Positions 1-64,000 of a stretch of 64,000 nt of DNA are shown piece by piece. A model generated the notes under the pieces. The model saw only the letters and a list, made by a program, of their open reading frames with translations. It searched no databases and had not been told where the DNA came from. Location: contig NZ_VLLL01000008.1 in the NCBI RefSeq assembly GCF_007994225.1, positions 97,695 through 161,694 on the forward strand, given 5' to 3'. A program made the translations under genes and the position numbers. The DNA is from Stackebrandtia albiflava (lineage in GTDB: Bacteria; Actinomycetota; Actinomycetes; Mycobacteriales; Micromonosporaceae). Position 1 is the first letter of the stretch; the number at the start of each line of letters is the position of its first letter.

Positions 1-4
1 CCCG

Positions 5-458
5 GTGCTCCCCGCGCACGCGGGGATGGTCCCACCTCCCGCTTGCGGGCCTGGTGGGCGGCGTAGTGCTCCCCGCGCACGCGGGGATGGTCCTCCTGAC
101 CTGTCTACCCCAACCCCAGACTTTCAGTGCTCCCCGCGCACGCGGGGATGGTCCCGGGAACGGCTGGGGCTGCACTGCCTATGCCGGTGCTCCCCGCGCA
201 CGCGGGGATGGTCCCTGCAACGTCGCCCCGTGCAGCGCGTTGAGCACGTGCTCCCCGCGCACGCGGGGATGGTCCGCCCCGAAACGCACTCCCGTTTCGG
301 GAGTCGAAGTGCTCCCCGCGCACGCGGGGATGGTCCGGGCAACCACACCGAACAGGGCACCGCCAGGCAGTGCTCCCCGCGCACGCGGGGATGGTCCCTT
401 GCGGCGGATCAGCCACAGGCCACCGGCGAAGTGTTCCCCGCGCACGCGGGGTTGCCCC
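5..458 (+). CRISPR. Type I-E CRISPR array, 8 repeats, 7 spacers
   Basis: Eight 28-base repeats start at 5, 66, 127, 187, 248, 309, 370 and 431. The sequence is GTGCTCCCCGCGCACGCGGG followed by GATGGTCC. The inner CCCCGCG/CGCGGGG arms form the usual I-E hairpin. Spacers are 32-33 bases and all differ. The first seven repeats are identical; the last (431-458) has changes at its fifth base and in its tail (GTTGCCCC instead of GATGGTCC). A decayed repeat marks the leader-distal end, so the array is read on the plus strand. The leader and probably the cas genes lie left of base 1, and the array may be longer than seen. No cas gene is in the window. The repeat is of the actinobacterial E. coli-like type. 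Confidence 0.97.
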
Positions 459-473
459 GCGCTCGCCTCCTCG

Positions 474-1352
474 TCAGGTGGTGAGCCAGGTGGTGATGGG
501 TTTGCGGGGGATGCCGCGGGTGACGCGGGTGCGGACCGCCGCCCGGTCGAAGTGGAGTCCCGGGTGGGCCGCCTCCAGTCGCCGCAGCAACTCGGGCAGG
601 TCGGCGGGCCCGGTGGGGACGTCGACCAGGTCGCCGGTCAACGTGCCGCCCGACACCGGTACCCGGTAGCGTGCCGCACCCGCCGCCGCGAGGATCCGGA
701 CGGTCTGGCGTGGTCCCGGCCCGATCCTGACCTGCCACGGGAACACCGCGCTGCCGCCGGGTGCCCAGCGGACGTCGAGCAGTACGTGGACCGGTTGTGG
801 TCGGCCGCCCGGGCCCGGCGGGGTGTGTGTGCCGGGCACGTCGACGGTTCCCTCCCAGCGCTGGAAGGGGACCGACAGGCCGATGTCGTGTGCCCAGGCG
901 AGTACCTGGTCGACGGGTTCGGCGGCGAGCAGGTCGGCGAGTGCCCGGGTGGTCGTGGCGGCGGCGGGCAGTTCCGGGAAGTGGCGTAGCGCGTGGTGCA
1001 GTGTCTCCCGGTAGGCGGCGGGCATGTCCATGGTCGCCAGGTGTGAGAGGGCCGCGTCGGCGGTGCGGGCCGCCGCCGGGTCGGGGCCGGCGGCCGCGAG
1101 CGCGAGCAGGGCGGCGCCGTAGGACCACTGCACCCGGTTCCGGCTGCCGTCCAGCAGGTCACGGCCGGTCTGGGTGAATCGCCGTGCGATGGCGGCGGCG
1201 TCGGTGCGGAACGCCTGGGCGACGGCGGCGACCGACGCCGGGTCGATGTAGGAGGCCATCCGGTCGAACTGCGACCGGGTCTGGCCCTGGTATGCGAACC
1301 GGTCGAGCTGTTTGGCGACGGGTAGGTTGCCGACGAGGTGGTAGGTCAGCAT
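474..1352 (-). CDS. Hypothetical protein (292 aa) next to the CRISPR array
   Basis: I do not recognise the family. The start is the ATG giving MLTYHLVGNL. A longer reading toward base 1691 has a random-looking N-terminus and would overlap the divergent esterase gene. No signal peptide or membrane segment is seen. The middle (about residues 60-150) is an Ala/Leu-rich helical stretch, and the C-terminal third looks like a beta-rich fold ending in a basic RGIPRKPITTW tail. The stop lies 15 bases from the terminal CRISPR repeat, so the gene converges on the array. Nothing links it to Cas function except position. Confidence 0.75.
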   Translation of the reverse strand: MLTYHLVGNLPVAKQLDRFAYQGQTRSQFDRMASYIDPASVAAVAQAFRTDAAAIARRFTQTGRDLLDGSRNRVQWSYGAALLALAAAGPDPAAARTADAALSHLATMDMPAAYRETLHHALRHFPELPAAATTTRALADLLAAEPVDQVLAWAHDIGLSVPFQRWEGTVDVPGTHTPPGPGGRPQPVHVLLDVRWAPGGSAVFPWQVRIGPGPRQTVRILAAAGAARYRVPVSGGTLTGDLVDVPTGPADLPELLRRLEAAHPGLHFDRAAVRTRVTRGIPRKPITTWLTT

Positions 1353-1554
1353 GGGCGGTCCTGGCATGGGGGAGGTAGGGTGCCCGATCGCGATGGGCGG
1401 GGGACCAGGTGAGTGTATTCCGGTGTCGCAACGGCCGGTTGGCGGCCGGGGGTCCGACCGTACCGGGCGCCGCCTGGTGTCCACAGTGCACGTGTGGTGA
1501 CGACCGGTCGTTTGACAGATGCGGTGCCCGCCGCCCGGTCCATACCGTCGGAGT

Positions 1555-2769
1555 ATGACTGACACACGAGAGTACGAGACGGTGGAGGCGCAGGTCGTGG
1601 AGTGGATCGGGCGGACCGCCCGGCCGGTCCGGCTCACCGGCGGCGCCGACGATTTCGCGGACCTGTCGGCGCTGGGCGGGATCGTCGGCACGGCACGGCT
1701 GGTGGGCCTGGGGGAGACGACCCGCGCCGGTCACGAGGTGATGGCGGCGGGTGCCCGGGTGCTGCGGTACCTGGTGACGGTGAAGGGTTTCCGGGTCCTG
1801 GCGCTGCAGGACGACGTGTCGGTGATCGAGGAGATCGACCGGTACGTGCGTACCGGTGAGGGTGACCTGGCCCGGTCGATCGCGGACATGTGGAACCCGT
1901 GGCGGACCGTCGAGACCACGGAGATCTTCGAGTGGTTGCGCGCGTACAACGCCGCCCACCCCGACGACCCGGTGTCGGTGCACGGCCTGACCCCGCCCGC
2001 GGCCCGGGTCGCCCACTACGACCGGTTGGTCGCCCGGTTCGAGGCGGTCGCCCCGGACTCGGTCGCGCGGCTGCGCACCCACCTGGACCCGATCCGGACC
2101 GCCCACGACGTCAACGAGCACGTGCAGACCGCGCAGGGGATCCACCCGGGCCGGCCGTTCGCCGACCACGCGCGGGACGCCCTCGACCTGGCGGAGGCGA
2201 CCGGGGACCGGGAGGCGGTGGAGCTGGCGGAACTGATCCTGGAGTTCCACGCCGGGAGCGTCGCCGGTGGCTACGACTTCGACGCGGCGGGGGTGCGGGC
2301 CGCCGAGGCGGTGGCCGCGTTGGTGGCGGAGTCGGCCGGTGGTGTCCTCTACTGGGAGGGCATGGCGCACACCGCGAACGCCGCGCACATCCGGTTGACG
2401 TCGATGGGGAGGTCGTTGCGGGGAGTCGGTTCCCGGTTGCGGGAACGGTTCGGTGACGAGTACGTGTCGATCCAACTGGGGTTCTCGCACGGGCGCATCC
2501 ACCAGGACACGGTTCCGCCGCCGCCGGTGGACTTCGTGGACGCGGTGCTGAACGCCGGGCCGACTCCGTATCTGCTGGATCTGCGCGCGGCGGCGCCGGA
2601 GCCGGTCGCGGCGTGGCTGCGACGGGACCACAAGGTGCGGATCATCGCGGGGATCTACCACTCGGAGGAGGACGACGGGCACTTCGTCTCCGGGGGACCG
2701 TTCTCGGAGTGGTTCGACGCGGTGCTACGGGTCGGTGAGATCACACCGACGACCCCGGCGGGCCGGTAG
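1555..2769 (+). CDS. Erythromycin esterase family protein (404 aa)
   Basis: Resembles the erythromycin esterase (EreA/EreB-like, PF05139) fold. Members hydrolyse macrolide lactones or related esters, but most actinobacterial members have no known substrate. Seen here: an N-terminal GLGETTRAGHEV stretch that matches the family's G-E-x-T-H-G/H metal and catalytic region (residues about 45-57), and a later WEGMAHTANAAH segment (about residues 265-276) with the paired Glu and His. The size fits the family (about 400 aa). The start is the ATG giving MTDTREYE; an upstream in-frame start gives only a Pro/Arg-rich extension. The next gene begins 19 bases downstream on the same strand, so the two may be cotranscribed. 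Macrolide resistance is not proven. Confidence 0.85.
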   Translation: MTDTREYETVEAQVVEWIGRTARPVRLTGGADDFADLSALGGIVGTARLVGLGETTRAGHEVMAAGARVLRYLVTVKGFRVLALQDDVSVIEEIDRYVRTGEGDLARSIADMWNPWRTVETTEIFEWLRAYNAAHPDDPVSVHGLTPPAARVAHYDRLVARFEAVAPDSVARLRTHLDPIRTAHDVNEHVQTAQGIHPGRPFADHARDALDLAEATGDREAVELAELILEFHAGSVAGGYDFDAAGVRAAEAVAALVAESAGGVLYWEGMAHTANAAHIRLTSMGRSLRGVGSRLRERFGDEYVSIQLGFSHGRIHQDTVPPPPVDFVDAVLNAGPTPYLLDLRAAAPEPVAAWLRRDHKVRIIAGIYHSEEDDGHFVSGGPFSEWFDAVLRVGEITPTTPAGR

Positions 2770-2788
2770 CCGGTGGCATCATGGCGGG

Positions 2789-3379
2789 ATGAACGAATCT
2801 GCCGGCGTCGTCCGGTTCGACGACCCGTTGCCCGCGTTCGACTCGGTGGTCTCCTATGTGACCGCGACGATCGGGCGGATCGGCGACGATCAGTGGGACG
2901 ATCCGACACCCTGTGAGGAGTGGGACGTCCGGTACCTGGTCGGGCATCTGGCGTTCGTCAACGAGCGGTATCACGCCGTCGCGGCGGGCGACGAGAACCC
3001 GCCGGAGCGGCAGTTGGACTACTCGGATCCGGCGTCGGCGTTCACGACGTGGGCGAGTGCGGCGCGGGCGGAGTTCGTGAAGCCGGACTTCCTGACCGAG
3101 GTCATACCGACCCCGATCGGGGAGCAGCCCGGTGCGGTGGTGGTGCAGCACGTCGTCAACGAGTTGACGGTGCACGCGTGGGATCTGACGCGGGCGTTGG
3201 GAGCCGACACGGACTTCCTGCCGGAGCTGGCCGCCGAGGTGGAGGCCAGTTGGCGGGCGGTCTACGCGTTGCTGGGGAATCCGCCCCGGTCGGGCGACAC
3301 GGTCGCGGAGGTCGCCGAGGTGCCCCGGGGCGCCTCGGCGGCGGACCGGATGGCGGCGTTCATGGGTAGGCGGGTCTGA
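2789..3379 (+). CDS. TIGR03086/mycothiol-dependent maleylpyruvate isomerase-like protein (196 aa)
   Basis: Looks like the actinobacterial TIGR03086 branch of the DinB/MDMPI superfamily, putative mycothiol-dependent metalloenzymes. Family features seen: a helical N-terminus, the DDQWDDPTPCEEWDVRYLVGH segment with the conserved T/P-C-x-x-W-D-V-R and H (residues about 35-57), and VVNELTVHAWDL (about 125-136) with the metal-binding His. The start is the ATG giving MNESAGVV, 19 bases after the esterase stop. A strong inverted repeat follows the stop. The substrate is unknown. Confidence 0.88.
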   Translation: MNESAGVVRFDDPLPAFDSVVSYVTATIGRIGDDQWDDPTPCEEWDVRYLVGHLAFVNERYHAVAAGDENPPERQLDYSDPASAFTTWASAARAEFVKPDFLTEVIPTPIGEQPGAVVVQHVVNELTVHAWDLTRALGADTDFLPELAAEVEASWRAVYALLGNPPRSGDTVAEVAEVPRGASAADRMAAFMGRRV

Positions 3380-3392
3380 CGCGGGGGTGTGT

Positions 3393-3420
3393 GGGCCGGG
3401 CGACGTCCGTCGCCCGGCCC
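3393..3420. terminator. Bidirectional hairpin terminator between convergent genes
   Basis: Perfect 12-bp arms, GGGCCGGGCGAC at 3393-3404 and GTCGCCCGGCCC at 3409-3420, with a 4-base loop. It sits between the stop of the plus-strand isomerase-like gene (3379) and the stop of the minus-strand permease gene (3449). There is no T-tract on either side, which is common for high-GC actinobacterial terminators. Confidence 0.8.
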
Positions 3421-3448
3421 CTCCCGTTCCACAGGGGACCGGCTCCGG

Positions 3449-5548
3449 TCAGGTCCGTTTGCGGCTGCGGTACAGCAGCCAGAAGAAGTAGGGCGCGCCG
3501 ATGATCGCGGTCATGAGCCCGGCGGGCAACTGGTCGGGCGCGATGACGGTGCGGCCCACCACGTCCGACACCACGACGAGGATGCCGCCCAGCAGCGCCG
3601 CGACCGGGATGACCCGGGCGTGTCGCCGCCCGACGAGCATCCGGGCCGCGTGTGGGGCGACGAGCCCGACGAACCCGATCACGCCGATGCCGGCGACCGC
3701 GACCGCCGTCAACAGCACCGCGCACGTCAGCAGCGCCAACCGTGCCGACGCCACCCGTACGCCCAGCAGCCGGGGCGTGTCCTCGTCGATGGACAGCAGG
3801 TCGAGCCGGCGATGCGCGAACATCACCAGCGGCACCAGCACCGCGCAGCCGATGGACAGCGGGATGAGGTGTTCGAAGGTGCGGCCGTAGGTGGACCCGG
3901 ACAGCCAGGTGAGCGCCTTGGCGGCGTTGAACGGGTCGGTGGCGACGATCAGCAGCGTCACGAACGCGGCGGTCCCGTACGACACGCCGACACCGATGAG
4001 CACCAACCGGTCGGTGGCGAACCCGCTGCGCGCCGCGAGCCCGAACACCACCAGTGCCGCTGCCAGGGCGCCCGCGCCCGCGGCGGCGGCCAGCGCCCAG
4101 AAACCGGCGTGCGGGATCAGTGTCACGACGATGACCGCGGTGACCGAGGCGCCGCCGGAGATGCCGATGATGGCGGGTTCGGCGAGCGGGTTGCGGGTGA
4201 CGCCCTGGATGGCGGTGCCGGCGACCGCGAGGGCGACACCGGCCAGCAGGGCGGCCAGGACACGTGGCGCGCGGGTGTCCATGACGGCGCTGACGATCTG
4301 GCCGGCCTGCCCGGTCAGCCAGTTCCAGAGGTCTCCGGTGAGCAGTCCCATGTCGCCGATGAGCAGTGAGCCGACGACGGTGGCGACGAGGACGACGGCG
4401 AGGACCGCCGTGACGATGCCGGGGTGGCGGACGCCGATGCCCCGCACGTCGAGTTCACCGTGGCTGGTTCCGGCCCGGTCGGCGCGCAGCCGGAACGCGA
4501 GCGCGATGAGGAACACCGCGCCCAGGATCGACGTCATGATGCCGGTCGGGACCTGGGTGGCGGTCTGGGCGCCCAGGATCGCGCGCAGCACGATGTCGGC
4601 GGCCAGGAGGAGAGCGATCGCGGCCAGGCCGGTGACCGGCAGCAGCGCCCGGTGCCGGTGGAGGCCGGGGATCCTGGGCGCGACGAGCCGGGTGAGGGCG
4701 GGCGCGGCGAGTCCGATGAACCCGATCGGTCCGGTGAGCGCGACGGCGGCGGTCGACAGCAGCACCGACATCAGCAGCACCCACAGTTGGGTCTGCCGGA
4801 CCGGTACGCCCAGCGAACGCGCCTCGTCGTCGCCGAGCATCAGCAGGTCGAGGCGGCGGCTCATCAGCATCAGCAGCGCGAAACCGATCACCACGATCGG
4901 TGCCAGTGTCACGATCCCGTCGAAACCGTTGACGCCGAGGGTTCCGGCGGCCCACGCGTGGGCGCCGCGCGACTCGAACGGGAACAGGATCATCAGTCCC
5001 CGGGTGAGCGCGGTGACGGCGAGGGCGACCGCGGATCCGCCCAGGACCAGTCGCACGGTCCCGTACTCGGTGCCGGCCAGTGCCAGGACCAGGGCGGCGG
5101 CGGCGAGACCTCCGGTGAAGGCCAGCCCGAGGTCACCGAGGAACGGTCCCTGGACGCCCAGCGCGGCCCCGCACACCAGTGCCAGGTGGGCGCCGGCGTT
5201 GACGGCGAGCGTGTCGGGCGACGCCAGCGGGTTGCGCGAGATCGACTGCATGACGGTGCCGGCGACACCGAGCGCGATGCCGACGACCGCGGCGGCGGCC
5301 AGCCGGGGCAGGCGGGAGTCGATGACGACGGCGGCGGCCCGGTCGTCGGCGGTGCCGGTCAGCCACGCCCAGATGTCGGCGAAGCCGACGTCGGCGGTGC
5401 CCTGCGTGATGTGCAGGCACGCCAGGAGCGCGATCACGGCGAGGAGCACGACGACGACACCGGTGAGCGCGGCGATCCGCACCGGGGCGGGTGCGGCCGG
5501 TTCGGCGGTGGTGCCGGGGGCGTCGGGTGGGGTGCGGGTGAGGGTCAC
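3449..5548 (-). CDS. Iron-siderophore ABC permease, two fused FecCD units (699 aa)
   Basis: A FhuB-like membrane component of a siderophore importer. Two homologous FecCD halves of about 330 residues are fused. Each contains the family box N-P-L-A-x-P (SRNPLASPDTL in the first half, TRNPLAEPAIIG in the second) and the coupling-helix motif (GPIGFIGLAAPALTR and GVIGFVGLVAPHAAR). About 18-20 hydrophobic segments are expected. A single polypeptide replaces the usual two permeases, so no second permease gene is needed. It is the last gene of the minus-strand operon ATPase - binding protein - permease, 79 bases after the binding-protein stop. A strong hairpin lies in that gap. The substrate is inferred only from family and the upstream iron box. 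Confidence 0.95.
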   Translation of the reverse strand: MTLTRTPPDAPGTTAEPAAPAPVRIAALTGVVVVLLAVIALLACLHITQGTADVGFADIWAWLTGTADDRAAAVVIDSRLPRLAAAAVVGIALGVAGTVMQSISRNPLASPDTLAVNAGAHLALVCGAALGVQGPFLGDLGLAFTGGLAAAALVLALAGTEYGTVRLVLGGSAVALAVTALTRGLMILFPFESRGAHAWAAGTLGVNGFDGIVTLAPIVVIGFALLMLMSRRLDLLMLGDDEARSLGVPVRQTQLWVLLMSVLLSTAAVALTGPIGFIGLAAPALTRLVAPRIPGLHRHRALLPVTGLAAIALLLAADIVLRAILGAQTATQVPTGIMTSILGAVFLIALAFRLRADRAGTSHGELDVRGIGVRHPGIVTAVLAVVLVATVVGSLLIGDMGLLTGDLWNWLTGQAGQIVSAVMDTRAPRVLAALLAGVALAVAGTAIQGVTRNPLAEPAIIGISGGASVTAVIVVTLIPHAGFWALAAAAGAGALAAALVVFGLAARSGFATDRLVLIGVGVSYGTAAFVTLLIVATDPFNAAKALTWLSGSTYGRTFEHLIPLSIGCAVLVPLVMFAHRRLDLLSIDEDTPRLLGVRVASARLALLTCAVLLTAVAVAGIGVIGFVGLVAPHAARMLVGRRHARVIPVAALLGGILVVVSDVVGRTVIAPDQLPAGLMTAIIGAPYFFWLLYRSRKRT

Positions 5549-5571
5549 CGGTTGCTCTTTCTGGCGACGGT

Positions 5572-5611
5572 CCGGCCGGGGACCCGGGGCAGCCCGCGGG
5601 TTCCCGGCCGG
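5572..5611 (-). terminator. Intercistronic hairpin between binding protein and permease
   Basis: A 14-bp stem with one G-U pair: left arm CCGGCCGGGGACCC at 5572-5585, right arm GGGTTCCCGGCCGG at 5598-5611, loop 12 bases. It lies wholly between the binding-protein stop and the permease start in one operon. This is a common place for partial termination or 3'-end stabilisation that keeps binding protein above permease level. There is no U-tract, so full termination is not indicated. Confidence 0.6.
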
Positions 5612-5627
5612 TGTCGTCGGTGTCGGG

Positions 5628-6620
5628 TCAGGAGCCTTCGGCGATGGCGACGACGGCGTCGATGAACTGGGTCATGGCCGCGGGGCCGCCGAACATCCAG
5701 GTGCCGTCGGGGAGGCGTTCCACCTCGCCGTCCTTGACGAACTGGAGGCTCTGCCAGATGGCGTTGTCGGCGAGGGTGTCGGCGTACACGTCGGATTCGT
5801 CGGCGCCGCCGATGTACCAGAACACCGCGTCCTCGGGGAGTTTCGTGAGGCCTTCGACGTCGGTCTGGCCCAGGCCGTACACGGCGTCGCCCTCGACGCC
5901 CTCGACGTCCTCCCACGCGCTGGGCAGGCCCAGTTCGGCCAGGATGGCGCCCAGTTGGGAACCGGACGTGAACGGCCGGACGGTGACGGCCTCACCGGTG
6001 TCCCAGCCGTCGGCGAACGCGACGGGGGTGCCGGCCAGGTCGGTCGCGGCCACGGCCTCCTTCGCCTCGGCGAGCGTGGTGTCGAACTGGTCCTTGAGGT
6101 CGGCGGCGGCGTCCTGGGTGCCGGTGACCTCGGCGACCAGGTCCACGTTCTTCCACATGTGGCCGATCGGGTCGGTGGCGTCGCCGCCGTTCATCACGAT
6201 GACGGGGACGCCGCTGTCCTCGATCTGTTCGACGGCGCCCTCGACGAGGGAGTCGGTCACGAACATGACGTCCAGGCCCAGCGGGGCGAGCGTGTCGAGG
6301 TTGGGTTCACCGCGGGTGCCGATGTCGGTGACCGAGTCGTCCAGTTGGACGGAGTTGTCCCAGGTCTGGAAGCCCTTGACGTCGCTGACGGCGGTGGGCT
6401 GGATTCCCAGCGAGACGAGGTATTCGACGACGTTCCACTCGGTGGCGCCGACCTTGACGGCGGGGCCGTCGAGGGTGACCTCGACACCTCGCTCGTCGGT
6501 GACGGTGATCGGGTCGCCTCCGGTGGCGGAGTTCTCGTCGGCGGGTTCCTCGGTGGTGCCGCACGCGGCCAGCGCGACGGTCGCGACCGCCGCGACGGCC
6601 AGTGCCGTCAAACGCTTCAC
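5628..6620 (-). CDS. Siderophore-binding ABC lipoprotein (330 aa)
   Basis: Class III periplasmic-type binding protein (FepB/FecB, PF01497) that captures ferric siderophore outside the cell and hands it to the FecCD permease. The start is a GTG giving VKRLTALAV, with AGGAG at 6631-6635 about 10 bases upstream. A signal peptide ends in the lipobox L-A-A-C at residues 17-20, so the mature protein should be lipid-anchored. The N-terminal lobe begins with DPITVTDERGVEVTL, a typical opening of the family. The C-terminal lobe holds the VFWYIGGADES segment. The gap to the upstream ATPase gene is only 16 bases, which supports one operon. Confidence 0.93.
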   Translation of the reverse strand: MKRLTALAVAAVATVALAACGTTEEPADENSATGGDPITVTDERGVEVTLDGPAVKVGATEWNVVEYLVSLGIQPTAVSDVKGFQTWDNSVQLDDSVTDIGTRGEPNLDTLAPLGLDVMFVTDSLVEGAVEQIEDSGVPVIVMNGGDATDPIGHMWKNVDLVAEVTGTQDAAADLKDQFDTTLAEAKEAVAATDLAGTPVAFADGWDTGEAVTVRPFTSGSQLGAILAELGLPSAWEDVEGVEGDAVYGLGQTDVEGLTKLPEDAVFWYIGGADESDVYADTLADNAIWQSLQFVKDGEVERLPDGTWMFGGPAAMTQFIDAVVAIAEGS

Positions 6621-6636
6621 AGTGGGGTTTCTCCTT

Positions 6637-7464
6637 TTATGCGGGGGTGACGGCACGGCGGGCGTGCCGAGAGCGGGCACCGGTGCGCAGCAGGCCGGTG
6701 TGCGGGTCCGGGTGGACGTCGATGGGGATGCCGTAGGCGTCGGTGAGGAGTTCGGAGGTCAGCACCTCCGCGGGTTCACCGGCGGCGGCGATCCGGCCGT
6801 CGACCAGCAACACGATCTCGTCGGCGACGGCGGCCGCCTGGTCGAGGTCGTGGAGGACGACGCCGACGGCGATGTCGTGGTGGTCGGCCAGGTCGCGGAC
6901 GATGTCGAGGAGTTCGACCTGGTAACGCAGGTCGAGGTGGTTGGTGGGTTCGTCCAGCATGAGGATGGTGGTGTCCTGGGCGAGACAGCTGGCCAGCCAG
7001 ACGCGCTGCATCTGGCCGCCGGAGAGGGTGTCGACGGCGCGGTCGGCGAGGGAGGCGACGTCGGTCATGCCCAGGGCGCGGTCGACGACGGCGGTGCCGT
7101 CGGGGTCACCGCCGCCCCAGCGGCCCCGGTGCGGGTGGCGGCCGTACTCCACGACCTCCCGGACGGTGACGCCGCCGGGGGCGACGCGGGACTGTGACAG
7201 CAGGGTGAGGCGGCGCGCGAGGTCGCGTGGGCTGATCGCCTTGATGGAGGCGCCGTCGGCGAGGGTGGTGTCGCCGGAGGCGGCCTTGTGGAGGTTCGCC
7301 ATGGTGCGCAGCAGGGTGGACTTGCCGCTCCCGTTGGGGCCTATGAGCGCGGTGACCCGGCCACGGGTCAGGCGCACCGACACGTCGTGTACGGCGACGA
7401 AGGAGCGGTAGCCGGCGGTGATGCCGGCGGCGCTCAGCTCGGGGGCGAGATTGTCAGCTGGCAC
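6637..7464 (-). CDS. Siderophore ABC transporter ATPase (275 aa)
   Basis: FecE/FepC-type ATPase. Walker A is GPNGSGKST, the ABC signature is LSGGQMQRVWLA, Walker B is ILMLDEPTNHLD, and the H-loop lies in VVLHDLDQA. It energises import through the downstream fused permease. I place the start at the GTG at 7464 (protein begins VPADNLAP). The TTG further upstream lies inside the iron box and has no ribosome site. No Shine-Dalgarno precedes the GTG. A TACCTT -10-like hexamer ends six bases before it, which fits leaderless mRNA. First gene of the operon and probably repressed by an IdeR/DmdR-type regulator when iron is plentiful. Confidence 0.93.
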   Translation of the reverse strand: MPADNLAPELSAAGITAGYRSFVAVHDVSVRLTRGRVTALIGPNGSGKSTLLRTMANLHKAASGDTTLADGASIKAISPRDLARRLTLLSQSRVAPGGVTVREVVEYGRHPHRGRWGGGDPDGTAVVDRALGMTDVASLADRAVDTLSGGQMQRVWLASCLAQDTTILMLDEPTNHLDLRYQVELLDIVRDLADHHDIAVGVVLHDLDQAAAVADEIVLLVDGRIAAAGEPAEVLTSELLTDAYGIPIDVHPDPHTGLLRTGARSRHARRAVTPA

Positions 7465-7469
7465 TCGAC

Positions 7470-7488
7470 TAAGGTAAGGCAATCCTTA
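7470..7488 (-). promoter_or_regulatory. Iron box (DtxR/IdeR/DmdR-type operator)
   Basis: TAAGGTAAGGCAATCCTTA is an imperfect 19-bp palindrome that matches the DtxR-family consensus TTAGGTTAGGCTAACCTAA at 14 of 19 positions by my count. It lies five bases upstream of the ATPase GTG start. It also covers the TACCTT -10-like hexamer (7471-7476 on the plus strand), so a bound repressor would block the promoter. It directly supports iron control of the siderophore operon. Confidence 0.85.
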
Positions 7489-7605
7489 TGGAAGCGCCAG
7501 GCGGGTGTCCGGGTTTGAGGTCCGTCACAGTTCGCGCGGCCAGGTTCCTACGTTTCGCGCCGCCTCGGCCTGCGGTCGGGTGGCCGCCTGGCCGGGCACT
7601 TCTCC

Positions 7606-7790
7606 TTCCGCTTGGTCCCCGCCGGGTGGCTCATCCCTTCCGCTTGGTCCCCGCCGTTGCGCGCTCGGTCCGCGTGAGAACGGCACGGAAAGCGCTATAC
7701 CGGTACGAATCGGGCGAAGACTCCAGACCTGGCGGGGACCAAGCGGAACGGGAGATGGACCAAGTGCAACGGGGCGGGGACCAAGCGGAA
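7606..7790. repeat. 21-bp CTTGGTCC array, locus A (direct copies facing inverted copies)
   Basis: Copies of CTTGGTCC start at 7611 and 7643, with a degenerate CTCGGTCC at 7664. Inverted copies GGACCAAG start at 7736, 7757 and 7778, exactly 21 bases apart; 7643 to 7664 is also 21. An 18-base word (TTCCGCTTGGTCCCCGCC at 7606-7623 and 7638-7655) is perfectly complementary to 7731-7748 and 7773-7790, so a transcript or cruciform could form 18-bp stems. The arms are separated by a core of about 64 bp (7672-7735) that is less GC rich. The array fills most of the space between the methyltransferase stop and the siderophore promoter. It has no convincing coding content. Locus B at 46.85-47.09 kb has the same design. 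Function unknown. Confidence 0.85.
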
Positions 7791-7826
7791 GAAAGGGGAG
7801 GGCGCGACGGGGGTGAGGTGCGGGGG

Positions 7827-8783
7827 TCAGGCGGCTTCGGCCAGGGTCACGGTGACGCCGTGGCCGTCGTCGGTCCAGCGATCGCGGGGCCGGAAGCCGG
7901 CGGCGGTGAGTTCGCCGTCGATGCGGTCGTGCGGCAGGTCGGTCATGCCGAAGGTGGCGATCTCCTCTCCGGCGGCCAGTTCTATGCCGAACCCCAGTGC
8001 CGTCAGCGGCAACCGGAAGGCGGTGCGGGCGCGCAGCCGCAGTTCGGCGCGGCCGCCGCGGTCGCTGACGGTGTGGTCGAACGACGTCTCCAGGCACTCG
8101 GTGTCGAGTACGTGGTTGAGCACGTAGAGGACGTTGCGGTTGAACTCGGCGGCCGGTTCGGTCTCCGCCGACAGATCGGCCATGGCCTGCGCGGCCTCGG
8201 TGGTGGTGGTCACCAGGAGGCGGTCGCCGGGGGAGCATCGGGCGCGCAGCGCGGTGAGTTGCCCACGCCGTTCCGCCGCCGACAACGCCGTGAACCACTC
8301 GCCCAGGCACCACAGCAGCCGGGGCGGATCACCGGGCAGGGCCGGGAGCGCCGCGGGCAGTGCCGACACCAGGCCGTACCAGTCCGTGTGGGCGAACTCG
8401 CTGGACAGTGGACGCAACGTCTCGCCGAGCCGGGAGTGAGGGGTGTCGCAGAAGTTCACCGTCCGCATCGGAGTGTGCCGTCGTGCCGCCTGCCACAGTG
8501 GACGGGCGGCGCGGAGTCCGGTCGGCCCGACGTGCACCAGTGTGTGGGGGCGCATCGCCCGTATCACCGGATCGGCCAGGCGCCCCACCAGTTCGCGTTC
8601 TGCCGCGCCGAACCGGTAGTCGCCGCCGCCGGTGATCCGGTCCAACAGCCGGCGTCCGCGCCCGTCCAGGCTCCACCGCACCGACAGGCGCTTCCCCGGG
8701 GCCGTCAGACCCTCCCGGGCGTCCGCGCGCAACGCCGCCGCGTAGTCCTCGTATGCACAGTGGACTAAAACGTGAGGCTTCAT
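7827..8783 (-). CDS. EgtD-like L-histidine N-alpha-methyltransferase family protein (318 aa)
   Basis: The C-terminal half matches the EgtD/Methyltransf_33 family: EFNRNVLYVLNHVL, RLRARTAFRLP, a GEEI segment and the ending WTDDGHGVTVTLAEA. Family members put three methyl groups on histidine in ergothioneine synthesis, using SAM. The N-terminal half is divergent. The usual glycine-rich SAM loop (ELGSGSS in EgtD) is replaced by LVHVGPTGLRAA around residue 85. None of the partner genes egtA, egtB, egtC or egtE is nearby. I would therefore call it family-level only, with a possible different substrate. The start is the ATG giving MKPHVLVH, with GGGAG seven bases upstream. The gene stands alone, divergent from the P450. 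Confidence 0.7.
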   Translation of the reverse strand: MKPHVLVHCAYEDYAAALRADAREGLTAPGKRLSVRWSLDGRGRRLLDRITGGGDYRFGAAERELVGRLADPVIRAMRPHTLVHVGPTGLRAARPLWQAARRHTPMRTVNFCDTPHSRLGETLRPLSSEFAHTDWYGLVSALPAALPALPGDPPRLLWCLGEWFTALSAAERRGQLTALRARCSPGDRLLVTTTTEAAQAMADLSAETEPAAEFNRNVLYVLNHVLDTECLETSFDHTVSDRGGRAELRLRARTAFRLPLTALGFGIELAAGEEIATFGMTDLPHDRIDGELTAAGFRPRDRWTDDGHGVTVTLAEAA

Positions 8784-9143
8784 CGGCGGCTCCCCGGCGG
8801 ACTCCGGTGACGGCTGGGCCTCGCCGTCGAGGTGCTGTGACGATAACCGAACCGGCCGCGAATGGGAAGCCCGTGACGGCCGTTCCGTGGCCGGGTCACG
8901 GCGAGGCGTTACATTCGAATCGGGCCGTGACCAGGAGGGCGACCGTGACGGCGGCCACCCGGTGACGGCCCCGCGCGCCACGGTGGTCACCCGACCGGCG
9001 AGTAGGGTGGGGAACCGCACAACCGCGCCGCGCGGTTACTGACTAAAGACCAATGCGCCGCCCGGGCCGGTTCTGCCAATCTGGGTCGGCGGAGTAGACC
9101 CCCGGCCGGTGCCCGATGCCCGGCGACATGATGAGGAAAGTCG
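8784..9143. other. Divergent intergenic region, 360 bp
   Basis: Lies between the methyltransferase start (minus) and the P450 start (plus). I see no gene. It holds several GTGACGG-type words and one perfect palindrome, AACCGCG at 9021-9027 and CGCGGTT at 9031-9037 with a 3-base centre, about 107 bases before the P450 ATG. The palindrome could be an operator for either gene. Confidence 0.5.
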
Positions 9144-10331
9144 ATGCTCGAAGAAGCGTTCACCGTGGTGCAGTTCCAGCGCGACGGACTGGACCCGGTG
9201 CCGGAGCTGGCGCGCCGTCGCGCCGAACAGCCGATCAGCCGGCTCCAGTACCCGATCGGGCCACCGGTGTGGCTGGTGGCCAGCTACGCCGGTTCCCGCG
9301 CCATCCTGGGCGACCACACCCGGTTCTCCAGCGACTTCGCCAAGCTGACGGCTTCGGAGGACCTCCAGGACCTCCGCGCGCTCAACCCCGGTGGTCTCGG
9401 ATTCACCGACCCGCCCGACCACACCCGGCTGCGCAAGATGCTCACGCCGGAGTTCACGATGCGGCGACTGCGCCGACTGGTGCCGCAGATCGAGACGATC
9501 GTCACCGAACGCCTCGACGCGCTGGAGGCGGCCGGGCGCGGCGCCGACCTCAACGACCTGTTCGCGGTGCCGATCCCGTCGCTGGTGATCAGCGAACTGC
9601 TCGGCGTCCCCTACCCCGACCGGGCGGCGTTCCAGCGCATGTCGATGTCTCGTTTCGACATCCTCGGTGACATCGAGGGCTGCCTGGCCGCCGTGGACGA
9701 GACCCTCGACTACCTCAGCGGCCTGGTCGCCGGGCAGCGCAAGAACCCCGGCGACAACCTGCTGGGAATGCTGGTGCGCGAACACGGCGACAACATCACC
9801 GACGAGGAGTTGACCGGCCTCGCCGACGGCATCCTCATCGGCGGCCACGAGACCACCGCGAGCATGATCGCCCTCGGCGCGCTCCACCTGATGACCAGCC
9901 CCGAACACGCCGCCCTGATCCGTGACTCCGACGCGCACGTCGACGCCGTCGTGGAGGAGCTGCTGCGTTACCTGTCGGTGGTGCAGACCGCGTTCCCGCG
10001 CGTCGCCATCGAGGACGTCGAGGTCGACGGCCACCAGATCAAGGCGGGCGAGATCGTGCTGTGTTCGCTCAGCGGCGCCAACCGCGACCCCAGGCTCGGC
10101 CCCGAGATGGAACAGGTCAACCCGTTCCGGGACATGCCGCCGCACTTCGCGTTCGGGTACGGCCTGCACCGTTGCGTCGGCGCCGAACTGGGCCGCATGG
10201 AGCTGCGGATGGCGTTCCCCGCGCTGCTGCGCCGGTTCCCGAACCTGAAGCCGGCCGTGCCGTTCGAGGAACTGAAGTTCCGTGAACTGTCGATCGTGTA
10301 CGGGATCGAGGAGCTTCCCGTCACCTGGTGA
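9144..10331 (+). CDS. Cytochrome P450 (395 aa)
   Basis: Soluble bacterial class I P450. Seen: I-helix GGHETT (residues about 234-239) with the acid-Thr pair for oxygen activation, the ExxR motif in EELLRY, and the heme loop FAFGYGLHRCVGAEL with the Cys ligand about 50 residues from the end. Length is normal (about 400). The start is the ATG giving MLEEAFTVV, with GAGGAAAG just upstream. No ferredoxin or reductase gene is adjacent, so redox partners must come from elsewhere. The segment between the meander and the heme loop is short. It converges on the SARP regulator across a strong terminator. Substrate unknown; the neighbouring regulator hints at secondary metabolism but there is no gene cluster. 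Confidence 0.95.
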   Translation: MLEEAFTVVQFQRDGLDPVPELARRRAEQPISRLQYPIGPPVWLVASYAGSRAILGDHTRFSSDFAKLTASEDLQDLRALNPGGLGFTDPPDHTRLRKMLTPEFTMRRLRRLVPQIETIVTERLDALEAAGRGADLNDLFAVPIPSLVISELLGVPYPDRAAFQRMSMSRFDILGDIEGCLAAVDETLDYLSGLVAGQRKNPGDNLLGMLVREHGDNITDEELTGLADGILIGGHETTASMIALGALHLMTSPEHAALIRDSDAHVDAVVEELLRYLSVVQTAFPRVAIEDVEVDGHQIKAGEIVLCSLSGANRDPRLGPEMEQVNPFRDMPPHFAFGYGLHRCVGAELGRMELRMAFPALLRRFPNLKPAVPFEELKFRELSIVYGIEELPVTW

Positions 10332-10338
10332 CGCCGCC

Positions 10339-10378
10339 GACCCGGCTCGCCCCGCCCACCCGGGCGGGGCGCCGGGTC
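10339..10378. terminator. Bidirectional hairpin between P450 and regulator genes
   Basis: A 17-bp stem with a 2-base bulge. Inner arms are CGCCCCGCCC (10348-10357) and GGGCGGGGCG (10362-10371) with a 4-base loop. Outer arms are GACCCGG (10339-10345) and CCGGGTC (10372-10378). The right arm overlaps the regulator's stop codon. It sits exactly between two convergent genes and should stop both transcripts. Confidence 0.85.
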
Positions 10379-13300
10379 AGTCGCATGCCGGGTGGGATGC
10401 CGCCAGTCCGGGCACCGGCGTACCGCGCCGTCCGCCCGCCGTGGCGCCGGTCAACCGGTCGAGGTGTTCCTCCACGCCCATCCGGTGACCCGCCGCCACC
10501 TCCGCGTCGAACCGTTCGGGCCCCAACGCCCGCCGCAACGGTCCCCGCAGCCGGTCGAGTTCCGGGGTGTCGACGGGCATGCCGCCGCGTGACCGCAACC
10601 GTTCCACGGTGCCCAGCAGCCGGGCGGCCGCCTCGGCACGGCCCCCGGCGGCCTCACCACCCGCCAGGTCCTCCATCGCCCGCACCACGCCCCATCCGGC
10701 CGCGCGCGGCCCGGGCGGGTCCGTCGCCACGGTCGCCAAGCCGATCTCGGCGATCCGCTGCACCCCCGCGTCGCACTGCTCGACGGCGAGCCGCGCGGCC
10801 CGACGGTAGTGCCGGACCGCCGCCTCGGCCAGTCCGTCGCGTGCCAGCAGCGCCGCCAGGCGGCACAGCGTCCGCGTCAGTTCGGTCCGCAGCCCCAGCC
10901 GGGTCGCGACCGCCAGGTTCGCCTCGTACAGTCGCCGCGCCTCCGCCGGATCGCCCCGCCGTTCCGCCAGTTCCGCCAGGCAGCCGGTGGCGTACAGCCG
11001 CCCCCACTCGTCGCCCAGGTCGGTGAACCCGGCCAGCGACGCCTCCGCCGCCTCCCGCGCCGAAACCGTGTCGCCGTTCGCGGCGAGCCGGTACGCCCGG
11101 GTGGCCCGTGACGCGGCGGCCGTCCACGCGTCGGCGTCGCAGACCCCGGCCGCCTCACCGGGCAGCCCGAGCCGCACGTGGTCGAGGAACCAGCGGGCCC
11201 GCGCGGCCGTCACCGGGTCCTCGATCGCGTCGCAACCGGCGACGGCGGCGCGGTGGGCGGCCTCGTCGGCGGCGTTCATACGGGTCAGGACGCCGGTGTG
11301 CCAGGCGGTCGCGGTCGCGCGTGCCCCCTCCGGTGCGCCACCGGCGACGGCCAGGGCCGCGCCCAGTTCCTCCGCGGCCTCGGTGAGTCTGCCGCGCAGC
11401 ACCCGGTACCAGGCGGTGTCGACCGCCAACCCCAGGGCGGCGACCGCGTCACCGGTGTCGCGGGCGTGCCGGGCGGCCTCGGCGAGGTTGCCCGCCTCGC
11501 CGTCGAGGGTCCGCGCCGCCGGGAACGCATCCGGTCCGCGCAGTTCCCCGTCCAGTGCCCCGGCGAGCGCCGCGTAGTACTCCAGGTGCGCCCGCCTGGC
11601 GGTCTTCTCCGCCCCCGAATCGGCCAACAGTTCCCGGTGGTACTCCGCGACGGTCGCCAGCATGTGGAACCGGGGGCCGCCCGCGCGGCCGGTCCTGATC
11701 TGCAGCATCGACCGGTCCGCCAACCGGGCCAGCATGTCGGGCACCTCAGCGACGGGTACCTCCCCGAAACCCGCGACCCGTTGCGCGCTCGCGGCCGTGA
11801 AACCGCCACGGTGCACCGAGACCCGTTCCAGCAGCAGCCGTTCCGGTCCGGTCAGCAGCTCCCGGCTCCAGTCCACGGTGGACCGGATGGTGCGGTGCCG
11901 CTCGGGGACACCCCGCCGCACCACCGCCGGCGGTTCCCAGTGCCGCTCCAGTCGTTCCCGCAGCCCCGACGGCCCCCACGCGGCCACCCGGCCGGCCGCC
12001 AGCTCCAAGGCCAACGGGATCCCGTCGAGACGCCGGCAGATCGCCGCCACCTCACCCGCGTCGCCGTCGGTGACCCGGTACCCGGCCGCCGCCGCGCGGG
12101 TCGCGAACAACCGTGCCGCGTCGGAATCCGGCAGCGGCCCCAGCGACAGGACCGACTCCGCGGGAACCGCCAGGGGTTCACGACCGGTCGCCAGCACCCT
12201 CGAATCCGGCGCCGCGCGTGACAGCCGCTCCGCCAACGCTGCCGCGGCCGCCACGACGTGCTCGCAGTTGTCCAGGACCAGCAGCGTGCGATGGGTCAAC
12301 AGGTACGCGGCGAGCGCCTCGAAGGCGGAGGAACCCGGTGACGCGGCGGCGGTGTCGCCGGTCAGGCCGAGTTCCGCCGCGACGGTCTCGGCGATCAGGT
12401 CCACTCGGGACGTCCCCGCCGGAACCGGCGTCAGGTCGGCCAGCCAGACACCGCCTGAGTAGTCGTGCCGCAGCGACCGGGCCGTCGCGACCGCCAGGGA
12501 GGTCTTCCCGACCCCGCCCGGCCCCGTCACCGTGACCAGTCGGTGCCGTGACGTGCGGGCGGCGAGGTCCGCCAGTTCGGTCTCCCGGCCCACCAGCGGT
12601 GACGTCTCCGGGGGCAGGTTCCCGACCGGCCTGGGCCGGGGCGCCTCCAACGTCGGGTCGCGCCGCAGCATCGCCAGGTGCAGCCGGCTCAGCGCCGCGT
12701 CCGGTTCGACACCCAGTTCCTCCCGCGACCGGCGGCGGACCGCCGCGTAGAACCGCAGCGCCTCGGCGTGCCGTCCCGACTGGTAGAGCGACAACATCAG
12801 GACGCCGTTGAGCCGGTTGCGCCACGGGTACCGGGCGGCGAGTTCCCGCAACTGGGCCACGAGGCCGCGGTGCTCGCCCGATTCGAGCCTCGCCTCGGCC
12901 CGCGCCTCCACCGCCGAGAGGTACTGCTCGGTCAGGCGCGCAACGATCGGGACCGCGAACTCGCGGTCGGCGAGTTCCGGAAGCGGCTCGCCCCGCCACG
13001 ACGACACCGCCTCGCTCAGCAGGCCGTCCCGCGCCACCGGGTCGGCTCCCTCGGCGCGCCGCACCAGGTCCTCGAAACGCGCGGTGTCGAGCCGGTCGGT
13101 ACCGGCCTCCACCAGGTAACCCGTCGACCGCCACGTCACCAGGTCGTGGCCGCCCGGTTCGGCGTCCTCCAGCGCGCGCCGCAACAGTGAGACCTTGCTG
13201 CGCAGTACGGCCCTGCCCCGCGCCGGCGGCCGGTCACCCCACAGGTGGTGCATCAACCGGTCGGCGGGGACGACCTGACCGTTGTGGGCCAACAGGACGC

Positions 13301-13391
13301 ACAGCAGCGCGCGTACCCGCGCCTCGGGGATCACCACGGCCTCCCCGGCGTCGGTGCGTACCTCCAACGGACCCAGGATCGCGAAACGCAT
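10377..13391 (-). CDS. SARP/AfsR-like regulator: BTAD + NB-ARC + TPR (1004 aa)
   Basis: Large transcriptional activator. Residues about 1-100 are an OmpR-type winged helix (MRFAILGPLEVRTDAGE). Residues about 100-250 are a bacterial transcriptional activation domain ending in REELGVEPDAAL. An NB-ARC/STAND ATPase follows (GPGGVGKTSLA P-loop near residue 290, LLVLDNCEHV Walker B). The C-terminal half is TPR-like helical repeats. This layout is that of AfsR-type regulators, which bind direct repeats upstream of antibiotic genes. The start is the ATG giving MRFAILGP; codons further upstream give a His/Arg-rich, non-family N-terminus and overlap the divergent transporter. No biosynthetic cluster is adjacent, so the target is unknown. 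Confidence 0.92.
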   Translation of the reverse strand: MRFAILGPLEVRTDAGEAVVIPEARVRALLCVLLAHNGQVVPADRLMHHLWGDRPPARGRAVLRSKVSLLRRALEDAEPGGHDLVTWRSTGYLVEAGTDRLDTARFEDLVRRAEGADPVARDGLLSEAVSSWRGEPLPELADREFAVPIVARLTEQYLSAVEARAEARLESGEHRGLVAQLRELAARYPWRNRLNGVLMLSLYQSGRHAEALRFYAAVRRRSREELGVEPDAALSRLHLAMLRRDPTLEAPRPRPVGNLPPETSPLVGRETELADLAARTSRHRLVTVTGPGGVGKTSLAVATARSLRHDYSGGVWLADLTPVPAGTSRVDLIAETVAAELGLTGDTAAASPGSSAFEALAAYLLTHRTLLVLDNCEHVVAAAAALAERLSRAAPDSRVLATGREPLAVPAESVLSLGPLPDSDAARLFATRAAAAGYRVTDGDAGEVAAICRRLDGIPLALELAAGRVAAWGPSGLRERLERHWEPPAVVRRGVPERHRTIRSTVDWSRELLTGPERLLLERVSVHRGGFTAASAQRVAGFGEVPVAEVPDMLARLADRSMLQIRTGRAGGPRFHMLATVAEYHRELLADSGAEKTARRAHLEYYAALAGALDGELRGPDAFPAARTLDGEAGNLAEAARHARDTGDAVAALGLAVDTAWYRVLRGRLTEAAEELGAALAVAGGAPEGARATATAWHTGVLTRMNAADEAAHRAAVAGCDAIEDPVTAARARWFLDHVRLGLPGEAAGVCDADAWTAAASRATRAYRLAANGDTVSAREAAEASLAGFTDLGDEWGRLYATGCLAELAERRGDPAEARRLYEANLAVATRLGLRTELTRTLCRLAALLARDGLAEAAVRHYRRAARLAVEQCDAGVQRIAEIGLATVATDPPGPRAAGWGVVRAMEDLAGGEAAGGRAEAAARLLGTVERLRSRGGMPVDTPELDRLRGPLRRALGPERFDAEVAAGHRMGVEEHLDRLTGATAGGRRGTPVPGLAASHPACD

Positions 13392-13544
13392 GACCGCAAC
13401 GGTAGCCGCCGCGCACACCCGCCCCGGCCGCGTCGACGGCGGCCCCGCTCGGCGCGGACACGCCCGGCAGCGCACCGGCCCGGCGTCCCACCACGGGTGC
13501 GGCCGAGGTGATCCCCTGTACCGCGAAAACCGAGGGGGTGCCGA

Positions 13545-14735
13545 ATGAGGACCACGCCGCCGCTGTGGCGCTACGCGCTCATCACCGCCGTGGTGCTGGC
13601 GGTGATCGCCGTGGCCCAGTTGATCGTGCAGGCGAGGGCCGTCCTGGTGTTGCTGTTCCTCAGTTTCCTGCTCGCCGCCGGACTCGAACCGCTCGTGGCG
13701 TGGCTGGTGCGGCACGGAGTGCGCCGGGGCGTCGCGGTGGCCCTCGTGTGCGTGACCGGGACGGCGGTGGTGGCCGGCGCGATCGTCGTCGGGGTGCGCC
13801 CCGCCGTCGCCCAGTTCGGGCAACTGGTGTCGTCGGCACCGCGGGTGATGAACGAGATCGCCGCCGAACTCGGCGACACCGACAGCACGCTGGGCCGTTA
13901 CCTGTCGGAGGCGGACGTCCAACAGGCGTGGCAGAGCGCGATGTCGAAACTCCCCGACGTGCTGCTGTCCTCGGCGGGCGCGATCGTCGGCATCCTCGGC
14001 AGCATCGCCGGGGCACTGTTCAGCGTCCTGACCGTCGCGGCCCTGACCGTCTACTTCATGCTCGCGTTGCCCCGCATCGTCGACAACGTCGCCATCGTCC
14101 TCGGTGAACCCGAACGCGCCGACGTGCTGCGGCGGGCCCTGCGGAAGGTCGGCGGATACGTCACCGGGCAGATCGTCATCTGCGGCTGCGCCGGGACCGC
14201 CGCGTACGTCTTCTTCCTCATCGCCGGGATCCCGTACTCGGCGGTCCTGGCCATCGGCGTCGCGGCCCTGGACCTCGTACCGCAGGTCGGGGCGACCCTG
14301 GGAGCGGTGCTCGGCGTCGGGATGGCCCTCACCGTGAGCGTTCCACTCGCGGTCATCACCCTGGCGTTCTTCCTCGCCTACCAGGGTTTCGAGAACTTCC
14401 TACTGGCGCCCAGGGTGTTCGCGCAGGCGACCGCGCTGTCGCCGTTGGCGGCGTTCTCCGCCGCGCTCGTCGGCGGTGCGGCGGCCGGACTGGTCGGCGC
14501 GGTCGCGGCCCTCCCGGTGACGGCGGCGCTGCAGGTCGTGGTGCGGCACTGGGCGGGCCGGCGGTTTCCGGAGCCGCCTCGGCGCAGCGGCCGCGACGAC
14601 ACCGCGCTCGACCCGCCGGGCGGCCGGTTACCGTGCACCGTCGGGCGGGACGGCCCGACGAAACGATGGTCGGAACGTGCAGAGTGGCCTCCGGTCAGGA
14701 CTCGCGGTCCTGCGGGTACCAGCGCAGTTCGATGA
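13545..14735 (+). CDS. AI-2E family transporter (396 aa)
   Basis: Membrane protein of the AI-2E/UPF0118 (TqsA-like) family. It opens with two hydrophobic segments (about residues 10-60). A soluble middle part follows (NEIAAELGDTDSTLG...), then six or so further segments with the family stretch VPQVGATLGAVLGVGMAL and YQGFENFLLAPRVF. Members export small molecules or act as Na+/H+ antiporters; the cargo cannot be told here. The start ATG has GAGGGGGT about nine bases upstream. The hydrophilic tail after residue about 345 is Arg/Pro-rich and overlaps the convergent VOC gene by 41 bases. Confidence 0.88.
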   Translation: MRTTPPLWRYALITAVVLAVIAVAQLIVQARAVLVLLFLSFLLAAGLEPLVAWLVRHGVRRGVAVALVCVTGTAVVAGAIVVGVRPAVAQFGQLVSSAPRVMNEIAAELGDTDSTLGRYLSEADVQQAWQSAMSKLPDVLLSSAGAIVGILGSIAGALFSVLTVAALTVYFMLALPRIVDNVAIVLGEPERADVLRRALRKVGGYVTGQIVICGCAGTAAYVFFLIAGIPYSAVLAIGVAALDLVPQVGATLGAVLGVGMALTVSVPLAVITLAFFLAYQGFENFLLAPRVFAQATALSPLAAFSAALVGGAAAGLVGAVAALPVTAALQVVVRHWAGRRFPEPPRRSGRDDTALDPPGGRLPCTVGRDGPTKRWSERAEWPPVRTRGPAGTSAVR

Positions 14736-15084
14736 CGTTGCCGTCCGGGTCCTCGACGTAGACGGAGGTGGCGGTGCCACGGGCACCGAAGCGGCTGCCC
14801 GGTCCGTCGACGACGGTGAGTTCACCGGAGTCGATGACCTCCTGCCAGTCGAGCGGTTCCACCACCAGGCAGAAGTGGTCCACGTTGGACTCTCCGCGTT
14901 CCCGCGAAAACAGGTCGATGATGGTCGATCCGTTCACCCGCACGGACGGGAACGGGACCTCGCCCGCCCGCCACTGCTCGACCCGGACCGGCTCCAATCC
15001 GAGCGTGCCGGTGTAGAACTCCAGGGCACGCTCCACATCGGAGACGTTCAGGACCAGGTGATCGAAACCGGTGATCTTCACCAT
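14695..15084 (-). CDS. VOC (glyoxalase/dioxygenase-like) family protein (129 aa)
   Basis: Vicinal-oxygen-chelate superfamily. The beta-alpha-beta-beta-beta modules open with ITGFDHLVLNVSDVERAL and end with VEDPDGNVIELRWYP. The metal-ligand positions look conserved: His at residue 8, His in NVDHFCLV, Glu near the C-terminus. Size is typical. The start is the ATG after GGAGG in the leader (spacing about five). Exact activity is unknown. The 5' part is overlapped in another frame by the extended reading of the upstream VOC gene. Confidence 0.88.
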   Translation of the reverse strand: MVKITGFDHLVLNVSDVERALEFYTGTLGLEPVRVEQWRAGEVPFPSVRVNGSTIIDLFSRERGESNVDHFCLVVEPLDWQEVIDSGELTVVDGPGSRFGARGTATSVYVEDPDGNVIELRWYPQDRES

Positions 15085-15610
15085 GTGCGCCTCCCTCGTC
15101 GATGTCGCACCGGCAGCCTAGAGCCCGGGCCTCCGCCGCCGATCGGGGAGGGGCCGAAGGTGGGGCGGGCGACACCACCGTCGCGCCCTCGGCCGTTCCG
15201 GGCGGGGATAACGCCGCCGACGGGTCCGCCATGTGCACGACCTCCCACACGTGGCCGTCCGGGTCCTGGAAACTCCGCGAGTACATGCCGTCGCCGTCCA
15301 CCGGCTCCTTCGACGGACTGCCGCCACTGGACAGGGCCTTGTCCACCATGGTGTCCACCGCCGCGGCACTGTCCGCCGAGATCGCCACGATCACCTCGGT
15401 GTGAGTCGTGGCGTCGGCAGTCGGCTTCGTGGTGAAGGTCTCGAAGAACGACTTCACCAGCAGCATGACGTACGCGTCGTCCCCCACCACCATGCAGGTG
15501 GCGTTCTCGTCGGTGAAGTTCTCGTCGAACCCGAAACCGAGGCCGGTGAAGAACGTGACGGACCGGTCCAGGTCGGCGACCGGAAGATTGACGAAGATCG
15601 CTCGTGACAT
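14822..15610 (-). CDS. VOC family protein with unusual read-through tail (262 aa as read)
   Basis: Residues 1 to about 130 are a complete VOC domain of the 'extradiol dioxygenase-like' kind: MSRAIFVNLPVADL at the start, GFGFDENFTDENATCMVV, and FQDPDGHVWEVVHMAD at the end. Family members stop shortly after this point. Here the frame stays open for another 130 or so codons of Pro/Ala/Arg-rich, non-family sequence. It runs through the start and first 263 bases of the next gene in a different frame. Either the native stop was lost or a frameshift lies near 15,150-15,220. The domain itself looks intact, so I call the start with confidence and the end with little. Confidence 0.7.
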   Translation of the reverse strand: MSRAIFVNLPVADLDRSVTFFTGLGFGFDENFTDENATCMVVGDDAYVMLLVKSFFETFTTKPTADATTHTEVIVAISADSAAAVDTMVDKALSSGGSPSKEPVDGDGMYSRSFQDPDGHVWEVVHMADPSAALSPPGTAEGATVVSPAPPSAPPRSAAEARALGCRCDIDEGGAHGEDHRFRSPGPERLRCGACPGVLHRHARIGAGPGRAVAGGRGPVPVRAGERIDHHRPVFAGTRRVQRGPLLPGGGTARLAGGHRLR

Positions 15611-15696
15611 GGCGTCAACGTAACAGTGACCGACCGTCACCGTACCGGTTCGTCGACCCCGGTGACCGGAGTGCCGGATGGGACGCGGACCCGGCG

Positions 15697-17031
15697 TCAA
15701 CCCGCCTTGCCGAACAGGTGCGTGAGGCAGTCCCGCAGCCGGGGATGCCGGTACCGGTGCCCGAGGTCCCGCAACCTGCCCGGCACCACGCGCTGCGACG
15801 CCGCCGCGATCTCCTCGGCGCCCTGTCCGCCCAGCAGCAGCTTCGGCCCCCACGACGGCACCGGGAGCAGGGTGGGACGACGGAGCACCCCTCCCAGCAC
15901 CCGGGTGTACTCGTCGTTGCGCACCGGTTCCGGCGCGACCGCGTTCACCGGCCCCGACAGGCCGTCGTCGACGATGGCCCGGTGGTAGACGTCCACCAGG
16001 TCGTCGATCCCGATCCAGGAGGTCCACTGCCGGCCGTCACCGATCCGGCCGCCCAGACCCGCCGCGAACAGCGGGAACAGCAGCCGCAGCGAACCACCGG
16101 CGGGCGACTGCACGATGCCGGTCCGGATGTTGACGACCCGTAGCCCGGCGGCCGACGCGGGAGCCGTCGCGGCCTCCCAGTCGCCGACCACGTCGGCGAG
16201 GAAACCGCCACCGGGCGCGGCCGACTCCGTCAACTCGGTGTCGCCCCGGTCCGGGCCGTAGTAGCCGATCGCGGAGGCCGACACGAGGGCGCGCGGGCCG
16301 TTCGGGGTGGCCGCGGCCAGCCTCGCCAACCGCTCGGTCGGCCCGACCCGGCTGCCGCGCACCCGTTTCCGGTGGGTCTCGGTGAACCGTCCGGTGAGTG
16401 GTTCCCCCGCCAGGTGCACCACCACGTCCACGCCCGACAGCAGGTCCGGAGACGGGTTGTCCGGGTTCCAATGCCGGTGGCCCGGCCTGTCGGTCGGGTG
16501 CCGCACCAGCCTGACGACCTCGATTCCACCGGTGGTGAGGAACGCGGTCAACGCCGTACCGATCAGGCCCGACGAACCGGTCACCGCGACCACCGGCGGC
16601 GCCGACGACTCCGGCGTCCACGCGCGGGCGCGCCGATGCGCGGCGAGGTCGTCGGCGAGCTGGCCGTGCCGGTACCGGAACATCGCGGGCAGCAGCCGCC
16701 CCGGAAGATTGGTGTCCACCCTGTCGGTCAGCCGGGTCCGGCCGCCGTCCACCTCCGTGAACTCGTGGCTGTGCCGCCACTTCACCGGCAACGAGGTGTC
16801 CAGTGTGTCCACGAAGCGGTGCGGCGGACGGTAGGCGCCGTGCCGCGCCACCCACTTCAGGCCGCCGGGCAGCGCGATGACCGCGACGCCGTCCCGTAGC
16901 GAACCGGCCTCGCGGACCACCTTCAACTGCTGCCACGGCGGGGTGAGCCGCTGAAGCGCGCCGGGGCGTTCATGCCAACCGAACACCTCGGACAGCGGCG
17001 CGTCGATCACGGTGGAGAATCGTCGGTTCAT
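15697..17031 (-). CDS. SRPBCC domain fused to TIGR01777 NAD-dependent epimerase (444 aa)
   Basis: Residues about 1-140 are a START/SRPBCC-like ligand-binding domain (FSTVIDAPLSEVFGWHERPGA). Residues about 145-444 are an SDR39U1/TIGR01777 epimerase-like domain. It has the NAD loop VTGSSGLIGTAL, a VVHLAGEPL segment, and a YYGPDRGD stretch near the catalytic Tyr. The C-terminal DUF1731 part ends in HRYRHPRLRDCLTHLF. This fusion is common in actinobacteria, though the reaction is not known. The start ATG gives MNRRFSTV. Confidence 0.92.
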   Translation of the reverse strand: MNRRFSTVIDAPLSEVFGWHERPGALQRLTPPWQQLKVVREAGSLRDGVAVIALPGGLKWVARHGAYRPPHRFVDTLDTSLPVKWRHSHEFTEVDGGRTRLTDRVDTNLPGRLLPAMFRYRHGQLADDLAAHRRARAWTPESSAPPVVAVTGSSGLIGTALTAFLTTGGIEVVRLVRHPTDRPGHRHWNPDNPSPDLLSGVDVVVHLAGEPLTGRFTETHRKRVRGSRVGPTERLARLAAATPNGPRALVSASAIGYYGPDRGDTELTESAAPGGGFLADVVGDWEAATAPASAAGLRVVNIRTGIVQSPAGGSLRLLFPLFAAGLGGRIGDGRQWTSWIGIDDLVDVYHRAIVDDGLSGPVNAVAPEPVRNDEYTRVLGGVLRRPTLLPVPSWGPKLLLGGQGAEEIAAASQRVVPGRLRDLGHRYRHPRLRDCLTHLFGKAG

Positions 17032-17208
17032 CGGCCACAGCCTAAGCCGCCCGGCGCGCCGAACGGACGGTTTCGCACCCGCGCCACCCCGGGGACGGGG
17101 CCGGGGGGATCACCGACACCCCTCAACGGCTCGGGGGCCGCCACTCCTCCTCCCCATGGCGTCGAGCCTAGGGCGGCCGGGCGGGTGCCGTCGAGTCGGC
17201 GGACGCGG

Positions 17209-17243
17209 GGTTGTGGAAAACCGGCGGGTTGTGGATAACCCGG
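17209..17243. repeat. Paired DnaA-box-like direct repeats
   Basis: Two near-identical words 18 bases apart: GGTTGTGGAAAACCGG from 17209 and GGTTGTGGATAACCCGG from 17227. The second contains TGTGGATAA (17230-17238), the exact complement of the DnaA box TTATCCACA. The first (17212-17220) differs by one base. They lie in the 247-bp space between the epimerase start and the HxlR stop. This is not oriC: there is no dnaA/dnaN and only two boxes. Confidence 0.6.
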
Positions 17244-17278
17244 TGGACGACGCCGCCCGCCCGGGGGCCGGACGCGGC

Positions 17279-17728
17279 TCAGGTGGCCCGGCGAACGTGT
17301 GAGGTGTCGGCCGTGATCGGTGAACCGTCCTCGCCGCGTATGCGCAGTACCGGCACCGGGCGTCCCTGTGGGTCGACCAGGACGGAGTGTGTCTCGTGTG
17401 GGGCGAACGCGTGGCGTTCCCCCCACTGCCGCAACGCGACCACGGTGGTGAAGAGGTCCTTGCCGGCTTCGGTCAGCTGGTAGGTGTGTCGTCTGCCGCC
17501 GGTCGCGCTCCGATCGAGGATGCCGTGATCGACGAGTCTGCGCAGCCGGTCGGTGAGGATGTTCCGGGCGATCTGCAACCGTTCCAGGAACTCGGTGAAG
17601 GTCGCCGCCCCGTCCATCGCGTCACGGATGATCAGCAGGCTCCACCGGTCGCCGACCAGGTCGACGGTCCGCGCGACCGGGCAGGCGGGGTCGGTCCAGT
17701 TTCTTCCGGCGGTGAGTGTGACGTCCAC
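17279..17728 (-). CDS. HxlR-family transcriptional regulator (149 aa)
   Basis: Winged-helix HxlR/DUF24 protein. Family marks are the N-terminal Cys in DPACPVARTVDLVGDRWSLL, the recognition region QIARNILTDRLRRLVDHGILDR, and QLTEAGKDLFTTVVALRQWGERH. The start is a GTG giving VDVTLTAGRNW, with GGAGGA seven bases upstream; the longer reading overlaps the operator and the divergent MFS gene. The single Cys may sense oxidants or electrophiles, as in other HxlR proteins. It is divergently arranged with the MFS exporter, and two matching operator-like palindromes lie between. It therefore probably represses both itself and the exporter. Confidence 0.92.
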   Translation of the reverse strand: MDVTLTAGRNWTDPACPVARTVDLVGDRWSLLIIRDAMDGAATFTEFLERLQIARNILTDRLRRLVDHGILDRSATGGRRHTYQLTEAGKDLFTTVVALRQWGERHAFAPHETHSVLVDPQGRPVPVLRIRGEDGSPITADTSHVRRAT

Positions 17729-17743
17729 TGGCTCCTCCGAAAT

Positions 17744-17799
17744 GAGTTGCAATCCGAAACCATTATGCCCTAGCCTCATTGAGTTGCATTTTGAAACTC
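17744..17799. promoter_or_regulatory. Two HxlR operator-like sites in divergent promoter
   Basis: GAGTTGCATTTTGAAACTC (17781-17799) is a 19-bp palindrome. A sister copy at 17744-17762 begins GAGTTGCAATCCGAAACC. The centres are 37 bp apart. They fill the 82-bp space between the two divergent starts and are the only AT-rich part of it. Paired sites fit cooperative binding by dimers. Confidence 0.75.
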
Positions 17800-17810
17800 T
17801 TGGAGGCGTC

Positions 17811-19043
17811 ATGGCGTCGGGATTGACCCGCGGACAGCTGACCGTGCTCGCGTCGGCATGTGCGGTGGCGGTGTCGGCCGTATACGGCGGCCAGCCGGTT
17901 CTGGAGGTCGCGGGCGCGGACCTGGGGTTCACGGACGGTGCCCTGGGCTGGCTGGTGGCCGCCGGACAGCTCGGCTACCTCATCGGCCTGGTCCTGCTGG
18001 TCCCGCTCGGTGACCTGCACGACCGCCGCCGACTCATCACGACGCACCTACTGCTCATCGCGGTCGGCACGGCGACGGCCGCCGTCGCCCCGAGTGGAGC
18101 CGTCGCGATCGCGGGGCTCGCCGTCGCCGGCCTGTTCGCCACCGTCGTGCAGACGACGGTCGCCTACGTCGCCGCCGTCTCACCGGTCGGCGAACGCGGC
18201 CGGAACATCGGGATCGTCACCTCCGGTGTGGTGATCGGCATCCTGGGCGTGCGGGTGATCGCGGGACTGCTGGGCGAACTGACCGACTGGCGGATGATCT
18301 ATCTCGTCATCGCCGGGTCGTGTGTGGTGCTGGCGTTCGCCGCCCGGCGCGGTCTCGACCCCGACGTCCGCGCGACCCGGGCGCGGTACGGGCGGGCGGT
18401 ATCGGAGATGGGACGGCTGTTCGTCACCGACCCACTCCTCCGCAGCCGAGGAGTCATCGCGTTCTTCCTGTTCGCCTCGTTCGGGACACTCTGGAGCGGA
18501 CTCGCCCCCGTGCTCGCCGCCGCGCCGTGGCACTTCGGCACCACGGTGATCGGCCTGTTCGGACTCGCCGGACTCACCGGCGCGTTGGGCGCGGCCCGTG
18601 CCGGTCGATGGTCCGACAAGGGCCGGGCGCCGTCCATCACCACCTGGTCGCTCGCACTGCTGGCCGGTTCGTGGCTGCTCATCGGTCACGCCGAGTCGTC
18701 ACTGTGGCCGCTCATCGTCGGGATCGTCGTCCTCGACTTCGCCGTACAGGCCGTGCACGTCAGCAGCCAACACCTGCTCACCGTCGCCCACCCCGGCAGA
18801 AGCAGCGGCGTCATCGGCGTATACATGGCCTGCTACTCGCTCGGCTCCGCGCTCGGAGCGGTGACCACCACTCTCGTGTACACCGCCGCGGGATGGCCCG
18901 CCACCGGTCTGCTCGGCGGGGCCTACGCCGTACTGGGGCTACTCGTCGCCGTCCTGACCCGCCGCTCCACACGTCCGGACGCCCATGCCGACCGCGCCGA
19001 CATCCGTCCGCAACCGGTCGCGGACATCGGATGCCGGACCTGA
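17811..19043 (+). CDS. MFS transporter (410 aa)
   Basis: Major facilitator with about 12 hydrophobic segments. The loop after TM2 carries the family motif A-like GDLHDRRRLI (residues about 66-75). A long central loop (ARRGLDPDVRATRARYGRAV) separates the two six-helix halves, as in drug-efflux MFS members. The start is the ATG giving MASGLTRGQL, with GGAGG four bases upstream. Longer readings run back into the HxlR gene. Its regulator is almost certainly the divergent HxlR protein, so it is likely an inducible exporter of a toxic or electrophilic compound. Substrate unknown. Confidence 0.92.
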   Translation: MASGLTRGQLTVLASACAVAVSAVYGGQPVLEVAGADLGFTDGALGWLVAAGQLGYLIGLVLLVPLGDLHDRRRLITTHLLLIAVGTATAAVAPSGAVAIAGLAVAGLFATVVQTTVAYVAAVSPVGERGRNIGIVTSGVVIGILGVRVIAGLLGELTDWRMIYLVIAGSCVVLAFAARRGLDPDVRATRARYGRAVSEMGRLFVTDPLLRSRGVIAFFLFASFGTLWSGLAPVLAAAPWHFGTTVIGLFGLAGLTGALGAARAGRWSDKGRAPSITTWSLALLAGSWLLIGHAESSLWPLIVGIVVLDFAVQAVHVSSQHLLTVAHPGRSSGVIGVYMACYSLGSALGAVTTTLVYTAAGWPATGLLGGAYAVLGLLVAVLTRRSTRPDAHADRADIRPQPVADIGCRT

Positions 19044-19059
19044 ACCGGGCGGTGGCCGG

Positions 19060-19539
19060 TCACGTCAGGCGTTTCGCCAGCCACCGGTCGACGTGCGGGT
19101 CGGTGTTGAACGGCGTGACCGGGGTGAACCCGCGGGCGGCGAACCGCCGTCCCGCCTCCACCAGGTCGCTGCGGGTGTCCAGCCGCAGCACCGAGAGGCC
19201 CCGCTCCCGTGCGGTCTGCTCCGCGAACGCCAACAGCGCCGAACCGGTCCCCGCCCCCCGGAAGGCGGGTGCGACGAAGAACCGTTGCAGCTCCCCGGTG
19301 TCGTCGGACACCCGCTTCACGCCCACGCACCCGGCCGGTTCGCCCGCCGAACGCGCCACCGCGAACCAGCCCGTCGGGGCGGACAGCCCGTCCGCCGGGT
19401 CGGCGGCCAACGCCGCGTCGAGTTCGGTTGCCGTCACCGGTCGCCCCAGGGCACGGCCGATGATGTCGGCGAAGCAGGCGCGGACGAGCGCGACCCCGTC
19501 GGCGGAGTCGACCGGTTCGAGCGCGATGGTCACGGTCAT
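19060..19539 (-). CDS. GNAT-family N-acetyltransferase (159 aa)
   Basis: Acetyl-CoA-dependent transferase fold. The pantetheine-binding loop is FFVAPAFRGAGTGSALL (residues about 90-106; R-G-x-G-x-G/A pattern). It is followed by ARERGLSVLRLDTRS and AARGFTPV, the usual last strands. The start chosen is the ATG giving MTVTIALEP; an upstream start adds 11 residues with no better ribosome site. It converges on the MFS gene with only 16 bases between stops. Acceptor unknown. Confidence 0.9.
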   Translation of the reverse strand: MTVTIALEPVDSADGVALVRACFADIIGRALGRPVTATELDAALAADPADGLSAPTGWFAVARSAGEPAGCVGVKRVSDDTGELQRFFVAPAFRGAGTGSALLAFAEQTARERGLSVLRLDTRSDLVEAGRRFAARGFTPVTPFNTDPHVDRWLAKRLT

Positions 19540-19568
19540 GCCGGAGAGACTGCCATCCCCGGCGCGGC

Positions 19569-20324
19569 TCACTCACACAGCCACCGGTGACGTCGGCTCC
19601 ATCTCACCCGGTCCGACAACTGCCCGAGGAAGCCGCCGCGCAACCAGTCCGCCTGCGGCCGGTGACCGGCCCTGCCCAGCGACGCCACCAGGTCGATCGT
19701 GGCGGACTGCTCCTCGATCACGGCGTCGACCAGTCCCGCCGTCGACGGCAGCCCGTACGCCTCGGCGAACAACGCGATCCGGCGGCGCCGGTCGGGCGGC
19801 GAGGTGTACCGCATCCAGCGCAGGCAGTCGGTGTCGGAACGGAACGGCGCCACGTACTCCAACGCGTACGCCACGTCCGACAACCGGTTCCCCGGCCGGG
19901 CCAGTTCGAAGTCGATCACGCCGATGGGCGTCCCGTCCCGCCACACCAGGTTCCACGGCCCGAAGTCGCCGTGCCGGATCACCTCGCCGGGCCGGTGCGG
20001 GCCGCTGACCCACACCGCGTCCGGCGGCGGCGTGTAACCGGTGGCGGCGTCGTGCAGCCGCCGCAGCAGCCGGGCCATCCCGACGACGCCCGCGTCCCGG
20101 GTCAGGGCGCGCCAACCGGCGGCACCTGAGTCACCGGGCAGGTAGGACACCGTCTCGACGCCGTCGGCCATCCCCAGTGGAATCGGCGCCGCCCCGAAAC
20201 CGACGGCGTCCAGGTGCCGGAGCAGCCCGTGGACGCTCGCCGTCCACGGACGCACCGGCCGCCGTACCGTGTCGTCACGCCGTACCACCAGCCGGTCCGG
20301 CTGGTCGGACAACACCTGCTCCAT
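19569..20324 (-). CDS. Aminoglycoside phosphotransferase-family kinase (251 aa)
   Basis: APH/choline-kinase-like fold. The catalytic loop is IRHGDFGPWNLVW (residues about 114-126; HGD-x(4)-N). The metal site is VIDFELARPGNRLSDVAYAL. The N-lobe is short (the nucleotide Lys is not obvious), giving 251 residues against about 270-300 in known resistance enzymes. Many such actinobacterial genes are housekeeping or orphan kinases, so resistance should not be assumed. The start is the ATG giving MEQVLSDQPD. Confidence 0.85.
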   Translation of the reverse strand: MEQVLSDQPDRLVVRRDDTVRRPVRPWTASVHGLLRHLDAVGFGAAPIPLGMADGVETVSYLPGDSGAAGWRALTRDAGVVGMARLLRRLHDAATGYTPPPDAVWVSGPHRPGEVIRHGDFGPWNLVWRDGTPIGVIDFELARPGNRLSDVAYALEYVAPFRSDTDCLRWMRYTSPPDRRRRIALFAEAYGLPSTAGLVDAVIEEQSATIDLVASLGRAGHRPQADWLRGGFLGQLSDRVRWSRRHRWLCE

Positions 20325-20466
20325 GGTCGAACGTTACCGGTTCACGCGTCCGGCATCGACTGTCCGAATCGGTGGCACCGGGCGACTCCGGTGCCGTCTC
20401 CGGTCCACCCCCGGGACGGCCCGTCCCGTCCTAGACTCGGCTCACACGCGAACGGAGGCGGCCCAC

Positions 20467-21750
20467 ATGGCAACCGACGACCTCATCGGATTCGGCCGTG
20501 CCGTCCAGGCCGGGATCTACCGGGCCGGTGCGCTGGGCCGCAGGCCGGTGGTACCGGTCGCGCCCGGTCTGCTCGCCGCCCGCGCGGCCCGGCGCATGAC
20601 GGCCACGGCCCGCGCCTACGTGGTGGGCTCGGCGGGAATGGAACACACCGCCCGCGCCAACCGGACGGCCTTCGACCGGTGGCGCATCGTGCCGCGGATG
20701 CTGCGTGACGTCGCGGTTCGGGACCACTCGGTGGAGCTGTTCGGCCGGACCATGCCGTCGCCCCTGCTGTTGTCACCGGTGGGGGTCCTGGAGATGGTGC
20801 ACCGCCGCGCCGACCTGGCGGTCGCGGCCGCCGCACGGGACCTCGGCGTCACGATGATCGTGTCCAATCAGGCCTCCACGCCGATGGAGCGCGTCGCGGC
20901 CACCGGTGTGCCGCATTGGTTCCAGTTGTACTGGAGCAGCAGCGACGAACTGGTGGCCAGTCTGGTCCGCAGGGCGGAGGCGGCCGGAGCCGAGGCGATA
21001 GTGGTCACATTGGACACCCATATGCTGGGGTGGCGCCCCCGCGACCTCGACGCCGCGTTCCTGCCGTTCGCGCGAGGGCAGGGCATCGCCCAGTACACCA
21101 GCGACCCGGTCTTCACCGAGCTGGTCCGCAGACGTGCGGCGGCACCGCCCACCGGTCCCCGGCCCCGCCCGACACCCGCCGCGTTGGCCACCCTCGCGGC
21201 GATGAGCCGCGGCTACCCGGGGCAGTTCCTGGCGAACCTGCGGTCACCGCTGCCGCGCGCGGCCGTGGACGTGTTCCTGGAGGTGTTCTCCCGGTCGACC
21301 CTGACCTGGGCCGACCTGGCGTTCCTGCGTGACCACACCCGGCTTCCCATCGTGCTCAAGGGGATTCAGCATCCCGACGACGCGCGGGCGGCCGTGGACC
21401 ACGGGGTGGACGCCGTCATGGTCTCCAACCACGGTGGCCGTCAGATCGACGGCGCGACCGGTTCCCTCGACGCGCTCCCCGAGGTGGTGTCGGCGGTCGC
21501 GGACCGGGTGCCGGTGTTGTTCGACAGCGGGGTGCGGGGCGGAGCGGACGTGTTCAAGGCGATCGCGTTGGGCGCCACGGCCGTGGGTGTGGGCAGGCCG
21601 TACGTGTACGGGCTCACCCTGGCGGGGCGGGCCGGTGTCACGGCGGTGCTGCGGCACCTGCGCGCCGAGTTCGACCTCACGATGGGCCTGGCGGGCTGCA
21701 CCTCGATCCGGGAGGTGACACGGGAGACCCTGGCGCCGTCGCCACGGTGA
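20467..21750 (+). CDS. FMN-dependent alpha-hydroxy-acid oxidising protein, lactate 2-monooxygenase-like (427 aa)
   Basis: TIM-barrel flavoenzyme of the glycolate oxidase/lactate monooxygenase family. It oxidises 2-hydroxy acids with FMN. Seen: SPLLLSPVGVLEMVHRRADLA, the lid segment AFLPFARGQGIAQYTSDPVF typical of lactate 2-monooxygenases, catalytic VSNHGGRQIDG (residues about 320-330; His is the base), and FMN phosphate loop LFDSGVRGGADVFKAIALGA. The start ATG has GGAGG eight bases upstream. Monocistronic by position. The exact substrate is inferred only from family. Confidence 0.92.
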   Translation: MATDDLIGFGRAVQAGIYRAGALGRRPVVPVAPGLLAARAARRMTATARAYVVGSAGMEHTARANRTAFDRWRIVPRMLRDVAVRDHSVELFGRTMPSPLLLSPVGVLEMVHRRADLAVAAAARDLGVTMIVSNQASTPMERVAATGVPHWFQLYWSSSDELVASLVRRAEAAGAEAIVVTLDTHMLGWRPRDLDAAFLPFARGQGIAQYTSDPVFTELVRRRAAAPPTGPRPRPTPAALATLAAMSRGYPGQFLANLRSPLPRAAVDVFLEVFSRSTLTWADLAFLRDHTRLPIVLKGIQHPDDARAAVDHGVDAVMVSNHGGRQIDGATGSLDALPEVVSAVADRVPVLFDSGVRGGADVFKAIALGATAVGVGRPYVYGLTLAGRAGVTAVLRHLRAEFDLTMGLAGCTSIREVTRETLAPSPR

Positions 21751-21822
21751 CCGTGGGGTCTCGGGCCGGTCGCGTCACCCGGGACCGGCGCCGACGCCGG
21801 TGACCCCGGCTAGGCTGCCGGT

Positions 21823-22812
21823 ATGCCGTCAGCGCCGGAGATCCGTCACGCCGTCGACCTGTGCCTGCCCGACGGGCGGCTCAACCCCGCCGCGGTGGGC
21901 TGGACCCGGCAGCCGAGGTACCGGGCGAACCTGCGCGGCTGGGGCCGCAACAAACGCTGGGAGTACTGGGGGATCGTGACACCGGACCACATCGTCGGCG
22001 TCGTCGCGTCCTCTCTGGACTACGCCGGTCTGCTCGGCGTCTACGTCCTGGACCGGTCGACCGGCACCGTCCCGGTCGACCGGGAGGCGGTGGTCCCGCT
22101 CGCGGCGGGTGTCACGATGCCCCCGTACAGCGGTGCCGGGATCGCGGCGGCCTCCGGAGGCGGTGTGGACGTCCGGATCGACCAGCAGCCGGACGGCTCC
22201 CGGTTGTTCGCCCGCACTGCGGACGCCCGGTTGGACGTGTGGATCCCGTCGCCGGAGGGGCACGAGTCGCTGGGGGTCGTGGTGCCGTGGAGCCCGCACC
22301 GGTTCCAGTTGACCGTCAAGGACCTCGGCCGCCCGGTGTCGGGTGAGCTCGTCGTCGGTGACCGCGCCTTCGCGATCGAGGAGTCCGGCTCCTTCGCGGT
22401 GCTCGACCACGGTCGCGGCAGGTGGCCGTACTCGGTGGTGTGGAACTGGGCCGCCGGGTCCGAACCGGGTGGCGGGCGTGCCGTCCAGCTCGGTGGCAAG
22501 TGGACCGACGGCACCGGGGTCACCGAGAACGGCCTGTTCCTGGACGGCCGCCTGCACTACATCGGCACCGACCTGGCCTGGGAGTACGACCGTGAGGACT
22601 GGCTGCGGCCGTGGCGGATCCGCGGCGACCGAGTGGACGTGACGTTCCACCCGTTCCACGAGCGGGCCGCCGCGACCTCGCTGGGGATCGTCGCGAACGA
22701 GACCCACCAGTGCTTCGGCCGGTTCACCGGGCGCGCCCGCGCCGACGACGGCGAATGGGTCGACCTCGACGGTCTCACCGGTTGGGCCGAGGAGGCCCGC
22801 AACCGGTGGTGA
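21823..22812 (+). CDS. DUF2804 family protein (329 aa)
   Basis: Full-length match in layout to DUF2804, a beta-rich family with no assigned reaction. Typical stretches are LCLPDGRLNPAAVGW near the N-terminus, GRNKRWEYWGIVTPDHIVG, and the late WNWAAGS and CFGRFTGRARADDG. No signal peptide is seen, so it is probably cytoplasmic. The stop codon lies inside the left arm of a perfect 14-bp hairpin, so transcription should end here. Confidence 0.9.
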   Translation: MPSAPEIRHAVDLCLPDGRLNPAAVGWTRQPRYRANLRGWGRNKRWEYWGIVTPDHIVGVVASSLDYAGLLGVYVLDRSTGTVPVDREAVVPLAAGVTMPPYSGAGIAAASGGGVDVRIDQQPDGSRLFARTADARLDVWIPSPEGHESLGVVVPWSPHRFQLTVKDLGRPVSGELVVGDRAFAIEESGSFAVLDHGRGRWPYSVVWNWAAGSEPGGGRAVQLGGKWTDGTGVTENGLFLDGRLHYIGTDLAWEYDREDWLRPWRIRGDRVDVTFHPFHERAAATSLGIVANETHQCFGRFTGRARADDGEWVDLDGLTGWAEEARNRW

Positions 22813-22835
22813 CGGTCCGGGCCGTCACCACCGGT
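22802..22835 (+). terminator. Hairpin terminator overlapping the DUF2804 stop
   Basis: Perfect 14-bp arms, ACCGGTGGTGACGG (22802-22815) and CCGTCACCACCGGT (22822-22835), with a 6-base loop. The stop codon (22810-22812) lies inside the left arm. No T-tract follows. Confidence 0.8.
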
Positions 22836-22994
22836 GAACACGGCCCGCCGCGTCGCCGTCCCGCACTCGGCGGACGCGCCGGACGCGCCGGGAACGCCGT
22901 GGCCGCACCGACACCGAATGGATGACGGTTCGTGCTGGAGCCCGCCGCCGCCCGGCGATACGGTGTCCCCACATCCCAGCCCCGCGGAGTCCCC

Positions 22995-24215
22995 ATGACC
23001 TCTCACGACCTCACCGGCCCCTCGGAGTCCGAGCCCGCTCCCGAGCCGCCGTCCGCCACGGAACCCGCCTCCGAGGCGCCCGCCCCGGCCGTCGCGTCAC
23101 GCCGCGGGTCGAGACTGCGTCGCCGGTTGCTGGTGGCGGCCGTCGCCGTCGTGGCGCTGGTGCTCGTCGCCACGACGGGGATCGGTTGGTACTTCTCGGG
23201 TGAGGTCATCAACGTCACGCACGGCGAACACTCCTTCCCGCTGAAGGTGATCGCCGCCGAAGCCGGCACCGTCACGCTTCCCGAGACGGAGGAGACCACC
23301 CGGCCGGGCGTGTGGGGCCTGCACTGGGAGACCGGCCGCGCCCTACTCGGCGATGTGCTCTCCACGGCGGACGGTGAAGTGGTGCGCGCGGTCGTCGAAC
23401 CGGCCTCCGGTCCGCTCGCGGCGGGCACCATGGCCCGCATCGACGTGTGGGCATACGGCGAGGATCCGGCGCAGGCGTTCGACCTGGAGTTCCAGACCGT
23501 CGACATCGACACCGAACTGGGGCCCGCACCCGCGTGGTACGTACCGGCGTCCGGGAACACCTGGGTGATCGCGGTCCACGGCCGCAACGCCGCCCCACGC
23601 GAGGCGTTGCGGATCATCCCGACGTTGCACCGGCTCGGCATGCACGTCCTGGCCGTCACCCACCGCAACGACGAGGGTGCCCCCGCGTCGCCGGACGGCT
23701 TCCACCACCTCGGTGACTCCGAATGGTGGGACGTGGTCGCCGCGGTCGACTACGCGACCGCGCACGGCGCCGAGGACGTCGTGCTGTACGGCTGGTCGAT
23801 GGGCGGTGCCGTGACCATGACCGCGCTGCGCAGGATGGCCGAGCCCGAGGTGGTCCGCGGTGTCGTCCTCGACTCGCCCGTCCTCGACTGGAACTCCACA
23901 CTCGACAAACAGGGCGCGCAGCGTTCGGTGCCGCAACCCATCGTGACGGTCGCGAAGTGGCTGGTCGAGTGGCGCGCCGACCTCGACCTGGAGGGACTGG
24001 ACCAGCGCGCCTGGGCCGCCGACATCACCACGCCGATCCTGTTGTTCGCCGACCAGGCCGACACCACGGTGGAGGTGTCGGCGACGATGGAGTTCGCGTC
24101 CCTGATGCCCGACGACCTCATCACCGTCGTCGAGACCCACGCCGGGCACACCGCCTCCTGGAACGAGGACCCCGACGCCTACGACGCCGCCGTCACCCGC
24201 TTCCTCACCACCTGA
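22995..24215 (+). CDS. Membrane-anchored alpha/beta hydrolase (406 aa)
   Basis: A Pro/Glu/Ala-rich cytoplasmic N-terminus (about 35 residues) is followed by a basic stretch SRRGSRLRRR and one membrane helix (about residues 45-65). The rest would be extracellular. The hydrolase domain shows AVHGRNAAPREALRI, nucleophile elbow GWSMGGAV (Ser near residue 278), and VVETHAGHTASW with the catalytic His; the Asp is likely in ILLFADQADTT. The start is the ATG giving MTSHDLTG, with GGAG five bases upstream. Probably a surface esterase or peptidase-like hydrolase of unknown substrate. It converges on the small lipoprotein gene with six bases between stops. Confidence 0.88.
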   Translation: MTSHDLTGPSESEPAPEPPSATEPASEAPAPAVASRRGSRLRRRLLVAAVAVVALVLVATTGIGWYFSGEVINVTHGEHSFPLKVIAAEAGTVTLPETEETTRPGVWGLHWETGRALLGDVLSTADGEVVRAVVEPASGPLAAGTMARIDVWAYGEDPAQAFDLEFQTVDIDTELGPAPAWYVPASGNTWVIAVHGRNAAPREALRIIPTLHRLGMHVLAVTHRNDEGAPASPDGFHHLGDSEWWDVVAAVDYATAHGAEDVVLYGWSMGGAVTMTALRRMAEPEVVRGVVLDSPVLDWNSTLDKQGAQRSVPQPIVTVAKWLVEWRADLDLEGLDQRAWAADITTPILLFADQADTTVEVSATMEFASLMPDDLITVVETHAGHTASWNEDPDAYDAAVTRFLTT

Positions 24216-24239
24216 CGCCGGTCAACCGGAGGCGGTGAG
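24204..24239. terminator. Bidirectional hairpin spanning two convergent stops
   Basis: CTCACC (24204-24209) pairs with GGTGAG (24234-24239), and CCGGT (24218-24222) pairs with ACCGG (24225-24229). The middle is imperfect with a short bulge. Both stop codons lie within it. Weaker than the other terminators in the window. Confidence 0.5.
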
Positions 24240-24644
24240 GGCCAGCGCCTCGGTGGCGTCGGCGGTGACGGTGACGTCCTCCGGCCCGGCGACCACCTCG
24301 CCGTCCACCACGACCGAGACCGTGTACTCGCCCGGCGGCACCGCCGCGAGCGTGTACACGCCGGCGGCGTCGGTGAACCGGCCCTCCTCGCTGAACGCGA
24401 AACCCGGCCGTGACGACTCCACCACCTCCGGCACCACCATCGCCCCCGCGACGGGTTCACCGGCCGCGTCGACGACCGTCACCGTCACCGTGCCGGTGCC
24501 CTCCGGCGCCACCGGCGACACCGCCGACGAGTCGTCTACCGGGGCGTCGGGGTCGGTGCGGCCGGCGGGTTCACCCGATCCGCAACCGGCGACGGCGGCG
24601 AGGAGCAACACCACCGCCGTCGACACGATCCGTCGTGACACCAT
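24222..24644 (-). CDS. Small lipoprotein with carboxypeptidase-regulatory-like domain (140 aa)
   Basis: Signal peptide MVSRRIVSTAVVLLLAAVAGC with lipobox V-A-G-C at residues 18-21. A low-complexity Asp/Ser/Pro spacer follows. The rest is one CarboxypepD_reg/SpaA-like beta-sandwich: TVTVTVVDAAGEPVAGAMVV, then FTDAAGVYTLAAVPPGEYTVSVVVDG. Likely a surface-bound adhesion or accessory module with no catalysis of its own. It lies downstream of the secreted protease, but a terminator hairpin separates them. Confidence 0.85.
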   Translation of the reverse strand: MVSRRIVSTAVVLLLAAVAGCGSGEPAGRTDPDAPVDDSSAVSPVAPEGTGTVTVTVVDAAGEPVAGAMVVPEVVESSRPGFAFSEEGRFTDAAGVYTLAAVPPGEYTVSVVVDGEVVAGPEDVTVTADATEALALTASG

Positions 24645-24667
24645 GGTCTCCCTTCGAGAACGCGGAG

Positions 24668-24700
24668 GCCGCCGCGGAACCCGGGCGGGTCCGCGGCGGC
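24668..24700 (-). terminator. Hairpin terminator after the serine protease
   Basis: Perfect 11-bp arms, GCCGCCGCGGA (24668-24678) and TCCGCGGCGGC (24690-24700), with an 11-base loop. It lies about 20 bases past the protease stop on the minus strand and before the lipoprotein start. Confidence 0.75.
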
Positions 24701-24719
24701 GTGGTGAGCCGGGCTCGGT

Positions 24720-25676
24720 TTACAGGTCGCGCCAGTAGATCATGTTGTTGAACACGGCCTCGGTGATGCGGGTTCCGCTGTTGTAACTGCCGCCCCCGGT
24801 GCCGTAGGCGTGGATGCCCAGGGCGCAGGCCCCGCAACCGGAACGAGAGTACGAGTACACCGGGCTGCCGCTCTGGCAGTTGTAGGTGTCGTTCTGGTAG
24901 TAGACCTTGCGGGTGGTGGTCTGGTCCACGTTGTCGTAGTGCGCCCACTGTTCGCCGTACGCCTTGTCACACGGGTAGCCGCGCACGTAGGTGGAGGTGC
25001 CGTCCAGTGACGCCGACTGCCACCAGAAGCCGTAGGTGCCGGTCGAGGCGCCGACGGTGCAGTTCAGCTTGATGGCGCCGTAGTCGTACTCCCAGTCGCC
25101 GTTCTGGGTCCACCCGTTGACGGAGTGGAAACTCGCGGCGGTGCAGGAACCGTAGGGCGCGCTGCTGCCGTCACGGGCGGGCCAGGCGCGCACGCCCTGC
25201 CCGGTCATCCAGCCGCTGCCCTGGTCGTAGACACAGTGGCCGGCGGTCATGAGCGTGTCGTCGCCGATCATCCAGCCGGTGCAGAACTGGACGTGGCTGC
25301 TGCCGTTCCAGTAGGTGAGCTGGACGGTGGCGGTCGTCGGATGCCAGTCGGTGGGTGTGGTGCGGTACCGGCCGTCGGGCGCGATGACCGAGTCGACGCC
25401 GACGGTGCCCTCGACCTCCCCCTTCAGGTCCGCGGAGTAGTCGGCACCGGCGTAGTCGCGGTCGCCGGAGCCGGCGGTGCCGGGCACCATCGTCAGTCCA
25501 TCCGGGACGTTCAGCGACGCCGGGTCGAGTACCGACCCGTCACTGGACGTCGGTGACTGCGGATCGACCGAGGGGCCCGGGTCGGCGGACGCCGCCCCGG
25601 CGCCGAAAGCCGTCAGAGCGGTGACGAGGGCGACGGTGGCGGGAACCGCCCGCCATCGTCTGTTGCGTGTGGTCAT
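24720..25676 (-). CDS. Secreted trypsin-fold serine protease (318 aa)
   Basis: Signal peptide with twin basic start (MTTRNRRWRAVP) and an A-x-A cleavage site near residue 31 (GAASA). A propeptide of about 80 residues follows. The catalytic triad of a GluV8/S1-like peptidase is visible: His in TAGHCVYD, Asp in YDYGAIKL, Ser in CQSGSPVYSY. Cys pairs (FCTGW..GHC, SCTAA..LNC, GYPC.., YNC.., GCGAC) suggest several disulfides, fitting an extracellular enzyme. The start ATG is preceded by GGGGAGACACTC. Likely a nutrient-scavenging protease that needs propeptide removal. Confidence 0.92.
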   Translation of the reverse strand: MTTRNRRWRAVPATVALVTALTAFGAGAASADPGPSVDPQSPTSSDGSVLDPASLNVPDGLTMVPGTAGSGDRDYAGADYSADLKGEVEGTVGVDSVIAPDGRYRTTPTDWHPTTATVQLTYWNGSSHVQFCTGWMIGDDTLMTAGHCVYDQGSGWMTGQGVRAWPARDGSSAPYGSCTAASFHSVNGWTQNGDWEYDYGAIKLNCTVGASTGTYGFWWQSASLDGTSTYVRGYPCDKAYGEQWAHYDNVDQTTTRKVYYQNDTYNCQSGSPVYSYSRSGCGACALGIHAYGTGGGSYNSGTRITEAVFNNMIYWRDL

Positions 25677-26153
25677 TGAGTGTCTCCCCGATAGGGCATG
25701 CCGAACACCGCCGATCCGGCGGTGGGCTGCGGTTTCCGTGGGTGTTTCCCGTGGTCCCGCCTCGGGCGGCGGGACGTGTACCCGTCACTGTAGGCCGCGA
25801 AGCGTTGTACGACAAGTAGTCTCACCCTCACGGAGCATGATCCGGACCGATCATGGCACTCATGGTGGATGATCGGTCACCGCAGTGCCCATTGGGGATT
25901 CACGATCGGGCAGTGGGACGTCACGGACGGCGTGTGACATGGCACGCCCTGGCGGGCGACCGACGCGGTGTAGGAGCGCCGCCGGCACCGGGCCGCGCCG
26001 GCGGATGGGGGTGTCCCTCACCTTCGGCCGGTGACGGCCACGTGCGGGCACCGGGCCGCCCGCCCGGGTCTGGTGTGGACTCCGAGACGCCACGACCGAG
26101 CCGCGCACGGGACGTTCCGCCGACGCGGGTTCACGACGCACCGACCTGGACGC
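25677..26153. other. Intergenic region, 477 bp
   Basis: Lies upstream of the protease (minus) and downstream of the acetyltransferase stop. I see no convincing gene; open frames here have Arg/Pro-rich translations. It carries a palindrome-like site, ATGATC at 25837-25842 and GATCAT at 25849-25854, about 160-180 bases before the protease start, within a locally less GC-rich stretch (25,790-25,880). This stretch is the best place for the protease promoter. Confidence 0.45.
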
Positions 26154-27014
26154 TCAATCCCGGCGCAGGTCCCGGACCTCCGGCAGCGGACGGAAACCGG
26201 CGGCCCGGTAGGTCGCGACGGCGCCGGTGTTCCCGGTGCCGGTGCACACGATCGCAGTGGACGCGCCCATCTCCCGCAGTGCCGCCGCCGCGGCGACGGT
26301 GATCGCGGTGCCGTGGCCGCGGCCGCGGTGATCCCGGTGCACACCCATCGGCTCGATCAGCCCGGGCCTTCCCGGACCCGCCGACCACACCGTCACCGCC
26401 GCCACCGGCGTGTCCTCGTCGTCGTACCCGACCAGGCACCTGGCCTCGGTGTAGCGGGGCCCGGCGGCCATCGCGTGCCAACGTTCCTCGGTGAACGTCG
26501 AGCTCTCGAACGCCGCCCGCTGCACGGTGACCCGGTCGGACACCTGGCCGGGGCCGGCCACCGCGATCCGCAGCCCGGGATCGGCGACCGGCTCCGTCAG
26601 GTCGTGGCGCAGCGGTGTCCGGGACTCGTCGTCGGCCCAGCCGCCCTGCGACAGCAGTTCCCGGAGCCGCGCGTCCACCGGTACCTCGACGTACGCCTTC
26701 CCCGCCGGTAGCACGCGACCCGGCGCGGCCAGATCGGACGCGATCCGAGCCGCCAGCTCGTCGTCGCGCCGCGCCTCCGGTGCGGTCGTCAGCCGCAGCA
26801 GTGCCGGCTCGTCCAGCAGGCCCACCGCCAGGATCCGCCCGTCCCGGCTCCAGGTCCGCACCGCCGCGGCCGCCGTCTCGGGGCCGAACCGCCGGAACCA
26901 ACCCAGGTCGCCCGGGTGCAGTTGCATCGGCGTGTCGTCGTGTTGCCAGGTGGCGAGCGCCTCGGCGATCTCGGTCAACGCGTCGACTCGCGGCTCAACG
27001 CACAGGATCGTCAT
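26154..27014 (-). CDS. GNAT-family N-acetyltransferase with N-terminal extension (286 aa)
   Basis: The C-terminal half is a GNAT domain: VTVQRAAFESSTFTEERW, the CoA loop MGVHRDHRGRGHGTAI (R-x-x-G-x-G) and ATYRAAGFRPL. The N-terminal half (residues about 1-130) looks like a degenerate second GNAT repeat, as in mycothiol-synthase-like tandem proteins, but it lacks a clear CoA loop. The start chosen is the ATG giving MTILCVEPR. Substrate unknown. Confidence 0.85.
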   Translation of the reverse strand: MTILCVEPRVDALTEIAEALATWQHDDTPMQLHPGDLGWFRRFGPETAAAAVRTWSRDGRILAVGLLDEPALLRLTTAPEARRDDELAARIASDLAAPGRVLPAGKAYVEVPVDARLRELLSQGGWADDESRTPLRHDLTEPVADPGLRIAVAGPGQVSDRVTVQRAAFESSTFTEERWHAMAAGPRYTEARCLVGYDDEDTPVAAVTVWSAGPGRPGLIEPMGVHRDHRGRGHGTAITVAAAAALREMGASTAIVCTGTGNTGAVATYRAAGFRPLPEVRDLRRD

Positions 27015-27085
27015 ACCGTGGATCACACACCGCCGCACCGGGGTGCGCAACCCGTTTCCCGTCGACGCCACGGTGTGCGGGTGGT

Positions 27086-28822
27086 TCACTCCAGGCGCAG
27101 CCGCCGGGTCGTCTCCCTGACCACCTCGGCGGGGATCTTCAACACCGCCCTGTCGTACGTCAACAGGCCGTTGAGTTCGTCCTCCACATCGGTCACCTGG
27201 GTGTACACCGTCGCCGACAGGCCGTGCGGGATCGCCGGGAGGATCTGGTCGGTGTGCAGTGCCGTGAACGCCTCCGCCAACGCGTCCCGGTCGGGGTATT
27301 CGCGGTACCCGAAGCCGTCGTCACCCCACACGTGGCCGGGCGCCGCGAGGCTGTAGCCGCCGTACTCGGTCAGGCACAACACCCGGTCGTCCCGGTCGGC
27401 GGGCACCTCGAACGCGGTGATGTAGGTGTGGACGCTGCGGATGTCCCCGGCGCCCTGGTCGTGCCAGCCGCTGGCGTGGTCGACGAGCCGGGTGGGATCG
27501 AGTTCCCGTACCCGGGCGGCGACCCGGGCCGCGTCGAACTGGCCCCAGCCCTCGTTGAACGGCACCCACACCGCCAACCCGACGACGCTGTCGAGCAGCC
27601 GCACGGTCCGCTCCAGTTCGGTCATGAACTCGTCGCGGCCATCGACGTCGGCGCGTCCGAACACCGGGTGGTCGTCGTCGGCGATGTGGTCGGGCGACGG
27701 CGGGTGCGCCGCCGGGGGAGTGTACGGGCCGCCGCCGTTGACCATGTCCTGCCACACCAGCATCCCCAGCCGGTCGCAGTGGTGGTACCAGCGCAGCGGT
27801 TCGATCTTGATGTGCTTGCGCAGCATCGTGAAGCCGAGCCGTTTCATCGTCGCGATGTCGTACACCATCGCGTCGTCGGACGGCGGCGTGTACAGGCCGT
27901 CGGGCCAGTAGCCCTGGTCGAGCAGCCCGGCGTGGAAGTACGGTTCCCCGTTCAGGAGCAGCCGCGGCGTGCCGAACGCGTCGGGGCCCACTCCGAACGA
28001 CCGCATGCCCGTGTAGCTCTCGACCCGGTCGTCGGCCAGTTCCACGACCACGTCGTACAGGTGCGGGTCCTCGGGCGTCCACAACCGGGGGTCGGGGATG
28101 CGCAGCAGGGTCGGTGCCCCGGTCGGCACCGTCGAGGCGGCCACCGGCCGGCCGCCGTCGAGGACGGTGACCTCGGCGTCCCCGGCGATGTCGGCGTGCA
28201 CGGTGACCAGGACACCGGAACGGTCGAGGTCGGGGGTCAGGGTGAGCGCCGCGACGTGCTGCACCGGGACGCTCTCCAGCCACACGGTCTGCCAGATCCC
28301 CGACTGCGCCGTGTACCAGATGCCGCCGCGTTCCAGGCGTTGCTTGCCGACCGCGTGGAACCCGGTGTCTGTGACGTCGCGGACGGCCACCACGAGTTCG
28401 TTGTCGCCGTCTCGCAGTTCCTCGGTGATGTCGCAGTGGAACGGCAGGTAACCGCCGATGTGCGCGCCGACCTGGTGGCCGTTGAGGAACACCCGGCAGC
28501 TCTGGTCCACGGCACCGAAGTGCAGCAGGACCCGGCCGCCGGGGGCCTGGAACCCGGCCGGGAGTGTGACGTTCCGCCGGTACCACAGCAGGTCGTCGGG
28601 TTCCAGCCGCCTGCCGACGCCCGACAACGGGGCCTCGGGCGAGAACGGCACCAGGATCTCGCCGTCCCACTCGGCGGGTACCGGTTCACCGACCGGCCGG
28701 ATCGCGTAGTCCCAGCGGCCGTTGAGGTTCAGGTAGCTGTCCCGTCTCAGTTGCGGCCGGGGGTATTCCGGCAGCACCGATTCCGGATCCAGGTCTCGTC
28801 CCCACTCAGTCAGCAGCTCCAT
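27086..28822 (-). CDS. Glycoside hydrolase family 2 protein (578 aa)
   Basis: Beta-galactosidase/glucuronidase-type enzyme without signal peptide. Residues about 20-180 form the sugar-binding jelly roll (LNLNGRWDYAI, GIWQTVWLESV). Residues about 185-290 are an Ig-like domain. From about 295 comes the TIM barrel, with acid/base Glu in VPFNEGWGQF and candidate nucleophile Glu in CLTEYGGYSL. It is shorter than E. coli LacZ but normal for actinobacterial GH2 members of about 600 aa. The substrate is probably a beta-glycoside; the exact sugar is unknown. No transporter or regulator is adjacent. Confidence 0.92.
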   Translation of the reverse strand: MELLTEWGRDLDPESVLPEYPRPQLRRDSYLNLNGRWDYAIRPVGEPVPAEWDGEILVPFSPEAPLSGVGRRLEPDDLLWYRRNVTLPAGFQAPGGRVLLHFGAVDQSCRVFLNGHQVGAHIGGYLPFHCDITEELRDGDNELVVAVRDVTDTGFHAVGKQRLERGGIWYTAQSGIWQTVWLESVPVQHVAALTLTPDLDRSGVLVTVHADIAGDAEVTVLDGGRPVAASTVPTGAPTLLRIPDPRLWTPEDPHLYDVVVELADDRVESYTGMRSFGVGPDAFGTPRLLLNGEPYFHAGLLDQGYWPDGLYTPPSDDAMVYDIATMKRLGFTMLRKHIKIEPLRWYHHCDRLGMLVWQDMVNGGGPYTPPAAHPPSPDHIADDDHPVFGRADVDGRDEFMTELERTVRLLDSVVGLAVWVPFNEGWGQFDAARVAARVRELDPTRLVDHASGWHDQGAGDIRSVHTYITAFEVPADRDDRVLCLTEYGGYSLAAPGHVWGDDGFGYREYPDRDALAEAFTALHTDQILPAIPHGLSATVYTQVTDVEDELNGLLTYDRAVLKIPAEVVRETTRRLRLE

Positions 28823-28862
28823 GCCGGGAATCTACCCGCTGAGCCGCCCGGGAACACGGCGG

Positions 28863-29024
28863 TCACTCCGGCGAACCGGATATGCCCTTGCCGTCGCCGG
28901 TCGCGGTGTCGTCCTCCGGTGTGGGGGACGTGTCGTCGTCTCCGGCCGGTTCGGTGTCGGGTGCGCCGGAGATGCCCTTGCCCCGGGTCTCCAGGTCGTC
29001 CGGCCGGTTCGCGTCCTCGGTCAT
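28863..29024 (-). CDS. Small acidic protein with two KGISG repeats (53 aa)
   Basis: A very short gene. The start is an ATG giving MTEDANRPDD with AGGGGG about six bases upstream. The protein is highly acidic and apparently disordered. It carries the same word twice: GKGISGAP (residues about 15-22) and GKGISGSP (about 44-51, ending one residue before the C-terminus). Such an exact spaced repeat is hard to explain as chance frame. I do not recognise a function. It may be a binding peptide or processed peptide. Confidence 0.6.
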   Translation of the reverse strand: MTEDANRPDDLETRGKGISGAPDTEPAGDDDTSPTPEDDTATGDGKGISGSPE

Positions 29025-29092
29025 GTGATCGCCCCCTTCGACGTGGTGTTCACGTCCACAGTAGCGCGACGCGTCGTCGGTGGACCGGTCGT

Positions 29093-30280
29093 TCACCACC
29101 GTTCCACGATCGTGGCGTTGGCCATGCCGCCCGCCTCGCACATCAGCTGCATCCCGTAACGTCCGCCGCGTGCCGCCAGCGCGTGTACCAGGGTCGTCAT
29201 GAGGCGGGCACCGCTGGCGCCCAACGGATGCCCCAACGCGATCGCTCCACCGTGCACGTTGACCCTGACGGGGTCGGCGCCGGTCTCCCGTTGCCAGGCC
29301 AACACCACCGAGGCGAACGCCTCGTTGACCTCGAACAGGTCGATGTCGTCGATGCGCAGCCCGGCGCGGCGGAGCACCCGCGCGGTCGCGGGGATGATCG
29401 CGGTCAGCATGTACAGCGGGTCGTCCCCGGTGACCGCGAACGAGTGCAGCCGGGCGAGGGGTGTGAGCCCGAGACGGCGCGCGGTGTCGCCGTCGGTGAT
29501 GAGGACGGCGGCGGCTCCGTCGCTGAGTTGGCTGGTGTTGGCGGCGGTGACGTCCCACCGGATCTGTGGGAATCGGCGGCCCATCGCCTCGTCGTGGTAG
29601 GCCGCGGGCAGCCGACTCAGTATGTCGAGGTCGCTTCCGGTGCGGACGCCCTCGTCGTGGGCGAGTCCCGGCAGCGGTGCCGTCTCGGCGTCGAATCCCC
29701 CGGTCGCCGCCGTGTGCGCGGCCCTTTCGTGGGAGGCGAGGGCGAACTCGTCGAGCGCGGTGCGGCCCAGGTTCCAGCGCGCGTTGATGAGCTCGGCGGC
29801 GATTCCCTGCGGTACGAGGCCTTCCGGGTAGCGCCGGGCGAATCCGGTCCCGAACGGGTCATCGGTGCCGGTCAGCGCCGACCACATCGGTACGCGGCTC
29901 ATCGATTCCACGCCCGAGGCGATGACCATGTCGTACGCGCCGGAGGCGACGCCCTGGGCGGCGAAGTGGATCGCCTGCTGACCGCTGCCGCACTGCCGGT
30001 CGACGGTGGTGGCGGGAACGGTCTCGGGGAAGCCGGCGGCGAGTACGGCGCGCCGCGCGATGTTGGCGCCCTGTTCGCCGACCTGGGAGACGGCCCCGGT
30101 GATGACGTCGTCGATCTGGGAGGGGTCGACTCCGGCCCGATCGACGACTTCGCGCAGGACGTGGGCGAGCAGGTCCACCGGATGCACGTGGTGCAACGCC
30201 CCGGTGGGTCTTCCCCGGCCGATCGGCGTGCGGACGGCGGCGACGATGACGGCGTCCCGCAGCTGACTATGTGAAGGCAT
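29093..30280 (-). CDS. Acetyl-CoA C-acyltransferase / thiolase (395 aa)
   Basis: Thiolase-fold enzyme that cleaves or forms 3-ketoacyl-CoA. Active-site Cys is in VDRQCGSGQQAI (residue about 90), the His is in GGAIALGHPLGASGARL, and the second Cys is in MCEAGGMANATIV. Length is typical. No dehydrogenase or hydratase partner is adjacent, so it is not in a full beta-oxidation operon. The start ATG gives MPSHSQLRD. The start codon itself lies within the HxlR operator palindrome, so the divergent regulator should repress it. Confidence 0.93.
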   Translation of the reverse strand: MPSHSQLRDAVIVAAVRTPIGRGRPTGALHHVHPVDLLAHVLREVVDRAGVDPSQIDDVITGAVSQVGEQGANIARRAVLAAGFPETVPATTVDRQCGSGQQAIHFAAQGVASGAYDMVIASGVESMSRVPMWSALTGTDDPFGTGFARRYPEGLVPQGIAAELINARWNLGRTALDEFALASHERAAHTAATGGFDAETAPLPGLAHDEGVRTGSDLDILSRLPAAYHDEAMGRRFPQIRWDVTAANTSQLSDGAAAVLITDGDTARRLGLTPLARLHSFAVTGDDPLYMLTAIIPATARVLRRAGLRIDDIDLFEVNEAFASVVLAWQRETGADPVRVNVHGGAIALGHPLGASGARLMTTLVHALAARGGRYGMQLMCEAGGMANATIVERW

Positions 30281-30320
30281 AGTCAGACCTTAGCTGCTGA
30301 CTATCGAACTGTAAAGTCAG
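30263..30320. promoter_or_regulatory. HxlR operator with alternating half-sites over the thiolase start
   Basis: ATAGTCAG (30279-30286) and CTGACTAT (30297-30304) form a palindrome with a 10-base centre. Two further half-sites flank it: CTGACTAT at 30263-30270, inside the thiolase coding region, and AGTCAG at 30315-30320. The thiolase ATG (30278-30280) overlaps the site. This fits repression of thiolase and autoregulation of the HxlR gene. Confidence 0.75.
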
Positions 30321-30337
30321 CTGGGTAGTATGTCGCC

Positions 30338-30835
30338 ATGGTGAGACTGAGAGGACCCCTGGCCGATCGCTCACGCTGGCGTGCCGATGAATGCTCCATC
30401 GCCAAGGCCATGGACGCCATCGGGAACCGGTCCACCATGCTGATCCTCCGGGAGGCCTGGTACGGCACGACCCGCTTCGACGACTTCGCCGCCCGCGCCG
30501 GCGTCACCGACGCGGTCGCCGCAGCCCGGCTGCGGCGCCTGGTGGAGCTCGGCGTCCTCGCCAAACGCCCGTACCGGGAACCCGGCCGACGGACCCGCGA
30601 CGAATACGTGCTGACCGGCGCCGGCCGCGAACTCGTGCCCGTCCTCATCGCGTTGATGCAGTGGGGTGACCGGCACCTTCAGCGCGACGGTGGGCCGCTC
30701 GACGTCGTCGACGACGACACCGGCGAACCGGTCACCCTGGTCCCGGCCACCGCCTCCGGTGTCGTCAAGGACGTCGACGGCCTGGCGATGACGGTCAACC
30801 GGGCGTGGCGGGGCGCGGCCGATCCACCGGGGTGA
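30338..30835 (+). CDS. HxlR-family transcriptional regulator (165 aa)
   Basis: Winged-helix HxlR protein: CSIAKAMDAIGNRSTMLILREAWYG at the N-terminus with the family Cys, AAARLRRLVELGVLAKRPYREPGRRTRDEYVLT as the wing region, and LIALMQWGDRHL. The start is the ATG giving MVRLRGPLA. It is divergent from the thiolase; a multi-half-site operator lies between. The ligand is unknown, plausibly an acyl-CoA or aromatic compound handled by the thiolase. Confidence 0.93.
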   Translation: MVRLRGPLADRSRWRADECSIAKAMDAIGNRSTMLILREAWYGTTRFDDFAARAGVTDAVAAARLRRLVELGVLAKRPYREPGRRTRDEYVLTGAGRELVPVLIALMQWGDRHLQRDGGPLDVVDDDTGEPVTLVPATASGVVKDVDGLAMTVNRAWRGAADPPG

Positions 30836-30844
30836 TGCCGCCGG

Positions 30845-31426
30845 TCACCGCAGGACGAGGACGACGCCCACCCCGATGAGGAGGTCCACGACCGCGCACC
30901 ATTCGGCGTAGGACCTCGCCACCGGCGCGCCGCGGCGGAGGTGGGCGAGGTCCCAGAAGGCGTGGAGGAACCAGCCCGCCGCGATCAGGTACACGGCCGT
31001 CTCAGGCGCGGTGAACAGCCAACCGACCGCGAAGGCGCCGAACAGGGCCATTCCGGTGGCCTGGATCCGGAAGCCACGGGACCGCCAGTCGCCGTCCGCG
31101 ACGCTCCACGCCAGCACTGCCAGCGTCAGGACGCCGAACCCGATCGCGGGGGCCGACTCGTCCACGAACTGCAGCGCGACGACGACGGCGGTACTGGCGA
31201 ACAGGACCGGCCAGGTCGCCGCCGGGCGCCCGATCTTGGCCGTCAGCAGGTAGATGAACGGGAGGATCACGAGGATCTGCCCCAGCCGGGTGACCAGCGG
31301 ACCGGGTTCGGCGCCGGGGAACGGCAGGCCGAGCGCGAAAACGGCGAGCACCACCGCGGCCGGAATCGGCCACCAACGCAGGATGCGGCCGAGGCCGGTG
31401 GGCGGGGAGTGCGGATGGGTGGACAC
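30845..31426 (-). CDS. Hypothetical six-TM membrane protein (193 aa)
   Basis: I do not recognise the family. The start is a GTG giving VSTHPHSPP, with AAGGAG five bases upstream. A short His/Pro cytoplasmic head is followed by about six hydrophobic segments (for example ILRWWPIPAAVVLAVFAL and MALFGAFAVGWLF). The C-terminal part has the pattern WFLHAFWDLAHLRRGAPVARSYAEWCA, with His, Asp, Glu and Cys that could bind a ligand or metal. A CsoR-like operator lies 45 bases upstream, which suggests metal or sulfur-stress control. It converges on the HxlR gene with nine bases between stops. Confidence 0.8.
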   Translation of the reverse strand: MSTHPHSPPTGLGRILRWWPIPAAVVLAVFALGLPFPGAEPGPLVTRLGQILVILPFIYLLTAKIGRPAATWPVLFASTAVVVALQFVDESAPAIGFGVLTLAVLAWSVADGDWRSRGFRIQATGMALFGAFAVGWLFTAPETAVYLIAAGWFLHAFWDLAHLRRGAPVARSYAEWCAVVDLLIGVGVVLVLR

Positions 31427-31470
31427 GGGTGCTCCTTCGGTCGTGCGGCCGGACCATTTCAAGATACCCC

Positions 31471-31485
31471 TACCCCCTAGGGGTA
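31471..31485 (-). promoter_or_regulatory. CsoR/CstR-like operator palindrome
   Basis: TACCC (31471-31475), CCTAG, GGGTA (31481-31485) matches the TACCC-N5-GGGTA form bound by CsoR/RcnR-family repressors (copper, sulfide or formaldehyde sensors). A further TACCCC half-site precedes it at 31465. It is 45 bases upstream of the membrane-protein GTG. No CsoR gene is in the window. Confidence 0.55.
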
Positions 31486-31563
31486 CACAAGCGGCACGGG
31501 CGGGGAAACACTGCCGTACACCGGATCGGGAAACCGCGCCCACAGGCGAGAGACCGAAAGCGA

Positions 31564-31591
31564 CACATCGACATCGACCACAGTCGATGTG
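31564..31591 (+). promoter_or_regulatory. Palindromic operator and promoter region of the Cys-rich peptide gene
   Basis: CACATCGAC (31564-31572) and GTCGATGTG (31583-31591) are perfect 9-bp arms with a 10-base centre. TACGAT (31599-31604) eight bases downstream could be the -10 hexamer, so the palindrome would cover the -35 region. The peptide ATG is 61 bases after TACGAT. Confidence 0.5.
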
Positions 31592-31664
31592 CGTGCCCTA
31601 CGATGGTCACCGTCGGTCCATGGGCCGCAACGGATCCGTCCCTCAATGTGTGAAAGGAACCGTC

Positions 31665-31859
31665 ATGCGACTGTTCGAGAAGTTCGGTGACAAGATGCTG
31701 TCGAAGTTCGTGCCGGAGCGCAACGCCTCCGCCGGCTGCCCGCCGGACTGCATCCAGGAACGCCAGATGAGCGGCGGTTACTGCCGCTACCGGTCCTGCT
31801 GCTACCGCTCCAACTGCAGCTACGGATGCAGCGCGTGGAGTTCGTGGGGCTCCTGCTGA
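31665..31859 (+). CDS. Small Cys-rich peptide with leader-like N-terminus (64 aa)
   Basis: The start ATG has AAGGA seven bases upstream. Residues 1-24 (MRLFEKFGDKMLSKFVPERN then ASAG) are amphipathic and Cys-free. Residues 25-64 contain eight Cys, several Ser, Tyr and Trp, and end in Cys. The spacing includes C-x3-C, CC and C-x3-C. The sharp change looks like a leader plus core peptide, as in ribosomally made modified peptides, or a four-disulfide or metal-binding peptide. There is no classical signal peptide. No lanthipeptide, thiopeptide or lasso enzyme is adjacent. I cannot assign a function; reading frame, ribosome site and Cys pattern make the gene itself likely. Confidence 0.8.
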   Translation: MRLFEKFGDKMLSKFVPERNASAGCPPDCIQERQMSGGYCRYRSCCYRSNCSYGCSAWSSWGSC

Positions 31860-31939
31860 TCGACGCCACCGGTCGCTCGGTGACGTCGAGACGTGCCCGC
31901 GCCGCCCGACGGCGCGGGCACGTTCGCGCCCGCGAACCG

Positions 31940-32659
31940 TCAGAAACAGCCCGGGGCGGACCAGACGGAGCCGCCCGAGGCGACGTGGACACCGTCACCG
32001 TGACCGGGTCGCCCCGCCCCGAATATCTCACCGAAACCGTGGTACCCGGCACGCCGCGCCACCTCGCACGGCGAACCGGCGACGATGTCCGCCGCGTCCC
32101 CGTACAGGTGCCGGCTGTCCGGTTCGCCGCCCAGCGCGTCATTGCACGCCCGGCTGCGGAAACCACCGACGACCGTGATCGGCCGGTCGCCGAGCGCGTG
32201 ACGCAACGCCTCCAGCTTCCACATCAACCGCCGGGCGTTCTCCCTGGCGGTCGCGGTGGACACCGCGCCACCGGACCAGTCGTCGTCGCACTGATCGAAC
32301 TCGGCGTAGTCGAAGTGAACGGGCGTGTTGTCACTGTCCTGTAGCTGGTAGATCTTGTCGAAGACCGCCTCCCCCGTACCGCCGTCGTCCGGCAGGGAGT
32401 AGGCGGCACTGAAACGGAGAAGCGCGGCCCTGGTCCTCGGGCCGAACACCCCGTCGACGGCCAACACCGCTCGGTAGCCCGGGTAGCCGGCCAGGCGTAT
32501 CTGCAACTGGCGGATGTCGGCGGAAGTCATCTCGGCGAGGGTGGCCGGCCACCGGTACTCGGCGGCCTGGGCGGGGCCACCGGTCACGCCGACCACCGCG
32601 GCGGTGACCGGTAGCGTCACCGCCGCGGCCAGGAGGGTGCGTCGGGATCCTCGGAACAT
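31940..32659 (-). CDS. Secreted peptidoglycan-binding M15-type peptidase, divergent copy (239 aa)
   Basis: Twin-arginine-like signal (MFRGSRRTLLAAAVTLPVT, cleavage after AQA near residue 32). A peptidoglycan-binding domain follows (ADIRQLQIRLAGYPGYRAVLAVDGVFGPRT). Then comes a peptidase M15A-like domain with zinc ligands in SRHLYGDAADI and a final GDGVHVASGG. It should cleave D-Ala-containing cell-wall peptides outside the cell. It is the most divergent of three tandem paralogues: it has fewer Lys, more Asp/Glu, and the catalytic HSDHVH of its sisters reads HGDGVH. The Asp-to-Gly change beside the last His ligand may alter activity. Confidence 0.9.
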   Translation of the reverse strand: MFRGSRRTLLAAAVTLPVTAAVVGVTGGPAQAAEYRWPATLAEMTSADIRQLQIRLAGYPGYRAVLAVDGVFGPRTRAALLRFSAAYSLPDDGGTGEAVFDKIYQLQDSDNTPVHFDYAEFDQCDDDWSGGAVSTATARENARRLMWKLEALRHALGDRPITVVGGFRSRACNDALGGEPDSRHLYGDAADIVAGSPCEVARRAGYHGFGEIFGAGRPGHGDGVHVASGGSVWSAPGCF

Positions 32660-32852
32660 CGTTACCTCCACGGTCGTGATCGCGGAACGGATGGATAGTC
32701 GAGAGGTCGTCGAAGGACATGGCGTGGGGAAGGCCCGAGCCCCGGTCACGGCGATGTGAAGCGCGGCGCGGGCCGCGCGGTGGGCCCCGGCCGAGGCGGT
32801 CGGCCGGGGCGGGAAGGCCGCGTTCGCTATCGCGAGCGGTACGGTCGTCCGG

Positions 32853-33578
32853 TCAGAAGCAGCGGGAGGCGGACCAGGTGGTGCCGCCGGAGGCGACGTG
32901 GACGTGGTCGCTGTGTCCGGGGTAGCCGGGGCCGAGGATGTTGGCGAATCCGTGGTAGCGGGCGCGCTTCGCCATGGTGCAGAAGGAGTGGCTGCCGGTG
33001 AGGTCGGCGGCGTCACCGTACAGGTGCCGGCTGGAGGAGTGTCCTCCGACGGCGCTGTTGCAGGACTTGCTGCGGAAGCCACTGCTGATGGTGATGGGCT
33101 TGTCGCCGAGCGCGTGGCGCAGGGCTTCCAGCTTCCACATCAGACGGCGCGCGTTCTCCTTGGCGGTGGCCGCCGAGACGTTACCGCCGCCCCAGGTGCT
33201 GTTGCACTTGTTGAGCTCGCTGTACTTGAAGTGGATCGGCGTGTTGTCACTGTCCTGAAGGGCGTAGATCTTCTTGAACACCGCCGGGCCGGCGATGCCG
33301 TCGGCGTTCAGGCCGTACGCCTGCTTGAAACGTTTCACGGCCGCCGCGGTCTTGTCACCGAACTCGCCGTCGATGGCCAGTACGGCGTTGTAGCCGGGGT
33401 ATCCGGCAACCCGGATCTGGAGCTGCTTGACGTCACTGCCCGACATGCCCTTCTCAAGGGTGCGGGTCCACTTGAACTCCGCCGCGTGGGCGGTGCCGCC
33501 GGTGAGACCGACGACTGCCGCCGTCGTCGGAATCGCCACGGCGGCCGCGAGGAACGTGCGACGTGAAGTGTTCGGCAT
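32853..33578 (-). CDS. Secreted peptidoglycan-binding M15-type peptidase, copy 2 (241 aa)
   Basis: Signal MPNTSRRTFLAAAVAIPTTAA with RR and a cleavage site at AHA (near residue 33), compatible with Tat export. PG-binding domain: SDVKQLQIRVAGYPGYNAVLAIDGEFGDKT. M15 domain: FRSKSCNSAV, SRHLYGDAADL, GHSDHVHVASGG (His/Asp/His zinc site). The start is the ATG with GAGGAAAT upstream. The last 120 residues are almost identical to copy 3, while the PG-binding domains differ, so duplication or gene conversion is recent. A shared upstream box (33688-33705) suggests coordinate control. Confidence 0.92.
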   Translation of the reverse strand: MPNTSRRTFLAAAVAIPTTAAVVGLTGGTAHAAEFKWTRTLEKGMSGSDVKQLQIRVAGYPGYNAVLAIDGEFGDKTAAAVKRFKQAYGLNADGIAGPAVFKKIYALQDSDNTPIHFKYSELNKCNSTWGGGNVSAATAKENARRLMWKLEALRHALGDKPITISSGFRSKSCNSAVGGHSSSRHLYGDAADLTGSHSFCTMAKRARYHGFANILGPGYPGHSDHVHVASGGTTWSASRCF

Positions 33579-33687
33579 CTGGATTTCCTCCAATGTGAAG
33601 TGAATCGCCTACGGGGCACGCGATTCGGCATCAGAATGCCGGGGCTCTACTGTGTCGTCAATCCGGTCCGGAGCCGGAATCGGCGTT

Positions 33688-33705
33688 CGTAAGATTGCCG
33701 TAAGA
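33688..33705 (-). promoter_or_regulatory. Conserved upstream box of M15 copy 2
   Basis: On the minus strand this reads TCTTACGGCAATCTTACG. The same word with three changes lies at 34675-34692 upstream of copy 3, at nearly the same distance from the start (110 and 106 bases). A GCCGATTC word follows in both. This is a shared promoter or operator kept after the duplication. Copy 1 lacks it. Confidence 0.55.
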
Positions 33706-33843
33706 AATAGGGATATCCCCACATCGCCGCTTGTAGGCTCCATGATGGAGTCACGCCTGCGTCGCGCGCTTCTCCTCCTCGCAGAACGAACCGGAGCCGC
33801 CCCCGGGTGCCGAGATGACATCCTCGGCACCCGGGTTCTCGGG

Positions 33844-34569
33844 TCAGAAGCAGCGGGAGGCCGACCAGGTGGTGCCGCCGGAGGCGACGTGCACGTGGTC
33901 GCTGTGCCCCGGATAACCGGGACCGAGGATGTTGGCGAACCCGTGGTAACGCGCCCGCTTCGCCATGGTGCAGAACGAATGCGTGCCGGTGAGGTCGGCG
34001 GCGTCACCGTACAGGTGCCGGCTGGAGGAATGCCCTCCGACGGCGCTGTTGCAGGACTTGCTGCGGAAACCGCTGCTGATGGTGATCGGCTTGTCGCCCA
34101 GCGCGTGACGCAGCGCCTCCAGCTTCCACATCAGACGCCGCGCGTTCTCCTTGGCCGTGGCCGCCGAGACGTTACCGCCACCCCAGGTGCTGTTGCACTT
34201 GTTGAGCTCGCTGTACTTGAAGTGGATCGGCGTGTTGTCACTGTCCTGAAGCGCATAGATCTTCGAGTAGGTGTTAGGACCGGCCACCCCGTCCTTGGCG
34301 AGACCGTACGCGCCCTGGAAACGCTTGAGGGCCGCTTCCGTCTTGGCGCCGAACTTACCGTCGATGGCGAGGACCGCGTTGTAACCGGGGTAACCGGCGA
34401 TGCGGATCTGGAGCTGTTTCACATCCGAACCGGATGTGCCGTTGCGCAGCTTGCGACTCCACTTGAACTCCGCGGCGTGGGCGGTGCCGCTGGTGAGCCC
34501 GACGACCGCCGCGGTCGTGGGAATCGCCACCGCCGCGGTCAGGAAGGTGCGCCTTGATGTGTTGGGCAT
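33844..34569 (-). CDS. Secreted peptidoglycan-binding M15-type peptidase, copy 3 (241 aa)
   Basis: Same layout as copy 2. An RR-type signal MPNTSRRTFLTAAVAIPTTA is followed by the PG-binding domain with IDGKFGAKTEAALKRF, then the M15 domain with SRHLYGDAADL and GHSDHVHVASGG. Two ATG codons are in frame; I use the second (34569), with GGAGG six bases upstream, since the first directly abuts the ribosome site. Predicted to act in wall remodelling outside the membrane. Each of the three copies has its own upstream region, so they are probably three transcripts. Confidence 0.92.
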   Translation of the reverse strand: MPNTSRRTFLTAAVAIPTTAAVVGLTSGTAHAAEFKWSRKLRNGTSGSDVKQLQIRIAGYPGYNAVLAIDGKFGAKTEAALKRFQGAYGLAKDGVAGPNTYSKIYALQDSDNTPIHFKYSELNKCNSTWGGGNVSAATAKENARRLMWKLEALRHALGDKPITISSGFRSKSCNSAVGGHSSSRHLYGDAADLTGTHSFCTMAKRARYHGFANILGPGYPGHSDHVHVASGGTTWSASRCF

Positions 34570-34674
34570 CTTCATCCTCCAATGTGTTGTGAATCGCCAA
34601 GGCATGCGATTCACGTTTCACTCTCTCGCAGTGCCGTGGCGGGGTCAATGAAACAGTCGCCGAATCGGCCACGA

Positions 34675-34692
34675 CGAAAGATTTCCGTAAGA
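34675..34692 (-). promoter_or_regulatory. Conserved upstream box of M15 copy 3
   Basis: Minus strand TCTTACGGAAATCTTTCG, the partner of the 33688-33705 box. It is followed by GCCGATTC as in copy 2. It lies 106 bases upstream of the copy 3 ATG. Confidence 0.55.
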
Positions 34693-34790
34693 TGTGATGC
34701 CGCCGCGCGGCACCGTTCCGTTCCGGAGCCGGTACGGAGCGTGCCGCACTACCCGCCGTAGGGGCTTCGGCAGACCGTCCGGCGTCGTGG

Positions 34791-35471
34791 TCACCAGTAG
34801 TCCTCCGGTGCCTTCTGCCACCGCACGACGCCGGGAAGGGCGGCGCCGTCGAGGTCGTAGAACTCGTGCACGGCGAGCCGCGCGGCGTCGAACGGGATCG
34901 CCGCCGACGCCGGGAACTCGAACCCCGGTCCTTCACCGTGCCAGTACAGCCCGAAGTCCGTGTCGGCCTCGCCGCCGTCGGTCCACCAGGTCCCGGGCTT
35001 GTCGCCTCGGAGCATCGCACAGGCGATCGCCGCGACACCGGCCCCGACGTCCAGGTCGAAGACCATCTGGTTGTCATGGCCGCCGTCCGGTGACACCGAG
35101 GACATGACCGACAGCCGGGGATTGTGCCCGATCACCGGACCGTAGACGAACAACAGGTCCATCATGTGGTCGATGCCGTGATGGCCCCTCACCTCGAAGG
35201 TCCCCCGGAAGTACCGGGTCTGCAGGAAGAACTCGACGTATCGCCAACGCCGGGCGTCGGCGCGGTCCTCCCGGCACACGTACCCGCTCGGGACGGGCGG
35301 CGGCTTCGTCCCGTCGTCCGGTTCCGCGAGGTTCCCGAAGGCGCGTTCCACCACGGCCCGCCGTGCCCCGTCGAGATCCGAGCCCGACGGGGCGGGCTTT
35401 GAGACGGCCGGCCCACCGCCATGACCGGTCGGGTCGTCGCCGCCCGCGCCGGGCAAGGTCGCGTCGTTCAC
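34791..35471 (-). CDS. Imm1-like immunity protein (226 aa)
   Basis: The C-terminal 130 residues match the Imm1 family, which neutralises polymorphic toxins. Seen: GIDHMMDLL, the NPRLSV segment, DNQMVFDLDVGAGVAAIA, WWTDGG, FEFPASAAIPFDAARLAVHEF and VVRWQKAPEDYW. The start is a GTG with AGGAGG three to four bases upstream; the first 45 residues are low-complexity Gly/Pro. No signal peptide, so it is cytoplasmic, as expected for an immunity protein. No toxin with WXG, RHS or secretion domains is next to it. A paralogue lies 372 bases upstream on the same strand. The call rests on motif pattern and could be a related unnamed family. Confidence 0.7.
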   Translation of the reverse strand: MNDATLPGAGGDDPTGHGGGPAVSKPAPSGSDLDGARRAVVERAFGNLAEPDDGTKPPPVPSGYVCREDRADARRWRYVEFFLQTRYFRGTFEVRGHHGIDHMMDLLFVYGPVIGHNPRLSVMSSVSPDGGHDNQMVFDLDVGAGVAAIACAMLRGDKPGTWWTDGGEADTDFGLYWHGEGPGFEFPASAAIPFDAARLAVHEFYDLDGAALPGVVRWQKAPEDYW

Positions 35472-35843
35472 GTGCCTCCTGGGTTCGCCGTCGCCGCACC
35501 GCCGGTTCCGTGTGTTGTCTTGCGCGGACCGCCGTGGCCGGGAGGCGGAGCCGCCGGGTGCCGGTCTCGGTCCCGTGTTCCGGCGGGGAGCGGGCGCCGC
35601 GGCGAGCCGTGTGGTGTCCTCGATGCGTACCGCACCCACCGGCCTCCTCGCGGACCGGTGCGAGCCCTACCTCCGTGACTGATCCCGAAGGCCGGTGGGT
35701 GCGTACGTCAGCCAGTCTGCGGCGGGCTTGCACGATCCCGGCACGAGTCGGACACACCGCCACCGTGCGCCCCGTCACCCCACCGGCGACACCGCCACCT
35801 CGCAGACGGCGGCGACGTCGAGACATGGCCGGGAAGGGCGCGA
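35472..35843. other. Spacer between the two Imm1-like genes, 372 bp
   Basis: Very GC-rich sequence with no supported gene on either strand. It should hold the promoter and ribosome site of the downstream Imm1-like gene. I saw no toxin fragment or repeat in it. Confidence 0.4.
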
Positions 35844-36497
35844 CTACCAGTGGTCTTCGGGTGCCTTCTGCCAGCGGACACCACCGGGCAGTCCGCCGCC
35901 GTCGAGGTCGAAGAACTCATGCACGGCCAGCCGCGCGGCGTCGAACGGGATCGCTGCCGACGCGGGAAACCGGCACTCGGGGCCGACACCGCTGTTCCAG
36001 GAGAGCAGGAAGTCCGTATCGGTCCGGTCGCCCTCGGTCCACCACGTCCCCGGATCATCCCCTCGCACCAGTGAGCACGCGATGGCCGCGACGCCCGCCG
36101 CCGAGTTCATGTCGAAGACCATCTGATTGTCGTAAGCGCCGTAGGGCAACGGTTTCACCGAGGGCAACACCGTCAGTCTCGGATTATGGTCGATGACGGG
36201 CGCGCAGCTGACCAACAGGTCCATGGCGTGGTCGATACCGGAATGGTCGGACAACTCCAGTGTCTCCCGGAAGTAGCCGGTCGACACCGTCAGTCCGACG
36301 TGGTGCCGGTGCCGTGGAGGCCCGGCCCGTGCCGACCGGCACACGTACCCGCTCGGGGAGGGCGAGTCCGGCGCCGTCGGCAGATTCGTGAGCGCTTCGA
36401 AGTCGTCGAAGGCGCGTTCCACGGCCGCCCTCCCCGGGGCGGTACTCCGTGACGCGCGGCCGGACGGCCCGGTCGGCGATGAGTGCATCACGGGCAT
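35844..36497 (-). CDS. Imm1-like immunity protein, second copy (217 aa)
   Basis: Paralogue of the neighbour. It shares VERAFDDF, SGYVCR, GIDHAMDLL, HNPRLTV, DNQMVFDMNSAAGVAAIA, WWTEGD, FPASAAIPFDAARLAVHEFFDLDG and VRWQKAPEDHW. The middle differs more than the ends, as expected for immunity genes that track different toxins. The start is uncertain: ATG codons at 36497, 36488 and 36518 are all possible, with weak ribosome sites. A much longer reading to 36821 adds a Cys/Pro/Thr-rich segment unlike the paralogue. No cognate toxin is nearby. Confidence 0.65.
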   Translation of the reverse strand: MPVMHSSPTGPSGRASRSTAPGRAAVERAFDDFEALTNLPTAPDSPSPSGYVCRSARAGPPRHRHHVGLTVSTGYFRETLELSDHSGIDHAMDLLVSCAPVIDHNPRLTVLPSVKPLPYGAYDNQMVFDMNSAAGVAAIACSLVRGDDPGTWWTEGDRTDTDFLLSWNSGVGPECRFPASAAIPFDAARLAVHEFFDLDGGGLPGGVRWQKAPEDHW

Positions 36498-36861
36498 CCC
36501 CGTGGCGGCTCGGGACATCGCCCACCGCCGGGTACGGCTGTTCGTGGGAGGGTCATGCCACGGAATCATTGCACGGGAAGGGATCGACCGGGGGCAGGTC
36601 CGGCACGTGCCCGCCTCCGCAAGCCGGGCGGCGGGCGGTCGGGAGGCGGCGGGCGCGCAGGTCGGTGGTGTGCCGGTCGCCCCGGCGAGCCCCCGCAGCG
36701 AGGCGCGTGCCCTCCCCACCGTGGTGCCGCCCGGGCCGGTGCCCGTATCGGTACGCCGGCCCGCTTCGACGCTGGTTACCGCACATGTCGGACACCGGAC
36801 AGGAGTGGCGGAAACCGTCACCTACCCTCGATGTGAACCCGTACGGCTCCTGGAGTGAACA
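36498..36861. other. Intergenic region, 364 bp
   Basis: Separates the second Imm1-like gene (minus) from the 49-codon gene (plus). Open frames run through it, but their translations are Arg/Pro/Thr-rich and lack family features. It should hold promoters in both directions. I see no clear operator. Confidence 0.35.
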
Positions 36862-37011
36862 ATGGCCAAACAGATCCCGAACGAGATCGTCGAAGCCGCG
36901 ATCGCGTACGGCATATCGCATGTGAGCCACCACTTCCCGAAGTGGTGGGCGAACGCCTCCGCCGACGACAAGCGAGAACTCGAAGCCATCAAGCGCGCCG
37001 CCTACCGGTAG
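36862..37011 (+). CDS. Small protein (49 aa)
   Basis: An ATG with GGAG about seven bases upstream opens a 49-codon frame. The protein begins MAKQIPNEIVEAAIAYG, continues through SHHFPKWWANAS and ends KRELEAIKRAAYR. It looks like a compact two-helix protein: a hydrophobic/amphipathic first helix, a His/Trp-rich turn and a charged second helix. Codon use is typical of the host (C/G in nearly all third positions). I do not recognise a family. It sits at the border between the core-like and defence-rich halves of the window. Confidence 0.6.
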   Translation: MAKQIPNEIVEAAIAYGISHVSHHFPKWWANASADDKRELEAIKRAAYR

Positions 37012-37160
37012 ACCCCCGGCACCCACCCCGCTCCCCGGCCCGCCGGCCCGGCTCCGCCCCACGCGGCGACGAGCCCTACGGCCCGGCTCGGCCCCGGCCA
37101 CGCCGCGCTGGCCGACTGTCCGCGTGATAGTTCTTGTCGTCTTACCTGCGTGGAACAGCG

Positions 37161-39386
37161 CTAGGGCTCACCGTGGCAGACGTCCCCCGGAGAATCCATG
37201 CGCGAGCCCGTCGCTGACGACGGATGACCTTTGCGTGATGCACGGTACCTCTGGCCTTCTCGCAGCCTGCTCCGTAGGAACTCGGTGGGTTCGCCATGCC
37301 AGACGAAAGTGAGGGCGTCGCGAGCGCGGGTGGCGGCGACGAACAGGAGCGCGCGCTCACGCTGCATCGCGGCTTGGTAGGCGGTGGGGTCGGCATCGGC
37401 CAGTTCGGTGGCGAAGCCGCGCGGGAATTGGTCTGCGTTGACTCCACAGATGACGATGCACCGGTACTCTAGGCCCTTCAGCCGCGCCATGGTCGCCACG
37501 TGTATGGCGTCGGGCTCGGTGGGGGGAGTCTTGCCGAGCCGCTCAGTGGGGATTCCGGCGGCACTCAACTGGGCGGCCAATCGCTTTGCCTGGTGCGTGT
37601 ACGGGGCACACACAGCGATCGCGGTGCGGTCTACGTGATCCCATTCCTTGATCTGCGCAACGATCGCGTCCAGTTCCGTGTCGGTCGAATCGGTCGCGAC
37701 GAACCGGGGATCGGTTCCCGACACGATCGCGCGATACCTGGTGAGGTCGTCGATGCCGCCGTCTAGATCATCCACCGTGGAGCCGGCCATGACCGACGTG
37801 GCGGTAGCGAGGATCTGCCGGGTACTGCGGTAGCTAATCTCCAGTCGGCGGGAGCGTCCCTTGACGTTGATTCCGAGGCTGCTCAGCGTCACCGGCTGGG
37901 CGAAGATCCGTTGGTGTGGGTCTCCGACGGCGAAAAGGTCGTTGGCGCCCGGTTCCACCAGGGCGCGTAGCAGTCGCCAATGTGCCGCGGTCAGGTCCTG
38001 TGCCTCGTCAACAATGACGTGCTGGTACCGCGCGGGCTCCATCATGCGGCGCATCTCCTCGGAGAGGGCGGCTCGCAGCTGCACCTGTTCGAACGTCCAC
38101 TGGCCTTCGTCCTGCAGTCGCTTCTTGAATGCCGTAAGCAGCTGCCAGTACCGGGCGCGTTGCGCCCGGCTCATCCGACGGATGCGGCCGATGCGCGGCG
38201 CCGACTCGTACTCGTGCTGCGCGTTGATCATCTGAGCGCTCACGACGTGTTGCCATTCGTCGATGCAAAACGGCACGTCGAACTCGGTCTCACCGGCCGC
38301 GTCGAGGACCGTCTGCCAGTGGTCACGTTGTTGCTGTGTGTCGGCTATCTGAGGCGCCGGTCTCAGGCCGGCGAAGGCTATCCGTCGCGTAATCTTGTCC
38401 ACATTGGCAACCTCAACTCGGCCAGCGAGCTCCCTGGGTAGAATCCCACGCAACTTGTCTTCGAGATCGGCGGCGAGGTTCGCCGAGTACGACGTCAACA
38501 GGATCCGGTCGTCGGGTTCCGCGGCTCGGGCCAGCCGGGCTGCCCGGTGAAGGGCCACCACGGTCTTACCGGTCCCAGGCCCACCGGAGACCTTGACCGG
38601 GCCGCGATGGTCGCTTTCGACGAGAGCCCGTTGTGAGGGATGCAGGAACAGCCGCCATGCCTCGAAGTCGCCTTCCAGCATCGCTTTTACGGCCGGATCG
38701 TCGGAGCGGACCGCAGTCCCGATGGTGCGTTCGACGGCGGAGTCGATGTCGGTCACGTCGACATCAGTGGTCACCCTCGGTGCAGTGATCTTCTCGTACA
38801 CGTCATCGATGCTGGTACCGGTGGCGAGTTCAATCAGCACGTTCGCACTGTGCTGTGGGATGACGTCGACCAGGCGGAAGAGGCCGGTCTCGGTGCGGAT
38901 CTCACGTACTGACGGCATCAGGACTGGTGCGACGCCGAGGTCGACGAGCTCCTTGTCAGTGAAACCGTCGAAGAGTGGCGGGGGGACCTGGGTTCCCGCG
39001 ATGGCGGCGTCTGCTCTGGGCTCGGCGGCGGCCACCTTCTCGACGTCGTCTAGGGGTATCACCTCGAACTCGCCGGTGACCCGGTTGACGTCAGTCGCGA
39101 CGTCCTCGGGGAGGTTGTCGTACACGCTCTGCCGAGCCGACACCGCGATCAGAAGAAAGGTCTCGCCTTTGGTTCGTTGCAGGATTCCCCGGTAGTCTTG
39201 GTCGATTCGTATCGAGTAGTGAGGCGAACTCTTCAGCTGTTTGAACTGCAGGCCAGGATGGCTGCGGTCTCGCTCGAAGTGCGCGATTGCCTTATCGCAT
39301 TTGACGCGTAGGCCGTGAGGCATCCTGTTCATCTGCTTGAGCGCGGTCGGGTGGATGAACAAGCTCGCTGGATAAGGGGCGGTCAA
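37161..39386 (-). CDS. RelE/ParE-like domain fused to UvrD-type SF1 helicase (741 aa)
   Basis: Residues about 1-95 have the RelE/ParE toxin layout: FIHPTALKQMNRMPHGLRVKCDKAI, then HPGLQFKQLK, HYSIRIDQDYRGIL and TFLLIAVSARQSVYD. After a linker with a VPPPLFDGFTDKEL segment comes a UvrD/Rep-like helicase. It has P-loop SGGPGTGKTVVAL, VIVDEAQDLTAAHW (Walker B), VGDPHQRIFAQPV, a late MARLKGLEYRCIVI and FVAATRARDALTF (motif VI). Such fusions are widespread and poorly studied; defence or ribosome-linked roles are possible. I prefer the TTG start at 39386 (GGGAG six bases upstream, right at the RelE domain). An ATG at 39434 is the alternative. Confidence 0.85.
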   Translation of the reverse strand: MTAPYPASLFIHPTALKQMNRMPHGLRVKCDKAIAHFERDRSHPGLQFKQLKSSPHYSIRIDQDYRGILQRTKGETFLLIAVSARQSVYDNLPEDVATDVNRVTGEFEVIPLDDVEKVAAAEPRADAAIAGTQVPPPLFDGFTDKELVDLGVAPVLMPSVREIRTETGLFRLVDVIPQHSANVLIELATGTSIDDVYEKITAPRVTTDVDVTDIDSAVERTIGTAVRSDDPAVKAMLEGDFEAWRLFLHPSQRALVESDHRGPVKVSGGPGTGKTVVALHRAARLARAAEPDDRILLTSYSANLAADLEDKLRGILPRELAGRVEVANVDKITRRIAFAGLRPAPQIADTQQQRDHWQTVLDAAGETEFDVPFCIDEWQHVVSAQMINAQHEYESAPRIGRIRRMSRAQRARYWQLLTAFKKRLQDEGQWTFEQVQLRAALSEEMRRMMEPARYQHVIVDEAQDLTAAHWRLLRALVEPGANDLFAVGDPHQRIFAQPVTLSSLGINVKGRSRRLEISYRSTRQILATATSVMAGSTVDDLDGGIDDLTRYRAIVSGTDPRFVATDSTDTELDAIVAQIKEWDHVDRTAIAVCAPYTHQAKRLAAQLSAAGIPTERLGKTPPTEPDAIHVATMARLKGLEYRCIVICGVNADQFPRGFATELADADPTAYQAAMQRERALLFVAATRARDALTFVWHGEPTEFLRSRLREGQRYRASRKGHPSSATGSRMDSPGDVCHGEP

Positions 39387-39706
39387 CCGTTTCTCCCGTG
39401 TGTGGACGTGAAGAGCGCATGCTGAAGCGGGCATGGGGATGGCGCTGCCGGGGCGTCTTCTGGTATAGCCAAGCCGTGACTCTGGGCTGTGACTGAACTA
39501 TAACTGAAATCGAGAATCCTTGCAGGGGCGGTATTGTGTGGCGCAAGCCGGCTGTGGGACAGCCAGCAGGTCGCATCGCCGGTGCGGGATCTTTGGGGAA
39601 GCACCGTGATGTGGGGATGTGCTCGGTGGGCGGTTCTGTTGCAGGACCCAGCATCGAGACCCGCACGGTGGTGGGGGAAGCGACTTGGACGGAGCGTGGG
39701 AACCCG
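39387..39706. promoter_or_regulatory. Divergent promoter region between helicase and lipoprotein
   Basis: About 320 bp, clearly less GC rich than its surroundings near 39,470-39,530. A plus-strand promoter candidate has GTGACT (39476-39481), a 17-base spacer and TATAAC (39499-39504), about 200 bases before the lipoprotein ATG. No gene is supported inside. Confidence 0.4.
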
Positions 39707-40351
39707 ATGCGGATCGACTCGCGGAGCGCGGTTGTGGTCATCGCTATCGCTGGCATGTTGGTCGCAGGCTGCGCCGATGACGTCGCGCCTCGAGAGGTGC
39801 CGTCCGCTGCCTCCTCGGAGCTGTCGACTGGTGACGTCGTTGTCACAGAGGTGGATCACGCCGTGATCGACGAGGTGTGCGCGGCGATCCGGTCGGGCGT
39901 CGAGACATACGCCGGCGAGGTCACTGATGTCACCGATGAAGTCCTCGAAGACCGCGACGAGGCCTGTTACACCGCCCGCGGCAACGGACTGCTCGACTAC
40001 GCGGTCGGGATGCTGCGGGTACACGAGTTCGGCTCCGGTGATGTGCGGAGCTACTCAGAAGCGCTCCAGGACGGGTCCGAAGAAGCGGGCCCGTGCCTCG
40101 TCTACTGGACGACCACGTCCGATGACGATGTGCCGTTCAATTCGGGGCCGACCGAGTTCAGCGAGGAGGCGGCCTCCGGCGAACCCTACTGCGGCGCCGA
40201 GAACGACAGTATGGCGCTCGTCTTCCTCACCGTTCCGGGAGCCGGATTGATGCTGGAGTTCGAGGCGACCGGCAGCCTCAACGGCCGTGACACCGACGTG
40301 CGGCAACTCCGAGACGCCATCCTGACCGAGGTCTTCACTGTAGTCCCCTGA
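39707..40351 (+). CDS. Secreted lipoprotein, unknown function (214 aa)
   Basis: The start ATG opens a signal peptide (MRIDSRSAVVVIAIAGMLVA) with lipobox V-A-G-C at residues 19-22. The rest is acidic with four further Cys (EVCAAIRSG, EACYTARG, GPCLVYW, PYCGAEND), likely two disulfides. The pattern resembles the DUF3558-type actinobacterial lipoproteins, but I would not assign it firmly. It stands alone between two defence-type genes. Confidence 0.75.
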   Translation: MRIDSRSAVVVIAIAGMLVAGCADDVAPREVPSAASSELSTGDVVVTEVDHAVIDEVCAAIRSGVETYAGEVTDVTDEVLEDRDEACYTARGNGLLDYAVGMLRVHEFGSGDVRSYSEALQDGSEEAGPCLVYWTTTSDDDVPFNSGPTEFSEEAASGEPYCGAENDSMALVFLTVPGAGLMLEFEATGSLNGRDTDVRQLRDAILTEVFTVVP

Positions 40352-40459
40352 CCGTGCCTGAGGTTGTCTCCGGATCCTGGTGGCGCGATCCGATCCGTTG
40401 CTGCGTAACGAGTCCGGCCGGGATCTATACATGTCGGTATCTACGTATAGCGTTGGCCT

Positions 40460-41371
40460 ATGCGCAGAACCTACGGGGAGATCGCTGGATACCCAGTCGG
40501 GTCTCGATTCGACAACCGGATGGAAGCGGCGAAGGCGGGCGTTCACCGCAACCCTCAGATGGGCATCGTTGGAGGCAAGGACGGGGCGGAGTCCGTGGTG
40601 CTCGCTGGTGAGTACGCGGACAAGGACCAAGGCGATCTCATCATCTACACCGGTGAGGGCGGACATGACTCGAAGGCCAAGAAGCGGATCGGTGACCAGC
40701 AGCTCACCAAAGGCAATCTAGGTTTGAGTCAGAATGTCACGACCGGCCAACCGGTACGGGTCATTCGCGGTGCGAAGGCTAAGACGCGGTACTCCCCGAA
40801 GGACGGATACCGGTACAGCGGCCTATACCGGGTGGCTGACTTCTGGCGGGACCAAGGAAAAGAAGAAGACAGCGGGTTCGTCACTTGGCGCTTCCGCTTG
40901 GAGGCGATTGGTGAGATCGCACTTGATGCGGCCCCTGAGGACCAGGCGGCCGCGGCAGAAATCAGCTCCCCAGTTGGGCGTATGGAACGCAAAGTGCGGG
41001 TGCAAATTCGGCGGGTTGCACTGGCGCAAAAAGTCAAAGAACTCTACGACTACCAGTGCCAAGTTTGTAATGTGCAGTTGAAAACACCCACGGGAAAGTA
41101 CGCAGAGGCTGCCCATATCCGAGGGCTGGGCGAGCCGCATAATGGGCCGGATAGGCTTGAGAACCTTTTGTGTCTATGCCCGAACCATCATGTCTTGTTC
41201 GATCGTGGCGCGATTTCGGTAGATCCTAACGGCAAAGTGATCGATACTCGTACCGACGTGTGCATTGGTGAACTCTCCGTCGATGCATCGCACCACATCA
41301 TTCCGGAGTACATCCAATATCACGCCACGCATGTCGCGGTTGCCCGTGAGGCTTGGAAGCACCAAGGCTGA
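40460..41371 (+). CDS. SRA (YDG)-HNH modification-dependent endonuclease (303 aa)
   Basis: Type IV-like restriction enzyme. Residues about 1-145 are an SRA/YDG domain, which flips and reads modified cytosine: YGEIAGYPVGSRFDNR, GIVGGKDGAESVVLAGEYADKD, YTGEGG, and PVRVIRGAK. Residues about 190-300 are an HNH nuclease: CQVCNVQLKT, YAEAAHIRGLGEPHNGPD, NLLCLCPNHHVLFDRG. Both zinc Cys pairs and the catalytic His are visible. It should cut DNA carrying 5-methyl- or hydroxymethyl-cytosine, for example some phage DNA. The C-terminal half is lower in GC than the N-terminal half. No methylase partner is needed or present. The start ATG has no strong ribosome site; TATAGC eight bases upstream hints at leaderless mRNA. 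Confidence 0.92.
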   Translation: MRRTYGEIAGYPVGSRFDNRMEAAKAGVHRNPQMGIVGGKDGAESVVLAGEYADKDQGDLIIYTGEGGHDSKAKKRIGDQQLTKGNLGLSQNVTTGQPVRVIRGAKAKTRYSPKDGYRYSGLYRVADFWRDQGKEEDSGFVTWRFRLEAIGEIALDAAPEDQAAAAEISSPVGRMERKVRVQIRRVALAQKVKELYDYQCQVCNVQLKTPTGKYAEAAHIRGLGEPHNGPDRLENLLCLCPNHHVLFDRGAISVDPNGKVIDTRTDVCIGELSVDASHHIIPEYIQYHATHVAVAREAWKHQG

Positions 41372-41404
41372 CGGCTGGCCAGCGGCCCGGCGCGGCCGCC
41401 ACCG

Positions 41405-42040
41405 TCATGCGTGATGGAGGCAGTTGGTCAGCTCGGTGTGGAGGTGGTGCCAGGACGTGTTGCGGCCGGTGGGGTTGTGGAGTTGCCCGGTGCCGAGCAC
41501 TCGGCGGAGGATTTCGATGGCGTCGGATTCTCGATACCGGCGCTTGGGGGAACTCACCTCGGACTTGAGAACCTGCTTGGGATCGTGAATCATCCCGGTA
41601 TCGATTCGGCGTCGCTGTTTCGGTACCCGCCAGCCGGTCTGGTATCCGTCGAGCACATCCGGGTACAGCAGAAGCCAGGCTTCGAGCTCCGCAGTCGCGA
41701 GCAGGTAGTGGCTGCCGCCGATCTGACGGGTCAGTTCCGCCTGCACGCGCTGTTGAGCGTGTCGTGCCGCAGTGCATTCAACAGCGTCGTAGTCTTCGCA
41801 GACGATCAGGCACGCGAGGGGTGCGCGTTTGCGTGCCGCGACACCCTTGGCCAGCTTGTGCAGTGCCTTCACCCGACTGGCCAGTTGTTGGTTGGCTGCT
41901 CGCAGCCTTACGGCGTCTTTGATTTCTGCGACCCGGCCCACCGATTCCGGACAGATGTCGTTCAAAAGGAGTCGCAGGAACTCACGATCGTTGCGGTCCT
42001 CGCCGGCGAGCACGACGACGCCCTGTTCAGGTCGGCTCAT
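41405..42040 (-). CDS. TOPRIM/DUF4276-like nuclease partner (211 aa)
   Basis: The sequence fits a stand-alone TOPRIM-type protein of the DUF4276 kind. The conserved Glu lies in VVVLAGEDRNDREFL (residues about 8-22) and the acidic pair in CLIVCEDYDAVE. ATAELEAWLLLYPDVLDGY resembles the E-x-E-A-W-L segment of that family. In OLD, PARIS and AbiL-like systems a TOPRIM protein or domain acts as the nuclease set free or activated by an AAA ATPase. Here the ATPase gene is directly upstream, and the start and stop overlap as ATGA. Fourth and last gene of the operon. The exact family name is an inference. Confidence 0.75.
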   Translation of the reverse strand: MSRPEQGVVVLAGEDRNDREFLRLLLNDICPESVGRVAEIKDAVRLRAANQQLASRVKALHKLAKGVAARKRAPLACLIVCEDYDAVECTAARHAQQRVQAELTRQIGGSHYLLATAELEAWLLLYPDVLDGYQTGWRVPKQRRRIDTGMIHDPKQVLKSEVSSPKRRYRESDAIEILRRVLGTGQLHNPTGRNTSWHHLHTELTNCLHHA

Positions 42041-43239
42041 ATGTCGCCGCCCAAGGCGCCGGAGAACCACAGTCTTCCCAGCGGTTCGTCTTCACTGGCG
42101 GCGACGATCTCCCGGATCTGTTCGGTACTGATCGCGGGAATGGCCGAGGACCCGTCGTCTCGGCGTTCACACACGATGATCTCGTCGGGCCGGAGCCTGT
42201 CGACGAACGTGGGGGAGTGGGTCGCCACGATCAGTTGCGTCCGCTCGGACGCCTCACGCAGCCGCTCGACCAGCAGCTCCAGCGCTTGCGGGTGCAACCC
42301 GAATTCGATCTCCTCGATACACGTCAACGGTGGAGGCGTCGGGTCATGCAACGCCGCGAGAAGCGCGATGAGCCGGATGGTGCCCAGCGACGCGTCGGCG
42401 AGTTCGATGGGACGACGCAAGCCGGTTTCATGCAGGACGACGATGGCTTCGCGTGCCGGTCCGGACGGGAACTCGAAATCGATCGACTCGAGCTGGGGCA
42501 GCACCGACACCGCATCGGCCTGCAAGTCGGCGAAGCCGTCCGGGTGCATGTCATGCAGCATGAGCAGGTAAGCGGCGAGGTTGCCGGCATCGTCGGCGAG
42601 CCGTACCGCCGACTTGGGCCGGTACCGGCTGTGGCCGCCGGTCTGCCGCAGGTTCGTGATGTCGGAGTCGATGAATCGGATCCGCTGCAGGAATTGCGCC
42701 AACGCGGTGACTTCGCGACCACCGAATTCCATGGTGAGTCTCGGAATTAGCGCGAGCGCGCTTGTCTGTTCATCCACGCCAAGCTGTATTGAGTGGCGGG
42801 AGGAACGCGCCGGCTCCGTCAACGATCCGTCGGTTGGTCCGACGACGAGATTGTCGTGGCTTACCAACATCTTCATCGGCAGGTCACTGTCCGCGAAGTG
42901 GAAGAGTTCCGTTCGGTGCCAACCATCCTCGCCGATGCGGCCGATCCGCAAGCGATAGTCGTCGCCTTCATCACCGCCGGTCCAAGTCCCGGTGACCGAT
43001 ACGGCCAGCGCGTCGTCCGATCTTTCCGCGCTGCCGAACATCACCTTCGGCCAGATGTCGTCCAACGCCGCCGGAAGGTCGGACTCGGCGATTCTGCCGA
43101 GGAACGCCAGTACTTGAAGCACGTTGCTCTTGCCGGCGCCGTTCGGCCCCACGAGTACGTTCAGCCCACCGAGCTCCACGGTGACATCGCGGAGACTACG
43201 GAAGTTCTCCACGTGGAGCTGTTGGAGACGTGGCCGCAT
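42037..43239 (-). CDS. OLD-like AAA ATPase (AAA_15/AAA_21) (400 aa)
   Basis: SMC/ABC-type ATPase. It begins with QLHVENFRSLRDVTVELGGLN, P-loop GPNGAGKSNV at residues 31-40. Later come an ABC-signature-like LADASLGTIRLIALLAAL, Walker B LTCIEEIEFGLHPQA and H-loop LIVATHSPTF. This is the ATPase half of OLD-type nucleases but without a fused TOPRIM domain; that activity is encoded by the next gene. The start ATG has GAAGGA about six bases upstream and lies two bases past the PRTase stop. It probably senses infection or bound DNA and controls the nuclease partner. Confidence 0.9.
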   Translation of the reverse strand: MRPRLQQLHVENFRSLRDVTVELGGLNVLVGPNGAGKSNVLQVLAFLGRIAESDLPAALDDIWPKVMFGSAERSDDALAVSVTGTWTGGDEGDDYRLRIGRIGEDGWHRTELFHFADSDLPMKMLVSHDNLVVGPTDGSLTEPARSSRHSIQLGVDEQTSALALIPRLTMEFGGREVTALAQFLQRIRFIDSDITNLRQTGGHSRYRPKSAVRLADDAGNLAAYLLMLHDMHPDGFADLQADAVSVLPQLESIDFEFPSGPAREAIVVLHETGLRRPIELADASLGTIRLIALLAALHDPTPPPLTCIEEIEFGLHPQALELLVERLREASERTQLIVATHSPTFVDRLRPDEIIVCERRDDGSSAIPAISTEQIREIVAASEDEPLGRLWFSGALGGDI

Positions 43240-43241
43240 GG

Positions 43242-44027
43242 TCAGTCCTTCGGTCGATTGCTGCTGTGGCGCGATGATATGCGTTGTGTGACTGGTGGAA
43301 GGCGTTGTGCTTCCAAGACACAGTGCGCGATGCTGAACCGGCGCCGTTGGGCGGCCCTCCACAGCGCGGCGGTGGGTGGGTAGTCGAGGTTGAGCCGGCG
43401 CCCGAGGACCACTGCGACGGTACTGGCCGCGCCCGAGACCTTGAGGGCGTGCGACAGGGATTGCACTCGGGCGCCGGTCGTCCAGGTGTCATCGATGATG
43501 AGGACGCGGGCCCTGTCGATGTGATCGCGTACCTCGAACCGGTTGGTGTGGAATTCGCGGCCGCCGGCGTGCGCGGTGTTGACGGTGACGGCGACGGTCG
43601 GCAGCGAGAGCGTGACGAGTCTCGCCAGCGGATGGACACCGGTCCGACCCCGGGTGCTGGGGACGATCACAAGATGGCTGAATCGGCCGCCGGCGGCTGA
43701 GACCAGGCAGCGCTGATGACGGTTGAGGAACATCCACAGTAGGGCGTGGAGTTGAAACCGTTGTGCATCGGTGGCATCGTCTCGCTTGTAGAACGTGAGT
43801 ACCTGCGCATGCTGTTCGCCCTTCAGCGCATATGAGATGGGCACCACGGCATCTGCCAGGCGATGTTCCGGATCGAGCGCGGCTTGGCAGGGCTTGCAAT
43901 GGGTATAGCCGGGGCCTTTGGCGCCGTAGCAGGCGACGCACGAATCGCCGGGGATGGTGACCGGCGGCGTGAGATAGTGCGATTGCCGGGCGACTTCGGC
44001 GTGAAATCTCCGGTCATTCACCGGCAT
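43242..44027 (-). CDS. ComF-like phosphoribosyltransferase with zinc finger (261 aa)
   Basis: The N-terminal zinc knuckle C-V-A-C ... C-K-P-C (residues about 30-50) and the C-terminal PRTase domain with PRPP loop VLIIDDTWTTGARVQSL match ComF-type proteins. FSHLVIVPSTRGRTGVHPLARL is the pyrophosphate-side loop region. It overlaps the dprA-like gene by 14 bases and is followed by the ATPase gene after two bases. ComF and DprA normally serve DNA uptake in separate operons. Here they are side by side within a nuclease operon, which fits published computational links of DprA plus PRTase to phage defence. Confidence 0.88.
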   Translation of the reverse strand: MPVNDRRFHAEVARQSHYLTPPVTIPGDSCVACYGAKGPGYTHCKPCQAALDPEHRLADAVVPISYALKGEQHAQVLTFYKRDDATDAQRFQLHALLWMFLNRHQRCLVSAAGGRFSHLVIVPSTRGRTGVHPLARLVTLSLPTVAVTVNTAHAGGREFHTNRFEVRDHIDRARVLIIDDTWTTGARVQSLSHALKVSGAASTVAVVLGRRLNLDYPPTAALWRAAQRRRFSIAHCVLEAQRLPPVTQRISSRHSSNRPKD

Positions 44028-44991
44028 CAAATGGGTCCATGGACGACAGGTCGACGGAAGCAGGTTCCAACGCTTCGGCAACGGCCACGTCGAGTTCGTC
44101 GTACGTCTTCACGACGGTGACTCCCGGCTCGTCAGCGAGTCGCGCAGCCCAGTCGTTGCGGAGCACGTTCTCCAACAGGATGAGGAAGCGGCCATGGCCC
44201 AGTGCGCGACGCGCCTGGATCCGGCTGCCGCTGTGTTCGGACGCTTCGACGATCACGGTGGCGGCGGCGTAGCCGCTCATGGTGATGTTCCGCATCGGAA
44301 ACGATTGACGCCGTGGCGGTGCGCCGGGCGCGAACTGGCTGAGGACCAGACCCCGTGCCGCGATCTCGTCCTGTAGTTCGGTGTTCTCCCGAGGGTAGTA
44401 ACGGTCGACGCCGGTCCCCAGTACCGCGACCGTGCGACCGCCGGAAGTGAGTGCCGCCCGATGAGCGGCGGCGTCTATGCCGGCGGCGAGCCCGGATACC
44501 ACTGTCACGTCCTGTCGGGCCAGAGCGGTGGCGATGTTGGTGGCCCGGCGTAGGCCGACGTCGGAGGCGTTACGGCTTCCCACGACCGCCACTGCGCGTG
44601 GGTCATCGCGCAGCGTGCCCTTGGAGTACACCAGGGGCGGCATTTCATGGATTTCCCGTAGCTGCGCGGGATAGTCGGGCTCGAAGTACGCACGGACGGT
44701 GATGCCGGCCGCTTCCCATTCGCTGATCTGCTCGTCGGCTTCGTGGAGCCGTTCCTTCACGTCGGCGATCGGAAACAGGTTGTCGGCACCGTTGACGTAC
44801 GTGTCGAGCAGCGGGAGGATGCTGGGTGCGTCTATGACCTGGTCGGCGACCTTGCCCCACTGGACACCGTCGAGCGAAAGCAGCGCCAGGAGGGCGCTGC
44901 GTTCGAGTTCCAGATCCGGCACGCCGTCGATGATAGGGCCGCCCCGGCCACCGCCGTACATGTTCGGACGGAGATGTGGCCGAACGGTCAT
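44014..44991 (-). CDS. DprA/Smf-like protein (325 aa)
   Basis: Rossmann-fold DprA domain: YFEPDYPAQLREIHEMPPLVYSKG (entry motif), AVAVVGSRNASDVGLRRA, VVSGLAAGIDAAAHRAAL, VLGTGVDRYYPREN, and VIVEASEHSGSRIQARRALGHGR. A helical N-terminal part of about 110 residues precedes it. Classical DprA loads RecA on incoming single strands. In this context, first gene of an operon with PRTase, AAA ATPase and TOPRIM protein, it more likely senses nucleotides or single strands. The start chosen is the ATG giving MTVRPHLR. A TATGTT -10 ends six bases before it, so the mRNA may be leaderless. Confidence 0.9.
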   Translation of the reverse strand: MTVRPHLRPNMYGGGRGGPIIDGVPDLELERSALLALLSLDGVQWGKVADQVIDAPSILPLLDTYVNGADNLFPIADVKERLHEADEQISEWEAAGITVRAYFEPDYPAQLREIHEMPPLVYSKGTLRDDPRAVAVVGSRNASDVGLRRATNIATALARQDVTVVSGLAAGIDAAAHRAALTSGGRTVAVLGTGVDRYYPRENTELQDEIAARGLVLSQFAPGAPPRRQSFPMRNITMSGYAAATVIVEASEHSGSRIQARRALGHGRFLILLENVLRNDWAARLADEPGVTVVKTYDELDVAVAEALEPASVDLSSMDPFDAGE

Positions 44992-44997
44992 CCTTCG

Positions 44998-45027
44998 AAC
45001 ATACTTTCGAACGGGTGTGGTGGTCAA
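44998..45027 (-). promoter_or_regulatory. Sigma-70-like promoter of the DprA operon
   Basis: On the minus strand TTGACC (45022-45027) is the -35 box, followed by an 18-base spacer and TATGTT (44998-45003) as the -10 box. The -10 lies six bases upstream of the dprA-like ATG. Transcription would start at or next to that ATG. Confidence 0.65.
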
Positions 45028-45103
45028 GGCCATCACTGGAGCGGAGCAGGTGGGCGTGAACCACCATCCGCGGACCAGCTTGCCCCTCAGAGCGGGAACA
45101 GCT

Positions 45104-45120
45104 CGCCCGATGACCGGGCG
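45104..45120 (-). terminator. Short hairpin after the PIN toxin gene
   Basis: CGCCCG (45104-45109) and CGGGCG (45115-45120) with a 5-base loop, about 37 bases past the toxin stop. A weak candidate terminator for the toxin-antitoxin mRNA. Confidence 0.4.
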
Positions 45121-45156
45121 GCTTAGGCCGTGACGTGGCACGGGACTGTGCTTGGG

Positions 45157-45711
45157 TCAGGTCGACCTGATGAGCGTGGTAGTAACGATCAAGCCGGAGT
45201 GTTCGAGCTGGTTGAGGACGTCTTCAGTTGATTCTGGCGGGTGAAGGCGGGAGTCGGCGATCTGTTGAATACACGCCCACACCTCACGCTCGTGAAGATT
45301 GACGAGGTCGGCGAGGAAATCATCCGGTCCGATCGCGCATACCCCGAGACTTTCCAGGTTCTCTTCCGGAAAGTCTCGGAGGTTCGCGGTGACGATCAGT
45401 TCGGCGTGGCAGCGCACCGCTGCGGCGACCACGTGTCGATCATCGGGGTCGGGCAGCGATATGCCGTCTTCGAGACCTTCGTATCCCGTGACCAACACGT
45501 CACGTATCGATTGGTTCATGAGTTCTCTCAGCCTGTTCAGCTTTGCCGGAACGATGTCCGGCCGGTTCGCCTTCAGGGCGTTCATGACTTCGTCGAGAAT
45601 CTTCTCCGTCCACCGAGCGCGGACCAGGCCGGCTTGCCCAACTCGTATGAGTAGGTCTCTGAGTGTGTTCGGGTACAACACGCAGGCGTCGTACACCACA
45701 GTCACCGTCAC
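45157..45711 (-). CDS. PIN-domain ribonuclease toxin (184 aa)
   Basis: PIN fold with acidic active site: VVYDACVLYPNTLRD (first Asp), the LPDPDDRHVVAAAV segment (Asp cluster) and LIVTANLRDFPEENL. This is the long, PIN_26-like branch often paired with HTH antitoxins. It should cut RNA when free. The GTG start overlaps the antitoxin stop by four bases (GTGA), so the two are translationally coupled, antitoxin first. Confidence 0.9.
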   Translation of the reverse strand: MTVTVVYDACVLYPNTLRDLLIRVGQAGLVRARWTEKILDEVMNALKANRPDIVPAKLNRLRELMNQSIRDVLVTGYEGLEDGISLPDPDDRHVVAAAVRCHAELIVTANLRDFPEENLESLGVCAIGPDDFLADLVNLHEREVWACIQQIADSRLHPPESTEDVLNQLEHSGLIVTTTLIRST

Positions 45712-46172
45712 GGATACAACCCCAGTTCCTGAGTGAGTTCGCCCAGGTCGTCAGCTGCTTTTCTCCGCGTGGCGTCATCTTTGCGTTGGTACTCCTGTAG
45801 GTCGGCGAGCCTGACCCGTCGGTGTCTTCCGACTTTGCGATGCGGGATATCACCGGAGTCGAGCAGGCCGATGAGGTAGGGGCGTGACACGTTCAGCAGG
45901 TTGGCGGCTTGCTGCGTGGTCAGTTCGGCGTGGGAAGGGACGATGGATACACCTTCGCCCTCTGCTAGCTGGGCCAGGATCTTCGCGAACATCACCACGG
46001 CTTGCCTAGGTAGGACGAGCGACGGTTCGCCGTGTTCCATCTTCACTTCGATGGTGTCGGGCTTCTCGGGATGCCGGTCCAGGTAATCACGAATACGACG
46101 AGAAGCCCGTTCAGCGATTTCCGTCGGTACTGAGCCTGCCGGTACTGAACCGAGTGTCTTGTGTTTGGGCAT
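45708..46172 (-). CDS. Antitoxin with excisionase-type HTH (154 aa)
   Basis: The C-terminal half holds a MerR/excisionase-type helix-turn-helix: ELTTQQAANLLNVSRPYLIGLLDSGDIPHRKVGRHRRVRLADL. The N-terminal half is a helical segment that probably binds the toxin. The start ATG has a perfect AGGAGG about seven bases upstream. It should repress its own promoter; three tandem 9-bp words lie just upstream. It precedes the PIN toxin and overlaps it by four bases, the usual order. Confidence 0.9.
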   Translation of the reverse strand: MPKHKTLGSVPAGSVPTEIAERASRRIRDYLDRHPEKPDTIEVKMEHGEPSLVLPRQAVVMFAKILAQLAEGEGVSIVPSHAELTTQQAANLLNVSRPYLIGLLDSGDIPHRKVGRHRRVRLADLQEYQRKDDATRRKAADDLGELTQELGLYP

Positions 46173-46190
46173 AACACACCTCCTATAAGA

Positions 46191-46217
46191 GTATTCGCAG
46201 TAATCGCAATAAACGCA
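46191..46217. promoter_or_regulatory. Three tandem 9-bp operator repeats upstream of the antitoxin
   Basis: GTATTCGCA (46191-46199), GTAATCGCA (46200-46208) and ATAAACGCA (46209-46217) follow each other without gaps, 19 bases upstream of the antitoxin ATG. They form an AT-rich island. Direct repeats at near one-turn spacing fit an excisionase-type HTH protein that binds as a cooperative filament. Confidence 0.6.
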
Positions 46218-46360
46218 TCATACGTTGGGATGATCTTTGGCGTGGTGAGTTGACGTCTGTGACGTGAGGTGTTTCTAGACTTGGCGAGCGTGGGTGCTGG
46301 AGTGGCGCCGCGTCGGACATCGTGGCCTGGTTGTTCGGCGCGGCGCGAGCGCTGCGACCG

Positions 46361-46723
46361 CTACCAGGCGGGGAGGGTGTGGCACCCCGGTTGGGGGCGG
46401 TATGGCGTAGCAGCCGGCCGGGAGACTTGCTGTACCGCTCGGGTGGCCCGGTGTAGTGCGCGGGTGTAGGCGGGGCGGTGTCTGCCTTTGGGTCGGTGTG
46501 GTGCTCTCGGGTAGACGACTTTGGAGAGCGCGGACAGGTAGTCGGTGGCCCAGAGGTAGGGGGCGCAGCCTCTTGTGCGGTGCCAGTGTTGGCGGCATTC
46601 GGTGCAGTGGCGTCGGAAGCCGTGTCGGGCTTGGCGTCTGCCGGGTGTGTGTAGTGCGCGGATGCGTTCGGCGCGGGCGATCTGTGTGGTCTGTTGGTTA
46701 CTGGTTATGCTGCACCATGACAT
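46361..46723 (-). CDS. Hypothetical basic protein with Cys/His cluster (120 aa)
   Basis: I do not recognise the family. The ATG has AAGGAG about nine bases upstream. The protein is strongly basic and holds RRHCTECRQHWHRTRGCAPYLWATDYL (residues about 37-63, given as separate words: C-T-E-C, H-W-H, R-G-C), which could bind zinc. The C-terminal half is Arg/Pro/His-rich. The leader region abuts the 21-bp repeat array of locus B. Real coding is likely but not certain. Confidence 0.5.
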   Translation of the reverse strand: MSWCSITSNQQTTQIARAERIRALHTPGRRQARHGFRRHCTECRQHWHRTRGCAPYLWATDYLSALSKVVYPRAPHRPKGRHRPAYTRALHRATRAVQQVSRPAATPYRPQPGCHTLPAW

Positions 46724-46852
46724 GGCGAGAACTCCTTGCTTCTCGTCCGTGTGGCGGCCCGGCTGTTGGCGCAGCCTGGTCGCCGTTTTCGTGTACGTGG
46801 GTGTCGTGCGGTGTGGCGGTGGCGTTCCGCGCTGTGGCTCTGGGGGAGTCCG

Positions 46853-47093
46853 CTTGGTCCTCGCCCGGTGCCGCTTGGTCCCCGCCCGGCTGCTCTTGGT
46901 CCTCGTCGGCTTGGTCCTCTTCCGGTTCCGCTTGGTCCTGCTCCGGTGGACGGACCGCGACCGTTATGCGTGGTTTACGCCTATTTGCGCCCACTTGGCG
47001 AGGACCAAGCACGACTTGACGTGGACCAAGCCCGATCTAACGGGGACCAAGTGCGACGTGGCGTGGACCAAGTGCGACTTGGCGGGGACCAAG
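46853..47093. repeat. 21-bp CTTGGTCC array, locus B (5 direct facing 5 inverted copies)
   Basis: CTTGGTCC starts at 46853, 46874, 46895, 46910 and 46931 (spacings 21, 21, 15, 21). Inverted copies GGACCAAG start at 47002, 47023, 47044, 47065 and 47086 (all 21). The two arms face each other across a core of 63 bp (46939-47001). The bases between the octamers are partly conserved: a C-G-C-C word follows most direct copies. The 16-mer CCGCTTGGTCCCCGCC at 46871-46886 is also in locus A. The 21-bp period keeps any reading frame in step, so heptad peptides with D-Q-A/V appear on either strand. The same symmetry on both strands points to a DNA- or RNA-level element. Function unknown. Confidence 0.88.
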
Positions 47094-47108
47094 TGGGTTG
47101 GGTCGGGT

Positions 47109-47501
47109 TCAGCTGTCGCAGGCGCGCCAGGTGACGGTGGTGGTCGGGTGGTCGTGTTGCCAGGTGGTGAGTGCTTCGGTGGCGGGTTGTCGTGGTTCTT
47201 CGACGGTCTCGGGCGGGTTTGGCTGTTGTTCGGGTGCGGCGGTTTCGGGCGGTGGTTGGTGTTGCCGCGTGTGTGCCGCGAGCGCGTCGGCGTTGCGTTG
47301 GTGTAGTTCTTCGGTGAGTGCGGCGGCGATGCGTTGGCGTGCGGTGGATGTCAAGGCGTTGTCGTGGGTGCGGCGGTCCCAGATCGCCTCGTGGCGCAGG
47401 ATGTCGTCTCGTGTGAACCGGTGTCCGCAGACTTGGGCGTCGCCGTAGGAGTCGATCCAGTCCACATCTGCGGGCGTCACGACCGGTGGTCTGGCGGTCA
47501 T
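47109..47501 (-). CDS. Hypothetical protein (130 aa)
   Basis: Unrecognised. It begins MTARPPVVTPADVDWIDSYG and has a VCGHRFTRDDILRHEAIWDRR segment. A helical middle follows (ARQRIAAALTEELHQRNADALAAH), then a Pro/Gln-rich linker and a short WQHDHPTTTVTWRACDS tail. The ATG overlaps the upstream gene's stop by four bases, so it is the second gene of a two-gene unit. Located just beyond repeat locus B. Confidence 0.65.
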   Translation of the reverse strand: MTARPPVVTPADVDWIDSYGDAQVCGHRFTRDDILRHEAIWDRRTHDNALTSTARQRIAAALTEELHQRNADALAAHTRQHQPPPETAAPEQQPNPPETVEEPRQPATEALTTWQHDHPTTTVTWRACDS

Positions 47502-48382
47502 CGCTCCACCCCGGGCTTGCGGTCGTGCGGCGGTCGGCCCGACGTCGCCGGTGGTGTTGCCGCCGGGCGGGACGCGCTGTCCGGTGCCGCCTCGGTCCCG
47601 GGTGTCGTCTGAGCGACGGGGGATGGTGTCGGGGCCGGTGGTGGGTCGGCGATCACTGGCGTGCCGGATTCCCCCTCCGGTTCGGTGGTCACGGCTGGGG
47701 GTGTGATCACTGATTCCGATGTGGACTCATGAACCGGCTGTGCGGTGGGTTCGTCGGCGGAGGCCGCCTCGCGTTCGGGTGTGATGTGGTGGTCGCCGTG
47801 GTGGTACGGCGAGAGCGTGCAACCCGGTTCGGGGCAGTACAGGGTGAGGAAGCTGGTGGACCTGGCCGCGTCGAAGATCCCCGCCGATTCGGCGAGCATT
47901 CCTGGCACGGTGTCTTGCAGGCAGGCCAGGATGTCGAGTGCGCGTTGCCGGGCGTCGGCTAGGCCGAGGGCGGCGAACGGTACCGCCATCAGGTAGATGT
48001 CGATGTCTTGGGCGGCGGCTTTGGCCTCGGCTTCGGTGAGTAGGTCGGGGTCGCGTTCCGGGTCGAGCCACACCAGGTACATGTCCGGTAGCGGCATCCG
48101 GGCGTGTGCGGAGTCCACGGTGGTGAACCACCCGAACGGGTGCCCGTCCTTGGCCAGGACCACGGCGGTGCCGTCGGGGTTCTCCACCCCGTGAATGATC
48201 AGGCCCGTGTCGACCCGCTCTTCGGTGACGCGGGTCTGCACGAACGCGAACCGCCTGGTCCGGGCCGCGCGTGCCACCGCGGTGAGTACCACGTTGACGT
48301 GCGGGTCGGGGTGAACGGGTGCCGGTGGTGCCGGGTCGGCACCGGGTATCAGGATCTCGTAGCTACACGAACGAATCGCCAT
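47498..48382 (-). CDS. Hypothetical protein with Pro/Thr-rich tail (294 aa)
   Basis: Unrecognised. Residues about 1-190 look globular (MAIRSCSYEILIPGADP..., GWFTTVDSAHARMPLPDMYLVWLDPE, DIDIYLMAVPFAALGLADARQ). A short CPEPGCTLSPYHHGDHH motif follows, with two Cys and four His, a likely zinc knuckle. The last 90 residues are a disordered Pro/Thr/Ala/Glu tail. It is the first gene of a pair with the 130-residue protein (ATGA overlap). The start is the ATG giving MAIRSCSY. Confidence 0.7.
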   Translation of the reverse strand: MAIRSCSYEILIPGADPAPPAPVHPDPHVNVVLTAVARAARTRRFAFVQTRVTEERVDTGLIIHGVENPDGTAVVLAKDGHPFGWFTTVDSAHARMPLPDMYLVWLDPERDPDLLTEAEAKAAAQDIDIYLMAVPFAALGLADARQRALDILACLQDTVPGMLAESAGIFDAARSTSFLTLYCPEPGCTLSPYHHGDHHITPEREAASADEPTAQPVHESTSESVITPPAVTTEPEGESGTPVIADPPPAPTPSPVAQTTPGTEAAPDSASRPAATPPATSGRPPHDRKPGVER

Positions 48383-48830
48383 GACGGTGTACCCCCAGAG
48401 GAATCGGATCGAAGTCTGCTGTGTGTGGACGGACGCGGCGCGCTTCACGAATAGCCGAACCGCGGCCCGGATGTGCGGAACGGCCGATGCCTCGCTCGGA
48501 GTCCGGGAACGTGGATGCGGGAGCATCGGGCCGGGTGTTGAGGCCGACGGTGGGCGGGTACCCGTCGATGCGCTGCGGCCGTGCGGAGGGCACGACCAAG
48601 GCACCGGGCGGAATGAGTGCCCGCCCACCGGGCGCGGCGGCGTTGTCGGCGCAAGACCACCGGCGCGCTACGGGAAAGCGTGAGAAATGGGGCTCGGTAG
48701 GGTGGCGGGTGTCGGGACCGTCGAGTCAGCCCGTGACGGGCGATCCGGTGACGACACCTGGCCGCGATACGACCCGGTGTGACAGACTGTTGACCGCGCG
48801 AGCTCCTTTCGCGAGTTCCGTTAGTTGAAG

Positions 48831-48877
48831 GACCGGGGCGGGACTTAGGTCGCCAAACTTCAGGACCCGCCCCGGTC
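48831..48877 (+). terminator. 12-bp hairpin with pyrimidine tail, possible small-RNA end
   Basis: GACCGGGGCGGG (48831-48842) and CCCGCCCCGGTC (48866-48877) are perfect arms around a 23-base loop, followed by TTCTCCCT. No plus-strand gene ends nearby. The loop contains CTTCA (48858-48862), which can pair with TGAAG (48826-48830) just before the stem, so a pseudoknot is possible. This could be the 3' end of an unannotated RNA or a regulatory leader. Confidence 0.5.
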
Positions 48878-48947
48878 TTCTCCCTCCCCGCCACCGCCCG
48901 AAGACGGCAACTGGGGAAGCCTCCACAACCACTCAGATCACTCCAAG

Positions 48948-48976
48948 TTGCTGTAGCAACACGATTACGCTAGCAT
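48948..48976 (+). promoter_or_regulatory. Promoter candidate of the XRE/DUF397 operon
   Basis: TTGCTG (48948-48953), a 17-base spacer, then TAGCAT (48971-48976). The -35 lies inside the palindrome GTTGCTGTAGCAAC (48947-48960). A second palindrome, GTAATATTAC (48982-48991), lies at the expected start region. Both are candidate binding sites for the XRE protein itself. Confidence 0.55.
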
Positions 48977-49045
48977 GGCTTGTAATATTACGCAATAGCG
49001 GTCCTGCATGCCGATGACGGTCCGCTACCACCATGAGGGGCGCTC

Positions 49046-49906
49046 ATGTCGAAGAATCGTTCTCTGTCGCTGCGGAACCAGTGGTTGGGTGAGCGTTTGA
49101 AGGCTGCTCGAGTTGCTGCGGGTCTCACATTGAAGGCCGCGGGAGAGCAGCTGAATCTCACCGATGCCACTTTGAGTCGCTTCGAGAAGGGCACCGTGAG
49201 AGTGCGGCACCCGTATGTCAAGGAGATGATCCACCTCTATGGAGTGTCTGATCCCCTGGAACGTGACGCGCTACTCCAGTTCAATAAGGACTCCTGGCGG
49301 AAGGACTGGTGGGACGGTGACACCACCGACATAGACCGCGGCTTTCTCGACTACACCTGGCTTGAGGCTCGATCGAAGCGCATCCGCATATTCTCGCCTC
49401 TCCTGATCCACGGTCTCCTGCAATCGCCGGGCTACATCCGAGCGGTGGTCGATCATGCCACTGAAGCGGAGATAACCGCCCAACACGTAGACCGACAGCT
49501 CGAGATTCGCCTCGCGCGACAGAAGACCGTTTTTCAAGATCGAACGACACCGTTGTCGGTGGTGCTCGAGGAAGCGGCCATTCTTCGGATGGTCGGAGGA
49601 CGTACCGTCATGTGCGAGCAGCTTGAACACCTGGTGGCCGTCTCGGAACTGCCACACATCCAGATTCGCCTCCTCCCGATCACCGCAGAGTGGGACGCGG
49701 GCTATGCGGGGCCGTTTTCGTACTTCGAGATGCCCGACCCGTTTCCTGAGGTCGCCTACATCGAGAATCTCGCTGGCCGTACCTTCCTTGAAGAGAGCGG
49801 CAAGGTCTCAAGAATTCGGCAGGTGCACGCCGCTTTGGTACGGTCGGCATTGAGCCCCACCAAGACACGGAACTTCATCCGTGATGCATTGAAGGAACTT
49901 CAATGA
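49046..49906 (+). CDS. XRE-family regulator with DUF5753 domain (286 aa)
   Basis: The N-terminal helix-turn-helix (residues about 10-70) reads LGERLKAARVAAGLTLKAAGEQL and DATLSRFEKGTVRVR. The remainder is the DUF5753 (Scr1-type) domain: IRIFSPLLIHGLLQSPGYIRAVV, LSVVLEEAAILRMVGG, LPHIQIRLLPITAEWDAGYAGPFSYFE. In actinomycetes this type always pairs with a small DUF397 protein, as here, and acts like an antitoxin-like or developmental regulator. The start ATG has GAGGGG about six bases upstream. Confidence 0.93.
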   Translation: MSKNRSLSLRNQWLGERLKAARVAAGLTLKAAGEQLNLTDATLSRFEKGTVRVRHPYVKEMIHLYGVSDPLERDALLQFNKDSWRKDWWDGDTTDIDRGFLDYTWLEARSKRIRIFSPLLIHGLLQSPGYIRAVVDHATEAEITAQHVDRQLEIRLARQKTVFQDRTTPLSVVLEEAAILRMVGGRTVMCEQLEHLVAVSELPHIQIRLLPITAEWDAGYAGPFSYFEMPDPFPEVAYIENLAGRTFLEESGKVSRIRQVHAALVRSALSPTKTRNFIRDALKELQ

Positions 49907-50196
49907 TCGCATCCCAGACCATGCCGCACATTGAGCAGGACCCTCCTAATTGGCTGATTTGGCGCAAATCCTCACGTAGCGACAGTGGCCCCGGGCAGTG
50001 CGTGGAGATCGCTGCATGGCGCAGCAGCGCCCGAAGCGCCAGCGGCGGAAACGCCAACTGTGTCGAGGTCGGTGCAGCAGCGGACACGGTTGCCGTACGC
50101 GACTCGAAACGTCCCACCGGTCCGGTCCTCACCGCCCCGGCCACCGACTGGAAGGCCATGCTCACAGCCATCAAACACGGCCACCTGGACGCATGA
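49903..50196 (+). CDS. DUF397 domain protein (97 aa)
   Basis: Small partner of the upstream XRE/DUF5753 regulator; the ATG overlaps its stop (ATGA). The DUF397 hallmark is clear: WRKSSRSDSGPGQCVEIAAW, NCVEVGAAADTVAVRDSKRPTGPVL, then DWKAMLTAIKHG. Family members (for example the WhiJ-linked proteins of Streptomyces) bind or modulate the regulator; some pairs behave like toxin-antitoxin systems. Confidence 0.95.
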   Translation: MIASQTMPHIEQDPPNWLIWRKSSRSDSGPGQCVEIAAWRSSARSASGGNANCVEVGAAADTVAVRDSKRPTGPVLTAPATDWKAMLTAIKHGHLDA

Positions 50197-50268
50197 TCGG
50201 TGGCTGATCTGAGCGGTGTGCGGATTCCGCATCGATCCGCACACCGCACCTAATCCGCAACGCAGGTG

Positions 50269-50712
50269 CTAGGCCTGGCTCCCCCACTGGTCAGCCAGCA
50301 TCGCAGCATCGGCGAGGTACTTGTCGAGATTCGAGCGCATGTGCTCAGACCGATATGTGATGCTGCGGATGATCGGATACGCTGCGAGAATCTGGTCGTC
50401 GTTGCTGACATCATCGAGTAGGTGGTCCTCGCCGTAGAATGCGCGCACCACCGCTTCGATGACCAGTGGTTTCACCGGGGGAGTGGCGTTGCGGAACTCG
50501 TACCGTAGTTCTTCGGCGAACCTGGCGATGGCTTCGCGGCTGTGATCGTTCGCGAAGTGGTGCTCGATCGCACCGGCCATGACCGCCGAGAGATAGATGA
50601 AGTAATCCCCGCGATCCTCACTGCTGATTCGCTCATCAAGCTCCATGGCGCGGTCGGCATCACCCAGCGCCAACGCCTTAACGGTGTCCTTGAAGAGTTG
50701 TTTACTTGCCAT
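50269..50712 (-). CDS. Hypothetical helical protein (147 aa)
   Basis: Unrecognised and all-helical by pattern: LFKDTVKALALGDADRAMELDERISS, DYFIYLSAVMAGAIEHHFAND, AIARFAEELRYEFRN, LVIEAVVRAFYGED. It resembles a small TPR-like or DUF-type bundle. Third gene of a minus-strand unit; it overlaps the upstream gene's end by 11 bases. It may be the soluble output or sensor of that unit. Confidence 0.75.
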   Translation of the reverse strand: MASKQLFKDTVKALALGDADRAMELDERISSEDRGDYFIYLSAVMAGAIEHHFANDHSREAIARFAEELRYEFRNATPPVKPLVIEAVVRAFYGEDHLLDDVSNDDQILAAYPIIRSITYRSEHMRSNLDKYLADAAMLADQWGSQA

Positions 50713-51421
50713 CGTTCCTCTTCCTGATCATCCGGGACACGGCCTCCACGGCGAACGCCGACAGCAGGATTGCGTTACTGACGATATCCACGGCTTGAAC
50801 ATCGCCGCTGCCCGGTCCGGATATGGACGGCTGCCCCTTGTCGGTGGCTACAGTGGCCTGCCCGTACTTGTGTGGATCGTGACTTGCGACCTGGCTGGTA
50901 CCGGACTTACTGAGATCCTTGCCTGTCTTCTGCAGGTCACCAGCCGCGCGAACGAATCGCCTGCCGAAACGCTGTAGGCGCGACTTGTCCTCTTCATCGC
51001 TGCCGGCCAGTTCCTGGCGAAACGGGTGAGTGGGCAGACCAGGCGCGTTGACGTCATCGCCGATATGCGCACTACCGCTGGAGACGGCGTCGGACTTGCC
51101 AGCTGATTCTCCGTTGCCCTGGTAGCCGCCGGTGCCGTTGCTGTACAGGCCGGTGATGGCGGACATGGCGATGAAGCGGCACTTCTCCAGATGCCCGTCA
51201 AGGTGTTCCGCCTCGCTCAACGCCTCACCCAGAAGTTCCACCGCCCGCATCGTCTCGGCACCGGCGGCGCTACCACCGATCCCCGCCGCGTCCAGACGGT
51301 CCAGCGCCTCCCCACCCGTGGCGACACTGCCGGCGACCCCGTCCCGCACCCGCCCCGCCGCATCACGCGCCGCAGCGATCAACGCCACCAGATCCCGGAC
51401 ACTCAGATTCCCACCGCTCAT
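50702..51421 (-). CDS. Hypothetical protein with C-terminal hydrophobic segment (239 aa)
   Basis: Unrecognised. The N-terminal 90 residues are a helical, WXG-like bundle (VRDLVALIAAARDAAGRVRDG ... AEHLDGHLEKCRFIAM). A Gly/Ser/Asn-rich linker of about 100 residues follows. Then comes a hydrophobic stretch IVSNAILLSAFAVEAVSRMI and a basic RKRNDGK tail that could anchor it in the membrane. Second gene of a three-gene unit; the ATG overlaps the upstream stop by four bases. Confidence 0.75.
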   Translation of the reverse strand: MSGGNLSVRDLVALIAAARDAAGRVRDGVAGSVATGGEALDRLDAAGIGGSAAGAETMRAVELLGEALSEAEHLDGHLEKCRFIAMSAITGLYSNGTGGYQGNGESAGKSDAVSSGSAHIGDDVNAPGLPTHPFRQELAGSDEEDKSRLQRFGRRFVRAAGDLQKTGKDLSKSGTSQVASHDPHKYGQATVATDKGQPSISGPGSGDVQAVDIVSNAILLSAFAVEAVSRMIRKRNDGK

Positions 51422-51675
51422 ATCGTCCTGGCCAACTCCGCAGCCGCCCGCGCCTCCTCAAGCTTCGCCACCAGCGCCCTCTGCAACCCCAACGCCGCCT
51501 CCAACTCCCGCCGACACAGATCCACCTGCGCCGCCACCCCCTCCACCGCCAAGCCCATCAACACACCCGTCAACTGCTCCGCCATCGCCCGCGACGCCTC
51601 CACCTGCCCCGCCAACCCGTTCCCCGCAGCGACATCACCATCGATCGACGCCACCAGATCATCAATAGACGCCAT
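51418..51675 (-). CDS. Hypothetical coiled-coil protein (85 aa)
   Basis: Short, fully helical protein (MASIDDLVASIDGDVAAGNG ... CRRELEAALGLQRALVAKLEEARAAAELART) with coiled-coil periodicity. Size and composition resemble the small helical proteins found with type VII-like or DUF6244-type actinobacterial operons, but I cannot assign it. The start is the ATG giving MASIDDL. First gene of the three-gene unit, with four-base overlap to the next. Confidence 0.7.
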   Translation of the reverse strand: MASIDDLVASIDGDVAAGNGLAGQVEASRAMAEQLTGVLMGLAVEGVAAQVDLCRRELEAALGLQRALVAKLEEARAAAELARTI

Positions 51676-51907
51676 ACACCACAACACCTTCCACACAAGA
51701 GAAACCCGTCACCGACACCGTACAAACCACACGCCGCCCGTCGCAGCGGTAAGCCCCGAGAGCTGATGGGCAGCGGTATCGTCTCGGTAGCCGCTTCAAC
51801 CACGGCCACCCCGGCCCTACGACGTGGCGGGTCGGGTCGAGCCGGCCGTAACGCGTCGAAGTGGTCGACGGATCGCTCCCGGTCGTCGGTTGTGTCCCGC
51901 CGGACTG

Positions 51908-54900
51908 TCAACGATTCCAGGCGGGTGACCGCCCGCGGAGGTGGGGGCGAGGCGCATCGGTGAAGGCCATCTCGCCGTTGCAAGCGCCGCTTCCGACCGC
52001 GCAACGCCACAGCCATACGCGCTTCTTGTCGCGACTCATGATGTTCACGCAGCGCATCGTTTTTCCACACTTCGGACAGTTGACGTCCTTCAGTAGGTCG
52101 GTGCTGCGTTCGTGCTTCAACAGCATCGCCGCCATGGGACCGCTGTCGATTTCGAGCATGACCTCCTTGCGCCGGTCCCGTTCGCCCTCGGCCACGGACA
52201 GCAGATTCTGGCTGCCTACGAAGCAATGTCGATCATCGACGACCACGATCTTCTGGTGCATGTGCTGCATGTGGATTATTCGGCCCTTGAATCGACCTTC
52301 GAAGTGGTGCAGGCTCGCCAGCGTCTTCTGGGTGAGCTCGCGCTCCGGCAATGTCACCACGTTGACCGCTACACCACGACCGTGCGCGGCGATCAGCGCG
52401 TCTTGAAGGCGCTGGTACTGTCCGATCCAGGGACTCCACATCCACACCGCGGTCTTGGCATGGTCGATACGGTGAAGTATGGGGTCGATACCGGTGACCT
52501 GATCGTAGATGTCGATCAGCTTCACATAGCTGCTGAGCGCGTCATAGACGTCACGCGCCGGCGTGCCGAGAGCGGGCGGTTCACCGCTGCTTCCCACACC
52601 CAGGAGCTCACGAGCGGCTACCCGAATCACCTTGTGCTCATGATGCAGGCGCAGGATCTCCGCCAACGGCCCGCTCTTCGCCGCCCGGAAGGCCGCCGTG
52701 TCGGCCAACAGGTACGTGCGGCGTCTCGCCCGTGTGACGGCGACGTTGAAGAGTCTCAGCGTACTGAGATGGAAGTCGCCGGCACCACTTTCGAAGGAGG
52801 CGAACTGGCCTCGTCCGTCTTCCACCATGTCGAAGAGCACGATGTCGAACTCACGCCCCTGGAACGTGTGTGAGGTGCCGACCTCGACCGCCGGCCCCAC
52901 CGGCGACTGCTCCAGGAACTCCGTGGTCGCTCTCACCTGTTCCTTGTACGGCACCACTACGCCGACGGACTCCCGCTCGGCACCGAGATGATGATGCTCG
53001 GCGAGGGCCTGTGCGATCAAGGCGCCGATGGGCCAGGAGCCCTTGAACTTGCCGACTCGTTCGATGCCGGCCAGGTTGCTACCGAGATCTTCGGTATCGA
53101 TGACGACTATCTCACCACCGGTGTCGGACATCGCCTCGAGAACACCCCGGTATGCGACTCGATTGACGAGCTCGGTCACCGTTCGGCCGAAGCGACGTTG
53201 CTCGGTCAGTACCGCGCAGCCTGATACACCACGGGCGGTGCGGGGGTCGGTGATGCCGAAGACCTTGAAGCAGTCGCCGGAGAAGTGTTCGGCGGTGAAT
53301 GGATCCCGGCGCTCTGCGTCGTCGAGAATGGGTCCGTTCTGGAGGTAGTCACCGACCAATACGGCACCTTTTCCGGCGATGCCGACGGCCAGCGCGAGAT
53401 CGGGAATGAGACAGGCGCCCGCCTCGTCCACGATCACGAAGTCGTAGGCCTTGGTACGAACCGCCGGGTTCATCGCCAACAAGGCCAGGGTGGTCGCAAC
53501 GACCTGTGCCTCCGCGATTATCTTCGGACCGATCTCGCGGCGTTGCTTCGCTGCCAGTTTCGTCAGCTCTTCATACCGCCGAGTTGCCGCGTCGAGTTCC
53601 TGCCGCCATGTGCCTGCGGCACGTCGCAATTCGGGAAGCCGTTGCAACAGCTGCGGGATGCCTGCGGCATCCGCCTTCCGCAGCAGCTCCTCATCTCCCG
53701 TGACGGGCATCGGTTTCGCCTGGGCGTCGGAGGCTCGTCGCCGCACGGTCGCGATATGTCGCGCCAGTTCGGACAACGTCTGAGTAAGCGTGTTCCGGTC
53801 CTCGTCCAGTGTGTCGCGTCGACGACGCAGTTCCGCGGGATCATCGTCGGCGGTGACCGAAGGCGGCTCCGCCAGCCCTCGATACCGTTCGACCTCTTCG
53901 GTTTCGAAGTCCTCGCGACGTCGTGTCGCCTCGATACGCCTGGCTTCCTGTTCGATGTGGAGGCTGCGTACCCGTCGGGCGAGTCTCCGTTGTCTCCACC
54001 GGTGCACCAACGGCAGAGAACTCAGCTCCTGCAGGTGGTCGCCGAGTCGGGAGACTTCGGCCAGCTGCGCGAGTTCCGCAGCGCGCAGCACCGCCCACTC
54101 CGCCATGACCGCACTCGCGATGATCTGACCGAGTGCGGAGTCGAGGTCTCGTTCCCGGTGTTCAAGCGCGTCGAGTTCCGACTTCACGCTCTGAAGCCTT
54201 CGGCGATTCTCGGCCCGATCGGCCGCCGCTCGGTAACGCTGTTCGCCGAAGTCCTCGACCCTGCGTACCGCATCGGTCAGGGCCGATTGTCGGGGATCGT
54301 TCTGGAGACGTTTCAGGCCCTCTTCGCACTCGTCGATTCGGCGTTGCACATCCGCCTGACGTGCCTGGATCAACGCCGTCAACGACACATCGGGATTGCG
54401 AGCGATCTCGGGTATCGCCGGCGTTCCGATGCGAACGACTCGACCCGACGGTGGTCGGTTCAGTGTCACGAGCTTGGCGATGGCGTTGTCGACGGCGATG
54501 TTGGTGTTCGACACGAGCAGTACACTGTGTCCGCTCGCCATGAGATGGGCCAACGCCTCGGCGATGACATGGGTCTTGCCGGTGCCCGGCGGTCCCCATA
54601 CGACTTGAAGCCCCGGCGCGCAGCAGGCGCGGAAGGCTGCCGACTGTTCCCGACTCACCCGGGTGTTATCGGTCGGCTGCAACGGAATCGGGTCGAGCCT
54701 GTGTTCGCCGAATCGTTCGGCGAGGCTGCCACCCGGCAGACCTGCCAACCCGTCTCGGCGTCCTTCGAGCTGCTTGCGCCGGTCGTAGCGTTCGACGAAC
54801 AGGTACTGGGAGTCCGAAGGGGTCGTGATTCCGGTCTTCACGTACAGGACGCCGTTATCGACCTCCGAAGCGGTGACCGGATGGCTCTTGTCCTGTGGAC

Positions 54901-55120
54901 CTGCACGGTATGCCAGTACGGCGTTCTCCAGTTGCTCCAGCCGTACCCGGGATGCGGGTTTCGAGTAGCGGTACCAACCCCGTCCGCGGTCGTCGGCCGG
55001 CTGCACCGCACCAACGGCCACGTAATCGCCGGCCCCGGCCTTGATGTTCTCGGCAAGCTCGACCGCCCGGCCCGCCGCCGTGGTCAGGTCGGTCAGCCAC
55101 TTGGAACGGGGCATCGTCAT
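51908..55120 (-). CDS. SF1 helicase (AAA_11/AAA_12) with PLD nuclease domain and zinc ribbon (1070 aa)
   Basis: UPF1-like superfamily 1 helicase: P-loop GPPGTGKT at residues 176-183, LLVSNTNIAVDNAIAKL, a long coiled-coil insertion (residues about 240-480), VIVDEAGACLIPDLALA and AVLVGDYLQ. Late motifs are VGTSHTFQGREFDIVLFD and LRLFNVAVTRARRRTYLL. After residue about 900 comes a phospholipase-D-type domain with one H-x-K-x4-D motif (MHQKIVVVDDRHCFVGSQNLL). A zinc ribbon (CPKCGKTMRC ... C ... C) closes the protein. Coupled unwinding and cutting of nucleic acid is likely. It is divergent from pglW across 330 bp. Its part in the BREX locus is an inference from position. Confidence 0.88.
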   Translation of the reverse strand: MTMPRSKWLTDLTTAAGRAVELAENIKAGAGDYVAVGAVQPADDRGRGWYRYSKPASRVRLEQLENAVLAYRAGPQDKSHPVTASEVDNGVLYVKTGITTPSDSQYLFVERYDRRKQLEGRRDGLAGLPGGSLAERFGEHRLDPIPLQPTDNTRVSREQSAAFRACCAPGLQVVWGPPGTGKTHVIAEALAHLMASGHSVLLVSNTNIAVDNAIAKLVTLNRPPSGRVVRIGTPAIPEIARNPDVSLTALIQARQADVQRRIDECEEGLKRLQNDPRQSALTDAVRRVEDFGEQRYRAAADRAENRRRLQSVKSELDALEHRERDLDSALGQIIASAVMAEWAVLRAAELAQLAEVSRLGDHLQELSSLPLVHRWRQRRLARRVRSLHIEQEARRIEATRRREDFETEEVERYRGLAEPPSVTADDDPAELRRRRDTLDEDRNTLTQTLSELARHIATVRRRASDAQAKPMPVTGDEELLRKADAAGIPQLLQRLPELRRAAGTWRQELDAATRRYEELTKLAAKQRREIGPKIIAEAQVVATTLALLAMNPAVRTKAYDFVIVDEAGACLIPDLALAVGIAGKGAVLVGDYLQNGPILDDAERRDPFTAEHFSGDCFKVFGITDPRTARGVSGCAVLTEQRRFGRTVTELVNRVAYRGVLEAMSDTGGEIVVIDTEDLGSNLAGIERVGKFKGSWPIGALIAQALAEHHHLGAERESVGVVVPYKEQVRATTEFLEQSPVGPAVEVGTSHTFQGREFDIVLFDMVEDGRGQFASFESGAGDFHLSTLRLFNVAVTRARRRTYLLADTAAFRAAKSGPLAEILRLHHEHKVIRVAARELLGVGSSGEPPALGTPARDVYDALSSYVKLIDIYDQVTGIDPILHRIDHAKTAVWMWSPWIGQYQRLQDALIAAHGRGVAVNVVTLPERELTQKTLASLHHFEGRFKGRIIHMQHMHQKIVVVDDRHCFVGSQNLLSVAEGERDRRKEVMLEIDSGPMAAMLLKHERSTDLLKDVNCPKCGKTMRCVNIMSRDKKRVWLWRCAVGSGACNGEMAFTDAPRPHLRGRSPAWNR

Positions 55121-55450
55121 GTGCGCACCACCGGGAAACCGAGAAGGGGACGTCCTTGAGGGCAGGCCAATTCGAGTACCAGCAATGAGGGGCTCCCGTG
55201 TCGCTCAAAGTGACAGCCTAGGGACTATATCGATACATCGCGACTACGGCAAGTGTTCGATCGTTGACCACTGTCGGCCGGTTCCCTTGCCGGCACTCGC
55301 GATGGCGCGTCTGGTCATGGCGGTGGTGAGCACGCTCGGCTCAGCCGTTCGGTGACCAGATCGATGCAATGGGTCCCGTGGCGTTCGTCTCAACGTGTGG
55401 CACAGTTGGTGGGCTGCCCGTGTACACGCCGTGAAGAAGGACCGCCGCAG
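55121..55450. promoter_or_regulatory. Divergent promoter region between helicase-PLD and pglW, 330 bp
   Basis: No gene is seen. An AT-rich stretch near 55,200-55,260 with words such as GTGACA and CTATATCGATACATCG is the best promoter zone for both directions. Shared control of the helicase-PLD gene and the BREX operon is therefore possible. Confidence 0.45.
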
Positions 55451-58400
55451 GTGTCGAACAGATGGCAGGGGGATGAATCCGAGTTCTCGTGGGAGCGGGA
55501 CGCCCTCGCCCATGTCAAGTCGATCATGCCCGATCGTGCCCCGTACGCCGCACGACAGTGCTTCCAGTTCACCGGCACCAACGGCCGGGTGTGGGAGTGC
55601 GACCTGCTGATCGCGGCACCGTCCGGGCTCTACCTCATCGAGATCAAGAGCCACCGCGGCCGGGCGTGGAATCGGGGCTCGACCTGGGTGTTCGACTCCG
55701 ACGGCTCCATCAACAACCCGCTGCACATCACGAACCAGAAGAGCAAGGAACTCAGGTCCCGGCTTGAAACGGCCGCCCGCAAACGCAAGGTCGGGCCGGT
55801 CCCGTTCATCACCCCGATCGTGTTCCTGTCGGCGGCCGACCTGGTGTGCCAGTTCGACGAGATCCAACGGGTGGGCGTCTACGGGCGGGAGAAGCTCGGC
55901 GGAAAGACGAAACTGCCCGAGATCGGCACCGGCCTGTTGTTCACCCCGCCCAAGTCGGAGCAGCACCGGGTCACCCCGGCGTTCGCCAAGCACCTTCCGC
56001 AGTTGCTGACCGACATCGGGGTCGGCAAGTTGCGTAGCGGCGTGCACGTCGGGCCGTATGTTCTGGAGTCGAAGGCAACGGACGTCGGCCCCACCTGGTC
56101 CGACTATCTCGCCGAGCACCAGGACATCTCCGGAGACAAGCGCCGGGTACGGGTGTACTACGCCGAGCAGGACGATACGGCCGAACGTCGGCAGACCACT
56201 CGGGCGGTCGCGCAACGGGAGTATCGGGCGACGCTCGGCATCCACCACGACGGCATCGTGCAGGTGGACAGCTTTCACGACGAGCTCGACGCGGGCCCGG
56301 CCGTGGTGTTCCGACACGGCAAGGACTGGCAGCGGCTACCGGACTTCATGGCCGAGCACGGCGACGACCTGGTGATCGACCACCGAGTCGACATGATCCG
56401 CCAACTGGTCGACGCGCTCGACCACGCCCATCGGAATCGGCTCTACCACCGGGCGTTGGGTGCCCGCAGCATCCTGGTCGCACCGCCACGGGAGGGCGAC
56501 CCGGTTCCGCACCTGCGGATCGCCGACTGGCAGACCGCCGGTGGACACGGCGGCACCGGTGAACTCCCCGGCCTGACCACGCGCAACATGACCACCTTGG
56601 CGCGGCACCTCAAGGATGAGGCCGACGTCTACCTGGCACCCGAGGTGGACAGCCACAACGCGGAACCGGCGCAACTCGACGTCTACGGGCTGGGAAGCAT
56701 CGCCTACCTTCTGCTGACCGGGCAGGCGCCGGCCGCCGACCGAGGCGAACTCATCGCCCGGCTCCAACAAGACGGTGCGCTGGTGCCCTCGGCGGTACGA
56801 GACGACCTGTTGTCGAGCGTCGACGACCTGGTGCGGGAATCCACCGCGGTGCGGCCGGCCGACCGGTTGATGGACGTCGCCGCGTTCTCGGAATACCTCG
56901 ACCTGGTCGAAGCCGAGCTGACCGACCCCGACGCGGCCGACATGCCGGACCCGTTGACCGCCAAACGCGGGGACGTGCTGGGCCCGTTCCTGGTGGAGCG
57001 GGTGCTGGGCAAGGGTGCTTCGGCTCGCGCCCTGTTGGCGACCGACACCGCGCACGACGACCGCCCGGTCGTCCTCAAGATCGGTCTGGAAGGCACCGAC
57101 AGGGAACGGTTGGAGCAGGAGGCCGTACAGCTTCAGAATTGCCGGTCCAGCTACATCGTCGAGCGGTACGACGGGCCGATCAAACTCGGCAGCCGGTATG
57201 CCCTGGTGCTGGAACCGGCGGGAAACAAGACCCTGGCCGACTACCTCGGCCGAGAAGGCCTCACACCCGGTGAACTCGAGGCCTGGGCCGAGGACCTGTT
57301 CGCCATGCTGCAGTTCTTGGAACAGAAGGGCATCCGGCACCGCGACATCAAGCCCGCCAACCTGGGCATCCAGGAACGCGGCAACAAGAAGCGCCGACAG
57401 TTGGTGCTGTTCGACTTCTCGCTGGCCGACGTGTCGGAGGACAACACCGCGGCGGGAACCGACAAGTACCGCGACCCGTTCCTGGGACCGCCGAACCGGT
57501 TGCGGTTCGACGACGCCGCGGAACGCTACTCGGTGGCCGTGACCCTGCACGAGATGGCGTCCCGGCAGTTGCCGATCTGGGGCGACGGCGTGGTCTCACC
57601 GCAGTTCGGCACCGCGGAGTATCCCTCACTGGCGGAGGAGTCCTTCCACCCGGCGATTCGCGAGGGTCTGGTGGACTTCTTTCACACGGCACTGCACCGC
57701 GACCACACCAGACGCCACCCGGATCTGGCCGACATGGTCAAGGGATTCCGCAAAGCGTTCCTGGCCCTGGACACCGAGCCGCCGGTCACCACCGCCGAGA
57801 CCGTGACCGAACAGTCACATTCCATGCAGGAACTCCGGCAGCGCGCGATCGACGCCGCGCAACCGGAGACGCCGTTGTCAGCGGCCGGCCTGTCCGACCG
57901 AGCGTTCGCACTCGCCCATGATCGACTCGGCGTGTCCACCGCCGGTGAACTGGCGCGGATCAATCCCGATGAGATCCGCAGGCTACGCGGTGAGGGCATG
58001 CGGGTCCGTAACGAACTGAGCCGGATCACCACGGCGTGGCGGCAACGGTTCAGTCTCGCCGAACGGTCGCCGGAATCGGCGAAGGCGCCGAGCAAGGAGT
58101 GGGACACCGCAACGGTCGACAAACTGGCCGATCAGTTCGTCGCCGGCCGTGGTGATGAGCAACAGTTGACCCTGCAACGCCTGATACTGGCACTTCCCGA
58201 CGGGGAGAACAGTTCGCCGTTGAAACCCTGGTCGACGTTCGAGCAGATCGCCGAGCAAGCCGAAGTCTCGGTCGCCGAGGTCAGCAATGCACTCACCAGG
58301 GTCGTCAACGATCGGTGGAAGAAGTCGGTCGTCGGAGTCTCAGCACTGCGGCTGACGGTCGTGGAACTACTGGAGAACCACGGCCGGGTCATGTCCGCAG

Positions 58401-59665
58401 AAGCACTGGCCAGGGCATTGCTCGCCGTGCGGGGAAGCGACTTGACCGACCCCGAGGAGCGGCTCAACCGGGCGAGCGCATGCCTGCGGGTGGCGTACGA
58501 ATCCGACCAACGGCTGAACGAGCCGCAGTTGACGTATAAGCGGTACCCCGACGGCACGGTGGTGTTCGCCTCGGTGTCCGCGGACCCTAACCAGCCGGTG
58601 GAGTCCGAACTCATCGAGTACGCCGAGAAGCTCGCTGCCCGGGCCCGGGAACTGATCGGCCTGGGCGAGAACGAGCCACTGCCCTCGGCCACCCGGGTAC
58701 GGACCGAGCTGGGTGCCGTGGCCGGCCCCAAAGGCATGATCCCGTTGTCGGACGCCGACATGGTGCGGCTGGCCGCCGACCTCGACCCGGCCGTCGAGGT
58801 GACCCCGCGGTTGGAGCTGTACCCGGTCGACCTCGATCCGGTGCGGGTCGTCCGACTGACCAACCTCGCGTTGCTGCTCGACAACCCCGGCGGCGTGGAC
58901 GTCGGCAAGCTGAGGGAACGAGTCACCGCACGCTTCCCCAGGTTGGCGAACTTCCCGGAGAAGCGCAGCGACCTGCTGGAGTTGTTGCACCGCTGCGGCC
59001 TCAAGGTCATCGCCGACCCGGATGATCCGCGGAAGATCCGGTTGAGACACCCCGTCGGCACCGACACCTCGCGGCGCTCCGGCACGCGCAGCGGCGGCAG
59101 CCTCACCATGACGCCGCGCGCCGAGTTGGACGCCCGGTTGCGGGGCGCCACCCGGCGGGGTGGCTTCCTGGCGATCCGGGTCAACACCAAGCACGCACTG
59201 CCCGTCACCGAACGGCTCACCGAGCTTCCCGGTGTGACACCGGTCGACGTGTCGGCCGCGTTCCTCGATGCACTGAAATCGGTGTGGCAGGACGGCGGCG
59301 GCAAGCCCCCGTGGCAGACCGTTCTCGCCGCGGATCGGCCCGACGCACCGTTGAAGGCGCTCCGCGGCCTCAACAAACTACTGGTGGACGTCTGGCCCCG
59401 GCTCGCCGACCAGGTCGCAGAGCTGCCCGGTACGGTGCTGCTGCATGACGCCACCCCGCTGGCCCGGTACTCCGGCGGGCGTGACCTGTTGTCGTCCTTT
59501 ATGCAGGCGGCCCGGCAGCCGAACCGGCCCCCGCATGGGCTGTGGCTGGTGTGCCCGATGGAACGGCCACACCTCCCGGCGCAGTTGGACGACCATCTGG
59601 TCGGCGCGATCGACAGCCAGGGCGAACAGCTCACCCTGTCGAGCGTCTTCACCGCCGGCGACTGA
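55451..59665 (+). CDS. pglW: PglW: NERD + pseudokinase + Ser/Thr kinase, BREX type 2 (1404 aa)
   Basis: Core of the Pgl (type 2 BREX) phage-defence system. Residues about 20-150 are a NERD nuclease-related domain (VWECDLLIAAPSGLYLIEIKSHRG). A first kinase-like lobe (about 230-490) has HRA at 333-335 instead of HRD and DWQ at 359-361 instead of DFG, so it is a pseudokinase. A second lobe has the nucleotide Lys at 543, HRDIKPAN from 630, and DFS at 655-657, so it should be active. The C-terminal 600 residues are helical and end in a segment on WLVCPMERPHLPAQLDDHL. The start is a GTG giving VSNRWQGDES, with AAGGA about ten bases upstream. S. coelicolor PglW is of similar size. pglX follows after 56 bases. 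Confidence 0.92.
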   Translation: MSNRWQGDESEFSWERDALAHVKSIMPDRAPYAARQCFQFTGTNGRVWECDLLIAAPSGLYLIEIKSHRGRAWNRGSTWVFDSDGSINNPLHITNQKSKELRSRLETAARKRKVGPVPFITPIVFLSAADLVCQFDEIQRVGVYGREKLGGKTKLPEIGTGLLFTPPKSEQHRVTPAFAKHLPQLLTDIGVGKLRSGVHVGPYVLESKATDVGPTWSDYLAEHQDISGDKRRVRVYYAEQDDTAERRQTTRAVAQREYRATLGIHHDGIVQVDSFHDELDAGPAVVFRHGKDWQRLPDFMAEHGDDLVIDHRVDMIRQLVDALDHAHRNRLYHRALGARSILVAPPREGDPVPHLRIADWQTAGGHGGTGELPGLTTRNMTTLARHLKDEADVYLAPEVDSHNAEPAQLDVYGLGSIAYLLLTGQAPAADRGELIARLQQDGALVPSAVRDDLLSSVDDLVRESTAVRPADRLMDVAAFSEYLDLVEAELTDPDAADMPDPLTAKRGDVLGPFLVERVLGKGASARALLATDTAHDDRPVVLKIGLEGTDRERLEQEAVQLQNCRSSYIVERYDGPIKLGSRYALVLEPAGNKTLADYLGREGLTPGELEAWAEDLFAMLQFLEQKGIRHRDIKPANLGIQERGNKKRRQLVLFDFSLADVSEDNTAAGTDKYRDPFLGPPNRLRFDDAAERYSVAVTLHEMASRQLPIWGDGVVSPQFGTAEYPSLAEESFHPAIREGLVDFFHTALHRDHTRRHPDLADMVKGFRKAFLALDTEPPVTTAETVTEQSHSMQELRQRAIDAAQPETPLSAAGLSDRAFALAHDRLGVSTAGELARINPDEIRRLRGEGMRVRNELSRITTAWRQRFSLAERSPESAKAPSKEWDTATVDKLADQFVAGRGDEQQLTLQRLILALPDGENSSPLKPWSTFEQIAEQAEVSVAEVSNALTRVVNDRWKKSVVGVSALRLTVVELLENHGRVMSAEALARALLAVRGSDLTDPEERLNRASACLRVAYESDQRLNEPQLTYKRYPDGTVVFASVSADPNQPVESELIEYAEKLAARARELIGLGENEPLPSATRVRTELGAVAGPKGMIPLSDADMVRLAADLDPAVEVTPRLELYPVDLDPVRVVRLTNLALLLDNPGGVDVGKLRERVTARFPRLANFPEKRSDLLELLHRCGLKVIADPDDPRKIRLRHPVGTDTSRRSGTRSGGSLTMTPRAELDARLRGATRRGGFLAIRVNTKHALPVTERLTELPGVTPVDVSAAFLDALKSVWQDGGGKPPWQTVLAADRPDAPLKALRGLNKLLVDVWPRLADQVAELPGTVLLHDATPLARYSGGRDLLSSFMQAARQPNRPPHGLWLVCPMERPHLPAQLDDHLVGAIDSQGEQLTLSSVFTAGD

Positions 59666-59721
59666 TACCGACACCTGCCCGGTGACCGTGAGGCGTCACC
59701 GGTTTCGACGATTGGGGAGAG

Positions 59722-63338
<3,617 letters not shown>

Positions 63339-63342
<4 letters not shown>

Positions 63343-64000
63343 CCCGCACGCTGGACGACATCTTCGACATCCCCGAGTCGGTCCAAGCCGGCGACTGGGT
63401 CATGGTGCTCGGCCGCGACACCATGGACGACGTCGACAAGCTGCTGGCCGAATACGTCGTCACCGACCAGCTCGCCGAATGCTTCGACGAAGCCCTCACA
63501 CTGGTGCGGACCGCCGTCACCACCGGGGTGTCGCAGGCCGCCTACCTGGAAGGCTCCTTCGGTGCCGGTAAATCGCACTTCCTGGGTGTACTCAAGGCGA
63601 TCCTGCAACACCACCCGAACGCCCGCGGCAAGCACGGTCTGACCAAGACCATCGCCACGCACGACGCATGGCTGCCGGGTAAGAGGTTCCTGCAGATCAC
63701 GCAACACATGATCGACGCCCAGAGCCTGGAAGACGCCATCCTCGGCCGCTACGTCGACACGGTGCGCGAACACCACCCCGGCAAGCCACTACCCGTGGTG
63801 TACCAGTCCGACACCCTGATCGCCGACGCCAAGGCGCTACGTCGCCGGATCGGCGACGACGCCTTCATCGGCGGCCTGTTCGAAGCCGAATCCGACGGCA
63901 CCTCGTCCGACTCCATCCATGACGCCTGGGACGAATCCGGCTGGGACACCGACCGGTTGGACGAGGCCTTCGCCGCCGCCCCCGAAAGCAGCGAACGACA
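63339..64000 (+). CDS. pglY: PglY/BrxC-like ATPase, 5' part only
   Basis: Starts at an ATG overlapping the pglX stop, with GGAGGA about seven bases upstream. About 220 codons are visible before the window ends, with no stop. Seen: MTRTLDDIFDIPESVQAGDW, then a Walker A motif LEGSFGAGKSHFLGVL (residues about 73-88) in the style of BrxC/PglY ATPases (DUF6079 kind). These are large P-loop proteins of more than 1,100 residues. Position after pglX matches type 2 BREX. pglZ, brxD and brxHI would be expected to the right. Confidence 0.9.

Follow-up and report, generated by a model that had tools for sequence, protein, structure and literature searches.

What are the two arrays of a short octamer that face each other at positions 46853-47093 of a 64-kb stretch of Stackebrandtia albiflava DNA (the window; contig C4:97695-161694 of a 5.55-Mb genome)? 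A first-pass annotation, made from the letters alone, had offered three readings: a landing array for a DNA-bending or partition-like protein, a mobile or replicative element in its own right, or an RNA with multiple pairing registers. We examined the layout of this element, its copies in the genome and in relatives, and its gene setting, and weighed these readings against each other.

Two copies in the window

Start positions confirm the description of the element as five direct and five inverted octamers across a 63-bp core. The left array (46853-46938, minus strand) consists of five units that read GGACCAAG on the minus strand and CTTGGTCC on the plus strand; they start at 46853, 46874, 46895, 46910 and 46931 (spacings 21, 21, 15 and 21 bp). 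The right array (47002-47093, plus strand) has five GGACCAAG units, each 21 bp apart, starting at 47002, 47023, 47044, 47065 and 47086. The 63-bp core between them (46939-47001, minus strand) contains A/T islets ~10 bp apart and follows an asymmetric family consensus. Seven of the eight intervals are 21 bp, as expected from units described as 'nearly all exactly 21 bp apart'; because the eighth is 15 bp, not every unit lies on the same helical face, contrary to what had been claimed. In the oriented family alignment, where the best-scoring match to the model (G000:C4:144601-144727, minus) sets the orientation, the left array of this copy (copy B) is arm B and the right array arm A. The window holds 17 octamers compared to 1.9 expected, and 17 or more were reached in 0 of 100 shuffles.

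A second locus already noted in the window (copy A, 7611-7785, no strand assigned) proved to be the same kind of element, with facing octamers (CTTGGTCC at 7611 and 7643; GGACCAAG at 7736, 7757 and 7778), a degenerate inner left octamer (CTCGGTCC at 7664) and a 64-bp core.

Copy B lies in a 5-kb segment (46442-51739) with a paralogue at C2:538 kb (L045:4591-9437), the two sharing stretches of 73-97% DNA identity (79% for the array-bearing one). Its broader setting (37161-63342) is an apparent defence island encoding a UvrD-like helicase, an SRA-HNH protein, an AAA ATPase, a DprA-like protein, a PIN protein with HTH_17, a helicase-PLD protein, a NERD-kinase and a Pgl/BREX-like DUF7008/Eco57I methylase.

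A family of copies in the genome

Searching the genome for the octamer at 21-bp period, as had been proposed, revealed that the window element belongs to a family. The exact pair GGACCAAG-N13-GGACCAAG occurs 36 times in forward and 29 times in reverse orientation, compared to 0 for a reversed control pattern, and the facing pattern is found at 21 places with 40-70 bp between arrays and at 28 with 55-75 bp. A family model built from the 18 copies with 63-bp cores finds 41 places (E < 0.001, overlapping matches merged by hand), those 18 matching by construction; two weaker matches (E 0.012 and 0.31) were left out. Two or more exact octamers are present at 39 of the 41, of which 37 are two-sided and two one-sided (L039 and the first element at L051), while C1:1107768 and C2:37026 were found by the model only. 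Scanned without reference to the motif for facing 7-mer pairs at spacings of 14-42, 780 kb sampled from the genome yielded six places: five at a spacing of exactly 21, all within the octamer unit, and one chance place at 42. Single octamers number five in these 780 kb, compared to 12 in 400 kb of congener G003 and six in 400 kb of congener G004; with a maximal-order Markov expectation of 6.9 for the five singles, the case for avoidance of stray octamers is weak.

Copies are spread unevenly, with 11 in one stretch of 330 kb compared to 6.4 simulated (P 0.002), a distribution that by itself does not point to an architectural role, and C1 from 1.26 Mb to the contig end is free of model matches. 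The gene dnaA is at C2:77 kb; GC skew of genome samples was too noisy to assign chromosome position. No match with up to three mismatches was found to a dif pattern, and a looser scan of the fetched loci gave a dif-like sequence on C1 (L187:about 4050-4085, near 1.534 Mb) with four mismatches to an actinobacterial pattern. A parS-like scan of the fetched loci gave nothing decisive. At L059:4989-6240, two similar elements ~1.1 kb apart flank a weakly DUF559-like ORF (E 0.0008, below the Pfam cut-off), which suggests a local duplication.

Unit, arms and phased core

The unit consensus is GGCGGGGACCAAGCGC followed by ~5 variable bases, and is neither palindromic nor tagged with GTAG or CGTC. In 39 arrays there are 119 intervals between same-strand neighbouring octamers, with up to one mismatch allowed: 83 of 21 bp, 15 of 31-33, seven of 15 and two of 41, the other 12 being scattered and six of these exceeding 90 bp. 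The bases flanking the octamer in the 83 spacers of 21 bp are conserved as GGCGG-GGACCAAG-CGC, then ~5 loose positions. Unit number per side ranges from 0 to 7 (one mismatch allowed). The outer edge, CCG-CTTGGTCC, is conserved in inverted orientation at both ends (76 ends). Farther out there is no clear 21-bp peak indicative of decayed units, and the sole strong peak, at 9-10 bp, stems from the conserved edge; the 45-bp outer flanks are C-rich and G-poor on both sides (C 0.46-0.50, G 0.24-0.26).

Core length is 62-64 or 73-74 bp in 33 of the 37 two-sided arrays, the exceptions being L046 (52 bp), L058 (85), L060 (31) and L158 (34). The inner gap in the 32 copies counted is 63 bp (18), 62 (5), 64 (3), 73 (5) or 74 (1), three 73-bp pairs (two at L046, one at L060) and the 78-bp pairs, all with a nearer octamer in between, having been set aside; the L159 core is 64 bp. 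The 63- and 73-bp classes thus differ by about one helical turn. When oriented by iteration, the 18 cores of 63 bp show an asymmetric consensus with A/T islets approximately every 10 bp; pairwise identity averages 0.49 (best 0.79), and is 0.45 over the inner 38 bases compared to 0.26 expected from composition. When the first spacers of both arms are compared in 19 elements, 6.9 of 13 positions match within an element and 8.0 between elements; of 5,000 permuted arm pairings, 99.92% equal or exceed the true ones. The two arms of an element are hence of two kinds, A and B, since they match each other less than they match arms of different elements.

The ~10-bp A/T phasing of the core, which is absent from the first-pass annotation, has a best period of 9.7 in the mean core profile, above all 2,000 column permutations. 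Per-copy periodicity power (18 copies) is 5.79; shuffling these cores gives 1.44 (sd 0.28), with none of 300 shuffles as high, and genomic 63-mers give 1.31. With the latter as yardstick, also for the six longer cores, and with the unusually long or short cores of L046, L058, L060 and L158 kept apart, 29 of 32 copies lie above the 95th percentile and 22 above the 99th (4.75), including both window copies (B, 5.11; A, 5.83). The five 73-bp cores have a mean power of 7.04, compared to 1.50 when shuffled, and by eye contain one additional A/T islet. In A/T-rich columns the letters swap and the A/T class stays (column 44: 11 A, 7 T, 0 G/C), even if at mismatched sites the class is retained only modestly more often than composition predicts (0.412 compared to 0.335) and a wrongly oriented copy could contribute to such swaps. 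Predicted static curvature, calculated with wedge parameters, is 28 degrees, compared to 21.7 (sd 2.6) for shuffled cores and 17.7 (sd 9.5) for the genome; being only modestly raised, it suggests that anisotropic flexibility fits the cores better than a fixed bend. As the copies share ancestry, the periodicity is partly inherited and the copies are not independent events.

Restriction to one lineage

The search of relatives that had likewise been proposed found no match to the facing pattern in 59 of 60, and a single place, taken as chance, in the other (G051, same order). Among 250 genomes of the taxonomic family, the model matched four at E < 0.001, one being the source genome; the other three, from another genus, have weak single matches lacking facing arrays and were discarded. 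No facing arrays were seen in the 249 other genomes in this model search, whose strict filters kept 16 matches in the source genome, compared to 136 in the own-genome search, so that degenerate copies may have escaped it. From a collection of 84,980 species, possibly one without the records of the source genome, a stricter direct-repeat pattern retrieved two unrelated stretches (L068 and L069). Viral contigs gave 62 stretches with a 21-bp octamer pair, none with two facing pairs; 14 have more octamers nearby, several of them being simple tandem repeats, and two have a single octamer nearby in the opposite orientation. In 400 kb from each of two congeners, motif-blind searches for the same architecture built on another word turned up a single chance place in G003, at a spacing of 27, and nothing in G004; at the source rate, two to three would be expected per genome.

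Arrays were absent from all orthologous places checked, four in G003 and one in G002. At ~75% DNA identity, these places gave no clean empty-site alignment in the comparison that had been proposed. Among the papers listed from an open-access library, nothing relevant was found on the octamer sequence, Stackebrandtia or actinobacterial extragenic repeats. Within the genomes searched, the family is restricted to one lineage.

Location at gene 3' ends

Copies of the family are extragenic, at gene 3' ends, and beside unrelated genes. With our own gene caller applied to 33 loci, 36 of 37 arrays do not overlap any predicted gene, which runs counter to their being part of a conserved protein-coding gene, an outcome that the first-pass annotation had considered; at the sole exception (L055) one octamer is within the neighbouring gene. 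Both neighbours were called for 36 arrays, of which 16 lie between convergent, 19 between co-directional and one between divergent genes. Relative to 133 gaps >150 bp at the same loci, element-bearing gaps included, convergent settings are enriched (16/36 compared to 26/133, Fisher P 0.004) and divergent ones depleted (1/36 compared to 37/133, Fisher P 0.0006). Beside array B the caller missed weakly scoring genes, and the nearest ORFs there share their strand with the genes used. In the 19 co-directional cases, tallied by hand, the element is opposite to transcription in 12 and in the same direction in seven, without clear bias.

The 20 neighbouring proteins scanned have no common pathway, three being of DNA-repair type; among the families matched are Mfd, a release factor, tRNA synthetases, ATP-dependent DNA ligases, transporters and subtilases. 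At L042, L057 and L063, possibly by coincidence, the gene next to the element encodes an ATP-dependent DNA ligase in two cases and is mfd-like in one. At C2:930 kb (L051:4960-5859), a UDG-superfamily gene is flanked by a half element and a full element.

A putative site for DNA wrapping

The family consists of interspersed extragenic repeats of an actinobacterial lineage, outside the GTAG/CGTC classes of REP. Given facing arrays, their phasing, a phased core in most copies, a 3'-end location and unrelated neighbours where examined, we propose, at a probability of about one half, that these are lineage-specific extragenic sites where a nucleoprotein complex, putatively a DNA-wrapping one, assembles. 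A putative sequence-specific protein would bind cooperatively to the octamer units, which face inward from both sides and mostly recur every two helical turns; the DNA between the arrays would then bend or wrap along the ~10-bp phased A/T core, and at gene 3' ends the complex could act as a node of DNA architecture or topology, for example to constrain supercoils, to bring in a wrapping enzyme (gyrase, for one) or to bridge DNA. Protein binding, DNA wrapping and any topological effect are all inferred from sequence. A protein-DNA wrapping complex is favoured because of the two-turn spacings, the core classes one turn apart, the phasing of the core despite letter swaps and the conserved anchors; the 15-bp spacings, which break helical phase, count against it. 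The suggestion of a landing array for a DNA-bending protein is hence the best supported of the earlier ones, with a phased core in 29 of 32 copies and core classes differing by one turn, although the protein itself is only predicted. Positive supercoils gather at gene ends. A topological role is plausible but unproven, given the gene-end position and the published 10-bp phased gyrase motif (PMC6379681).

More tentatively, these may be DNA-wrapping stations of a new kind, where a dedicated lineage-specific protein on phased octamer arrays at both sides of a nucleosome-like core with 10-bp phasing would hold supercoils or organise loops at gene ends across one chromosome. There is a fair chance that the family is a new kind of architectural site. 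Its ~40 copies are natural replicates in which length and phase are apparently constrained to whole helical turns while letters drift, and they make it directly testable how DNA wrapping is assigned to particular sites in a bacterium.

Alternative readings

The main rival is a non-autonomous mobile origin, for which we see a lesser, though real, possibility. The element would be MITE-like, with each facing array offering a transposase several binding sites at one of two different ends (A or B); a lost or putative enzyme would mobilise it in trans, and the 3'-end location would reflect tolerated insertions. The dispersal of copies at unrelated sites, their apparent relatedness by descent (core pair identity as above), the two distinct arms, the conserved outer edge and the lack of clear orientation bias relative to transcription are all consistent with this, as is the absence of the L051 UDG-family gene, together with both flanking elements, from the orthologous place in G003 and G002. 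Against it, a side may have anything between 0 and 7 units; the octamers have been retained although the cores differ by half, a pattern unlike that of neutral relics, with the proviso that octamers were the search key; and no larger transposase-bearing copy was noticed in an unsystematic look at the loci. Moreover, the only Y1_Tnp match of the genome is partial (profile 69-121), three of four congeners having none and the fourth one. It belongs to a shortened IS200/IS605-like TnpA beside a 443-aa ORF, TnpB-like by eye (L234:48-1833, C1:1757 kb), and was thus rejected as a RAYT. The earlier suggestion of an independent mobile or replicative element may hold for the origin of the family. Mobility could also be how the proposed wrapping sites spread.

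An RNA-level element, that is, a bidirectional terminator or an mRNA-protecting hairpin for convergent genes, is unlikely. The convergent and 3'-end location would suit it, one strand of copy B folds very stably (-148.2 kcal/mol, z -10.2), and the C-rich, G-poor composition of the outer flanks is one that favours Rho-dependent termination. Selection for pairing would, however, make the arms of one element more complementary than arms of different elements, and the spacers behave in the opposite way (6.9 compared to 8.0 matches), which disfavours a selected RNA or cruciform hairpin. At L051 the left gene has, as read by eye, its own hairpin before the element; no U-tract (intrinsic) terminator was found in 46600-47300 of the window and no Rfam match in 46000-48000. 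The 'RNA with multiple pairing registers' is accordingly disfavoured. Insertion into palindromic terminators was also discarded, since the outer flanks of one element are no more complementary to each other (8.73) than those of different elements are (8.81, P 0.61).

Slighter still are the prospects that an FtsK-like DNA translocase loads at, or recognises, these sites through octamers akin to those of TraB/clt or KOPS. TraB of the Streptomyces plasmid pSVH1 does recognise repeated 8-bp motifs (PMC3583192), but symmetrical facing arrays have no net polarity, none of the 18 window proteins scanned is of the FtsK/TraB family, and the 41 copies are chromosomal, those examined adjoining unrelated, often housekeeping genes. 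A remnant of a repetitive protein-coding gene can be practically dismissed: several frames are open across the array, as in high-GC DNA, but the arrays are mirror images, 36 of 37 lack a predicted gene, and with cores of 62, 63, 64, 73 and 74 bp and spacings of 15, 21, 31, 32 and 41 bp one reading frame cannot be kept, so that spacing and context refute it.

Comparison with known systems

At each of the two unlike ends of Tn7, TnsB binds an inward-facing row of ~20-bp sites. Such multi-site transposon ends resemble the arrays here, in which, by contrast, there is no cargo, no transposase was seen, site number varies and the ends are undefined. The outer edges of the family, which share CCG-CTTGGTCC in inverted orientation, might be terminal inverted repeats like those of MITEs, but unit number varies and the ends are undefined. 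The clt loci of Streptomyces conjugative plasmids also have repeated short motifs, bound by multimers (PMC3583192), whereas the family here is chromosomal, with ~40 symmetrical copies in two-turn phase, and no tra gene is among the 18 window proteins scanned.

Strong gyrase sites are another comparison. In the sections of PMC6379681 consulted, the G/C content of the E. coli gyrase motif varies with a phased 10-bp period, and some BIME-2 elements, which lie between genes, are bound by gyrase. Phased variation of ~10 bp, judged in our cores by periodicity power, is common to both; octamer arrays, a feature of the family here, are not described for them in those sections.

The closest kind is REP/BIME. 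According to PMC3733652, these are interspersed, uneven among species, often paired in opposed orientations and mostly located between convergent or co-directional genes, an extragenic setting that they share with our family (16 + 19 of 36). The word 'Actinobacteria' does not occur in the text of that paper. The REP/BIME unit is a palindrome of 20-40 bp tagged GTAG or CGTC, in contrast to a non-palindromic 21-mer without such tags here, and the GTAG type has a dedicated RAYT (Y1_Tnp) transposase, the CGTC type having none, whereas no REP transposase was found here. A phased core, some 63 or 73 bp in length, further distinguishes this family, which on the best reading is BIME-like in position, but not a REP.
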